Shown here piece after piece: positions 1-39,581 of a DNA stretch of 39,581 nt. The notes under the pieces are model-generated. The model was not told the DNA's origin, made no database searches, and worked only from the letters and a program-made list of their open reading frames with translations. The stretch comes from an uncultured Alphaproteobacteria bacterium (GTDB lineage Bacteria; Pseudomonadota; Alphaproteobacteria; CAAHEQ01; UBA3637). Where the stretch lies: the NCBI GenBank assembly GCA_949286245.1, contig CASECF010000081.1, positions 1 through 39,581 of the forward strand. The letters are read 5' to 3'. Position 1 is the stretch's first letter; each line of letters begins with the position of its first letter. Made by a program: the position numbers and the translations under genes.

Positions 1-2614
1 AACTACCGGAAGAATTTTGAACAACCCAACGTTCTCCTTCCGCACAACAGACTCTCGGCAACAATCCTTCCGGACTAACTCTATCTTGAGGACAACATTC
101 TCCCCCCGTAGCATTTTCACCATCAGAAACATCTGAGGAGATCCACACACTGCCGGTAGGACAACAAGACTTTGTACTTGCATTATAGTCACTGGCACTA
201 CAGCACCGACCATCCGCCTCTGCAAATCGTTCATCCTCAGCGCAACATTCATAAGGGAAAACCGTATTATTCAATCGCTCTTCCGTACAACATAATCCGA
301 CATCCTCTTCATCCGAATCTGTTGTAATCCATTCTTCCCCGTCTTTACAACATCCATCGTCTGAGCTCATGGAAACTCCCTCTTTTACCGGGCAACACAC
401 AAAATCATTCGAATCATCTTTATATTTTTGCGTCACTTTTGTTCCTGCCGGACAACACGTCAGTTTTTCTTCTGCCTCTGTCGGTCTTAAATGATTAACT
501 CGATCGGTTGGACAGCACTCACCCTCAGGACCGTTGGCCTCAGTCGATTTCGGATCCCCGGCAATGAAGATTTCTCCTTGAGCACAGCATTGGATTGTCT
601 CTGCATTAAAATCTTTTTCAGGACAACATTCCGTCTTGGTATCTTCTCCAAATTTTTCATGAGCTCCTTTAGCCGCTTTATATCCCTCCGGACAACACTT
701 AACCTCATTAGGCTTCGGCTCATACGCCACCCCGTTATTTACGGTTATAACATACCGATCCATCGGACAACACAGCTTTGAAGAGGAATGAAAATCCTCT
801 CTCGGACAACACTCACTACTGGTTTCGGCCCAAACACCATCCCAGCAACAGCCTCTTTTACCAAAATCATCTTTATATTGCTGTGATGTTGGGCAACACC
901 GCGTTCCACCGTCCGGATGCGGATACGGAACCTCCAATTCTGCAATGTTTCTATCCCCAAATATAACACAACAAACATTCATCGCTTCGCCCGTCGGACT
1001 GTGATCGGCTGCATTTCCTTTCAAGCAACAATCCTGCCGACCATATCCCGGATACTCGTTAGCCACCATACCTTTTCGACATGCTGTTTTTTCCGTACAG
1101 GTTGTACTGTTTTCCGGTTGTTCATTCCAACAACATCTTTTATATTCGTCAGAATAATGCTGTCCCTCAGGGCAACATTTATCATATAGTTCATCATAAT
1201 GATATCCTTCTGGGCAACCAACAGTTCCAATTCCCCACGGATCCTCACATTTTCCCGTCTGCGAATTATAATCCGCCGGATCACAACATATTCCGTCAGA
1301 AGTCAAAATTTGACCATCCGGACAAGGAGACGCTTGTAAACATTCCCCTGATTGGAAATCATACCACTGGATCGGACAACACCATCCGCCCAACATTAAA
1401 ATCTCGTCATCAGCACATAAATCCGACAAACAGGTTCGCGTGATCGGACTATAGCTATCAATCGGACAACAATCTCCCTGAATCGTCAAAACTTGACCTG
1501 ACGGACAGTCTCGATAAAAACATTCTTGCGTCGCAATATTATAGTAATCCTCAGGGCAACATTCACCGTTACTCATCAAAATCTCACCTGCCGGACACGA
1601 TACATCGGGCTCGGCACATTTATCTTTATTTTCTCCCGCGCAAGAGGAAATGCCTAAAGGACAGCAAATACCACCGCACTCAATCTGATTTCCATTCTCA
1701 CATGTTTTCTCACAATTTTCCAGAGCCGTTGATGTTTCTGTACACTGCCCGTCTTGACATGTTGCACAGGCCGAATTGCAATCCGAATCTTGGGTACATT
1801 GACACCCGATCGGTGCCGGAGACTTTCGTTCACAAATACCGTCTTTATAGATATAGCAGGCCGGACATGACCCGTTCGACGACCCAAAAGCTCCAAACCA
1901 TAACACAAGATCACTGCCCTCTGAAACAGCCATTTCCTCATCTTCAAACGGAGCAACGGAACGGCAAAACTCTTCGGCAATCTCCTTATTGTTTTGCAAA
2001 ACAATCGGGTAATAATTATGACCTTTTGTGTCTTTATAAGCAAAATCATATCCCAAATCCGCCGCAACTATTTTACGGCACACATTATAGGTCGTCCCTT
2101 TGATATGAGCCGTAAAGGCATCCGGCGTTTCAACATCCACAAAAACCTGAGCTCCCATCGGCGTTGTAAACGATTCGCTTCCTTCGTCAAATTGAACCGC
2201 ACTGATAATCTTCCGAATAGGAACACGAACCGCCTCATAAGATCCCCCCGAAACAGTCTTATCCCCAAATTCTTCTAAAATAAAGCCTGTCCTAGCTCCT
2301 GCAACAGCTTTCGCATATTGATCCAACGTCTCATTCTCTCGATACATTAACATCGCTTGATCATATCCCAATAACGCCGTTAATGTCACAACACCAATAA
2401 TGATTAAAACCCCTATGATCTCAACCATCGATTTGCCTGATTCACTTGGTGATATGGAGCTCATTTGGGAGGGCTTTTTGAATTGATTCGGACAGAGCGT
2501 GAGTGTCCGATTTTTTGATGGAAAGATTTTATTTTTGAAATGCCCTTTTTTTAACTTTCGGAACATGCTTAAAAATAGTTGTTTTGTTTTGGAAACCAGA
2601 TTTTTGTAGCCCAT
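1..2614 (-). CDS. Giant cysteine-rich protein with type IV prepilin-like N-terminus (3' end cut by window edge)
   Basis: On the minus strand one frame stays open from the ATG at 2614 to base 1: 871 complete codons and no stop. Residues 60-82 hold a prepilin-type site: G60/K61, then SMVEIIGVLIIIGVV, with the conserved Glu at +5 (E65) and a hydrophobic helix. Residues 83-245 look like a pilin-type globular domain with isolated cysteines. From about residue 249 the protein is extremely Cys-rich (about 77 Cys, 26 of them as Cys-Cys pairs, often CCP). Family knowledge suggests cleavage by a prepilin peptidase and export to a pilus or pseudopilus; the Cys region should be disulfide-bonded outside the cytoplasm. 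The start at 2614 has a GGGGAAA ribosome site and a promoter upstream. An internal ATG at 2464 would give a classical 10-residue leader but lacks a ribosome site. I know no characterised protein with this architecture, so the function is unknown. Confidence 0.85.
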   Translation of the reverse strand, partial: MGYKNLVSKTKQLFLSMFRKLKKGHFKNKIFPSKNRTLTLCPNQFKKPSQMSSISPSESGKSMVEIIGVLIIIGVVTLTALLGYDQAMLMYRENETLDQYAKAVAGARTGFILEEFGDKTVSGGSYEAVRVPIRKIISAVQFDEGSESFTTPMGAQVFVDVETPDAFTAHIKGTTYNVCRKIVAADLGYDFAYKDTKGHNYYPIVLQNNKEIAEEFCRSVAPFEDEEMAVSEGSDLVLWFGAFGSSNGSCPACYIYKDGICERKSPAPIGCQCTQDSDCNSACATCQDGQCTETSTALENCEKTCENGNQIECGGICCPLGISSCAGENKDKCAEPDVSCPAGEILMSNGECCPEDYYNIATQECFYRDCPSGQVLTIQGDCCPIDSYSPITRTCLSDLCADDEILMLGGWCCPIQWYDFQSGECLQASPCPDGQILTSDGICCDPADYNSQTGKCEDPWGIGTVGCPEGYHYDELYDKCCPEGQHYSDEYKRCCWNEQPENSTTCTEKTACRKGMVANEYPGYGRQDCCLKGNAADHSPTGEAMNVCCVIFGDRNIAELEVPYPHPDGGTRCCPTSQQYKDDFGKRGCCWDGVWAETSSECCPREDFHSSSKLCCPMDRYVITVNNGVAYEPKPNEVKCCPEGYKAAKGAHEKFGEDTKTECCPEKDFNAETIQCCAQGEIFIAGDPKSTEANGPEGECCPTDRVNHLRPTEAEEKLTCCPAGTKVTQKYKDDSNDFVCCPVKEGVSMSSDDGCCKDGEEWITTDSDEEDVGLCCTEERLNNTVFPYECCAEDERFAEADGRCCSASDYNASTKSCCPTGSVWISSDVSDGENATGGECCPQDRVSPEGLLPRVCCAEGERWVVQNSSGS
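1240..1597 (-). repeat. Four tandem ~30-residue Cys repeats inside the giant prepilin-like protein
   Basis: Residues 340 to about 458 of the Cys-rich protein are four consecutive copies of a module with the pattern C-P-x-G-x-I-L-x(4)-G-x-C-C-P-x(3)-Y-x(5-8)-C. The copies begin CPAGEIL, CPSGQVL, CADDEIL and CPDGQIL. Each has one vicinal Cys pair plus two single cysteines, which would allow two disulfides per module. Further toward the C-terminus the pattern changes to Cys-Cys pairs alone. Confidence 0.75.
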
Positions 2615-2652
2615 AATAAATTTCCCCAAATGTTTCAAAAAAGATTCTTTTT

Positions 2653-2682
2653 TTTATACACCAGAGAATACTGAAAAATCAA
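2653..2682 (-). promoter_or_regulatory. Putative sigma70 promoter of the Cys-rich prepilin-like gene
   Basis: On the minus strand TTGATT (2682-2677) is followed after 18 bases by TATAAA (2658-2653). Transcription would start near 2646, about 30 bases before the ATG at 2614, which supports that start rather than the internal ATG at 2464. This is motif matching only. Confidence 0.5.
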
Positions 2683-2854
2683 GCCTTTTTAAATAAAAAA
2701 TCAGTTTTTAAAAGGATTGTTTTTTGGGGGGAAAATACTTTATATTTGTATAACTATTTGAGTATCATTGAATTTTTTATAAAAAGTATGTCTATTGTTT
2801 TGGTATTAAGACTCTTTTGATTTTTCAATAAATCATACAAAATAAGAAGGGAAA

Positions 2855-2945
2855 TGGCGGATGGAGTGAGATTCGAACTCACGTTAGGCTTTAGACCTAA
2901 ACACACTTTCCAGGCGTGCGCCTTCAACCACTCGGCCATCCATCC
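2855..2945 (-). tRNA. tRNA-Ser (anticodon GGA)
   Basis: The minus strand folds as a class II tRNA. The acceptor stem GGATGGA pairs with TCCATCC, followed by discriminator G and an encoded CCA (2857-2855). The D-arm begins GCCGAGTGG, and the anticodon loop CTGGAAA puts GGA at 2911-2909. There is a long variable arm, and the T-arm contains GTTCGAATC. It reads serine UCC/UCU codons. The long variable arm and the anticodon make the identity secure. Confidence 0.95.
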
Positions 2946-2961
2946 GCAAGAAAGTTCTTTC

Positions 2962-2990
2962 CTTATACCGGATTATTCTTAAAAAATCAA
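2962..2990 (-). promoter_or_regulatory. Putative promoter of tRNA-Ser
   Basis: On the minus strand TTGATT (2990-2985) and TATAAG (2967-2962) are separated by exactly 17 bases. They lie 17 bases before the mature tRNA 5' end. The same TTGATT -35 form is seen at two other putative promoters in this window. Confidence 0.6.
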
Positions 2991-3079
2991 GTTTTTTCTT
3001 TATGGAAGAGTCATTTTTTAGGAATTTTTTAAAAATCATGCTCATTTTCTTTACCATGACTTTTAAAAATGTTTCTATT

Positions 3080-3577
3080 TTATTCATTCTTTAGGGTGTT
3101 GGGAGATCTCTGTTTATTTTTTCTCTTTTGTTGAAAAAAATGTCTTAATAATTCTCCGAAACGGTCAGCTTCTATTCCACCGATGATTTGAGGTTTATGG
3201 TGAGTTTGCGGATGCGTATAAATTTGAGCCCCTTGCCGGATAGCTCCCGTTTTGGGATCAAAAGCTCCAAAATAAATACAATCCACACGAGCCCATGAAA
3301 GAGCACCGGCGCACATAGCACAAGGTTCCAGAGAAACAAAAATTGAATAGCCTGTTAATCGTTTCAGATTTGTTATTCGACATGCTTGTTCAATAACTTG
3401 AATTTCAGCGTGTGCTAATGGATTTTGAAGAGTTTCTGTTTGATTAAAAGCTTCGGCAATTGGTTGAAACGTTTGGGAGTTAAAAATAATAGCACTAACA
3501 GGGACTTCATCTGCCTGTATTGCTTTTTGGGCTAGTTGAGTTGCTCTTTCAATAATAAAATCTGGTAGAATACTCAT
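3080..3577 (-). CDS. tadA: tRNA adenosine(34) deaminase TadA
   Basis: This 165-residue protein of the cytidine/deoxycytidylate deaminase fold converts A34 to inosine in the tRNA-Arg(ACG) wobble position. The zinc and catalytic residues are visible: H56-A57-E58 (HAE) and P85-C86-x-x-C89 (PCAMC). The length is normal for bacterial TadA. The start has a good ribosome site (AAGGAAG about 8 bases upstream). The gene is divergent from rluB and lies upstream of tRNA-Ser on the same strand. The C-terminal tail is rich in Lys, Arg and Asn. An alternative would be another nucleoside deaminase, but the HAE/PCAMC spacing and the size fit TadA. Confidence 0.9.
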   Translation of the reverse strand: MSILPDFIIERATQLAQKAIQADEVPVSAIIFNSQTFQPIAEAFNQTETLQNPLAHAEIQVIEQACRITNLKRLTGYSIFVSLEPCAMCAGALSWARVDCIYFGAFDPKTGAIRQGAQIYTHPQTHHKPQIIGGIEADRFGELLRHFFQQKRKNKQRSPNTLKNE

Positions 3578-3606
3578 TTTTTTACTTCCTTCTTTGGATT
3601 TTTTTG

Positions 3607-3616
3607 TATAATATAC
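3607..3616 (+). promoter_or_regulatory. -10 element close to the rluB start, inside a short palindrome
   Basis: TATAAT at 3607-3612 lies only 9 bases before the ATG at 3622. A transcript starting 6-8 bases downstream would be leaderless or nearly so, and no Shine-Dalgarno sequence precedes that ATG. The element sits in GTATA-A-TATAC (3606-3616), so the complementary strand also carries a TATTAT-like -10 facing tadA. No good -35 is visible in either direction. Confidence 0.35.
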
Positions 3617-3621
3617 GATTT

Positions 3622-4344
3622 ATGACAGAAAAAAAAGAACGAATTGCAAAAGTAATCGCCGCTGCCGGTTTATGTTCGCGCAGAGATGCCGAAAAATGGA
3701 TTTTAGCCGGACGCGTTAAAGTGAACGGAAGTGTCTTAAATACACCTGCTTGTGTTGTGGGATCGACTGATCAAGTTCAAGTGGATAACCGGATAATTTC
3801 CAAAAAACAAGAGCAACGTTTGTGGTGTTATCATAAACCGGCCGGATTAGTGACAACGCATAGAGATCCGCAGGGGCGTCCCACTGTTTTTCAGAAATTG
3901 CCTAAATATTTACCTCGAGTTATTTCCGTAGGGCGTTTGGATTTTAACTCGGAAGGATTATTGTTATTGACAACGGATGGTGAATTAGCTCGCTTGTTGG
4001 AACATCCTTCCGGAGGATGGAAGAGAAAATATAGGGTGCGTGTTCATGGAAAAGTGACACCGGAAATAGTTTCTCTTTTAAAAAAAGGAGTCCGATCAAA
4101 AGGCATACAGTATGCCCCTTGTGATTTGATAATTGAAAAAGAACAGGGAACGAACACCTGGGTTTTAATGACTCTGACTGAAGGGAAAAACAGAGAAATC
4201 AGAAAGCTCATGGAACATTTCGGTTTGAATGTGACACGCTTAATTCGGATCTCTTACGGACCTTTTCAACTGGGAAATTTAGAAAAGGGGGCAGTTCGGG
4301 AAGTGACTAAAAAAGCTCTGAAAGAGTTAATATGCGGATTATAG
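3622..4344 (+). CDS. rluB: Pseudouridine synthase, RluB/RsuA family
   Basis: The protein begins with an S4 RNA-binding domain (residues 5-55; IAKVIAAAGLCSRRDAEKWI) and continues with a RsuA/RluB-type catalytic domain. The catalytic Asp is in GRLDFNSEGLLLLT (D107). At 240 residues it matches family members that modify 23S U2605 or 16S U516. I chose the ATG at 3622. The frame is open from an ATG at 3604, but that one overlaps the likely -10 box. The 3' end overlaps rsmD by 13 bases, so both rRNA-modification genes are probably co-transcribed. RluB is preferred over RsuA, but the distinction is not certain. Confidence 0.85.
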   Translation: MTEKKERIAKVIAAAGLCSRRDAEKWILAGRVKVNGSVLNTPACVVGSTDQVQVDNRIISKKQEQRLWCYHKPAGLVTTHRDPQGRPTVFQKLPKYLPRVISVGRLDFNSEGLLLLTTDGELARLLEHPSGGWKRKYRVRVHGKVTPEIVSLLKKGVRSKGIQYAPCDLIIEKEQGTNTWVLMTLTEGKNREIRKLMEHFGLNVTRLIRISYGPFQLGNLEKGAVREVTKKALKELICGL

Positions 4345-4892
4345 GAGGAATTTACCGAGGGCGGCGTCTGATATCTCCGCCTTCTGAAATAACTCGTCCG
4401 ACCTCTGATCGAGCTAAAGAGGGTCTGTTTAATATTTTGGATAGTCTCTTAAAGAAAAACGGTCAACATTGGGAGGAGCTTTCTTTTGCCGATATTTTTG
4501 CCGGATCCGGCGCTGTTGGATTAGAGGCTTTATCTCGAGGAGCACGGATAGTTTATTCTTTAGAGAAGAATCCGGTTGCTTGGGATGTTATTCGAAAAAA
4601 TGATTCTCAAAAATTGTTGCATTTATTAAAAGAAGATGCGCTGAAACCTCCTTTTTTAAAAGTACCGGTTGATATCTTGTTCATGGATCCTCCTTACGGA
4701 CATGATCTATGGCAAAAATCATTAAAAGCATTGATTGATCAAAATTGGATTGACCGAAGAACACTGATTATTGTAGAAACGGATCAAGCAGAATCCGAAG
4801 AGCTTCCTCCTTTTTTAGTGTTGGAAAATAAGAGGAATTACAGTCGAAACAAGTTTCTTTTTTTGAAGATGGCGCCGATATGTCAGAAATAA
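4332..4892 (+). CDS. rsmD: 16S rRNA (guanine(966)-N2)-methyltransferase RsmD
   Basis: The 186-residue SAM-dependent methyltransferase has the family N-terminus MRIIGGIYRGRRL and the TRPTSDRAKEGLFNIL segment. It also has SAM motif I (DIFAGSGAVGLEALSRGA) and the catalytic DPPYG motif. RsmD methylates G966 of 16S rRNA during 30S assembly. It overlaps rluB upstream and the membrane sulfatase gene downstream (13 bases each), which indicates one operon. Confidence 0.92.
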   Translation: MRIIGGIYRGRRLISPPSEITRPTSDRAKEGLFNILDSLLKKNGQHWEELSFADIFAGSGAVGLEALSRGARIVYSLEKNPVAWDVIRKNDSQKLLHLLKEDALKPPFLKVPVDILFMDPPYGHDLWQKSLKALIDQNWIDRRTLIIVETDQAESEELPPFLVLENKRNYSRNKFLFLKMAPICQK

Positions 4893-6337
4893 AAAAAATA
4901 CTGACCTCTGTTTGGGGTATTGCTTTTTTCCTAACAATAACCTCTTGTTTTTATGACGTTGTTTTATTTCGGTATAATGGGCCTTTTTTTAATTCATTCG
5001 GATATTTTTGTGTTTTTTCCATCTATTTGTTGGCATGGGTCGGATCTTTGTGGTGTGGTAGAGGTTTGACGATCTTTTTTTTGTTTTTTAATTTTGTTTT
5101 GTTTTGCGTTTTTAAAGAATATTATAAGTTTCATATTGTTCCTATTCAACTATCTTCTATGATTTCTGCTTGGCAAGAAGGGGTGCGTGCAGGTGTTAAA
5201 AACACTGCGTCTCTTTTTGATATTCCATTTGGGATCGGTTTGTTTATTTTGTTTATTCAAGCATGGATTGTGTCAAAACTTAAATTGTATCAACTAAAAA
5301 AAGGGATTGGTATATTTTTAGTTTTAGGGATAATGGGGGTTGGATTGAATGGTTCTTTCGGAGCGCAAAAAATTTTACCGTTTTTTGAAACGTTGTATCC
5401 TCCGTTGTATTTGTCCTTCCAACAAGGAATGTTTTATAAAATGAGCTTTTTGAAATCATCTGATGAGTTGGATAAATTGGATTGTCTTATTCAAACAGGG
5501 AATAAAGACCGTCATTTGCAATCTGCTTTTTTAAATCCGATTCCGTCTCATATTTATTTGATTCAGGCAGAAAGTTTGACAACGATACCGTTATTCCATA
5601 AACCGACCGCCATGCCTTTTTTAAAAAGAATGATAGATCAAAAAAAGGCTGTTTTGTTTGTTGATGCTCAACATAATCACTGTTTGGGGAGTGCGAATAC
5701 TGATTTTATGATGTTATCCGGCTTGATTTTGGATTGTCAAAAAACGACGGCTATGATTTATAGTCGATATCGTCCTCATATTTATCGGTCTATTTTAACC
5801 TTACCGAGACGCTTCAAAAAAAGAGGATACCAAACATTTTTTTTCCATGGATATGAGGGATCTTTTTTTAATCGTCGCACTCATATGAAACCGATGGGAT
5901 TTGATCACGTGTGGTTTGAAGAAGATTTTGATCCGAAAATCCAACGGGGAATTTGGGGTATTGATGATAAAACTCTTCTTTTAAAGGCTGCGGATGAAAC
6001 AGTTAATCAAGAACGATCATTTACTTTTATTATCACGGCCGGAATGCATCCGCCTTACGAATTGCCCCAAGGAACAATTCCCTTTATTCGAAAACCACAG
6101 TCTCAACGGGACTCTTACTTGAACGGCGCCGCTTTTTTAGATGAGGGGTTGGCTCTTTTTTATGAAAAACTACCATGTGATAGTTTGGTTATTTTATATG
6201 GGGATCATAATTCTCCGGACATTGGTGGTCTTGACACACCTCTTATTCTTATCTATAAAGGAAATAGAGTATTGGATTTACCTCAAAAAGAAGAGGGATT
6301 TAATGGGTCTATTCGGTTAATACAGACGCTTTTTTAA
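4880..6337 (+). CDS. LTA-synthase-like membrane sulfatase/phosphotransferase
   Basis: This 485-residue protein has about five N-terminal transmembrane segments (residues 10-160) and an extracytoplasmic alkaline phosphatase/sulfatase domain. Visible metal and active-site landmarks are E231 in IQAESL, the GSANTDFMML segment near residue 270, and D442-H443 in YGDHNSPDIGG. Relatives transfer glycerophosphate or phosphoethanolamine to envelope polymers (LtaS, OpgB-like, EptA-like). In many relatives a Thr precedes the A-N-S/T-E/D-F segment as nucleophile; here that position is S271. A serine nucleophile is possible but not proven. The gene overlaps rsmD by 13 bases and precedes tkt by 16 bases. 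The true substrate is unknown. Confidence 0.75.
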   Translation: MSEIKKILTSVWGIAFFLTITSCFYDVVLFRYNGPFFNSFGYFCVFSIYLLAWVGSLWCGRGLTIFFLFFNFVLFCVFKEYYKFHIVPIQLSSMISAWQEGVRAGVKNTASLFDIPFGIGLFILFIQAWIVSKLKLYQLKKGIGIFLVLGIMGVGLNGSFGAQKILPFFETLYPPLYLSFQQGMFYKMSFLKSSDELDKLDCLIQTGNKDRHLQSAFLNPIPSHIYLIQAESLTTIPLFHKPTAMPFLKRMIDQKKAVLFVDAQHNHCLGSANTDFMMLSGLILDCQKTTAMIYSRYRPHIYRSILTLPRRFKKRGYQTFFFHGYEGSFFNRRTHMKPMGFDHVWFEEDFDPKIQRGIWGIDDKTLLLKAADETVNQERSFTFIITAGMHPPYELPQGTIPFIRKPQSQRDSYLNGAAFLDEGLALFYEKLPCDSLVILYGDHNSPDIGGLDTPLILIYKGNRVLDLPQKEEGFNGSIRLIQTLF

Positions 6338-6353
6338 TGAGAGGATGTAGAAT

Positions 6354-8336
6354 ATGATAACACAAAAACAAATGGCAAATGCTCTCCGATTTTTGTCGGT
6401 TGATATGATTGAAAAAGCTAAATCGGGACATCCCGGTATGCCTCTGGGAATGGCGGATGTTGCAACAGTTTTGTGGAGTAAATTTTTGCGATTTGACCCC
6501 TCTTGTCCTCATTGGGCCAATAGAGATCGTTTTGTCTTATCAAACGGTCATGGATCGGCTCTTTTATATAGTTTGCTTTATGTGACGGGATTTCAGGAAG
6601 TTTCATTGGACGAAATTAAGAACTTTCGTCAATGGGGGAGTAAAACGGCGGGTCATCCCGAAATGACGCTTCTGGAAGGGGTTGATTTTACAACCGGACC
6701 GCTGGGGCAGGGATTTGCAGGTGCTGTTGGTCTGGCTTTGGCTGAACGCATATTAAATGCACGATACGGAGATGATATTATTAACCACAAAACGTATGTT
6801 TTTGCAGGGGATGGTTGCTTAATGGAGGGTATTTCCGAAGAAGCATTGGAATTGGCCGGTTTGTGGCAATTAAAGAATTTAATTGTCTTATGGGATGATA
6901 ATCATATCACAATTGACGGTTTTACAGATTTAACGACCAGAACAAACATGAAACAGCGTTTTGAGGCTTCTGGATGGATGGTTTTAGAATGTCAAGGGCA
7001 TCAAATAGAGTTTATTGAACAGGCACTTCAAAAAGCACAGACATCTGATCGACCGGTTTTAATCGATTGTAAAACACACATCGGATTCGGGGCTCCCGGA
7101 AAAGAAAATACACCCGCTTGTCACGGATCTCCTTTAGGCCCAGAGGTTGTTCGAGAGATGAGAAAACAACTTCAGTGGGATTCAGATCCTTTTGAGGTGC
7201 CGGAAGAGATTTTAAAAGAATGGCGAACAATCGGTTTACGAGGAAAAGCGGAAAGAGAAAAATGGGAAAAGAGGCTTGAGACATTTTCGGACAAAGATCC
7301 GTTTTTAGAGGCCTTTAATAAGAGACTCCCTGCTTTCTTAACGAAACGAATGGATGAACTTAAAGAACGTGTCCTTCATGAACAAAAGCCTTTGGCAACT
7401 CGGAAAGCATCTCAACAAGTGTTAAGTGTTTTAGCGGAGAGTATTCCGTTTTTAATCGGAGGATCGGCAGACTTAGATGCCGCATGTTATACAAAAACAT
7501 CAGTTTCTGTTCCCATCTCGGCTCATAATTATCGGGGAAACTATATCCATTTCGGAATTAGAGAGCATGCTATGGGTGCTATTATGAATGGATTATCCGT
7601 TCATGGTGGCTTTGTTCCGTATGGCGGTACTTTTTTATCTTTCGTTGATTATATGAAACCCGCACTTCGATTAGCTGCTTTGATGGAGCAACAAATTATC
7701 TATGTATTGACACATGATTCTATTGGCGTTGGAGAAGATGGACCGACCCATCAGCCGATTGAACAACTCATTTCATTACGAGCCATTCCAAATGTTGCTG
7801 TTTTTAGACCGGCTGATATACTTGAAACGATAGAAAGTTATGAGGTGGCTCTTTCTTTAACAAAGACCCCGTCAGCCCTTGTGTTATCTCGTCAGGAACT
7901 TCCCCTTTTACGAACGGATTTTTCCGAAAATAAAACAAAAAAAGGAGGATATGTTCTGTATGAACCTCAAGATCAAAGAGATATCACATTGATTGCAACC
8001 GGATCAGAAGTTTCTTTAGTTATGGCAACAAAAGACCTGTTGGATCAAGAGGGAATATCGGCTGCTGTTGTTTCTCTTCCGTGTTGGAAATTATTTGAAG
8101 AGCAATCTATGGATTATCAAGAAAGTGTGTTAGGAGATGCTCCTCGATTGATTGTCGAAGCCGGATCTTCATACGGATGGGATCGGTTTGTTGGTGAAAC
8201 AGGAGCCATTTTATCAATCGATCGATTTGGAGCTTCGGCTCCGGGTAAAACCGTTATGGCACATTTTGGTTTTACGCCTGAAAACGTTAAAGAGGTTGCT
8301 TTACGTCTGATGGCGTTGGATAAGGGGGAAGAATGA
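6354..8336 (+). CDS. tkt: Transketolase
   Basis: The 660-residue thiamine-diphosphate enzyme moves two-carbon units between sugar phosphates in the pentose phosphate pathway. It shows SGHPGMPLG near the N-terminus (proton-transfer His), GDGCLMEGISEEA for ThDP/Mg binding with DDNHITIDG after it, and GVGEDGPTHQP in the pyrimidine domain. The C-terminal domain is complete. The length is normal. The start has GAGGATG upstream. It lies close to fba and rpe, which share substrates with it. It overlaps the next gene by 4 bases, so the membrane pair is translationally coupled to it. Confidence 0.96.
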   Translation: MITQKQMANALRFLSVDMIEKAKSGHPGMPLGMADVATVLWSKFLRFDPSCPHWANRDRFVLSNGHGSALLYSLLYVTGFQEVSLDEIKNFRQWGSKTAGHPEMTLLEGVDFTTGPLGQGFAGAVGLALAERILNARYGDDIINHKTYVFAGDGCLMEGISEEALELAGLWQLKNLIVLWDDNHITIDGFTDLTTRTNMKQRFEASGWMVLECQGHQIEFIEQALQKAQTSDRPVLIDCKTHIGFGAPGKENTPACHGSPLGPEVVREMRKQLQWDSDPFEVPEEILKEWRTIGLRGKAEREKWEKRLETFSDKDPFLEAFNKRLPAFLTKRMDELKERVLHEQKPLATRKASQQVLSVLAESIPFLIGGSADLDAACYTKTSVSVPISAHNYRGNYIHFGIREHAMGAIMNGLSVHGGFVPYGGTFLSFVDYMKPALRLAALMEQQIIYVLTHDSIGVGEDGPTHQPIEQLISLRAIPNVAVFRPADILETIESYEVALSLTKTPSALVLSRQELPLLRTDFSENKTKKGGYVLYEPQDQRDITLIATGSEVSLVMATKDLLDQEGISAAVVSLPCWKLFEEQSMDYQESVLGDAPRLIVEAGSSYGWDRFVGETGAILSIDRFGASAPGKTVMAHFGFTPENVKEVALRLMALDKGEE

Positions 8337-9268
8337 ATTTAACGCAAAAAACACAAAAATGGGTGAACGAGCAACTTATTTCATCGGATCAACAAAAAAA
8401 GATTCTTCAATATGAGACAGATCAACGATCTTCGTTTTTTGTATTGGGAATGATGTGGTTAGGCATTTTTTGTATTGGGTTAGGAATTGTTTCGGTAATA
8501 GCCGCACATTGGATGATTATTCCGGAAAGCGTGAAGGTAGGTGCTTCTGGATTGTTGCTTGGTAGCTGTTTGTTTTCTGCTTATTTATTTTTCCAAAAAG
8601 AAAAACATTTGTTGGCGGAAGTGAGTCTCTTTTTTGCTTTTTTGATGATTGGAGGAGGTATTGGATTGATTGCTCAGATTTTTAATCTTCCGGTTCATTC
8701 AACTGAGGGACTTTTATTATGGGCATTGTTATCTCTGAGTGTGGTGTTGATTAGTCAAAAAGCATTATTGGGATTGCTATGGGTTCCGTTGTTTGTCGGG
8801 GGACTTTTGGGATATCTCAAGTTAGAACTTTTGTTTTTCTTCTTTGAACAAACCCCTCTTTTAACAACCATTGCGATTGCCGGCGGATTTTTGATCCTGA
8901 CTTTTATGGCGGATAAGTTTTCTGCCCCCTTCATGAAAGCAGTTTATCATTGGTCTATCATTTTGTTTTTTGTGACTTTGGTTTTGGGGGATTTTCATGC
9001 AAAAACAACAGTTTCCGGATTTTTTACCACCATTTTACTTTTGGGGTTAATGGAATTTTTTGCTGTTTATTATCATAAAGTTAAACTATTTAATTGGACA
9101 AGTTTTTTTGTGGCTGTGCGATTTTTAGTGCTCTATTTTCAACTTTTTGATAATTTAACAATGACCGGATTGAGTTTTATTGTATCCGGAATCGTTTTGT
9201 TGAGTATCATTTTTATTTGGTATAAAGGAAAACAAATATTTTTTAAGAAAGAGAATAAAAAGCCATGA
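8333..9268 (+). CDS. DUF2157 membrane protein
   Basis: The 311-residue protein starts with a short soluble helix region (residues 1-30), then about nine to ten hydrophobic segments. The stretch FVLGMMWLGIFCIGLGIVSV followed by IAAHW and IP is the usual opening of DUF2157 proteins. Function is unknown for the family. The ATGA overlap with tkt and the 4-base overlap with the next gene place it in the same transcript. DUF2157 genes are commonly followed by a GDYXXLXY gene, as here. Confidence 0.7.
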   Translation: MNLTQKTQKWVNEQLISSDQQKKILQYETDQRSSFFVLGMMWLGIFCIGLGIVSVIAAHWMIIPESVKVGASGLLLGSCLFSAYLFFQKEKHLLAEVSLFFAFLMIGGGIGLIAQIFNLPVHSTEGLLLWALLSLSVVLISQKALLGLLWVPLFVGGLLGYLKLELLFFFFEQTPLLTTIAIAGGFLILTFMADKFSAPFMKAVYHWSIILFFVTLVLGDFHAKTTVSGFFTTILLLGLMEFFAVYYHKVKLFNWTSFFVAVRFLVLYFQLFDNLTMTGLSFIVSGIVLLSIIFIWYKGKQIFFKKENKKP

Positions 9269-9678
9269 AACGAAATAAAAAATTGGAAATAAAAATAGCA
9301 TTGGCTCTTCCCCTTGTGTTTTTTGTGGGGTGGATTGGACTTTTATCGTATGCCGCTCATATGTATCAAGAAGTCAAACTTCCTATTCAAGGATACGATC
9401 CGAGAGATGTTTTATCAGGTCATTATATTCAATACACGATCAAGTGGGATAAGGCTTCTTGCGATCAATTTCCTCAAAAAGTTTGTCCTTTTAAAGAATT
9501 TCCGCTTGTCGGTCGTTTTTATGTACCTTTTGTGGAGGCTCAACAAATAGAAAAATTACTTGAAGAGGGACATTCTGCAGAAATTGTTTTTGCTTATAAA
9601 ACCGGAAAAACCCCGATTGCCAAAAAACTCTTTATTGATCAAAAAATGTGGAGATCTTCCGGCGTCTTAAATGAATAA
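9265..9678 (+). CDS. GDYXXLXY-domain protein
   Basis: This 137-residue protein has one N-terminal membrane anchor (about residues 9-31) and an outside domain. The family motif appears as PRDVLSGHYIQYTIKW, a variant of D-x-L-x-G-D-Y-x-x-L-x-Y in which the Asp is His. Family function is unknown. It is paired with the upstream DUF2157 gene (4-base overlap), and the DUF4401 gene that often accompanies the pair is absent. It ends before a promoter for fba. Confidence 0.65.
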   Translation: MKRNKKLEIKIALALPLVFFVGWIGLLSYAAHMYQEVKLPIQGYDPRDVLSGHYIQYTIKWDKASCDQFPQKVCPFKEFPLVGRFYVPFVEAQQIEKLLEEGHSAEIVFAYKTGKTPIAKKLFIDQKMWRSSGVLNE

Positions 9679-9700
9679 ACGAATACTCAAAAGAAAAATC

Positions 9701-9728
9701 TTGTAATTTTTTTGATTTTTCTTATAAT
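9701..9728 (+). promoter_or_regulatory. Putative promoter of fba
   Basis: TTGTAA (9701-9706), a 16-base spacer and a perfect TATAAT (9723-9728) lie about 60 bases before the fba ATG. fba can therefore be expressed independently of the tkt operon. Confidence 0.6.
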
Positions 9729-9791
9729 GACACCGAGAACAAAAAAGAATAAAGCAGTATGCTTAAAAGATTTATCAAGAAAGGATAAAAT

Positions 9792-10859
9792 ATGGCTCTT
9801 GTTTCTTTAAGACAATTATTAGATCATGCCGGTGAATATAACTATGGTATTCCCGCATTTAACGTTAACAATATGGAACAGGTTTTGGCAATTTTAGCAG
9901 CAGCTCAAAAGACAGATTCCCCTGTTATCATTCAAGCAAGTAAAGGGGCTCGTGCTTATGCCCACGACTCTATGTTGAAGCATTTAATGATGGGTGCGGT
10001 TGAAATGTATCCGGATTTGCCAATTTGTGTTCATCAAGATCATGGCCCGTCACCGGCTGTTTGCTTCTCAGCCATGGCAAATGGATTTACATCTGTTATG
10101 ATGGATGGTTCTTTGATGGCAGACGGAAAAACACCGGCTACACATGCATATAATGCCGAGGTGACTTCTCAAGTTGTTAATGTCGCTCACAATATTGGTG
10201 TTTCTGTTGAAGGTGAATTGGGTGTTATTGGCTCCTTGGAAACCGGAAAAGGTGATAAAGAGGATGGTCATGGTTTTGAAGGAACGCTTGACAAATCTAA
10301 ACTGTTGACGGATCCGGATGATGCGGTTCGTTTTGTTGAAGAGACAAAGGTTGATGCTTTAGCGGTGGCTATCGGAACATCTCATGGGGCTTATAAGTTT
10401 ACAAGAAAGCCGGATGGTGCTATTTTATCCATTGACACGATTAAGAAAATACATGCTAAGTTGCCGTACACTCACTTGGTTATGCATGGGTCTTCTTCTG
10501 TGCCTCAGGATTTGCAAGATATTATTAATGCCTATGGTGGAAAAATGCCCCAAACCTATGGTGTTCCGGTTGAGGAAATTCAAGAGGCCATCAAACATGG
10601 CGTTCGTAAAGTGAATGTTGATACGGATTTAAGAATGGCCATGACAGGAGCTATTCGCAAATTGTTTACGGAAAATCCGGCAGAATTTGATCCTCGGAAA
10701 TACTTAAAACCGGCTATTGAAGCTATGCAAAAAGTATGTGAGGCACGGTATCAAGAATTTGGGGCAGCAGGACATGCTTCAAAGATTAAGGCTATTCCGT
10801 TAGCAGATATGGCAAAACGATATCAATCCGGTTCATTGGATCCGAAAATTAACAAGTAA
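9792..10859 (+). CDS. fba: Class II fructose-1,6-bisphosphate aldolase
   Basis: The 355-residue zinc-dependent aldolase cleaves or forms fructose-1,6-bisphosphate (and, in Calvin-type enzymes, sedoheptulose bisphosphate). It shows [13 protein letters not shown], the zinc-binding VHQDHGPS segment, [14 protein letters not shown], and [10 protein letters not shown]. The length and motifs match the Calvin-subtype (CbbA-like) enzymes found in many proteobacteria. AAGGA lies before the start. A strong terminator follows at once, so it is probably monocistronic. Its neighbours tkt and rpe act on the same metabolites. Confidence 0.95.
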
Positions 10860-10887
10860 AAAAGGGGGGCTTTAAAAAGCCCCTTTT
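10860..10887 (+). terminator. Rho-independent terminator after fba
   Basis: AAAAGGGG(GG)CTTT pairs with AAAGCCCCTTTT around a short A-rich loop, beginning one base after the fba stop. The A-rich and T-rich flanks would let it act in both directions. Confidence 0.8.
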
Positions 10888-10919
10888 GATATATGACAGA
10901 ATTTGAATAAGAGGGGTTT

Positions 10920-11576
10920 ATGGTTAAAATTGCACCCAGTATTTTATCGGCTGATTTTGGAAAATTGGGTCTTGAGGTTAAAAGTTTAACAGATGCCGGA
11001 GCAGATTGGATTCATGTGGATGTTATGGATGGACATTTTGTGAATAATTTGACATTTGGTCCGGTTGTTGTTTCGGGAATTAGACCTTATACAAATTTGC
11101 CGTTGGATGTTCATTTAATGATGACGAATCCGGGACGATTTATTCAACCGTTTGCAAAAGCTGGTGCGGATTATATTACCATTCACTTAGAAATAGAGGA
11201 TGATGTTTCAACAGTCATTTCGCAAATTCGTAAAGAAGGAAAAAAAGTTGGCTTATCTTTGAGACCTTCTACTAAAGTATCTGATTTGTTGCCATACTTA
11301 CCGGATATTGATTTAGTTTTAATGATGTCGGTTGAGCCGGGATTTGGAGGACAAACATTTCAACCAAAAGTCATTGAAAAAATAGCCGCTCTTAAAGAGT
11401 GGATCGGTCAAAAACCTGTTCTTATTTCTGTTGATGGAGGAATTAATCCTATGACTGCTCCGGCTTGTGTTTTGGCGGGGGCCGATGTTTTGGTGGCAGG
11501 GAGCTTTATCTTAAAAAGAAAGCCGTATTCTTTTGGTATTCAGTCTCTTAGAGAAAGTATTCGAGAGGTCAAATAA
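10920..11576 (+). CDS. rpe: Ribulose-phosphate 3-epimerase
   Basis: The 218-residue TIM-barrel enzyme interconverts ribulose-5-phosphate and xylulose-5-phosphate, the substrate of transketolase. It shows APSILSADF at the start, HVDVMDGHFVNNLTFGP (metal and catalytic residues), LDVHLM, SVEPGFGGQ for phosphate binding, and the final VDGGI segment with AGSFIL. The start has AGAGGGG upstream. The phoB start follows one base after its stop codon, so both are probably in one transcript. Confidence 0.95.
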   Translation: MVKIAPSILSADFGKLGLEVKSLTDAGADWIHVDVMDGHFVNNLTFGPVVVSGIRPYTNLPLDVHLMMTNPGRFIQPFAKAGADYITIHLEIEDDVSTVISQIRKEGKKVGLSLRPSTKVSDLLPYLPDIDLVLMMSVEPGFGGQTFQPKVIEKIAALKEWIGQKPVLISVDGGINPMTAPACVLAGADVLVAGSFILKRKPYSFGIQSLRESIREVK

Positions 11577-11577
11577 A

Positions 11578-12291
11578 ATGACAAAGATAATGATTGTGGA
11601 AGATGAAGTTGGTTTAGTGACATTATTGAAATACAATTTGGAAAAGCAAGGATATGAAACAACCGTTGTTATGGATGGCAAAGACGTCATGAGAGAGGCG
11701 TTGTTGGAGAAGCCGGATTTGATTTTGTTGGATTGGATGTTGCCGAATGTTCAAGGGATTGATTTGTGTCGAGAAATTCGAAAAACGTATGAATTGAGAA
11801 ATACGCCGATTATTATGTTAACGGCCAGAGGAGATGAGGCTGATAAAGTAAAAGGTCTTTCTTATGGGGCAGATGACTATATGACGAAGCCATTTTCGGT
11901 TCCCGAGTTAATGGCCCGTATTGTGGCTCTTTTGAGACGATCTCAGCCTGTTTTGACACAGGAAAATTTATCATTTGCAGATATTACAATGGATTTTTCA
12001 AAACGACGTGTGACACGGGGTGATCGAAATGTTCATTTAGGGCCAACCGAGTTTCGTTTATTACAGTTTTTAATGGAAAAACCGGGTCATGTTCTTTCGA
12101 GAGAATCTTTGTTAAAGTCTGTTTGGGGAGGGGCTATTCATGTTGAGCTTCGAACGGTTGATGTTCATATTAGAAGATTGAGACGAGCTCTAAATGAGGA
12201 GGGAGAAGCGGATATTATTCGAACTGTTCGATCAGCCGGATATGCTTTAGAGATATCCCCTGAGGAAACGGCAGAAGATTATGAAGATTAA
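11578..12291 (+). CDS. phoB: PhoB-family response regulator
   Basis: This 237-residue OmpR/PhoB-type regulator has a receiver domain (residues 1-120) with acidic residues E8-D9, phospho-acceptor D52 in LLDWMLP, T in MLTARG and K in TKPFS. A winged-helix DNA-binding domain follows (LGPTEFRLLQFLMEKPGHVLSRE, RTVDVHIRRLRRAL). These C-terminal signatures fit PhoB, the phosphate-starvation activator. I chose the ATG at 11578 because an upstream ATG at 11533 would sit inside rpe. No histidine kinase or pst/phoU gene lies nearby, so it is an orphan here. Another OmpR-family regulator remains possible. Confidence 0.8.
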   Translation: MTKIMIVEDEVGLVTLLKYNLEKQGYETTVVMDGKDVMREALLEKPDLILLDWMLPNVQGIDLCREIRKTYELRNTPIIMLTARGDEADKVKGLSYGADDYMTKPFSVPELMARIVALLRRSQPVLTQENLSFADITMDFSKRRVTRGDRNVHLGPTEFRLLQFLMEKPGHVLSRESLLKSVWGGAIHVELRTVDVHIRRLRRALNEEGEADIIRTVRSAGYALEISPEETAEDYED

Positions 12292-12333
12292 CATGTTTCA
12301 ATAATTGTTTCTTATGATGGCATAGACATAGAT

Positions 12334-13273
12334 ATGTTTCAACAAATAGGTGGTTTTTTAAGTGCGATTGCTTCATCGTCAACGTTTGGGTTAATTCCTC
12401 TTTTTACGGTTCCGTTGTTGGCTCAGGGTGTTCCTTTTAATTGTGTCGCATTTTACAGATATTTGGTGGCCTCGTTATTCGCCGGTGTTTTTTTGCTTCT
12501 TCAACGGCAGTCATTTAAAGTTTCCGTTATTGATTTTTTAAGTTGGCTGTTCTTGGATTTTTTTCAGTTTGTTGTGCTTTTTTTCTGATTTTATCGTATT
12601 CATATTTGTCGACCGGTTTGGCAACGGCTATTAATTTTTTATATCCCGTTTTTGTGACTGTTATTTTAATGATTTTTTCCATAAAAAGAAATCATTAGTC
12701 ACTTTTTTAGCTATTTTTTGTTCACTATTGGGAATTGTTTTGGTATCTGTTAATCCTAATGCATTGGGATTTAGTTATATGGGATTATCTATCGCGCTTT
12801 TATCGGCTCTTTTTTATGGTGTTTATCTTGTCGGAATTCAAAAACTAAGTCTCAATTCTCTCCCGACGATGCTATTTACATTTTATATTTTATTATTCAG
12901 TAGCTTCTATTTGTTTTTATTCTCTTTTGCGACCAAAACATTGGTTCTGATGCCGTTGAATATGTCATTTATCGGAAATTTAGTAGCTTTGGCATTTGTT
13001 CCGACCGTTCTTTCAAATTTATTTTTAGTTTATGCCGTGCAACATATCGGATCTATTTTTACATCGGTTTTGGGCGCTTTTGAAGCGTTAACGGCCGTGA
13101 CAATCGGTGTTTTTGTTTTTCATGAAACATTAACCGCTCAAATGGGATTGGGTATATTTTTTATTTTAATCGGTGTTGTTTTGGTTATTTTATCTCCTTG
13201 GCTTCATCAATGGATCGGTGAGATTGTCTATGATATTGAGGGATTTTTTAAAGTTTTAAATAAAAAACATTGA
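12334..13273 (+). pseudogene. EamA/DMT-family transporter broken by two frameshifts
   Basis: Three frames must be joined to rebuild one EamA-type permease (about ten transmembrane helices in two repeats). The first frame (12334-12539) gives the opening helices. The second (about 12540-12678) reads KLAVLGFF and then LSTGLATAINFLYPVFV, a typical EamA segment. The third (about 12679-13273) gives HKKKSLVTFLAIFCSLLGIV and the whole second half. Both breaks fit loss of one T in a run of six Ts preceded by GA (12534-12539 and 12673-12678). Without frameshifting the product stops at 12588. Recent decay, homopolymer slippage or assembly error are all possible. The substrate cannot be read from the sequence. 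Confidence 0.8.
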
Positions 13274-13297
13274 CAAATATTTTTTGTGTGTTAATAT
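13270..13297 (+). promoter_or_regulatory. Putative promoter of the HNH gene
   Basis: A perfect TTGACA (13270-13275), a 16-base spacer and TAATAT (13292-13297) lie about 40 bases before the HNH start. The -35 element overlaps the last codons of the broken transporter. Confidence 0.6.
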
Positions 13298-13338
13298 GAA
13301 AAATATATGGGGAGTTTTTAAAGGAGAAGAGGGTTAAT

Positions 13339-13977
13339 ATGCTCAAAGAGAAATATTTTAATGGAATGCCTTGTTTTTTTACCGAACAACAGATTCAAGT
13401 TAATTTTTTTTCCTTAATTGATTCTCCGGATTCTGAGCGGATTAAGAAAGAGTATAGAAGTAAAAGGATCGCGCATCGATTTGTAAAATTTTTAGCGTAT
13501 ACGGGTCAGTTGGATCATTTGTTTCGATATAGTGAAATAAAAGCGGCTAAGAAGGGAGATATTCCGGAAGAGTATGATGTTCATCATATTGTTCCGAGAT
13601 CGTTGGGTGGAACAAATTCGTTTGATAATTTATGTCTCATTCAAAGAAATGTTCATCATGTTTTACATCGATTTTTTTGGGATCAGGTTTGTGAAGCTGT
13701 ATCTGATAAGGGAGAGAAGGGTATTGTTTTACCGAAGCATCCGGCTGTTTTTCGTTGGTGTAATTTAAGAATGTTTTTTACGGGTTCAGAAAAAGAAGAA
13801 ATACAACTCTATTTGATGAAACGAGATACCAGAATTAAAAACAGATTAAAAAAGGCTCAAGAAGAAGCCAATCAGATTCAGGAATACAAAAAAGAACGGG
13901 CTCGTCAAATTTCTCGTCATCAGACAATTTTAAGTCCGGCAGAAATGGAAATGATTCAAATTTCTCGAATGAGATAA
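13339..13977 (+). CDS. Orphan HNH-domain protein
   Basis: The 212-residue protein carries an HNH nuclease core at about residues 80-113: VHHIVPRSLGGTNSFDN (H82-H83 and Asn) followed by NVHHVLHRFFW, giving the His/Asn/His set of the family. The N-terminal 80 residues and the basic, probably coiled-coil C-terminal 60 residues (about 150-210) have no domain I recognise. It has its own promoter and a strong ribosome site (AAGGAGAAGAGGG). No methylase, phage or CRISPR gene is adjacent, so it is not an obvious restriction or phage nuclease. DNA cleavage is inferred from the motif only. Confidence 0.7.
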   Translation: MLKEKYFNGMPCFFTEQQIQVNFFSLIDSPDSERIKKEYRSKRIAHRFVKFLAYTGQLDHLFRYSEIKAAKKGDIPEEYDVHHIVPRSLGGTNSFDNLCLIQRNVHHVLHRFFWDQVCEAVSDKGEKGIVLPKHPAVFRWCNLRMFFTGSEKEEIQLYLMKRDTRIKNRLKKAQEEANQIQEYKKERARQISRHQTILSPAEMEMIQISRMR

Positions 13978-14010
13978 GAATACATAGATCTATTTTTTTC
14001 ACAAAATTTT

Positions 14011-14039
14011 TTGACAATTATTTTGAAAAGCCGTATACT
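14011..14039 (+). promoter_or_regulatory. Strong promoter of thrS
   Basis: A perfect TTGACA (14011-14016), a 17-base spacer and TATACT (14034-14039) are the best sigma70 match in the window. The transcript would carry a leader of about 80 bases before the thrS ATG at 14128. I found no convincing attenuator hairpin or T-box in that leader. Confidence 0.75.
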
Positions 14040-14127
14040 ATCCTTTGCTTTTTAAAAGAAGAGGACTGGGTGTCGGCTTTATTTTTGAAAGCAAGGTAAA
14101 AATTAACAATAAATAAAGAGGATTAAA

Positions 14128-16056
14128 ATGATAGAAATTAAATTACCGGATGGTTCAAAAATGAATTTTGAATCAGGTGTTAATGGGTTGGATGTGGCAA
14201 AAAAAATTAGTGAAGGTTTGGCAAAAAATGCTGTTGCCGTTCGTATTGATGAAACGATCACCGATTTGATGACACCCATTACAACCAATGCATCGGTTTC
14301 TATCATCACAACAAGAGATCCGGAAGCTTTGTCTATTTTAAGACATACGGCGGCACATATTTTAGCTCATGCCGTTACGCGATTGTACCCTAAAGCTCAA
14401 GTGACGATTGGTCCAGCTATTGAGAATGGTTTTTATTATGATTTTTACGGAATTATTGTGAAGGAATCGGATTTACCGACAATTGAAGCGGAGATGACAA
14501 AAATTGTTGAGGCAGACTATCCGATTGTCAAAAAAGTTGTTTCAAGGACAGAAGCAGAGCGAATTTTTAAGGAGAGAAACGAGAAATATAAACTTGAAAT
14601 TTTGAGCGATTTACCGGAAGAGATTCAAGAGGTTTCTTTGTATGTTCAAGATGATTATGTGGAGCTTTGCAGGGGGCCTCATTTAGGAAGTACAGGAAAG
14701 TTGGGTAAAGCCTTTAAATTAACAAAGGTTGCTGCTGCGTATTGGCGAGGGGACAGTCAAAGAGAATCGTTGCAACGGATTTACGGAACCGCCTTTTTTA
14801 ATGAAAAAGATTTGAAACGATATTTTGAATTGATTGCCGAGGCGGAGAAAAGAGATCATCGAAAACTTGGGAAAGAGATGGATTTATTCCATTTTGAAGA
14901 ATATGCTCCCGGAGATGTTTTTTGGCATCCGAGAGGGTGGACATTATTTCAAACATTAATTGATTATATGAGAAAGCGTCAAAAAGCTGTTGGGTATGTT
15001 GAGGTGAACACGCCGCAAATTATGGATCGGAAGTTATGGGAGACTTCAGGACATTGGAATTGGTATAAAGAAAATATGTTTACAACAACGATTGAAGAAA
15101 AGGAATATGCTATTAAGCCGATGAATTGTCCGGGAGGTGTTTTAATTTTTAAGCAAGGGATTACAAGTTATCGTGATCTACCGCAGTATATCGGAGAATT
15201 TGGACGAGTTCATCGGTATGAAGCATCCGGAGCGATACACGGTTTATTGCGTGTGAGAGCTTTTACACAAGATGATGCTCATATTTTCTGTACACCGGAG
15301 CAGTTAAAAGTTGAGCTTCAAAAGGTTGTTCGCTTGATGGTGAGCATTTATAAAGACTTTGGTTTAACGGATATGACGATCAAATTATCGACACGACCGG
15401 CGGAAAGAATCGGGTCTGATGAAATTTGGGATTTATTAGAAAATAGTCTTGCCGATGCTTTAACGGATATGGGTTATGAGTATAGTTTGAATCCAGGGGA
15501 TGGAGCTTTTTATGGACCTAAACTTGACTTTAAGTTTAGAGATGCTTTGGGTCGTGAGTGGCAACTAGGAACCTTGCAAGCAGATCTGAATTTGCCGGAA
15601 CGGTTTGATGTGTCCTATATCGGAGAGGATGGAGAAAAACATCGTCCGATTATGCTTCATAGAGCACTGTTTGGATCTTTGGAAAGATTTACGGGTGTGT
15701 TATTGGAGATTACGGCGGGACACTTACCGTTTTGGATTGCACCGGTTCAAGTTATGGTGGCCCCGATTACATCCGATCAAAATGAGTATGCTCAAAAAAT
15801 AGCACATCGTTTGAATGTTGCCGGTGTTCGAACAGAACTGGATCTCAGAAACGAGAAAATCAGTTATAAGGTTCGGGAGCATTCTCTAAAGAAGATACCG
15901 GTTATTTTGGTTGTTGGAAAGAAAGAAGCGGAAGAAGAGACAGTGACGATTCGCAGATTAGGATCTGACAAGCAAGAAGTCCTTTCTTTTAAAGAGGCTT
16001 TGAAGCTCTTCAAAAAAGAGGCTCGTTATCCCGGAATAGAATACGAGGAAGAATAA
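14128..16056 (+). CDS. thrS: Threonyl-tRNA synthetase
   Basis: The 642-residue class II synthetase has all expected parts: TGS domain (residues 1-60), editing/SAD domain with HTAAHILAHAV, the catalytic core with MNCPGGVLIFK (zinc Cys) and the RVHRYEASGAIHGLLRVRAFTQDDAHIF motif region in pieces, and a C-terminal anticodon-binding domain ending near the stop. It charges tRNA-Thr and edits Ser-tRNA. The length equals that of typical bacterial ThrRS. AGAGGA precedes the start. A terminator follows closely, so the gene is probably transcribed alone. Confidence 0.97.
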   Translation: MIEIKLPDGSKMNFESGVNGLDVAKKISEGLAKNAVAVRIDETITDLMTPITTNASVSIITTRDPEALSILRHTAAHILAHAVTRLYPKAQVTIGPAIENGFYYDFYGIIVKESDLPTIEAEMTKIVEADYPIVKKVVSRTEAERIFKERNEKYKLEILSDLPEEIQEVSLYVQDDYVELCRGPHLGSTGKLGKAFKLTKVAAAYWRGDSQRESLQRIYGTAFFNEKDLKRYFELIAEAEKRDHRKLGKEMDLFHFEEYAPGDVFWHPRGWTLFQTLIDYMRKRQKAVGYVEVNTPQIMDRKLWETSGHWNWYKENMFTTTIEEKEYAIKPMNCPGGVLIFKQGITSYRDLPQYIGEFGRVHRYEASGAIHGLLRVRAFTQDDAHIFCTPEQLKVELQKVVRLMVSIYKDFGLTDMTIKLSTRPAERIGSDEIWDLLENSLADALTDMGYEYSLNPGDGAFYGPKLDFKFRDALGREWQLGTLQADLNLPERFDVSYIGEDGEKHRPIMLHRALFGSLERFTGVLLEITAGHLPFWIAPVQVMVAPITSDQNEYAQKIAHRLNVAGVRTELDLRNEKISYKVREHSLKKIPVILVVGKKEAEEETVTIRRLGSDKQEVLSFKEALKLFKKEARYPGIEYEEE

Positions 16057-16078
16057 GATTCCTTGCTCAGAATGGAAG

Positions 16079-16112
16079 CCGGACTTTACAGATGTAGGGT
16101 CCGGATTTTTTT
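16079..16112 (+). terminator. Rho-independent terminator after thrS
   Basis: CCGGAC (16079-16084) pairs with GTCCGG (16099-16104) and is followed by ATTTTTTT. It lies 22 bases after the thrS stop. Confidence 0.75.
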
Positions 16113-16438
16113 GATATCATGTGCTTTTTTTAGAAACAGATAATATCCAAATTCAAGGAAAAATATGGAATTTTATCGACAGATTGTTGGAATGATGAAT
16201 GTAAGTTGATTTAGATATTCCTGATTACCGTATATAAAATATGTAGTATAGTCACTTATTTTTGTGTTTGTTTAATCAAAATGTTCAGGATATTTTGGGG
16301 GGAGGGGTGGTATAGATAATAATGTTTATATATTTATGATGAAAGGAATATGATCAGAAATCCTCATTGACAAAAAAGAGGGAGTATGATACGGTACTCC
16401 CGTTTTATGGTGTTTCATATTTTAAATGAGGATTTTTT
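16113..16438. other. Intergenic stretch between thrS terminator and ndk
   Basis: This AT-rich gap has no supported gene. A 14-codon frame (16165-16209) with an AAGGA site is too short to call. A G-run (GGGGGGAGGGG, near 16300) is conspicuous in the AT-rich sequence. TTGACA at 16367-16372 is followed after 17 bases by TACGGT, a possible weak promoter for ndk. The imperfect -10 lies inside a hairpin described separately. Confidence 0.5.
16380..16401 (+). promoter_or_regulatory. Hairpin in the ndk promoter/leader region
   Basis: GGGAGTA (16380-16386) and TACTCCC (16395-16401) form a perfect 7-bp stem with an 8-base loop, 37 bases before the ndk ATG and overlapping the likely -10. It could be an operator or an RNA leader hairpin. 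The short T-run after it is too weak for a clear terminator. Confidence 0.35.
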
Positions 16439-16861
16439 ATGACAATTGAGAGAACTTTTTCCATGATTAAACCGGATGCGACTGCCCGTCATTTAACGGG
16501 AGCTATTAACGCCAAGATTGAAGAGGCCGGTTTAAGAATTATTGCTCAAAAACGGATTCGTATGACAAAAGAGCAAGCAGAAGGATTTTATGCCGAGCAT
16601 AAAGGAAAGCCATTTTTTGATGGGTTGGTTGCATTTATGTCCTCTGGTCCGACCGTTGTTCAAGTTTTAGAGGGTGAAAACGCAATTACTCATTATCGGG
16701 CCATTATGGGAAAAACAGATCCGGCCGAAGCAGATGAGGGAACAATACGAGCCCTTTTTGCCGAAAGCAAGGGACGAAACAGTGTTCATGGCTCCGATTC
16801 ACCCGAGTCAGCCGCTCGTGAAATTTCTTACTGGTTTAGTCAAACCGAGATTGTAGGATAA
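16439..16861 (+). CDS. ndk: Nucleoside diphosphate kinase
   Basis: The 140-residue enzyme passes the terminal phosphate of ATP to nucleoside diphosphates. It shows the N-terminal [11 protein letters not shown] signature and the active-site NSVHGSDS with phospho-acceptor H117. The length is standard. GAGGA precedes the ATG. It has its own upstream region and a strong terminator, so it is a single-gene unit between thrS and the dcw operon. Confidence 0.97.
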
Positions 16862-16881
16862 AATCTATTTTGGATTGATAT

Positions 16882-16910
16882 AAAAACGCCGATTTTTTCG
16901 GCGTTTTTTT
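16882..16910 (+). terminator. Rho-independent terminator after ndk
   Basis: AAAAACGCCG pairs with CGGCGTTTTT around a TTTT-type loop, followed by more Ts. It lies 20 bases after the ndk stop and separates ndk from the dcw operon. Confidence 0.9.
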
Positions 16911-16979
16911 AAAAAAAGGAAACTCATAGAAGTATATGTAAAAAATTATCTATATGTTTAACTTTTTTTAAATAAATTG

Positions 16980-16988
16980 TGCTATAGA
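16980..16988 (+). promoter_or_regulatory. Possible extended -10 promoter of the dcw operon
   Basis: TGC-TATAGA (16980-16988) is an extended -10 type element 35 bases before rsmH. No good -35 is seen at 16-18 bases. It is the only candidate between the ndk terminator and rsmH. Confidence 0.35.
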
Positions 16989-17022
16989 AAAGTAGTGTAC
17001 ACTGGCAAGGGATTGATCTAAA

Positions 17023-17952
17023 ATGAATGAACCACATATTCCGGTTCTGTTATCTGAGGTTTTAACATACTTAAAGCCGGTTTGGGGCGGTGTTTATGTT
17101 GACGGAACGTTTGGGGCCGGTGGATATACACAAGCTATTTTAGAAGCATCTCCCAATACGCAGGTTATTGCTTTTGACAGAGATCCGTCCGTGATCCCGA
17201 CAGCCACATTGTTCTTAGAAAAATATCAGAATCGTTTTTCATTTATTCCGGATTGCTTTGGTTCTATGAAGCAATATATTGAAAGGCCGGTTGATGGAAT
17301 TGTTTTGGATTTAGGGGTTTCTTCCATGCAAATCGATGATGGTTCGCGAGGATTTTCTTTACGATTTGACGGTCCTTTAGATATGCGTATGAGTCAAGAC
17401 GGTTTAAGTGCGGCAGAAGTCGTTAATACATTTCCTATCTCAAAATTAGCGGATATTTTGTTTCGTTATGGCGAAGAAAAGGCCTCCTATCGAATTGCTC
17501 GAGCGATTGATCTCGAACGAAAGAAACATCCTATTGAGACAACGTCCAAATTAGCTCATATAATTCATCAGGTGATGCCTAAACCCAAAGATGGATCTGA
17601 TAGTGCTACTCGATCTTTTCAGGCGCTCAGAATCTTTGTTAATAATGAATTAGGAGAGTTGGAACAAGCTCTTCAAAATTCTCCCACCCTTTTAAATCAA
17701 AATGGGCGATTGGTTGTCGTTTCTTTTCATTCATTGGAAGACCGTATCGTTAAAAACTTTATGATTGATCACTCAGATTTAAAACCAAATGTCAATCGTC
17801 ATCAACCGGAAATGCAGGTATTTCAATCGCCTATTTTTCGTATTTTAACAAAAAAGCCTATTGTCCCTAGCTTTGATGAATTAAATCAAAATCCGCGTGC
17901 CCATTCCGCTAAGTTGCGGGCAGCTCAAAAAATAAGTGAGGGGGCGGAATGA
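17023..17952 (+). CDS. rsmH: 16S rRNA (cytosine(1402)-N4)-methyltransferase RsmH
   Basis: The 309-residue SAM enzyme methylates C1402 of 16S rRNA. It shows HIPVLLSEVL at the start, SAM motif GTFGAGGYTQAIL, DLGVSSMQID, GFSLRFDGPLDMRM, and the C-terminal VVSFHSLEDRIVK. It is the first gene of the dcw operon here. mraZ, which precedes it in most dcw clusters, is absent between the ndk terminator and this start. It overlaps ftsL by 4 bases. Confidence 0.96.
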   Translation: MNEPHIPVLLSEVLTYLKPVWGGVYVDGTFGAGGYTQAILEASPNTQVIAFDRDPSVIPTATLFLEKYQNRFSFIPDCFGSMKQYIERPVDGIVLDLGVSSMQIDDGSRGFSLRFDGPLDMRMSQDGLSAAEVVNTFPISKLADILFRYGEEKASYRIARAIDLERKKHPIETTSKLAHIIHQVMPKPKDGSDSATRSFQALRIFVNNELGELEQALQNSPTLLNQNGRLVVVSFHSLEDRIVKNFMIDHSDLKPNVNRHQPEMQVFQSPIFRILTKKPIVPSFDELNQNPRAHSAKLRAAQKISEGAE

Positions 17953-18290
17953 AGCGTTGGATTTTAAATTCATTTTGTTTATTGGTTGCCATCTTGGCCG
18001 GAGTACTGTCGTTTTTATTAAAATATCGTGTCATAGAAAAAGAAGATGAATTAGATCGTATTCATCATCAAATTTTAGCTGATAAACGAGAAATTCATAT
18101 GTTGCAGGCCGAATGGATCCATTTGAATGATCCGGAGCGATTGAGAGCGTTAATAGCTTCTCAGACAGGTTTTCAAGCAATTGATTCAAAACAAATTATT
18201 CGGGTGGAAGATATTCCGTATCGACCGGCACCGGTTCCAGCTGTGAAACCGAATTTCTATTCTTCAGAGGAAACGGCTCATGCGACATAA
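17949..18290 (+). CDS. ftsL: Cell division protein FtsL
   Basis: The 113-residue bitopic protein has a short cytoplasmic start, one membrane helix (about residues 5-24) and a coiled-coil region (about 30-60; EKEDELDRIHHQILADKR and onward) ending with LNDPERLRALIA, a segment common in alphaproteobacterial FtsL. It would pair with the FtsB-like partner and FtsQ at the septum. Position between rsmH and ftsI is diagnostic, since the sequence alone is poorly conserved. It overlaps rsmH by 4 and ftsI by 11 bases. Confidence 0.85.
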   Translation: MKRWILNSFCLLVAILAGVLSFLLKYRVIEKEDELDRIHHQILADKREIHMLQAEWIHLNDPERLRALIASQTGFQAIDSKQIIRVEDIPYRPAPVPAVKPNFYSSEETAHAT

Positions 18291-20010
18291 AAAAGAAGTT
18301 TTTTATTATGCCGGATTAGAAGTTCCGATTGATCCGATGGATAAATATCGATGTTTGGATGCGGCAACTTTAGGAGCTTTGGAGAAAGCCAAAAGTCGGA
18401 TTGCTATTATTATGGTTTTTTTTACGATTTGTTTTGGTATCATTCTTGGGCGGTTATTTTATTTAACGGTTGTTAATTATCAATCCAGACAATTTATTCC
18501 TTCTGCTTTACAAACAGAAATTCCATTGATACGGCATAATATTAAAGATCGGAACGGAATTGAAATCGCCATGAGTGTTCCGACAAAAGATTTATCAATT
18601 AATCCGAAGCGAACCAAAAATCCGGAAGAAGTTGCTAAACAATTGGTTCGTATTTTTCCGGATTTGTCTCGAAGTGATATTTTAAGAAAAATACATGCCG
18701 GTGGTTCTTTTAGATATATTAAAAGAAATATTACGCCGGCCGAACAAAATGCCGTTAATTGGTTGGGATATTATTTTTTAAACTTGGAAGATGGTGAAAA
18801 ACGAATTTATCTTCAAAACAATCTATTTTCGCATATTATCGGAACGGTCAACATTGATAATCAGGGGACAAGTGGCTTAGAAAAGACATATGATAAAGAA
18901 TTATCAGAAAGAGATCTTTATTTATCTTTGGATTTATCAGTTCAGGAAATGACAAGACGATCTTTGGAAAAAGGAATAGAAAAATATAAAGCGCAAGGGG
19001 GATTGGGTTTGGTAATGGATGTTAACACAGGAGAAGTTTTAGCCAGTGTTTCCCTTCCCGATTATAACCCGAATTTACCACTTGAAAATGATCCGGATAA
19101 ACTGTTTAATAAAGCGACTTTGGGATCGTATGAATTCGGATCCGTTTTTAAATTATTTAATACAGCTATGGCGCTTGAATCAAAAGATATTCAACCATGG
19201 GATGTTTTTGATGCCAGTGAGCCGATTAAAATCGGTCGAAAACTTTTAGCGGATTATCGAGGTCAAAATCGTCCGTTAACGGTTGCTGAGATTTTAATGC
19301 ATTCATCTAATGTTGGATCGGTTCGCATTGCTTTAAAAGCAGGATACCAAAAACAACGTGAATTTTTAGGACGTTTTGGTTTTTATAAGCAATTGCCGAT
19401 CGGGTTGCCGGAGCGGGCTACACCTCAATTTCCAAAAGCCCAAAAATGGGCTGATATTACGTCTGCTAATGTGGCATTCGGATATGGTATTTCAGTTTCT
19501 CCATTACACTTAATTGCAGCTGTTTCCGCTTTAGTAAATGGAGGATATTATCGTGTACCGACCTTTATTAAAGATGGTAATAAAGGAATGCCGGAATATC
19601 GTGTCATTTCTCAAAGAACATCCGATATTATGAGGCATTTAATGTGGAGTGTGATTAACTGGGATATTAAAGAAACAAATCCGATTTTTCCCTATGCTGT
19701 CGGTGGAAAAACGGGATCCGCTAATTTATTAGAAAACGGGAAGTATGTGAAAGGAACACTTCGTACGACATTTGTGGGTGTGTTTCCAATGAATGCACCC
19801 AGATATGCCGTATTAGTTGTTTTAGATAATCCGCATGGTATTAAAGAAACATGGAATTTTAATACAGCCGGATGGAATGCCAAACCCATCGGGTTAGAGA
19901 TTATTACACAGATTGCTCCTTATTTAGGGGTTGCTCCTCAAGAACATTGGGAACAACCAGCGTATATTCAAAGATCAATAGAGGCTTCAAAAGCAGCAAA
20001 AAAGAGGTAG
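18280..20010 (+). CDS. ftsI: Septal peptidoglycan transpeptidase FtsI (PBP3)
   Basis: The 576-residue class B penicillin-binding protein has a cytoplasmic N-terminus, one membrane helix (about residues 42-66), the PBP dimerisation domain and a transpeptidase domain. Active-site motifs are S288-V-F-K291, S342-S-N344 and K477-T-G479. It cross-links septal peptidoglycan with FtsW. The length is normal. It overlaps ftsL and ends 2 bases before murE-murF. Confidence 0.95.
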   Translation: MRHKKEVFYYAGLEVPIDPMDKYRCLDAATLGALEKAKSRIAIIMVFFTICFGIILGRLFYLTVVNYQSRQFIPSALQTEIPLIRHNIKDRNGIEIAMSVPTKDLSINPKRTKNPEEVAKQLVRIFPDLSRSDILRKIHAGGSFRYIKRNITPAEQNAVNWLGYYFLNLEDGEKRIYLQNNLFSHIIGTVNIDNQGTSGLEKTYDKELSERDLYLSLDLSVQEMTRRSLEKGIEKYKAQGGLGLVMDVNTGEVLASVSLPDYNPNLPLENDPDKLFNKATLGSYEFGSVFKLFNTAMALESKDIQPWDVFDASEPIKIGRKLLADYRGQNRPLTVAEILMHSSNVGSVRIALKAGYQKQREFLGRFGFYKQLPIGLPERATPQFPKAQKWADITSANVAFGYGISVSPLHLIAAVSALVNGGYYRVPTFIKDGNKGMPEYRVISQRTSDIMRHLMWSVINWDIKETNPIFPYAVGGKTGSANLLENGKYVKGTLRTTFVGVFPMNAPRYAVLVVLDNPHGIKETWNFNTAGWNAKPIGLEIITQIAPYLGVAPQEHWEQPAYIQRSIEASKAAKKR

Positions 20011-20012
20011 AA

Positions 20013-22835
20013 ATGCTATTATCACAACTGTTAAAATATTTAAATATATCCATTGATTTTAATGAAGATGTAGATATCTTATCCATATCTGATCGTGCTC
20101 AAGAGATTCAAAAAGGAGCATTATTTTTTGCCGTTAAGGGATTAAAGTCGGATGGGGCTGATTTTATATGTGAGGCAGAAAGAAACGGGGCGGTTGCTAT
20201 TATGTCGGATCGTCCGGTTTCAACGACGCTTCCATTGATTGTTGTGTCTGATATTCGAAAAAAGATGGCAGAAACTGCTGCTCTTTTCTATTCTACCGAA
20301 CATTTAAAAAAGATTGCCGTGACCGGTACAAACGGAAAAACATCAACAGTTTTCTTTGTTCAGCAACTGATGAATGAAATGGGGGTTTTGTCAGCTGGTT
20401 TAGGAACAATCGGAATTGAATCTCCAGTTATGCATCGGTATGGTAGTATGACAACACCGAACCCTATCTCCTTAAATCATTCCTTGTTTGAATTATCCTC
20501 TAAAAATGTTCAGTTGGTTGCGTTGGAGGCGTCCAGTCACGGATTAGATCAACATCGATTGGCCGGATTAACATTTCAAGCCGCCGGTTTTACAAACATA
20601 ACGAGAGATCACTTAGATTATCATGGAACGATGGAGGCTTATTTAAAGGCTAAAATGAGATTGTTTTCAGAGTGTTTGTCTCCTGACGGGATCGCTGTTA
20701 TCAATGCGGATATTCCGGAATATGCTCAAATAAAAAGTGAGCTCGAAAAAAGAAAAATTCGCTTTTTTTCCTATGGACAAAACGGAGAAACATTTCGTTT
20801 GATTCAGTGCTTTCCTTTAGAAACCGGACAACAACTGACATTTGAAGCTTTCGGAGAGAGATATACTGCCGAAATAAATATTTTCGGTGATTTTCAAGTC
20901 ATGAATTTGTTGTGTGCATTAGGTCTTTGCGTTGCCATTGGAGCGGATTTGAATCTTTTGGTCTCAAAATTAAAAGATTTAAAAGCTCCGGCCGGTCGCT
21001 TAGAGTGTGTTGGTCAATCATTTTTAGGAGGTCAGGTCTTTGTTGATTATGCGCATACGCCGGATGCATTGAAACGTGTTTTGATCTCTTTAAGACCGCA
21101 CACAAAAGGTCGATTAATTTGTTTATTCGGGTGTGGTGGTAATCGGGATGCCGGAAAAAGAGCTCAAATGGGTAAAATAGCCCAACAACTGGCAGATATT
21201 GTTTATATAACAGATGATAATCCTCGTTTTGAAGATCCGGAATTAATTCGTTTTTCTATTAAAGAAGCTTGTCCTCAAGGAATTGAGATTCATGATCGTG
21301 CTGAAGCGATTCATATGTCTGTTTCTCAGCTTAAAAAGGGGGATGTCTTGGTTGTTGCCGGAAAAGGGCATGAAGAAGGGCAAATTATTAATGGTGTCTC
21401 TTATGTATTTAACGATAAAACAGAAGTCCAATTGGCTTTGTTAAAAAATCAAAAAGATGTTTTATGGTCTGTTCAGGATTTAAGATTGGCTCTTTCGGGA
21501 AATGTGGCTGATATTGTTACTGCTTATGGCGTTTCTATTGATACCAGAACATTAAAAACAGGAGATTTGTTTGTTGCTTTGAAGGGGGATCATTCGGATG
21601 GTCATGATTTTGTGAAAAAGGCTATTCAAAAGGGAGCGGCCGCTTGTTTGGTTGATCATTTAATTCCGGAAGTTCCGGAGCGAAAGCAAATTATTGTTAA
21701 AAACACTCAAGAAGGCTTGGAAGCGTTAGCAAGATATGCCAGAATGAGAAGTGATGCGATTTTTATCGGTGTGACTGGAAGTGCCGGAAAAACAACAACC
21801 AAAGAGATGTTAAAAGCCTGCTTAAGTGAACAAGGATCAACATATGGAACAGAAGGAAATTATAATAATCATATAGGGGTTCCGTTAACACTCGCCAGAA
21901 TGCCGATCAAAACAGAATATGCTGTTATTGAAATGGGTATGAATCATACGGGAGAGTTAATAAAGTTATCTGATATGGTTCGACCGGACGTGAGTATCAT
22001 TACGATGATTGGTTCGGCGCATCGAGAGTTTTTTAACAATGAACAAGAAATTGCCGCTGCCAAAGCAGAAATTTTTGAATATCAAAATAAACAAGGAGCG
22101 GTTATTCTGAATAAAGATGATGTTTTTTATGATTTCTTGTCTGAAAATGCTTTAAAGCAGGGAATAAAAAAAATAATCTCTTTTGGTAAAAATCCCAATG
22201 CCGATTTGATGTTAACGAGGATAACGATGACAGAAAAGGGAATGCTTACCCATATGAAATGGCACGGATCGGAATATACATATGCGTTGGGATTTATCGG
22301 AGAACATTTTGCTTTAGATTCGTTAGGTGTTTTGGCTGTTATAGATTCCGTGGGGGGGAGTTCTTTGGCAGCTATGAAGGTGTTAGGATCTCTTCATCCG
22401 ATTGCGGGGCGGGGAGCTATTGAAACGGTTCTTTTGGAGAGTGGTGTTGAAATTCATTTAATCAATGATGCCTATAATGCCAATCCCTCGTCAATGAAAG
22501 CCTCTTTAAATACATTGGGTTTAACCGATGGAAGAAGGAAAATTGCCGTCTTGGGAGATATGTTGGAATTGGGGGATGAAGGTCCTCAAATGCATCGAGA
22601 TCTCAAACAAAGTATTCTTGAAAATGAAATAGATTTGGTTTATACTGTCGGATCATTAATGAAGAGCCTTTATAATGATCTGCCGGATTGTAAAAAAGGA
22701 GGATGGGCGCAAACATCGGAAGAAATTCTCCCCTTGTTGAAACAAAATTTAAAAGAAGGAGATCTGGTTTTGGTAAAAGCATCTTTCGGAACACGATTTA
22801 GTGTTATTATTTCCGGCTTAAAGGGAGAAAAATAA
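20013..22835 (+). CDS. murE-murF: Bifunctional MurE-MurF fusion ligase
   Basis: One uninterrupted 940-residue frame joins two Mur ligases. Residues 1 to about 480 are MurE: P-loop GTNGKT (105-110) and D402-N-P-R405, which marks the meso-diaminopimelate-adding type. Residues about 484-940 are MurF: P-loop GSAGKT (589-594), [17 protein letters not shown] and a C-terminal domain with LGDMLELG. Together they would add meso-DAP and then D-Ala-D-Ala to UDP-MurNAc-peptide. I chose the ATG at 20013, two bases after ftsI, because the frame open upstream lies within ftsI. No internal stop or start separates the halves. It overlaps mraY by 1 base. Similar fusions are annotated in some other proteobacteria. 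Confidence 0.93.
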
Positions 22836-23917
22836 TGTTATATTTTTTATCATATTTATCCACTGATTGGACATTTTTAAATATTTTTCGGTATATCACG
22901 TTTCGTTCCGGCGGAGCCTTAATTACAGCTTTTTTTATTTGTCTGTTGATGGGACCTCGTTTTATTGCTTGGTTAAAAACAAAACAAAAAGAAGGTCAAC
23001 CCATTAGAGTAGATGGTCCGCAAACACATTTGAAAAAAAAAGGAACACCGACAATGGGTGGATTAATGATTTTAGTCGCTATTGTTGTTTCGACACTGTT
23101 ATGGGCTCAGTTGTTTAATCCTTATGTCTGGGTTTTGTTGTTTGTGTTAATGGGATTTGGCTTTGCCGGATTATTGGATGACTATGTTAAATTAACGCAA
23201 CATAATTCAAAAGGGATTTCCGGAAAGCAGAAGTTAGCTCTTCAGTTTTTTGTCAGTTTGGTTGCTTGTTTATGGTTAATCTTTTTAGAAGAAGGTCCTA
23301 TGGGTACAACACTGACAATTCCGTTTTTTAAAGATGTTTTCATTGATTTAGGATATTTCTATATTCCGTTTGTTTTGGTTGTGATGGTCGGTAGCTCAAA
23401 TGCCGTTAATTTAACAGATGGCTTAGATGGTTTGGTGAGTATGCCGGTTATTATGTGTGCCTTGGTTTTTATGATCATTGCGTATTTGGTTGGTCGTATT
23501 GATTATGCTTCTTACCTTCAAATACATTATGTTTTAGGCGCAGGAGAGATGTCTGTTTTTTGCGGAGCTCTTATCGGAGCCACTTTGGGTTTCTTATGGT
23601 TTAATGCTCATCCGGCGCAGGTTTTTATGGGGGATACGGGATCATTGGCTTTAGGGGGTGTTTTGGGAACTTTATCTGTAGCAACTAAACAAGAGCTGGT
23701 TTTAGCAATTGCCGGTGGGATTTTTGTTATTGAAGCCTTGTCGGATATTATTCAAGTCGGTTCTTTTAAATTACGTCATAAACGTGTTTTTTTAATGGCT
23801 CCCATTCATCATCATTTTGAAAAAAAAGGATGGTCGGAAACAACGGTTGTTGTCAGATTTTGGATTGTTTCTATTCTGCTCGCTCTTCTGGCATTGGCGA
23901 CCCTTAAGATCAGATAA
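22835..23917 (+). CDS. mraY: Phospho-N-acetylmuramoyl-pentapeptide transferase MraY
   Basis: The 360-residue polytopic enzyme makes lipid I from UDP-MurNAc-pentapeptide and undecaprenyl phosphate. It shows [19 protein letters not shown] with D115-D116, [12 protein letters not shown], and [13 protein letters not shown]. Around ten membrane helices are expected. The start overlaps the murE-murF stop (TAATG). Only 12 bases separate it from ftsW, the slot where murD normally lies. Confidence 0.96.
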
Positions 23918-23929
23918 AAGGGGAACGAA

Positions 23930-25045
23930 ATGTTTGAAAAAATAAAATCATTTTTAATAAATAGGTACAGAAGTTTGGATAAAGGGTTGCTTCATGCGTC
24001 TTTTATTTTGATTTTATTTGGTATTTTTTTAACATTTGCTGCCAGTCCGGCCGTTGCCGAACGCAATCATTTTGATTCTTTTCACTTTATTAAAAGGCAG
24101 TTTGTTTTTTTGGGGCCGGCTCTTCTTGTTCTATTTTTAACATCTTTTTTGTCTTTTCAACAAATTCGTCGTGTTTCCGGTCTTATTTTTTTGGGCGCTC
24201 TCATTTGTATGTTTTATGTTTCATTTTGGGGGTCGGAAATTAATGGAGCCAGACGCTGGATTTATATTGGAAGTATCGGATTACAACCCTCAGAATTTAT
24301 GAAGCCGGCATTTGCTGTTATTTGTGCATGGCTTTTGGCTAGTGGCCGTCTGATTAAACAGTTCCCTGGATATTTAATTGCTTGTTTTTTGTATTCAATT
24401 GTCGCTTTTTTATTGTTTAAGCAGCCGGATGTCGGAATGTTATTAACGATATCGGGTATTTTTTGTGTTCAGTTGTTTTTATCCGGTATTCCTTTTTTTA
24501 TTGTCGGTTTGTTGGGAGGGGGATTGGTGATGCTGGGTATGACGGCTTATTTGACATTGGATCACGTTCATGCGCGTGTCAATCGTTTTTTAAATCCGGA
24601 ACAAGGAGAAGCCTATCAGGTTGAAAAATCGTTAGAGACACTTCAAAATGCAGGATGGTTTGGAAAAGGTCCGGGCGAGGGGATTGTTAAATATGAATTG
24701 CCGGATGCTCATACGGACTTTATTTTAGCCGTATCTGCGGAAGAGTTTGGTTTTATATTAACGGCTTGTCTTATTTTGGTTTTTGCATTTATTGTTTTGC
24801 GCGGATTTTGGTTGATGCGACAGGAAAATAATTATTTTTGTCAAATTGCGGTGGCCGGTTTATTGACACAAATAGCGTTTCAGGCTATTGTAAACATGGG
24901 ATCAACCCTTAATTTACTTCCCACCAAAGGGATGACGTTGCCGTTTATTTCGTACGGTGGTTCATCTTTGGTTTCTATAGCTTTTGCTTTTGGAATTATT
25001 TTAGGGTTGACAAGGTGCCATACGCTCAGTAGGGGATTGGAATGA
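23930..25045 (+). CDS. ftsW: Septal peptidoglycan polymerase FtsW
   Basis: The 371-residue SEDS protein polymerises lipid II at the septum together with FtsI. It has about ten membrane segments with the family landmarks INGARRWI, LQPSEFMKP, KQPDVGM, DAHTDFILAVSAEEFG, and the C-terminal FISYGGSS. The AAAGGGGAACG site precedes the ATG. It overlaps murG by 4 bases. Confidence 0.95.
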   Translation: MFEKIKSFLINRYRSLDKGLLHASFILILFGIFLTFAASPAVAERNHFDSFHFIKRQFVFLGPALLVLFLTSFLSFQQIRRVSGLIFLGALICMFYVSFWGSEINGARRWIYIGSIGLQPSEFMKPAFAVICAWLLASGRLIKQFPGYLIACFLYSIVAFLLFKQPDVGMLLTISGIFCVQLFLSGIPFFIVGLLGGGLVMLGMTAYLTLDHVHARVNRFLNPEQGEAYQVEKSLETLQNAGWFGKGPGEGIVKYELPDAHTDFILAVSAEEFGFILTACLILVFAFIVLRGFWLMRQENNYFCQIAVAGLLTQIAFQAIVNMGSTLNLLPTKGMTLPFISYGGSSLVSIAFAFGIILGLTRCHTLSRGLE

Positions 25046-26166
25046 TGACGAAACAAAAAATAAAAAAACAAAATCGAACAGCACCGCTTATTGTGGTGAC
25101 GACCGGAGGTAGCGGCGGACATATTTTTCCGGCTGAATCAATTGCCGGTGCGCTACGTAACGCCGGAGCTCAGATTGTTTTTATTACGGATAAAAGAGGG
25201 AGAACATTTAATTCATTGCCCGATATTTCCATTTATAGATTAGCGGCGGAATCTGTGACCGGTCGTTCGTTTTTAGGGAAAATAAGTGCTGCTTTTAAGT
25301 TGTATTGGGGATCTTTACAGGCACTTTTTTTGTTAAAGAAATTAAAACCGGCGCTTGTGATCGGTGTCGGCGGATATGCGTCTTTACCTGCTGTTTTAGC
25401 AGCTCATTTATGGCATATTCCCGTTGTTTTGCATGAACAAAATGCTGTTTTGGGAAGGGCTAATCGTGTTTTGGCGCATAATACACGAATGATCGCAACC
25501 TCTTTTAATCCCACCATGCGGATTCCGGAAGGAATTCCGACAACTTTTGTTGGATTACCGGCCCGAGAACAAGTCTTATCATATCAAAATAGCCCGTATC
25601 CGGATTCAACGGATGAATTCAGGTTATTGATTTTCGGGGGAAGTCAAGGAGCTCGCTTTTTTAGTCATAAATTACCGGCTGCTTTACTCAAACTACCTTT
25701 AGAACTACGTCAAAAAATATCTTTAGTCCAACAAGTAAGACCGGAAGATATGGAAGTGATCCAAAAGCTGTATCAAAATGCCGGATTTAGGTCATTGACA
25801 ATTAAATCGTTTTTTAATGATATGCCGGAATTGATGGCAAAATGTCATCTTATCATTGGCCGAGGAGGAGCCTCTACTATCACGGAAGCTTCTATTATTG
25901 GTCGACCGGCGATTATTATTCCTCTGCCGACTGCTGCCGATGATCATCAAACAGAAAACGCTCGAATTTTCTGTGATTCCGGAGCTGGTTGGTTGATAGC
26001 TGAACATTCTTTTAATGAGGATGACTTCTCTGATCGTTTAGGGTATTTAATGACACATCCGGATATTTTGAAAGAGGCCGGAAAACAAGCCTATCAAAAT
26101 GCTAAAACAGATGCGGCGGAGCATATGGCGTCTCTGGTTTTTGATTTAATTAAAGGTTCCCGTTAA
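25042..26166 (+). CDS. murG: UDP-GlcNAc-undecaprenyl-pyrophosphoryl-MurNAc-pentapeptide transferase MurG
   Basis: The 374-residue GT28 glycosyltransferase makes lipid II from lipid I on the inner face of the membrane. It shows the N-terminal TTGGSGGHIFPAESIA loop, GVGGYASLPAVLAA, HEQNAVLGRAN, LLIFGGSQGA, and IGRGGASTITE for UDP-GlcNAc binding. Two adjacent ATGs (25042 and 25045) are possible starts. It ends in a TAATG overlap with murC. Confidence 0.95.
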   Translation: MMTKQKIKKQNRTAPLIVVTTGGSGGHIFPAESIAGALRNAGAQIVFITDKRGRTFNSLPDISIYRLAAESVTGRSFLGKISAAFKLYWGSLQALFLLKKLKPALVIGVGGYASLPAVLAAHLWHIPVVLHEQNAVLGRANRVLAHNTRMIATSFNPTMRIPEGIPTTFVGLPAREQVLSYQNSPYPDSTDEFRLLIFGGSQGARFFSHKLPAALLKLPLELRQKISLVQQVRPEDMEVIQKLYQNAGFRSLTIKSFFNDMPELMAKCHLIIGRGGASTITEASIIGRPAIIIPLPTAADDHQTENARIFCDSGAGWLIAEHSFNEDDFSDRLGYLMTHPDILKEAGKQAYQNAKTDAAEHMASLVFDLIKGSR

Positions 26167-27566
26167 TGAAATTGATATTACCGCTCAAAAAAATTCATTT
26201 TATCGGAATCGGTGGCATCGGAATGAGTGCAATTGCTGAAATGCTTGATGACTTAGGGGTCAAAGTTCAAGGATCCGATGCTAAAGAAAATTCTAATACG
26301 ATTCGGATCAGAAGAAAGGGGATTCCGGTTTTTATAGGTCATTCGTCCGATCATTTAACAGGCGTGGATGCTGTTGTTATTTCTTCGGCGATTCATGAGA
26401 ATAATCCCGAGTTAAGAGAGGCGCGTCGTTTGGGTCTACCTGTTGGACATCGTTCCGAAATGTTGGCTGAAATCTTGCATTATAAACAAAGTATTTGTGT
26501 TTCCGGTACGCATGGCAAGACAACGACCTCTTCCTTGATTGCGAGTGTTTTGATGCAAGCTCGATTAAAGCCTAGTTTTGTTATTGGCGGTATTTTAAAT
26601 TCACAAGCATCGAATGCTCGGTTGGGTCGAGGGAAATATGTTGTTGTAGAAGCCGATGAATCGGATGGGTCTTTTCTAAAACTTCCGACAACTATTTCCG
26701 TTATTACGAACATAGATCCCGAGCATATGGATTTTTATCAAACGTATGATCATATGAAAAAAGCCTATGAGTTGTTCATTCGTAATACGGCCTTTTACGG
26801 TTTTTCTGTTTTGTGTGTTGATCATCCGGTTGTACGGGAATTAGCCGACACGATTAAAGAGAGAAAAATTATCACTTATGGATTAGATAAGAAGGCTGAT
26901 GTTCATGCAGACCATATTCGGTACGAACAGGGGCGTTTAACATTTGATGTTTTTGTTCGGAAAGGGAATAAGTTTAAAAAAATAAAAGATATTTCCTTGT
27001 CTTTAATCGGAAGACATAATGTTCAAAACGCCTTAGCCGCCATAGCTGTCGGAACGCAGTTGGGTATTAAAGAAGAGGTGATAAAAAAAGCTCTGGAGCG
27101 ATTTGAGGGAATTCAAAGACGATTAACGGAACGAGGAAATGTTCATAATATTCATATATATGATGATTATGCACATCATCCCGTTGAAATTAAGGCTACT
27201 TTGAGTGCTGTTCGAGAAGCTTCTCCGGATTCTAAAATTATTGCTGTTTTTCAACCGCATCGATATACACGGTTGCGTGATTTGTGGAATGATTTTTTAC
27301 ATTCATTTTCTGAGGCGAATCATGTTATTGTGTGTGAGGTATACGGGGCGGGAGATGATCCTATTTCGGATATTACGGGAGAAAATTTTTTCAAAGCCCT
27401 TCAAAAGGAACATCCTTCGGTTTCTTTTTTGTCCGATTTTGAGCAATTGCCGGATCAGATAAAAAAATTAACATCCTCGGGAGATCGTGTAGTTTGTTTA
27501 GGGGCTGGGTCTATTTCGGGACAAGCGGTACGGTTAGTTCAATCTTTAAAAAAGAATCGAGTATAA
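26166..27566 (+). CDS. murC: UDP-N-acetylmuramate-L-alanine ligase MurC
   Basis: The 466-residue Mur ligase adds L-Ala to UDP-MurNAc. It has the N-terminal Rossmann motif GIGGIGMSAIAEML, the P-loop G114-THGK-T119, VVEADESDGSF, and the C-terminal domain with IYDDYAHHPVEIKAT and FQPHRYTR. The length is normal. It shares TAATG overlaps with murG and murB. Confidence 0.95.
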   Translation: MKLILPLKKIHFIGIGGIGMSAIAEMLDDLGVKVQGSDAKENSNTIRIRRKGIPVFIGHSSDHLTGVDAVVISSAIHENNPELREARRLGLPVGHRSEMLAEILHYKQSICVSGTHGKTTTSSLIASVLMQARLKPSFVIGGILNSQASNARLGRGKYVVVEADESDGSFLKLPTTISVITNIDPEHMDFYQTYDHMKKAYELFIRNTAFYGFSVLCVDHPVVRELADTIKERKIITYGLDKKADVHADHIRYEQGRLTFDVFVRKGNKFKKIKDISLSLIGRHNVQNALAAIAVGTQLGIKEEVIKKALERFEGIQRRLTERGNVHNIHIYDDYAHHPVEIKATLSAVREASPDSKIIAVFQPHRYTRLRDLWNDFLHSFSEANHVIVCEVYGAGDDPISDITGENFFKALQKEHPSVSFLSDFEQLPDQIKKLTSSGDRVVCLGAGSISGQAVRLVQSLKKNRV

Positions 27567-28513
27567 TGAAAATACCAATATTTTTAAAAAAAATTTTTCG
27601 AAAAGAATGCCGTTTAATTGATCAACTACCACCGTTAAATGGCTATATCTCTGAAAACGAACCCCTTCATAAAAAGAATTGGTTTGGTGTGGGAGGACGT
27701 GCGGAAATTTATTTCGAACCGGCGGATTGTTCTGATTTAGAACGTCTTGTTCGTTTTATGCCACCCGTACCCCTGACTATTTTGGGGGCCGGAAGTAATG
27801 TTTTGATTAGAGATGGTGGGATATCTGGAATTGTTGTTCATTTGGGACGATCTTTTTCAGAGATACAGGTTCAAAATCATTATCTCATTTGCGGAGCCGG
27901 AAGCGGTTTGATGGAGGTATCACGGATTGCCGCTCAAAATGGATTGGGGGGATTGGAGTTTATGTGCGGTATTCCGGGATCTGTCGGTGGGGCTATTCGG
28001 ATGAATGCAGGAGCACATGGTCGTTCCATTCAAGATATTTTGGTTTCTATTCGAGTTATGACAAGAGAAGGGGATTTTTTGACGATAGATCCGCAAGAGA
28101 CCAATATCTTTTCATATAGAAAATGTTGTTTGCCGGATGATTGGATTTTTGTGGAGGCTACCTTTAGAGGCACACCGGATGACTTAAAAAATATTCAAGA
28201 AAAAATAAAATCTTATAAGAAAATACGAGAAAACTCTCAACCTTTGGGTGTTAAAACGGCAGGTTCTACATTTAAAAATCCGGAAGGATTAAAAGCATGG
28301 CAGTTAATTGAAAAAAACGGATTAAAAGGGATGAAAATAGGGGATGCCGTTGTTTCGGAAAAGCATGCGAATTTTTTGATTAACAAGGGTCAAGCTTCGG
28401 CGCGTGATATTGAACGCTTGGGGGAGAAAATTAGATCGATTGTTTTGGAAAAAGAAGGAATTGCGTTGGAGTGGGAAGTTAAGAAAATGGGGGTTGAAAA
28501 GGATTTTAAATGA
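27566..28513 (+). CDS. murB: UDP-N-acetylenolpyruvoylglucosamine reductase MurB
   Basis: The 315-residue FAD enzyme reduces UDP-GlcNAc-enolpyruvate to UDP-MurNAc. It shows NWFGVGGRAE, FAD-binding ILGAGSNVLIRD, GIPGSVGGAIRMNAGA, and the active-site TAGSTFKNP. I chose the ATG at 27566, which overlaps the murC stop; a longer open frame from 27494 lies within murC. It overlaps ddl by 4 bases. Confidence 0.93.
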   Translation: MKIPIFLKKIFRKECRLIDQLPPLNGYISENEPLHKKNWFGVGGRAEIYFEPADCSDLERLVRFMPPVPLTILGAGSNVLIRDGGISGIVVHLGRSFSEIQVQNHYLICGAGSGLMEVSRIAAQNGLGGLEFMCGIPGSVGGAIRMNAGAHGRSIQDILVSIRVMTREGDFLTIDPQETNIFSYRKCCLPDDWIFVEATFRGTPDDLKNIQEKIKSYKKIRENSQPLGVKTAGSTFKNPEGLKAWQLIEKNGLKGMKIGDAVVSEKHANFLINKGQASARDIERLGEKIRSIVLEKEGIALEWEVKKMGVEKDFK

Positions 28514-29433
28514 AAAAAGTGGTTGTCTTGATGGGAGGGATGTCTTCTGAACGAGATATTTCTTTACAAAGTGGAGCGGGTGTATTAAAAGCCCTTGAAA
28601 AGAGCGGATATATTGCTGTTCCATTGGACTTAACATCAGATTTACAAGCTCTTGTTTCTCAACTAAAGATTGAAAAACCGGATGTTGTTTTTAATGCGCT
28701 TCACGGTCGTTTCGGTGAAGATGGATGTATACAAGGGGTCTTAAATATTTTGAAAATCCCCTATACACACTCGGGTGTTTTGGCTTCCTCGATAGCTATG
28801 AATAAAAGTATGTGTAAACGATTTGTTCAAACATTTGGAATTTCTGTAGCGGAAGAATGTTTTGTTTCTAAAGAAGGTTTGAAAGGCGAGGGGGCTCCAT
28901 TTTCTTTTCCATTTGTTATTAAACCAAATGATGAGGGATCTTCGGTAGGTGTTTTTATTCTTCATAATCAAAAGGAACTTGATGAGCTTCTGGAGCATTG
29001 GCCTTTTTCAAAACCTGTTTTAGCCGAAACATATATATCGGGAAGAGAATTATCGGTTGCCGTTACGGATCAAGAAGCGTTAGGATGTGTCGAGATTATA
29101 CCGGAAAAGGGATTTTATGATTATCGACAAAAATATGCAACAGTCGGGGGAGCTCGTCATATTATTCCGGCTCAGATCGATTCGGAAGATTATAAAGAGG
29201 CGTTAAGACAAGCTTTGATGATACATAAGCAACTGGGGTGTCGTGGTGTTTCGAGGACGGATTTCCGATATGATGAGACACGAAAAAAATCAGAAAGGCT
29301 TATTTTTTTAGAAATAAATACAAATCCGGGAATGACATCGGTTTCATTGGTTCCGGATATTGCGAAAACAAAATCGATTTCTTATGAACAGCTGGTTGTT
29401 AAATTAGTGGAGCAGGCTCGATGCGACGATTAA
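28510..29433 (+). CDS. ddl: D-alanine-D-alanine ligase
   Basis: The 307-residue ATP-grasp ligase makes D-Ala-D-Ala, the substrate of the MurF half encoded upstream. It shows VLMGGMSSERDISLQSG, NALHGRFGEDG, FVIKPNDEGSSVGV, and EINTNPGMTSVSLVPD. The length is standard for DdlB. Overlaps on both sides (ATGA with murB, 13 bases with ftsQ) place it in the operon. Confidence 0.95.
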   Translation: MKKVVVLMGGMSSERDISLQSGAGVLKALEKSGYIAVPLDLTSDLQALVSQLKIEKPDVVFNALHGRFGEDGCIQGVLNILKIPYTHSGVLASSIAMNKSMCKRFVQTFGISVAEECFVSKEGLKGEGAPFSFPFVIKPNDEGSSVGVFILHNQKELDELLEHWPFSKPVLAETYISGRELSVAVTDQEALGCVEIIPEKGFYDYRQKYATVGGARHIIPAQIDSEDYKEALRQALMIHKQLGCRGVSRTDFRYDETRKKSERLIFLEINTNPGMTSVSLVPDIAKTKSISYEQLVVKLVEQARCDD

Positions 29434-30218
29434 AAAAAGAGAAAAAACGAATTTCTTTGAAACTTAAAATAATGCTGGTTTTATTGGTTGTGATCAGTGT
29501 AGGAATTATCTCTTTTTTTATGAGTGATACCGGCAAAGAGACGATTCGAATGATGAATGGTGTTATTCTTAAAATTAAAGAAAAATCTCATTTAGATTTG
29601 GAGCAAGTGATTGTTGAGGGGCATGCAAGAACACAGCTTAAAGAGATTAATCAGGCTTTGAATTTAGTTCAAGGTATGCCCGTTTTTGATATTTCTCTTC
29701 AGGAAAAAAAAGAAGCCATAGAAAAATTACCATGGGTTAAAAGTGTTTCTGTCGAGCGATATTTACCTTCTGTTTTATTTATTAAAGTGATGGAAAAACA
29801 GCCGATAGCTATTTGGCAAAACAAAGGTAAATATTTTCCGATTGATGAAGAGGGACAACTGATTTTAGATAAAAAAACCGTTGTATCGAATGTCCTTTTG
29901 GTTGTTGGTGAAGATGCACCCGAACACACGCCTCAGCTCATAGAAATATTATCTCGATATCCCAAGATTGATCAAAAAGTAAGATCAGCTGTTCGAATTG
30001 GAAACAGACGTTGGAATTTAATTTTAAATGAAGTGGAGGACGGAATAGAGGTTTATTTGCCGGAGGCAGATATTGATTCTGCTTTATCTCGTCTTCAGAG
30101 CTTAGATGAAGAAAGCGATATTTTAAAACGCGATTTAAAAGTTATTGATTTGCGATTACCGGATCGTTTAATTGTTCAATCTCCGGCGTTGACAGAAGGA
30201 GGAAGACAGAAAAAATGA
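29421..30218 (+). CDS. ftsQ: Cell division protein FtsQ
   Basis: The 265-residue bitopic protein has a basic cytoplasmic start, one membrane helix (about residues 14-34), a POTRA domain (about 55-125; LEQVIVEGHARTQLKEINQA) and the beta domain with LPSVLFIKVMEKQPIAIWQN. It recruits FtsL and later division proteins. Position between ddl and ftsA agrees. It overlaps ftsA by 4 bases. Confidence 0.92.
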   Translation: MRRLKKEKKRISLKLKIMLVLLVVISVGIISFFMSDTGKETIRMMNGVILKIKEKSHLDLEQVIVEGHARTQLKEINQALNLVQGMPVFDISLQEKKEAIEKLPWVKSVSVERYLPSVLFIKVMEKQPIAIWQNKGKYFPIDEEGQLILDKKTVVSNVLLVVGEDAPEHTPQLIEILSRYPKIDQKVRSAVRIGNRRWNLILNEVEDGIEVYLPEADIDSALSRLQSLDEESDILKRDLKVIDLRLPDRLIVQSPALTEGGRQKK

Positions 30219-31468
30219 TTTCCCAAAAGAAAAAATTAAAATCTTTTGTGACGGTTTTAGATATTGGAACTTCTAAGGTCTGTTGTTTAATGGTTCGGTT
30301 TGGATCGGATGATCGACCGGAAGTGATCGGTATGGGATATGCTCCATCCAAAGGCATTAAAGCGGGTGCCATTGTTGATTTGGATAAGGCAACGGATTGT
30401 ATCGGAGACGTATTGGCTCAAGCCGAAAAACAAGCGGAACGAACGATTGAAAAAGTCATTGTGAATATTTCTTCCACACAGTTAAAATCCACTCATATTC
30501 AGAAAGAGATTGAAATTAGTGACGGGAAACCCATTACAGCCAGTGATGTCAAGCGATTGGTTGACAATGTGATCACTTCATGTATGTCAGACGGAAATGA
30601 GGTTATTCATTCCTTTCCACTCAGTTATACGGTTGATAAGGAACAAGGTATTATGGATCCGCGGGGATTGTATGGAAATCGGTTGGGTGTTCATATGCAT
30701 GTTATTTCTTTGCCGGAAAGTCAGGCTCGTAATTTGGTTTCCGTTTTAGATCGATGTCATGTCAGTATTGATATGAAAGTGGCAACTCCGTATGCTTCTG
30801 CTTTAGCGGTTTTATCAGATGAAGAAAAGGAAATCGGGGTGACGGGAATAGATTTTGGCGCCGGAACGACAACATTGGCTCTTTTTTTAGGTGGTGGATT
30901 GGTTCATTTAGGTGTCATTCCGATTGGCGGAAATGCTATGACACGAGATATTGCACAAGGATTAAGTACGTCACTTTCCGGAGCAGAACGTCTTAAGACA
31001 CTGAACGGTGCCGCCTTTTTATCGCCTAAGGATGAGTTGGAGCGATTAATTGTTCCGATTGTGGGAGAAGAGGAGGGATCGAATCTTCAAATACCAAGAT
31101 CAGATTTGATTCGAATTATTATGCCGAGATTAGAGGAGGTTTTGGAACGCTGTTCTAAAACACTGGAAGTGAATCCTCATTTTGTTGTTGCGACAAAGCG
31201 GTTTGTTTTAACAGGAGGAGGAAGCAATCTTCAAGGAATTAAAGAAAAGACCGCAGAGTGTTTAGGTGGTGTGACACGTATTGGAAAGGCATCCCCCATC
31301 AAGGGGTTATCAACTCAATTCGATTCTTATACATTTTCCACTTGCATCGGGTTGTTAAAATATGCGATAATAAGACAGAAAAGTTTGTTAAATGAACAAT
31401 CAGCAGTAAAGCCGGTTAAATATGGATTTTTTGGAAAGGTGGTTCAATGGGTACTTCAGAATTTTTAA
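30215..31468 (+). CDS. ftsA: Cell division protein FtsA
   Basis: The 417-residue actin-like ATPase tethers FtsZ to the membrane. It shows the phosphate-1 motif [12 protein letters not shown], the SHS2 (1C) domain region, [25 protein letters not shown], and a C-terminal amphipathic membrane helix ([12 protein letters not shown]). The length is typical. The ftsZ ATG lies inside its last codons (22-base overlap), and the ftsZ ribosome site is within ftsA. Confidence 0.95.
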
Positions 31469-32964
31469 ATGTGAATGAAAACGGTTTGTCGATTGGTTTG
31501 GCAACACCACCGCCGGAAGTTCTTTTGACCCCTAATATCGGGGTGATAGGGGTTGGCGGTGCCGGTGGTAATGCGGTGAATAATATGATTTCTTCAGAAT
31601 TGACGGGAGTTTCTTTTTTTGCGGCGAATACCGATGCGCGAGCTTTATCAAAATCATTGGTTGCCGATAAAATTCAATTAGGTGTTAATTTAACGAAAGG
31701 TTTGGGTGCCGGAGCCAATCCGGAAGTTGGTAAGGCAGCAGCCAATGAAACGGCGGAAAAAATCAAGGAATATCTGCAGGGCTTTCATTTGTTGTTTATA
31801 ACGGCAGGGATGGGAGGCGGAACAGGTACGGGAGCAGCCCCCGTTATTGCTAAGTTAGCTAAAGATATGGGGATTTTAACGGTTGGTGTTGTATCTAAGC
31901 CGTTTCGGTTTGAGGGAAGTAAGCGGATGCGAACCGCAGAGGCGGGAATTGCGGAATTACAAAAAAATGTAGATACGTTAATTGTTATTCCGAATCAGAA
32001 TCTGTTTCGAATTGCGGGAGACCATATGACATTTGCTGAAGCTTTTAAAATTGCGGATGATGTTTTATGTCAGGGTGTCAGAAGTATTACTGATTTAGTA
32101 ATGACTCCCGGATTGATTAACTTGGATTTTGCAGATGTTAAAACGGTTATTTCCTCTATGGGACGAGCGATGATGGGAACAGGTGAAGCGGAGGGTGAAG
32201 GGCGTGCTGAACGAGCGGCTGAGCAAGCTATTTCTAATCCGCTGTTGGATGATTCAACCGTCAAAGGAGCAAAGAGTATTTTAATTAATGTGTCTGGCGG
32301 ATTAGATCTCACTTTGAATGAGGTGGATACGGCTACGGAACGGATTGTTGCGGAACTAGATCCGGATGCAAATATTATTTTTGGGACCTGTATTGATGAG
32401 AATTTGCATGGGAAAATTCGAGTGTCTCTTGTGGCAACCGGAATAGAGCGTACCGGAGAGAAAACAATTGTTGAACCGACGCGTCCTGTGGTTCAAGAGA
32501 CAATTGTGAGTGTTCCGACCGTTTCGGAAATAAGTGATGTTTTGTCTGATGAGACTTCCCCTGAGGAAGCCCAGCCGACACTTATTCAAACAACCGTTGT
32601 TGTAGCGGATCATCCGAGAGAAGAGTTATACGATCGACCGCTTAAAACAGTGAATGTGGCTGTAGAAGTTGTTAATAATCCTGAAATTACACAACCTCCT
32701 TTGTTGGCGGAAGAAGTTCCCGTTATTGCGGAATCAGTCCCTATTCGTTCTGTTCCGGAGATAAAAGAGGCGGTTAATATGGAATCTAAAAAAGCAGATG
32801 CGAATGTTAAAACGATACGCTCGGGATTATTTGATTTTGTCCCCGGTTTTATGAATAAATCGGCCAAATCACGTGAAAAAGAACAGACCTCGCAACAAAC
32901 GAATCAAGTTTTTGATGATCCGTTTGATAATGTTGATTTGCCAGCCTTTTTACGACGTCGTTAA
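31447..32964 (+). CDS. ftsZ: Cell division GTPase FtsZ
   Basis: The 505-residue tubulin homologue forms the Z-ring. It has [13 protein letters not shown] near the start, the tubulin signature GGGTGTG (residues 123-129), the T7 loop with LDFADVKTV, and a C-terminal tail ending [12 protein letters not shown], the conserved FtsA-binding peptide. Between the GTPase core (to about residue 325) and the tail lies a long, Val/Pro/Glu-rich linker of about 150 residues, as in many alphaproteobacteria. GGAAAGGTGG precedes the ATG. It overlaps rsmB by 1 base. Confidence 0.97.
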
Positions 32965-34241
32965 TGAAACAAGCTCTGCATACTCGATGGACGGCTCTTA
33001 AATTGTTGAGCCTTGTTTTGGATCAAGGACAAACGGCTAAAGATGTTTTCACAAAACAGTTAGATACTCAAGAGGGAATCAATACGGCAGATCAGAATTT
33101 TGTTCGGACGCTCGTTTTGACGACTTTGAGGCGTTTGGGACAGATACAAATTATTTTATCTTCTTTTTTAAGTAAACCGCTTTCTCATAAGCAAAAAGAA
33201 GTGGAGCGAATCTTATTTTTAGGAACGGCACAATTGCTGTTTTTGGATATTCCGGCGCATGCGGTTGTGGATACCTGTGTGGAGTTAACCAAACAAGGGA
33301 AATTAAGTGCTTTTTCAAAACTTGTTAATGCCGTTTTGAGAAATATGGAACGACAAAAAAGAACAATTAACATTCCCCATCCCATCGCTAATTTGCCGAT
33401 CTGGTTAAGGATAAATTGGGAAAAGACATACGGGCTTGAAAAAGTAATGTTGTTTGCGGAAAAATTTGTTCTTCCGGCGCCATTGGATGTGAGCGTTCGT
33501 TCGAATCCGTCTGTCTGGGCTCAGAAATTAGGGGGTCGGCATTTAAATTTTTCTACCGTTCGACTCGATCAAGGAGCAACGATTTCGACTTTGTCGGGAT
33601 ATGATCAAGGGGACTGGTGGGTACAAGAGGCCTCTGCCGCCTTACCTGTTTTTTTATTTTCTGATCTTCACGGGAAAAGAGTCGCTGATTTTTGTTCGGC
33701 TCCCGGCGGTAAAACGATTCAAATGGCTGTTCGAGGCGCTTTTGTTGATGCGTTTGATATTTCCGAATATCGCTTGAGACGGTTGAAACAAAATATAGAA
33801 CGACTTCATTTGGAGAGTCAAGTGCGAGTGGCTGTTCAAAACTTAGAGGAGGCTTCTCCACAAGAAATATATGATGCGGTCTTACTGGATGCTCCCTGCT
33901 CAGCAACCGGTACGATTCGTCGACAGCCGGATTTGTTATATCATCGAACATCCAAAGATGTTGAGCGATTATCAGAACTTCAAAAAAAACTTCTTAAAAA
34001 GGCTATGGGGTTTGTTAAAGTCGGTGGAGAATTGATTTATGCAACTTGTTCATTGCAGTATGAAGAAAATGAAGCAGTGATATTAAGTGTCTTGCAAGAA
34101 GAACAAGGGTTTGAACGTGTTGCCGTTTCAGATCCGCATCTCAAGCCTTTCACGACTCCTGCGGGTGCTCTTTTGGTGACACCCGATCAAGATCAGGACG
34201 GTTTTTACGCTTGTTTGTTGCGTAAAGTGAAATCCTGTTAA
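32964..34241 (+). CDS. rsmB: 16S rRNA (cytosine(967)-C5)-methyltransferase RsmB
   Basis: The 425-residue protein has an N-terminal NusB-like RNA-binding domain (about residues 1-140) and a Rossmann methyltransferase domain. Visible are FCSAPGGKTIQM (SAM), LDAPCSATGTIRRQPD (Pro-Cys motif) and YATCSLQYEENE (catalytic Cys). It starts in a TAATG overlap with ftsZ, so it is translationally coupled to the dcw operon. In many relatives lpxC follows ftsZ; here rsmB takes that place. Confidence 0.9.
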   Translation: MKQALHTRWTALKLLSLVLDQGQTAKDVFTKQLDTQEGINTADQNFVRTLVLTTLRRLGQIQIILSSFLSKPLSHKQKEVERILFLGTAQLLFLDIPAHAVVDTCVELTKQGKLSAFSKLVNAVLRNMERQKRTINIPHPIANLPIWLRINWEKTYGLEKVMLFAEKFVLPAPLDVSVRSNPSVWAQKLGGRHLNFSTVRLDQGATISTLSGYDQGDWWVQEASAALPVFLFSDLHGKRVADFCSAPGGKTIQMAVRGAFVDAFDISEYRLRRLKQNIERLHLESQVRVAVQNLEEASPQEIYDAVLLDAPCSATGTIRRQPDLLYHRTSKDVERLSELQKKLLKKAMGFVKVGGELIYATCSLQYEENEAVILSVLQEEQGFERVAVSDPHLKPFTTPAGALLVTPDQDQDGFYACLLRKVKSC

Positions 34242-34286
34242 ATTTTGCTTCTGCTCCAATAAAAATTTAAGCTCAATTATAAATAG

Positions 34287-34346
34287 GGCATAATTTTTCA
34301 TTAAAATCAGAAATGAACGTATATGAGAAAGAAATAAAATTATGCC
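34287..34346. repeat. 11-bp inverted repeat in the rsmB-accA intergenic region
   Basis: GGCATAATTTT (34287-34297) and AAAATTATGCC (34336-34346) are exact reverse complements separated by 38 bases. It lies between convergent rsmB and accA in a 257-base gap with no supported gene. It is not a classic terminator because the loop is long, and its role is unknown. Confidence 0.5.
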
Positions 34347-34498
34347 GGTGTGATCCTGTTTTATAAGAAGAAATCCATTATTCCTAAACCGAATGAATGC
34401 ACGATTTCTGCAAATTATACGTGGAGCTATCTTAATAGCATAGTAGAGCATATAAATTGTGATGAGCTCTCATACGCAAATCATAATGAAGCCAAAAA

Positions 34499-35449
34499 TT
34501 ATTGTTCCAGTCGCGTCATATTCAGGAATTTCTCATGACGAGCACGTACTAATTCATCCGCAGTCCAATGAGACAGCTCAGAAAGATGTTTTTTGAGAGC
34601 TTTCCCGACATTTTGCATTGTTTCTGTCGGGAAACGATGAGCACCACCCAACGGTTCCGGTACAATTTCATCAATAACACCTAATTTATAAAGATCATCG
34701 GCGGTCAGGCGTAAAATTTCGGCTGCCTTGGGTGCCATTTTTGAATCTTTCCATAAAATAGAGGCACAGCCTTCCGGTGAGATAACGGAATAAATAGCAT
34801 TTTGAAGCATTAAGACAACGTTGCCGGCAGCTAGGGCAATAGCGCCTCCGGATCCGCCTTCTCCGATAATACAAGAGATGAGGGGGACTTTCAAATCCAA
34901 ACAGGCTTCGGTACATGCGGCAATGGCTTGTCCTTGTCCGCGCTCTTCTCCTTCGATACCCGGAAAAGCTCCGGCCGTGTCAACTAAGGTAATGACAGGA
35001 ACATTAAATTGTTCGGCTAATTTCATTAAACGGATAGCTTTTCGATACCCTTCCGGTTTGGCCATACCGAAGCAATGTTCCAGACGAGATTCGGTATCGT
35101 GTCCTTTTTCATGACCGATTACCATAACAGTTTCTTTCCCTAAAGAGGCAAAGCCACCGATAATGGCACGATCATCAGCAAAAGAACGATCTCCTGAAAG
35201 AAGAGAAAAGTTCGAAAAGACAGATTGGATATAATCAAGAGTATGTGGTCTGTTTTCATGTCTGGCAACACTTGCTTTTTGCCAAGCTGTCAAATTTTTG
35301 TAAAGAGACATGATTTGTTTATCTCGTTTTGTCGCTAATCGATCCAATTCTGCGACGAGATCTTCTTGTTGAGATGAATTACTTTTTTTTAACTCTTCGA
35401 TTCGCGAATCCAATTCCAAGAGCGGTTGTTCAAAATCTAAATATTGCAT
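34499..35449 (-). CDS. accA: Acetyl-CoA carboxylase carboxyltransferase subunit alpha
   Basis: The 316-residue protein starts with a helical segment (MQYLDFEQPLLELDSRIEEL) and has the crotonase-like carboxyltransferase core, including AKPEGYRKAIRLM, DTAGAFPGIEGEERGQGQAIA, and IGEGGSGGAIALAAGN. With AccD it transfers carboxyl from biotin to acetyl-CoA, the first step of fatty acid synthesis. The length matches E. coli AccA. AAAGGACCC precedes the start. It is convergent with rsmB and divergent from the next gene. Confidence 0.95.
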   Translation of the reverse strand: MQYLDFEQPLLELDSRIEELKKSNSSQQEDLVAELDRLATKRDKQIMSLYKNLTAWQKASVARHENRPHTLDYIQSVFSNFSLLSGDRSFADDRAIIGGFASLGKETVMVIGHEKGHDTESRLEHCFGMAKPEGYRKAIRLMKLAEQFNVPVITLVDTAGAFPGIEGEERGQGQAIAACTEACLDLKVPLISCIIGEGGSGGAIALAAGNVVLMLQNAIYSVISPEGCASILWKDSKMAPKAAEILRLTADDLYKLGVIDEIVPEPLGGAHRFPTETMQNVGKALKKHLSELSHWTADELVRARHEKFLNMTRLEQ

Positions 35450-35467
35450 TTTTGGGTCCTTTTCAAT

Positions 35468-35508
35468 TTGATTTTTTGCATTATAACGGTTATAATTGAA
35501 AAAGTCCA
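35468..35508. promoter_or_regulatory. Overlapping divergent promoters on a perfect palindrome (accA / envelope group)
   Basis: ATTATAAC-G-GTTATAAT (35480-35496) is a perfect 8+8 palindrome. It supplies a TATAAT -10 to each strand. Plus: TTGATT (35468-35473), 17 bases, TATAAT (35491-35496), toward 35550. Minus: TGGACT (35508-35503), 17 bases, TATAAT (35485-35480), toward accA. The two polymerase sites overlap fully, so the promoters should exclude each other. Confidence 0.65.
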
Positions 35509-35549
35509 GTGGTTAAAATATTTGTCATAAAAAAGAAAACAAAGGAGTC

Positions 35550-35822
35550 ATGGGGTCGATGCTTGCTTTTTTAACGGGTGTTTTGTGGATCAGTGCTATG
35601 TCATTGGTTATTTTTACGATTTTTTTTGTATATCGACAAAGTTTAATTTTGCGGTACCTTGTTTCAAAGATTAACAAAATTGAAAATCTGTTAAAGCAAG
35701 TGAGTGAACAACCTAAAGAAACTACAATAACGCATGTTTCCATTCAAAAAGATGAACCGTTGTCAAAATATGAAACTGTCACATTACCAGATGATGCCAA
35801 AATTGATTTTGTGGAAAAATAA
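35550..35822 (+). CDS. Small membrane protein with coiled coil, unknown function
   Basis: The 90-residue protein has one N-terminal membrane helix (about residues 5-27), then a basic, helical stretch (LVSKINKIENLLKQVSEQ) likely to form a coiled coil and an acidic tail. AAAGGAG precedes it. An ATG at 35550 is only 2 bases from that site and an ATG at 35559 is 11 bases away, so the start is unsure. Its stop directly abuts the ATG of the binding-protein gene, which indicates coupling. I recognise no family. Confidence 0.65.
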   Translation: MGSMLAFLTGVLWISAMSLVIFTIFFVYRQSLILRYLVSKINKIENLLKQVSEQPKETTITHVSIQKDEPLSKYETVTLPDDAKIDFVEK

Positions 35823-37604
35823 ATGCGACTTTGGATCTTTTTATTATGTATCTGTTGGGGGATGATCACACCTGTTTGGGCTGATACGTTTCAAGCCTCT
35901 GTTTCCCAAAGAGGAAAACCGAAATATGCTGATTATTTTATGCATTTTGATTATGTCAATCCGAAAGCTCCCCGCAAAGGTATTTTAAAGCAGGCAGCGT
36001 TTGGTTCGTTTGATTCATTTAATCCTTTTATCATTAAGGGGATTGCTCCTGCCGGAATTGGTTTGACACATGATACGTTGATGAAGCAAAGTGATGATGA
36101 AGCCATGTCTATGTATGGATTAGTTGCGGATGGTATTCGTCTTTTACCAAACAACGAGGGCGTTTCTTTTCATATCAATCCTAAGGCTAAATTTAGCGAT
36201 GGTTCCTCCATTACGGCACAAGATATTCAATTTTCTTTTAATATTTTAAGAGATAAGGGAACGCCGACTTTTCGATATTATTACAATGATGTTGATCGTG
36301 TTGAAATATCAGGAAGTGATATTGTGACATTTTATTTTAAAAAAGATAAAGAAAATAGGGAGCTTGCTCTTATTTTGGGTGATCTACCCGTTTTATCGAA
36401 AGCATATTGGACAACACACTCGTTTGATCGAACAAGCCTAGATATACCCGTTTCTTCAGGTCCGTATCGGATTAAATCGTTTATAGCCGGAAGACAGATT
36501 GTCTATGAACGGCGATCTGATTATTGGGCGATGGATTTAAATGTCAATCGAGGTTTTTATAATTTTGAACAAATACAATATGATTATTTTAGAGATACAA
36601 CGGTTGCATTAGAGGCTTTTAAAGCGGGTGATATAGATTTAAGATTCGAAAATGAGGCTAAAAAATGGATTTCTCTTATGAAAGATGAAAAAGTTTTATC
36701 TGGAGAAATCAAGATGAGAGCCTTCCCGCATCATTTGCCGAGTGGTATGCAAGGATTTGTTTTTAATCTTCGGCGTCCGATTTTTCAGGATCGCCGAGTA
36801 AGAGAAGCTCTTAATTACGCTTTTGACTTTCAATGGATGAATCAAAATCTTTTTTATGGATTATACACTCGTACTCATAGTTTTTTTGATAATTCAGATT
36901 TAAAGGCACCGGCTCATATAGAGACAGATGAAGAGGAACTTTTGAACGCCTATCGAGATATTTTGCCATCGGAAGTATTTCATGAAGTTTTCCAGACTCC
37001 GAATGGAAGTATGAGATATAAATTGAAAAAAGCATTAGATTTATTGGGGGAAGCTGGGTGGCGTGTTCAAAACGGTATTTTACAAAATGCGGAAGGCGTT
37101 CCTTTTCGATTTGAAATTTTATTGGATTCTGCATCTATTGGTGCGTGGGAAAGGGTGACACTTCCTTTTGTGGGACGATTAAAACGGTTGGGGATACATG
37201 TTGATATTCGTGTTGTAGATCCGATTCAATATAAAAATAGATTAGATCAGTTCGATTATGATATGATCGTGATGGTTTGGGGACAATCTTTGTCTCCCGG
37301 AAATGAACAGAGATATTTTTGGGGATCTCAATCGGCAGATGTTTCGGGATCTATGAATTACAGTGGAATCAAAAATGAGGCGGTGGACCAGATGATTGAA
37401 ATGTTGATTACTGCACGAGATCAAAAAAAATTTCTAACAGCAATCCACGCACTCGATCGGATTTTGTTGTGGGAGTATATCGTCATTCCGCATTGGTATT
37501 CACCGGTTCATCGATATATTTTTTGGAAAAAAGTTCATTTTCCGGAAAAAGTTCCCTTGAAAGGTTTAAATGTAATGACGGGATGGATTGAAGAAAATAA
37601 TTAA
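35823..37604 (+). CDS. YejA-like extracellular solute-binding protein, family 5
   Basis: The 593-residue periplasmic protein has a signal peptide (residues 1-20, cleavage after PVWA) and a family 5 substrate-binding fold. Landmarks are HFDYVNPKAPRKG, FDSFNPFIIKG, KFSDGSSITAQDI, RVREALNYAFDFQWMN and the C-terminal FDYDMIVMVWGQSLSPGNEQ. These match YejA-type peptide-binding proteins. Known relatives feed an ABC importer (yejBEF), but no permease or ATPase gene follows here. The ligand is unknown; peptides or wall-peptide fragments are plausible by family. Confidence 0.85.
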   Translation: MRLWIFLLCICWGMITPVWADTFQASVSQRGKPKYADYFMHFDYVNPKAPRKGILKQAAFGSFDSFNPFIIKGIAPAGIGLTHDTLMKQSDDEAMSMYGLVADGIRLLPNNEGVSFHINPKAKFSDGSSITAQDIQFSFNILRDKGTPTFRYYYNDVDRVEISGSDIVTFYFKKDKENRELALILGDLPVLSKAYWTTHSFDRTSLDIPVSSGPYRIKSFIAGRQIVYERRSDYWAMDLNVNRGFYNFEQIQYDYFRDTTVALEAFKAGDIDLRFENEAKKWISLMKDEKVLSGEIKMRAFPHHLPSGMQGFVFNLRRPIFQDRRVREALNYAFDFQWMNQNLFYGLYTRTHSFFDNSDLKAPAHIETDEEELLNAYRDILPSEVFHEVFQTPNGSMRYKLKKALDLLGEAGWRVQNGILQNAEGVPFRFEILLDSASIGAWERVTLPFVGRLKRLGIHVDIRVVDPIQYKNRLDQFDYDMIVMVWGQSLSPGNEQRYFWGSQSADVSGSMNYSGIKNEAVDQMIEMLITARDQKKFLTAIHALDRILLWEYIVIPHWYSPVHRYIFWKKVHFPEKVPLKGLNVMTGWIEENN

Positions 37605-37686
37605 ATGAGAAGGGTAAATACATTTTCTTCTTGCCTTATCGAAAAAAAAATTTTATGAATAAAGGAGAGTTGAAAAGGGAATCAGT

Positions 37687-38373
37687 ATGAAAAAATATCT
37701 TTTGATGAGTGTCGTCGGGTTATTTTGTGTTTGGACAATTTCAGCGCAGGCACAAACCGCTTTTTGGTCTTATGATGAAAATAATCAGGAAACACTGATA
37801 CCAATTCAGTGCGATGGTCAATTTGATGAGGCTCGAGGTGGTGTTTTTATTCCGACTCCGGAAGAGATGTTTGAGCAAGGTGAACTCTTTTTAATGGATA
37901 AAGGGCAAAATCGTAATAATGCGGGCTATTGTTTTTTGGCTGCGGCATTGCAGGGGAATGTAGATGCTCAGTATCGGGTTGCTCAGCTATATAGCAAGGG
38001 AATTGTTTTGCCTCAAAACGATTTAGCTGCCTATAAGTGGGCTTTTATTGCTGCTTTAAATGGAAAGAAAGAAGCCGAACAATTAGCGTTGATGATGGAA
38101 CAGTTTTTATCAACGGAAGATATTGAATTGGCAACAAAATCTATAGAGAATATGTTGCCCGCCATGAGTGAAACAAAAAATAAGTCTTTGTCGGAACAAG
38201 AAAAAATTTTAAGTGACAAAAAAGCTGAGCTTGAAAAAATCAATCAAGAAATAGACAACATGTTGGGAATTAAATTTGTTCCTCCGGTTATAAAGAAGCC
38301 GACGGGAACTCAGGATACAGGGGAAGATTCTAAGAATGGAATTTTTACTGAGAAGGATCGGATGAGGAATTAA
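37687..38373 (+). CDS. Secreted Sel1-repeat protein
   Basis: The 228-residue protein has a signal peptide (residues 1-22, ending SAQAQA-like) and one to two Sel1-type helical repeats (about residues 60-120; GNVDAQYRVAQLYSKGIVLP then LAAYKWAFIAALNG). A coiled-coil-like Lys/Glu-rich segment (about 165-195) and a polar tail follow. Sel1 repeats mediate protein-protein contacts, and the partner is unknown. AAAGGAGAG and AAAAGGG lie upstream. Only 4 bases separate it from the next gene. Confidence 0.7.
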   Translation: MKKYLLMSVVGLFCVWTISAQAQTAFWSYDENNQETLIPIQCDGQFDEARGGVFIPTPEEMFEQGELFLMDKGQNRNNAGYCFLAAALQGNVDAQYRVAQLYSKGIVLPQNDLAAYKWAFIAALNGKKEAEQLALMMEQFLSTEDIELATKSIENMLPAMSETKNKSLSEQEKILSDKKAELEKINQEIDNMLGIKFVPPVIKKPTGTQDTGEDSKNGIFTEKDRMRN

Positions 38374-38377
38374 AGAC

Positions 38378-38755
38378 GTGATAGTTGGTTTTCATAGGAT
38401 TCTGTTTGTTTTTTTGTTTTTTTCTATTTGTATTTTATCAAGAGGTGGATATGCCGATTCTTATTTGCCAGAGGTAGATGATGTACCGTTAATGGAAGGT
38501 CTTACGGTTGTTGAAGCGGCGGAAGATTTTTCATTTGATACGCCGGCCGGCAGAATTATTGTGGTTAATGCTGTTTCTGATCATTTAACAGCGGCAGATG
38601 TTCTTTTGTTTTATCAAAAAACATTGCCGGCTTTGGGTTGGATTTCTAAAGGAGATGGTTTGTTTACTCGAGATCGAGATTCGCTTCAAGTTCGGGTTTT
38701 AAAGAATAAAAATCCACATCGAGTTCAATTTGAGCTGTCTTTAATGACGGATTAG
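38378..38755 (+). CDS. Small secreted protein, unknown function (GTG start)
   Basis: The 125-residue protein has a signal peptide (about residues 1-26, after GGYA). The mature part opens SYLPEVDDVPLMEGL and contains an FDTPAGRIIVVNA strand and VLLFYQKTLPALGW. I recall similar conserved hypothetical proteins in alphaproteobacteria but cannot name a function. It begins with GTG 4 bases after the Sel1 gene, so it is probably co-translated with it. Confidence 0.65.
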   Translation: MIVGFHRILFVFLFFSICILSRGGYADSYLPEVDDVPLMEGLTVVEAAEDFSFDTPAGRIIVVNAVSDHLTAADVLLFYQKTLPALGWISKGDGLFTRDRDSLQVRVLKNKNPHRVQFELSLMTD

Positions 38756-38785
38756 CGATATTTTTTTATTTTACTTAAAAATCAG

Positions 38786-38814
38786 TTGACTTTTTATTTT
38801 TTTTATTATATAAG
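38786..38814 (+). promoter_or_regulatory. Putative promoter of rpsT
   Basis: TTGACT (38786-38791), a 17-base spacer and TATAAG (38809-38814) lie about 45 bases before the rpsT ATG, in a very AT-rich tract that could act as an UP-like element. Confidence 0.65.
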
Positions 38815-38859
38815 AAAGACCTTAAAGTTTTATTATTATTTTTTAATTGAGGGATTAAG

Positions 38860-39129
38860 ATGGCCAATTTAGCATCGGCAAAGACGCGAATTAAAAGAAA
38901 TAAGAAGAGAGAAAGAATTAATTCTGATCGTTTAAATGCTGTTCGGACAGAAGTTAAAAAGACGAGAAAAGCCATTTTGGCTGGTGATAAGGAAGCTGCT
39001 CGTGCTTCTTTCAAGGTCGCCGAGTCTTCATTAGCTCGTGCAGCGGGGAAGGGAACGATTAAGAAAGAAACGGCTTCTCGTAAAATTTCCAGATTATCTG
39101 CTGCCGTTAAAGCAATGGATATTCAATAA
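38860..39129 (+). CDS. rpsT: 30S ribosomal protein S20
   Basis: The 89-residue, strongly basic helical protein starts MANLASAKTRIKRNKKRERIN and ends with the SRKISRLSAAVKAM segment, both typical of S20. It binds 16S rRNA early in 30S assembly. GAGGGA precedes the start. It has its own promoter and terminator. In Caulobacter and related bacteria rpsT lies next to dnaA; here an IS remnant follows instead within the visible sequence. Confidence 0.96.
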   Translation: MANLASAKTRIKRNKKRERINSDRLNAVRTEVKKTRKAILAGDKEAARASFKVAESSLARAAGKGTIKKETASRKISRLSAAVKAMDIQ

Positions 39130-39151
39130 ACGTCTGGCGTTTTTATTTTTG

Positions 39152-39177
39152 AAAGCTCCGTTTATCGGAGCTTTTTT
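39152..39177 (+). terminator. Rho-independent terminator after rpsT
   Basis: AAAGCTCCG pairs with CGGAGCTTT around TTTAT and is followed by a T-run. It ends 10 bases before the hairpin of the IS remnant. Confidence 0.9.
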
Positions 39178-39187
39178 GTATCTAGAA

Positions 39188-39581
39188 AACCACGCGTTAG
39201 ACGCGTGGTTCAGTAAAGCTGATAGCGATGGAGATGAGAAAGTACTCCCAATCTGTTTAAATTTTGCGGTCTGCCAAGAGGGCAAAATAATCCATAGGTC
39301 TTCACATACGACAGAGAGAGGCCTGATAACAGATATGGAAACATGATCACAGAAACGTGGACCTCTAAAATATCATATGGTATTTGATCATATCGTATTT
39401 GCATCCCAATATAGAAAAGAAGGATTGTCGGGGAGTAAAAGGGGAGAAAGAGTAAAAAACAGAGTAAGCATGCTCAAAGAATTATGTCAATGGAAAGGGA
39501 TAGACGTGTGGGCGGAGAAGTGTGTCCAGATCATATACATATTTTAGTAAAAGGTTTCATTATGATTTGTGTATGAGCGCT
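39188..39581 (+). mobile_element. Decayed IS200/IS605-family element (left end; cut by window edge)
   Basis: The element begins with a perfect 10-bp hairpin: AACCACGCGT (39188-39197), loop TAG, ACGCGTGGTT (39201-39210), of the subterminal type used by IS200/IS605 elements. It continues through a noncoding stretch (39211-39334) into a broken tnpA. The right end lies outside the window, so the length is unknown. Confidence 0.7.
39335..39581 (+). pseudogene. tnpA: Broken TnpA (HUH-type Y1 transposase) fragment
   Basis: Three frames give pieces of an IS200-type TnpA. Frame one (from 39359) reads GPLKYHMVF and then IVFASQYRKEGLSG, RVKNRVSMLKELCQWKGIDV. One base is missing near 39502, after which GGEVCPDHIHILVK carries the HUH metal-binding His pair (39532 and 39538). 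A further shift restores YDLCMSA at the edge. An in-frame TGA also follows the first ATG. The protein cannot be made intact. The catalytic Tyr would lie beyond the window. Confidence 0.75.

Follow-up and report, generated by a model that had tools for sequence, protein, structure and literature searches.

Pilins are normally small, and the gene at the left end of the window, in which a prepilin-type N terminus leads into a cysteine-rich tail of several hundred residues, raises the question of what such a protein does and whether a pilus could carry it. The window, that is, the whole stretch of DNA analyzed (39,581 bases), is the entire contig C81 of an 84-contig, 1.47 Mb draft genome (MAG; G000) assigned to the Alphaproteobacteria, so the gene is truncated by the contig end and not by the choice of window. 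The remainder of the genome was covered through searches and a choice of individual stretches. The parts of the gene are as follows:

1 to 2614, minus strand: giant Cys-rich prepilin-like gene, with ATG at 2614 and 870 residues up to the contig end, where the frame is still open
2435 to 2614, minus strand: leader, residues 1 to 60 (or a 5′ UTR plus a short leader if the start is Met51)
2420 to 2437, minus strand: prepilin site G60/K61 with Glu at +5 (E65), the Gly and Glu invariant in eight aligned homologues
1850 to 2434, minus strand: pilin-type N-domain, residues 61 to 255, with invariant C179 and C217, defined by homologue comparison
5 to 1867, minus strand: Cys-rich tail, residues 250 to 870, with 26 CC pairs, defined by Cys counts and repeat layout

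A prepilin-type N terminus joined to a cysteine-rich tail

Read leftwards from its ATG, the gene reaches the contig edge without a stop, as the earlier note had pointed out, and every other frame on either strand across it contains at least 26 stops. Comparison with the pilin cassette of a paralogue on contig C63 places 15, 8, and 77 substitutions at codon positions 1, 2, and 3, respectively; this third-position bias, together with the sole open frame, argues that the frame is truly coding. The same substitution pattern points to protein-level constraint on the pilin part, whereas identity in the tail lies at background, indicating that the tail has diverged. The processing site, SPSESG60/K61SMVE65IIGVLIIIGVVTL, combines the Gly at −1, the Glu at +5, and the hydrophobic N-terminal helix (here following E65) that characterize type IV prepilins. 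The start codon is uncertain, with a leader of 60 residues being long and the internal Met51 giving one of 10 residues. A 203-bp block (2448 to 2650) that spans the right repeat of the promoter element discussed below, the start codon, and the leader is identical in the same-genus genome G001, where neighboring DNA is ≈90% identical, and this block could be a functional 5′ region.

The pilin-type N-domain has no match above cut-off in Pfam or NCBIfam. Among eight homologues, the best scores against pilin models are E = 0.054 for N_methyl and 0.18 for PilS, with none for the window sequence itself; the N_methyl and pilin family models perform poorly on motifs that are both short and divergent. 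The domain is 92% identical to that of the C63 paralogue and 32 to 47% identical to the other aligned members, and C179, C217, Gly −1, and Glu +5 are invariant in all eight aligned sequences. An AlphaFold2 model built from a two-sequence alignment is of low confidence (mean pLDDT 36.6).

The mature part of the protein contains 79 Cys, of which 75 fall within the 615 residues from 256 to 870 (12%). The 26 vicinal pairs in the tail are far above the number in 10,000 shuffles (mean 8.1, SD 2.2, maximum 18). Residues 352 to 480 form ≈30-residue repeats with a CCP and a single Cys (CCPxxxY...C...CPxGQILT..G), nearly all Cys beyond residue 480 sit in CC pairs, and residues 529 to 870 are purely of the CC type with one pair per 13 to 25 residues. 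Thus, the prepilin site and the 26 pairs described in the earlier note are both present, and the linkage that it drew between a prepilin N terminus and a very long Cys-Cys tail is confirmed in a genome that also carries the machinery. The disulfide-stapled rod that it proposed is a putative structure for this tail, as both structure models are of low confidence (pLDDT 50.5 for the tail).

Separate database searches of the two parts, as that note had advised, gave no family match for the N-domain, no PDB relative by sequence for either part, and control-sensitive matches for the tail. Pfam searches with pieces of the tail returned Galaxin_repeat (PF24748) at 35.3 bits (cut-off 28) and the CC domain at 45.4 bits (cut-off 20.6). 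For Galaxin_repeat, the reversed tail still scored 33.0 bits, above the cut-off, and one Cys-fixed shuffle 18.4 bits. We rejected galaxin homology on this ground, since a reversed tail that nearly equals the real score indicates that the match reflects CC spacing and not descent. A haem-binding CxxCH pattern is absent from the tail, which also lacks a match to any metal-site family. Searches of phage, plasmid, and viral collections and of PHROGs found no relative, and a search with the tail for the rest of the 3′ end of the gene, in its own genome and 41 other family genomes, found no match.

A single type IVb pilus machine

Contig C19 (L066) carries an R64/TCP-like type IVb locus, in which genes for a TcpQ/PilL-like protein (TcpQ, E = 4.5e-18), a secretin (1.1e-9), PilO (PF06864, 1.2e-32), an ATPase of 977 residues (T2SSE, 1e-68), and a PilR-like platform protein (T2SSF, 2.5e-26) stand in a row; the components by which we recognize a type IVb operon (PilL/TcpQ, secretin, PilO, ATPase, and platform protein) thus occur together. 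Of 40 family genomes, 35 carry PilO PF06864, which is absent from all 14 control genomes. This is the only type IVb locus in G000, which has a single prepilin peptidase (Peptidase_A24 with a GAGD motif) on C79 and a DsbA-like thioredoxin (Thioredoxin_4) on C47; a search of G000 for DsbB gave no match. The peptidase, pilus ATPase, and disulfide enzyme that the earlier note had proposed to look for therefore all have candidates in the genome.

A large prepilin family with homogenized pilin parts

The window protein is not unique. A second giant on contig C63 extends for 929 codons from a TTG and ends in a stop; the two genes share 830 nt of DNA at 87.7% identity beginning at the prepilin site, and their proteins are ≈92% identical over the first ≈240 to 270 mature residues, beyond which identity drops to background in the Cys-rich tail. 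Shufflon-like inverting C-terminal cassettes are not apparent 3′ of the stop of the C63 paralogue, and the 3′ side of the window gene lies beyond the contig end. In total, G000 yields 32 prepilin-like matches (≈30 genes), which fall into a small class of ≈120 to 135 residues, two Cys-rich classes of ≈440 and ≈620 residues, and the two giants of more than 800 residues. In the ≈620-residue class, the first 250 residues are constant (≈95%) and the Cys-rich remainder is divergent (≈40 to 60%), so that on sequence this class shares the plan of the giants, a constant pilin part followed by a divergent Cys-rich rest. The N-domain is present in 16 of 142 related genomes, often with Cys-rich tails, and all 16 belong to one taxonomic family; the longest frames among these relatives reach 1628 codons. 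This paralogue family, along with the gene conversion and invertible promoter element described below, was overlooked in the earlier note.

Contigs C81, C63, C73, C5, C61, C54, and others in G000 end in or just past prepilin genes or promoter elements, which suggests that this repeat family interrupts the assembly and that its members are probably more numerous than counted. Downstream of a relative's prepilin gene and a TAT-signal protein gene, L068:8234-8686 encodes a 151-residue secreted-looking protein with many CC pairs. The regions 3′ of the C63 and L068 genes were compared for a common protein, and no convincing relation emerged (E = 0.054).

The window and C63 loci both occur in G001 (a same-genus MAG), each cut by a contig end within the shared part. 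The leader and the DNA upstream of it are orthologous when the two genomes are compared (for the window locus, 90.5% identity over 6.1 kb). In the ≈120 nt at the start of the shared part, paralogues within a genome match at 115 of 123 and 120 of 122 positions versus 103 of 122 and 111 of 122 for orthologues between genomes, and the adjacent leader has the reverse pattern, with orthologues more alike than paralogues. The cleavage-site residues follow the genome, being SGK in both G000 copies and SGR in both G001 copies. A pilin cassette that is paralogue-like within genomes, while promoter and leader stay orthologous, points to homogenization between paralogues within each genome by gene conversion, from the prepilin site on.

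A promoter element found in both orientations

The 82 bp preceding the window gene recur in the genome, with 45 DNA matches to the region, mostly just 5′ of prepilin genes. In the window, the element comprises the following features:

2639 to 2720, minus strand: promoter element pointing towards the gene, with TTGATT (2682 to 2677), an 18-nt spacer, and TATAAA (2658 to 2653)
2710 to 2726, minus strand: decayed left inverted repeat CAAAAAACAATCCTTTT (intact copies CAAAAAAAGGATCCTTTTTTT), from the element alignment
2632 to 2655, minus strand: decayed right inverted repeat AAAAAAAGAATCTTTTTTGAAAC, from the element alignment

In intact copies, inverted repeats like (GTTTC)AAAAAAA[G/C]GATC[C/G]TTTTTTT enclose CTTGATTTT-18-TATAAA; across 22 aligned elements, the −35 and −10 boxes are conserved and the spacer is variable. 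These promoter-like motifs between the repeats are of consensus type only and are absent from the list of a stricter promoter scan. The element points towards the gene at three sites in G000 (the window, C82, and the first C74 gene) and away from it at 15, most of the away-facing (OFF) copies keeping near-perfect palindromic repeats; eight prepilin sites have no detected element.

One locus differs in orientation between the two genomes. The element at L105 in G001 points towards the gene; in G000 it points away both at C20, the positional orthologue, and at C73, whose leader is the most similar. The upstream flanks of C20 and L105 are 95% identical over 501 bp, and a single 79-bp inversion raises the alignment score of L105 against C73 from 177 to 232 and restores near-identity. 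Because this clean inversion ends at the GATC cores of the repeats, the segment has evidently been inverted there at some time. The two orientations of a single locus are thus seen between G000 and G001, with a replaced cassette, and not within one population, and at L105 the promoter and leader have also been replaced by a C73-like copy. Orientation agrees at seven of the eight loci comparable between the two MAGs, so that any promoter switching may be infrequent, biased, or a thing of the past. The window element points towards its gene in both genomes and its repeats are decayed in both, and this copy is for that reason probably held on. A recombinase motif scan, which covered only the fetched stretches and is a weak test, found none.

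Two further arrangements were noted near prepilin genes. At L080 (G000:C41), 5′ of a prepilin gene with its cleavage site at 561, a right half-repeat abuts inverted tail-like coding sequence resembling the region that codes for the Cys-rich tail in the ≈620-residue class, and reflects either a larger inversion or a misassembly. At L055 (G038:C1), the DNA 5′ of the 1628-codon prepilin frame contains a perfect inverted repeat of 29 bp, TAAACGTACGTTTTTTGCAACGATTTTTT, with arms ≈100 bp apart, and a promoter-like TTGCAA-17-TATACA straddles the right repeat. Of the inverted repeats sought 5′ of other family members this is the clear one, but the −10 falls beyond the two arms, which leaves promoter inversion doubtful at this locus.

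Discussion

Our favored explanation, which we hold to be somewhat better than even, is that the window protein is a large minor or tip prepilin belonging to the single type IVb machine of this genome, and that its gene is one of a set of gene-converted paralogues that mostly lie behind an invertible promoter segment. After cleavage at G60/K61 by the prepilin peptidase encoded on C79, the hydrophobic helix would insert, together with the pilin domain, into the pilus or the pilus base. Disulfides formed in the periplasm would fold the Cys-rich tail, which would be exposed on the outside as a module for adhesion or contact. Gene conversion would keep the pilin part alike as tails diverge, and the ≈80-bp promoter segment between inverted repeats, inverted in some copies, would presumably be off when facing away and on when facing the gene, with switching being reversible.

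Several other explanations bear on the protein itself. That the gene is an assembly or frameshift artefact is barely credible: it does stop at the contig end, like many family members, but 6.1 kb of upstream DNA and the leader are collinear with an independent MAG, the C63 paralogue is intact to its stop, and the substitutions are biased to third positions. A more substantial alternative, which we nonetheless consider unlikely, is that the prepilin-type N terminus serves only as an inner-membrane anchor or export tag, and that the protein never joins a pilus and is instead envelope-attached or released through the secretin, with the tail alone acting as an envelope fiber or matrix protein. Tails of this size would be difficult to fit along the shaft of a pilus, the prepilin-like proteins far outnumber the needs of one pilus, and pilin models miss the N-domain, all of which suit an anchor; however, nearly all family genomes retain the type IVb assembly locus, and mere anchoring requires neither the Gly −1 nor the Glu +5 that are invariant in the aligned homologues. 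As for the tail, galaxins are built of tandem ≈30-residue di-Cys repeats with ≈12 to 13% Cys (PMC2726143), and the two above-threshold Pfam matches would fit a matrix protein with a structural rather than an adhesive role, whose CC-repeat scaffold shares ancestry with the galaxins of animals; the behavior of the reversed and shuffled tails and the lack of a PDB relative for the tail make this improbable. Beyond its 75 cysteines, nothing favors the metal-binding or electron-carrying filament raised in the earlier note, since the tail has neither CxxCH nor a metal-site family match, and CC pairing, spacing that diverges between paralogues, and the DsbA-like protein all suit disulfides better; we regard such a filament as very improbable.

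The promoter orientations could alternatively be fixed relics of an element that moved or inverted long ago and does not switch in living cells, a possibility of real weight that still falls well short of even. The concordance of seven of eight loci between two species-level genomes, the decay of the window repeats in both, and the negative recombinase scan are all as expected for relics, but most OFF copies retain near-perfect palindromes, and at one locus the two genomes are separated by a clean inversion with its ends at the repeat cores. Returning to the favored explanation, its extension to the whole family, slightly less than an even proposition in our view, is that one type IVb machine displays an exchangeable repertoire of ≈30 prepilins, many of them large and disulfide-rich, from which many invertible promoters spread over the genome select and in which gene conversion keeps the pilin part compatible, giving antigenic or adhesive variation.

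These findings describe a bacterial family with genomes of ≈1 to 1.8 Mb that carries numerous genes joining a pilin domain to a long Cys-rich tail. The arrangement of these genes suggests that the bacterium may switch which surface fibers it shows. Should these promoter segments prove to flip in living cells, the system would amount to promoter-inversion phase variation of a repertoire of type IV pilins, and gene conversion would keep the assembly part compatible across the switched set. It is also a possible route to learning how uncultured small-genome bacteria attach to, or vary before, their partners.

Comparison with known systems

DNA inversion is known to change which pilin is expressed in Moraxella, where Piv inverts coding sequence at one locus; pilin-linked inversion is common to both systems, but here many loci and promoter inversion are involved. 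The Cys-rich tails recall galaxin and CC-domain repeats in their di-cysteine units and ≈12% Cys, yet galaxins have a Sec signal peptide in place of a prepilin N terminus, and homology does not survive the reversed-sequence control. The minor pilin PilV of the R64/IncI thin pilus acquires C-terminal variation by DNA inversion in a shufflon (for this system, see PMC9045228 and PMC5430464). The present system resembles R64 in its type of machine (PilL/TcpQ, PilN secretin, PilO, PilQ, and PilR), in joining a constant prepilin-type N-terminal part to a variable C-terminal display part, and in creating variation through DNA inversion. It differs in that separate full-length genes are scattered over the chromosome, that the promoter is inverted rather than C-terminal coding cassettes, and that the tails are Cys-rich and far longer. 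In invertons such as those of Bacteroides capsule loci, a promoter between inverted repeats points towards or away from a gene (PMC10939037), and invertible promoters are also the subject of a further paper (PMC8748976). The element described here likewise consists of a promoter between inverted repeats found in both orientations but, unlike the Bacteroides invertons, is a candidate for control of type IV prepilin genes in Alphaproteobacteria and inverts a segment of only ≈79 bp.
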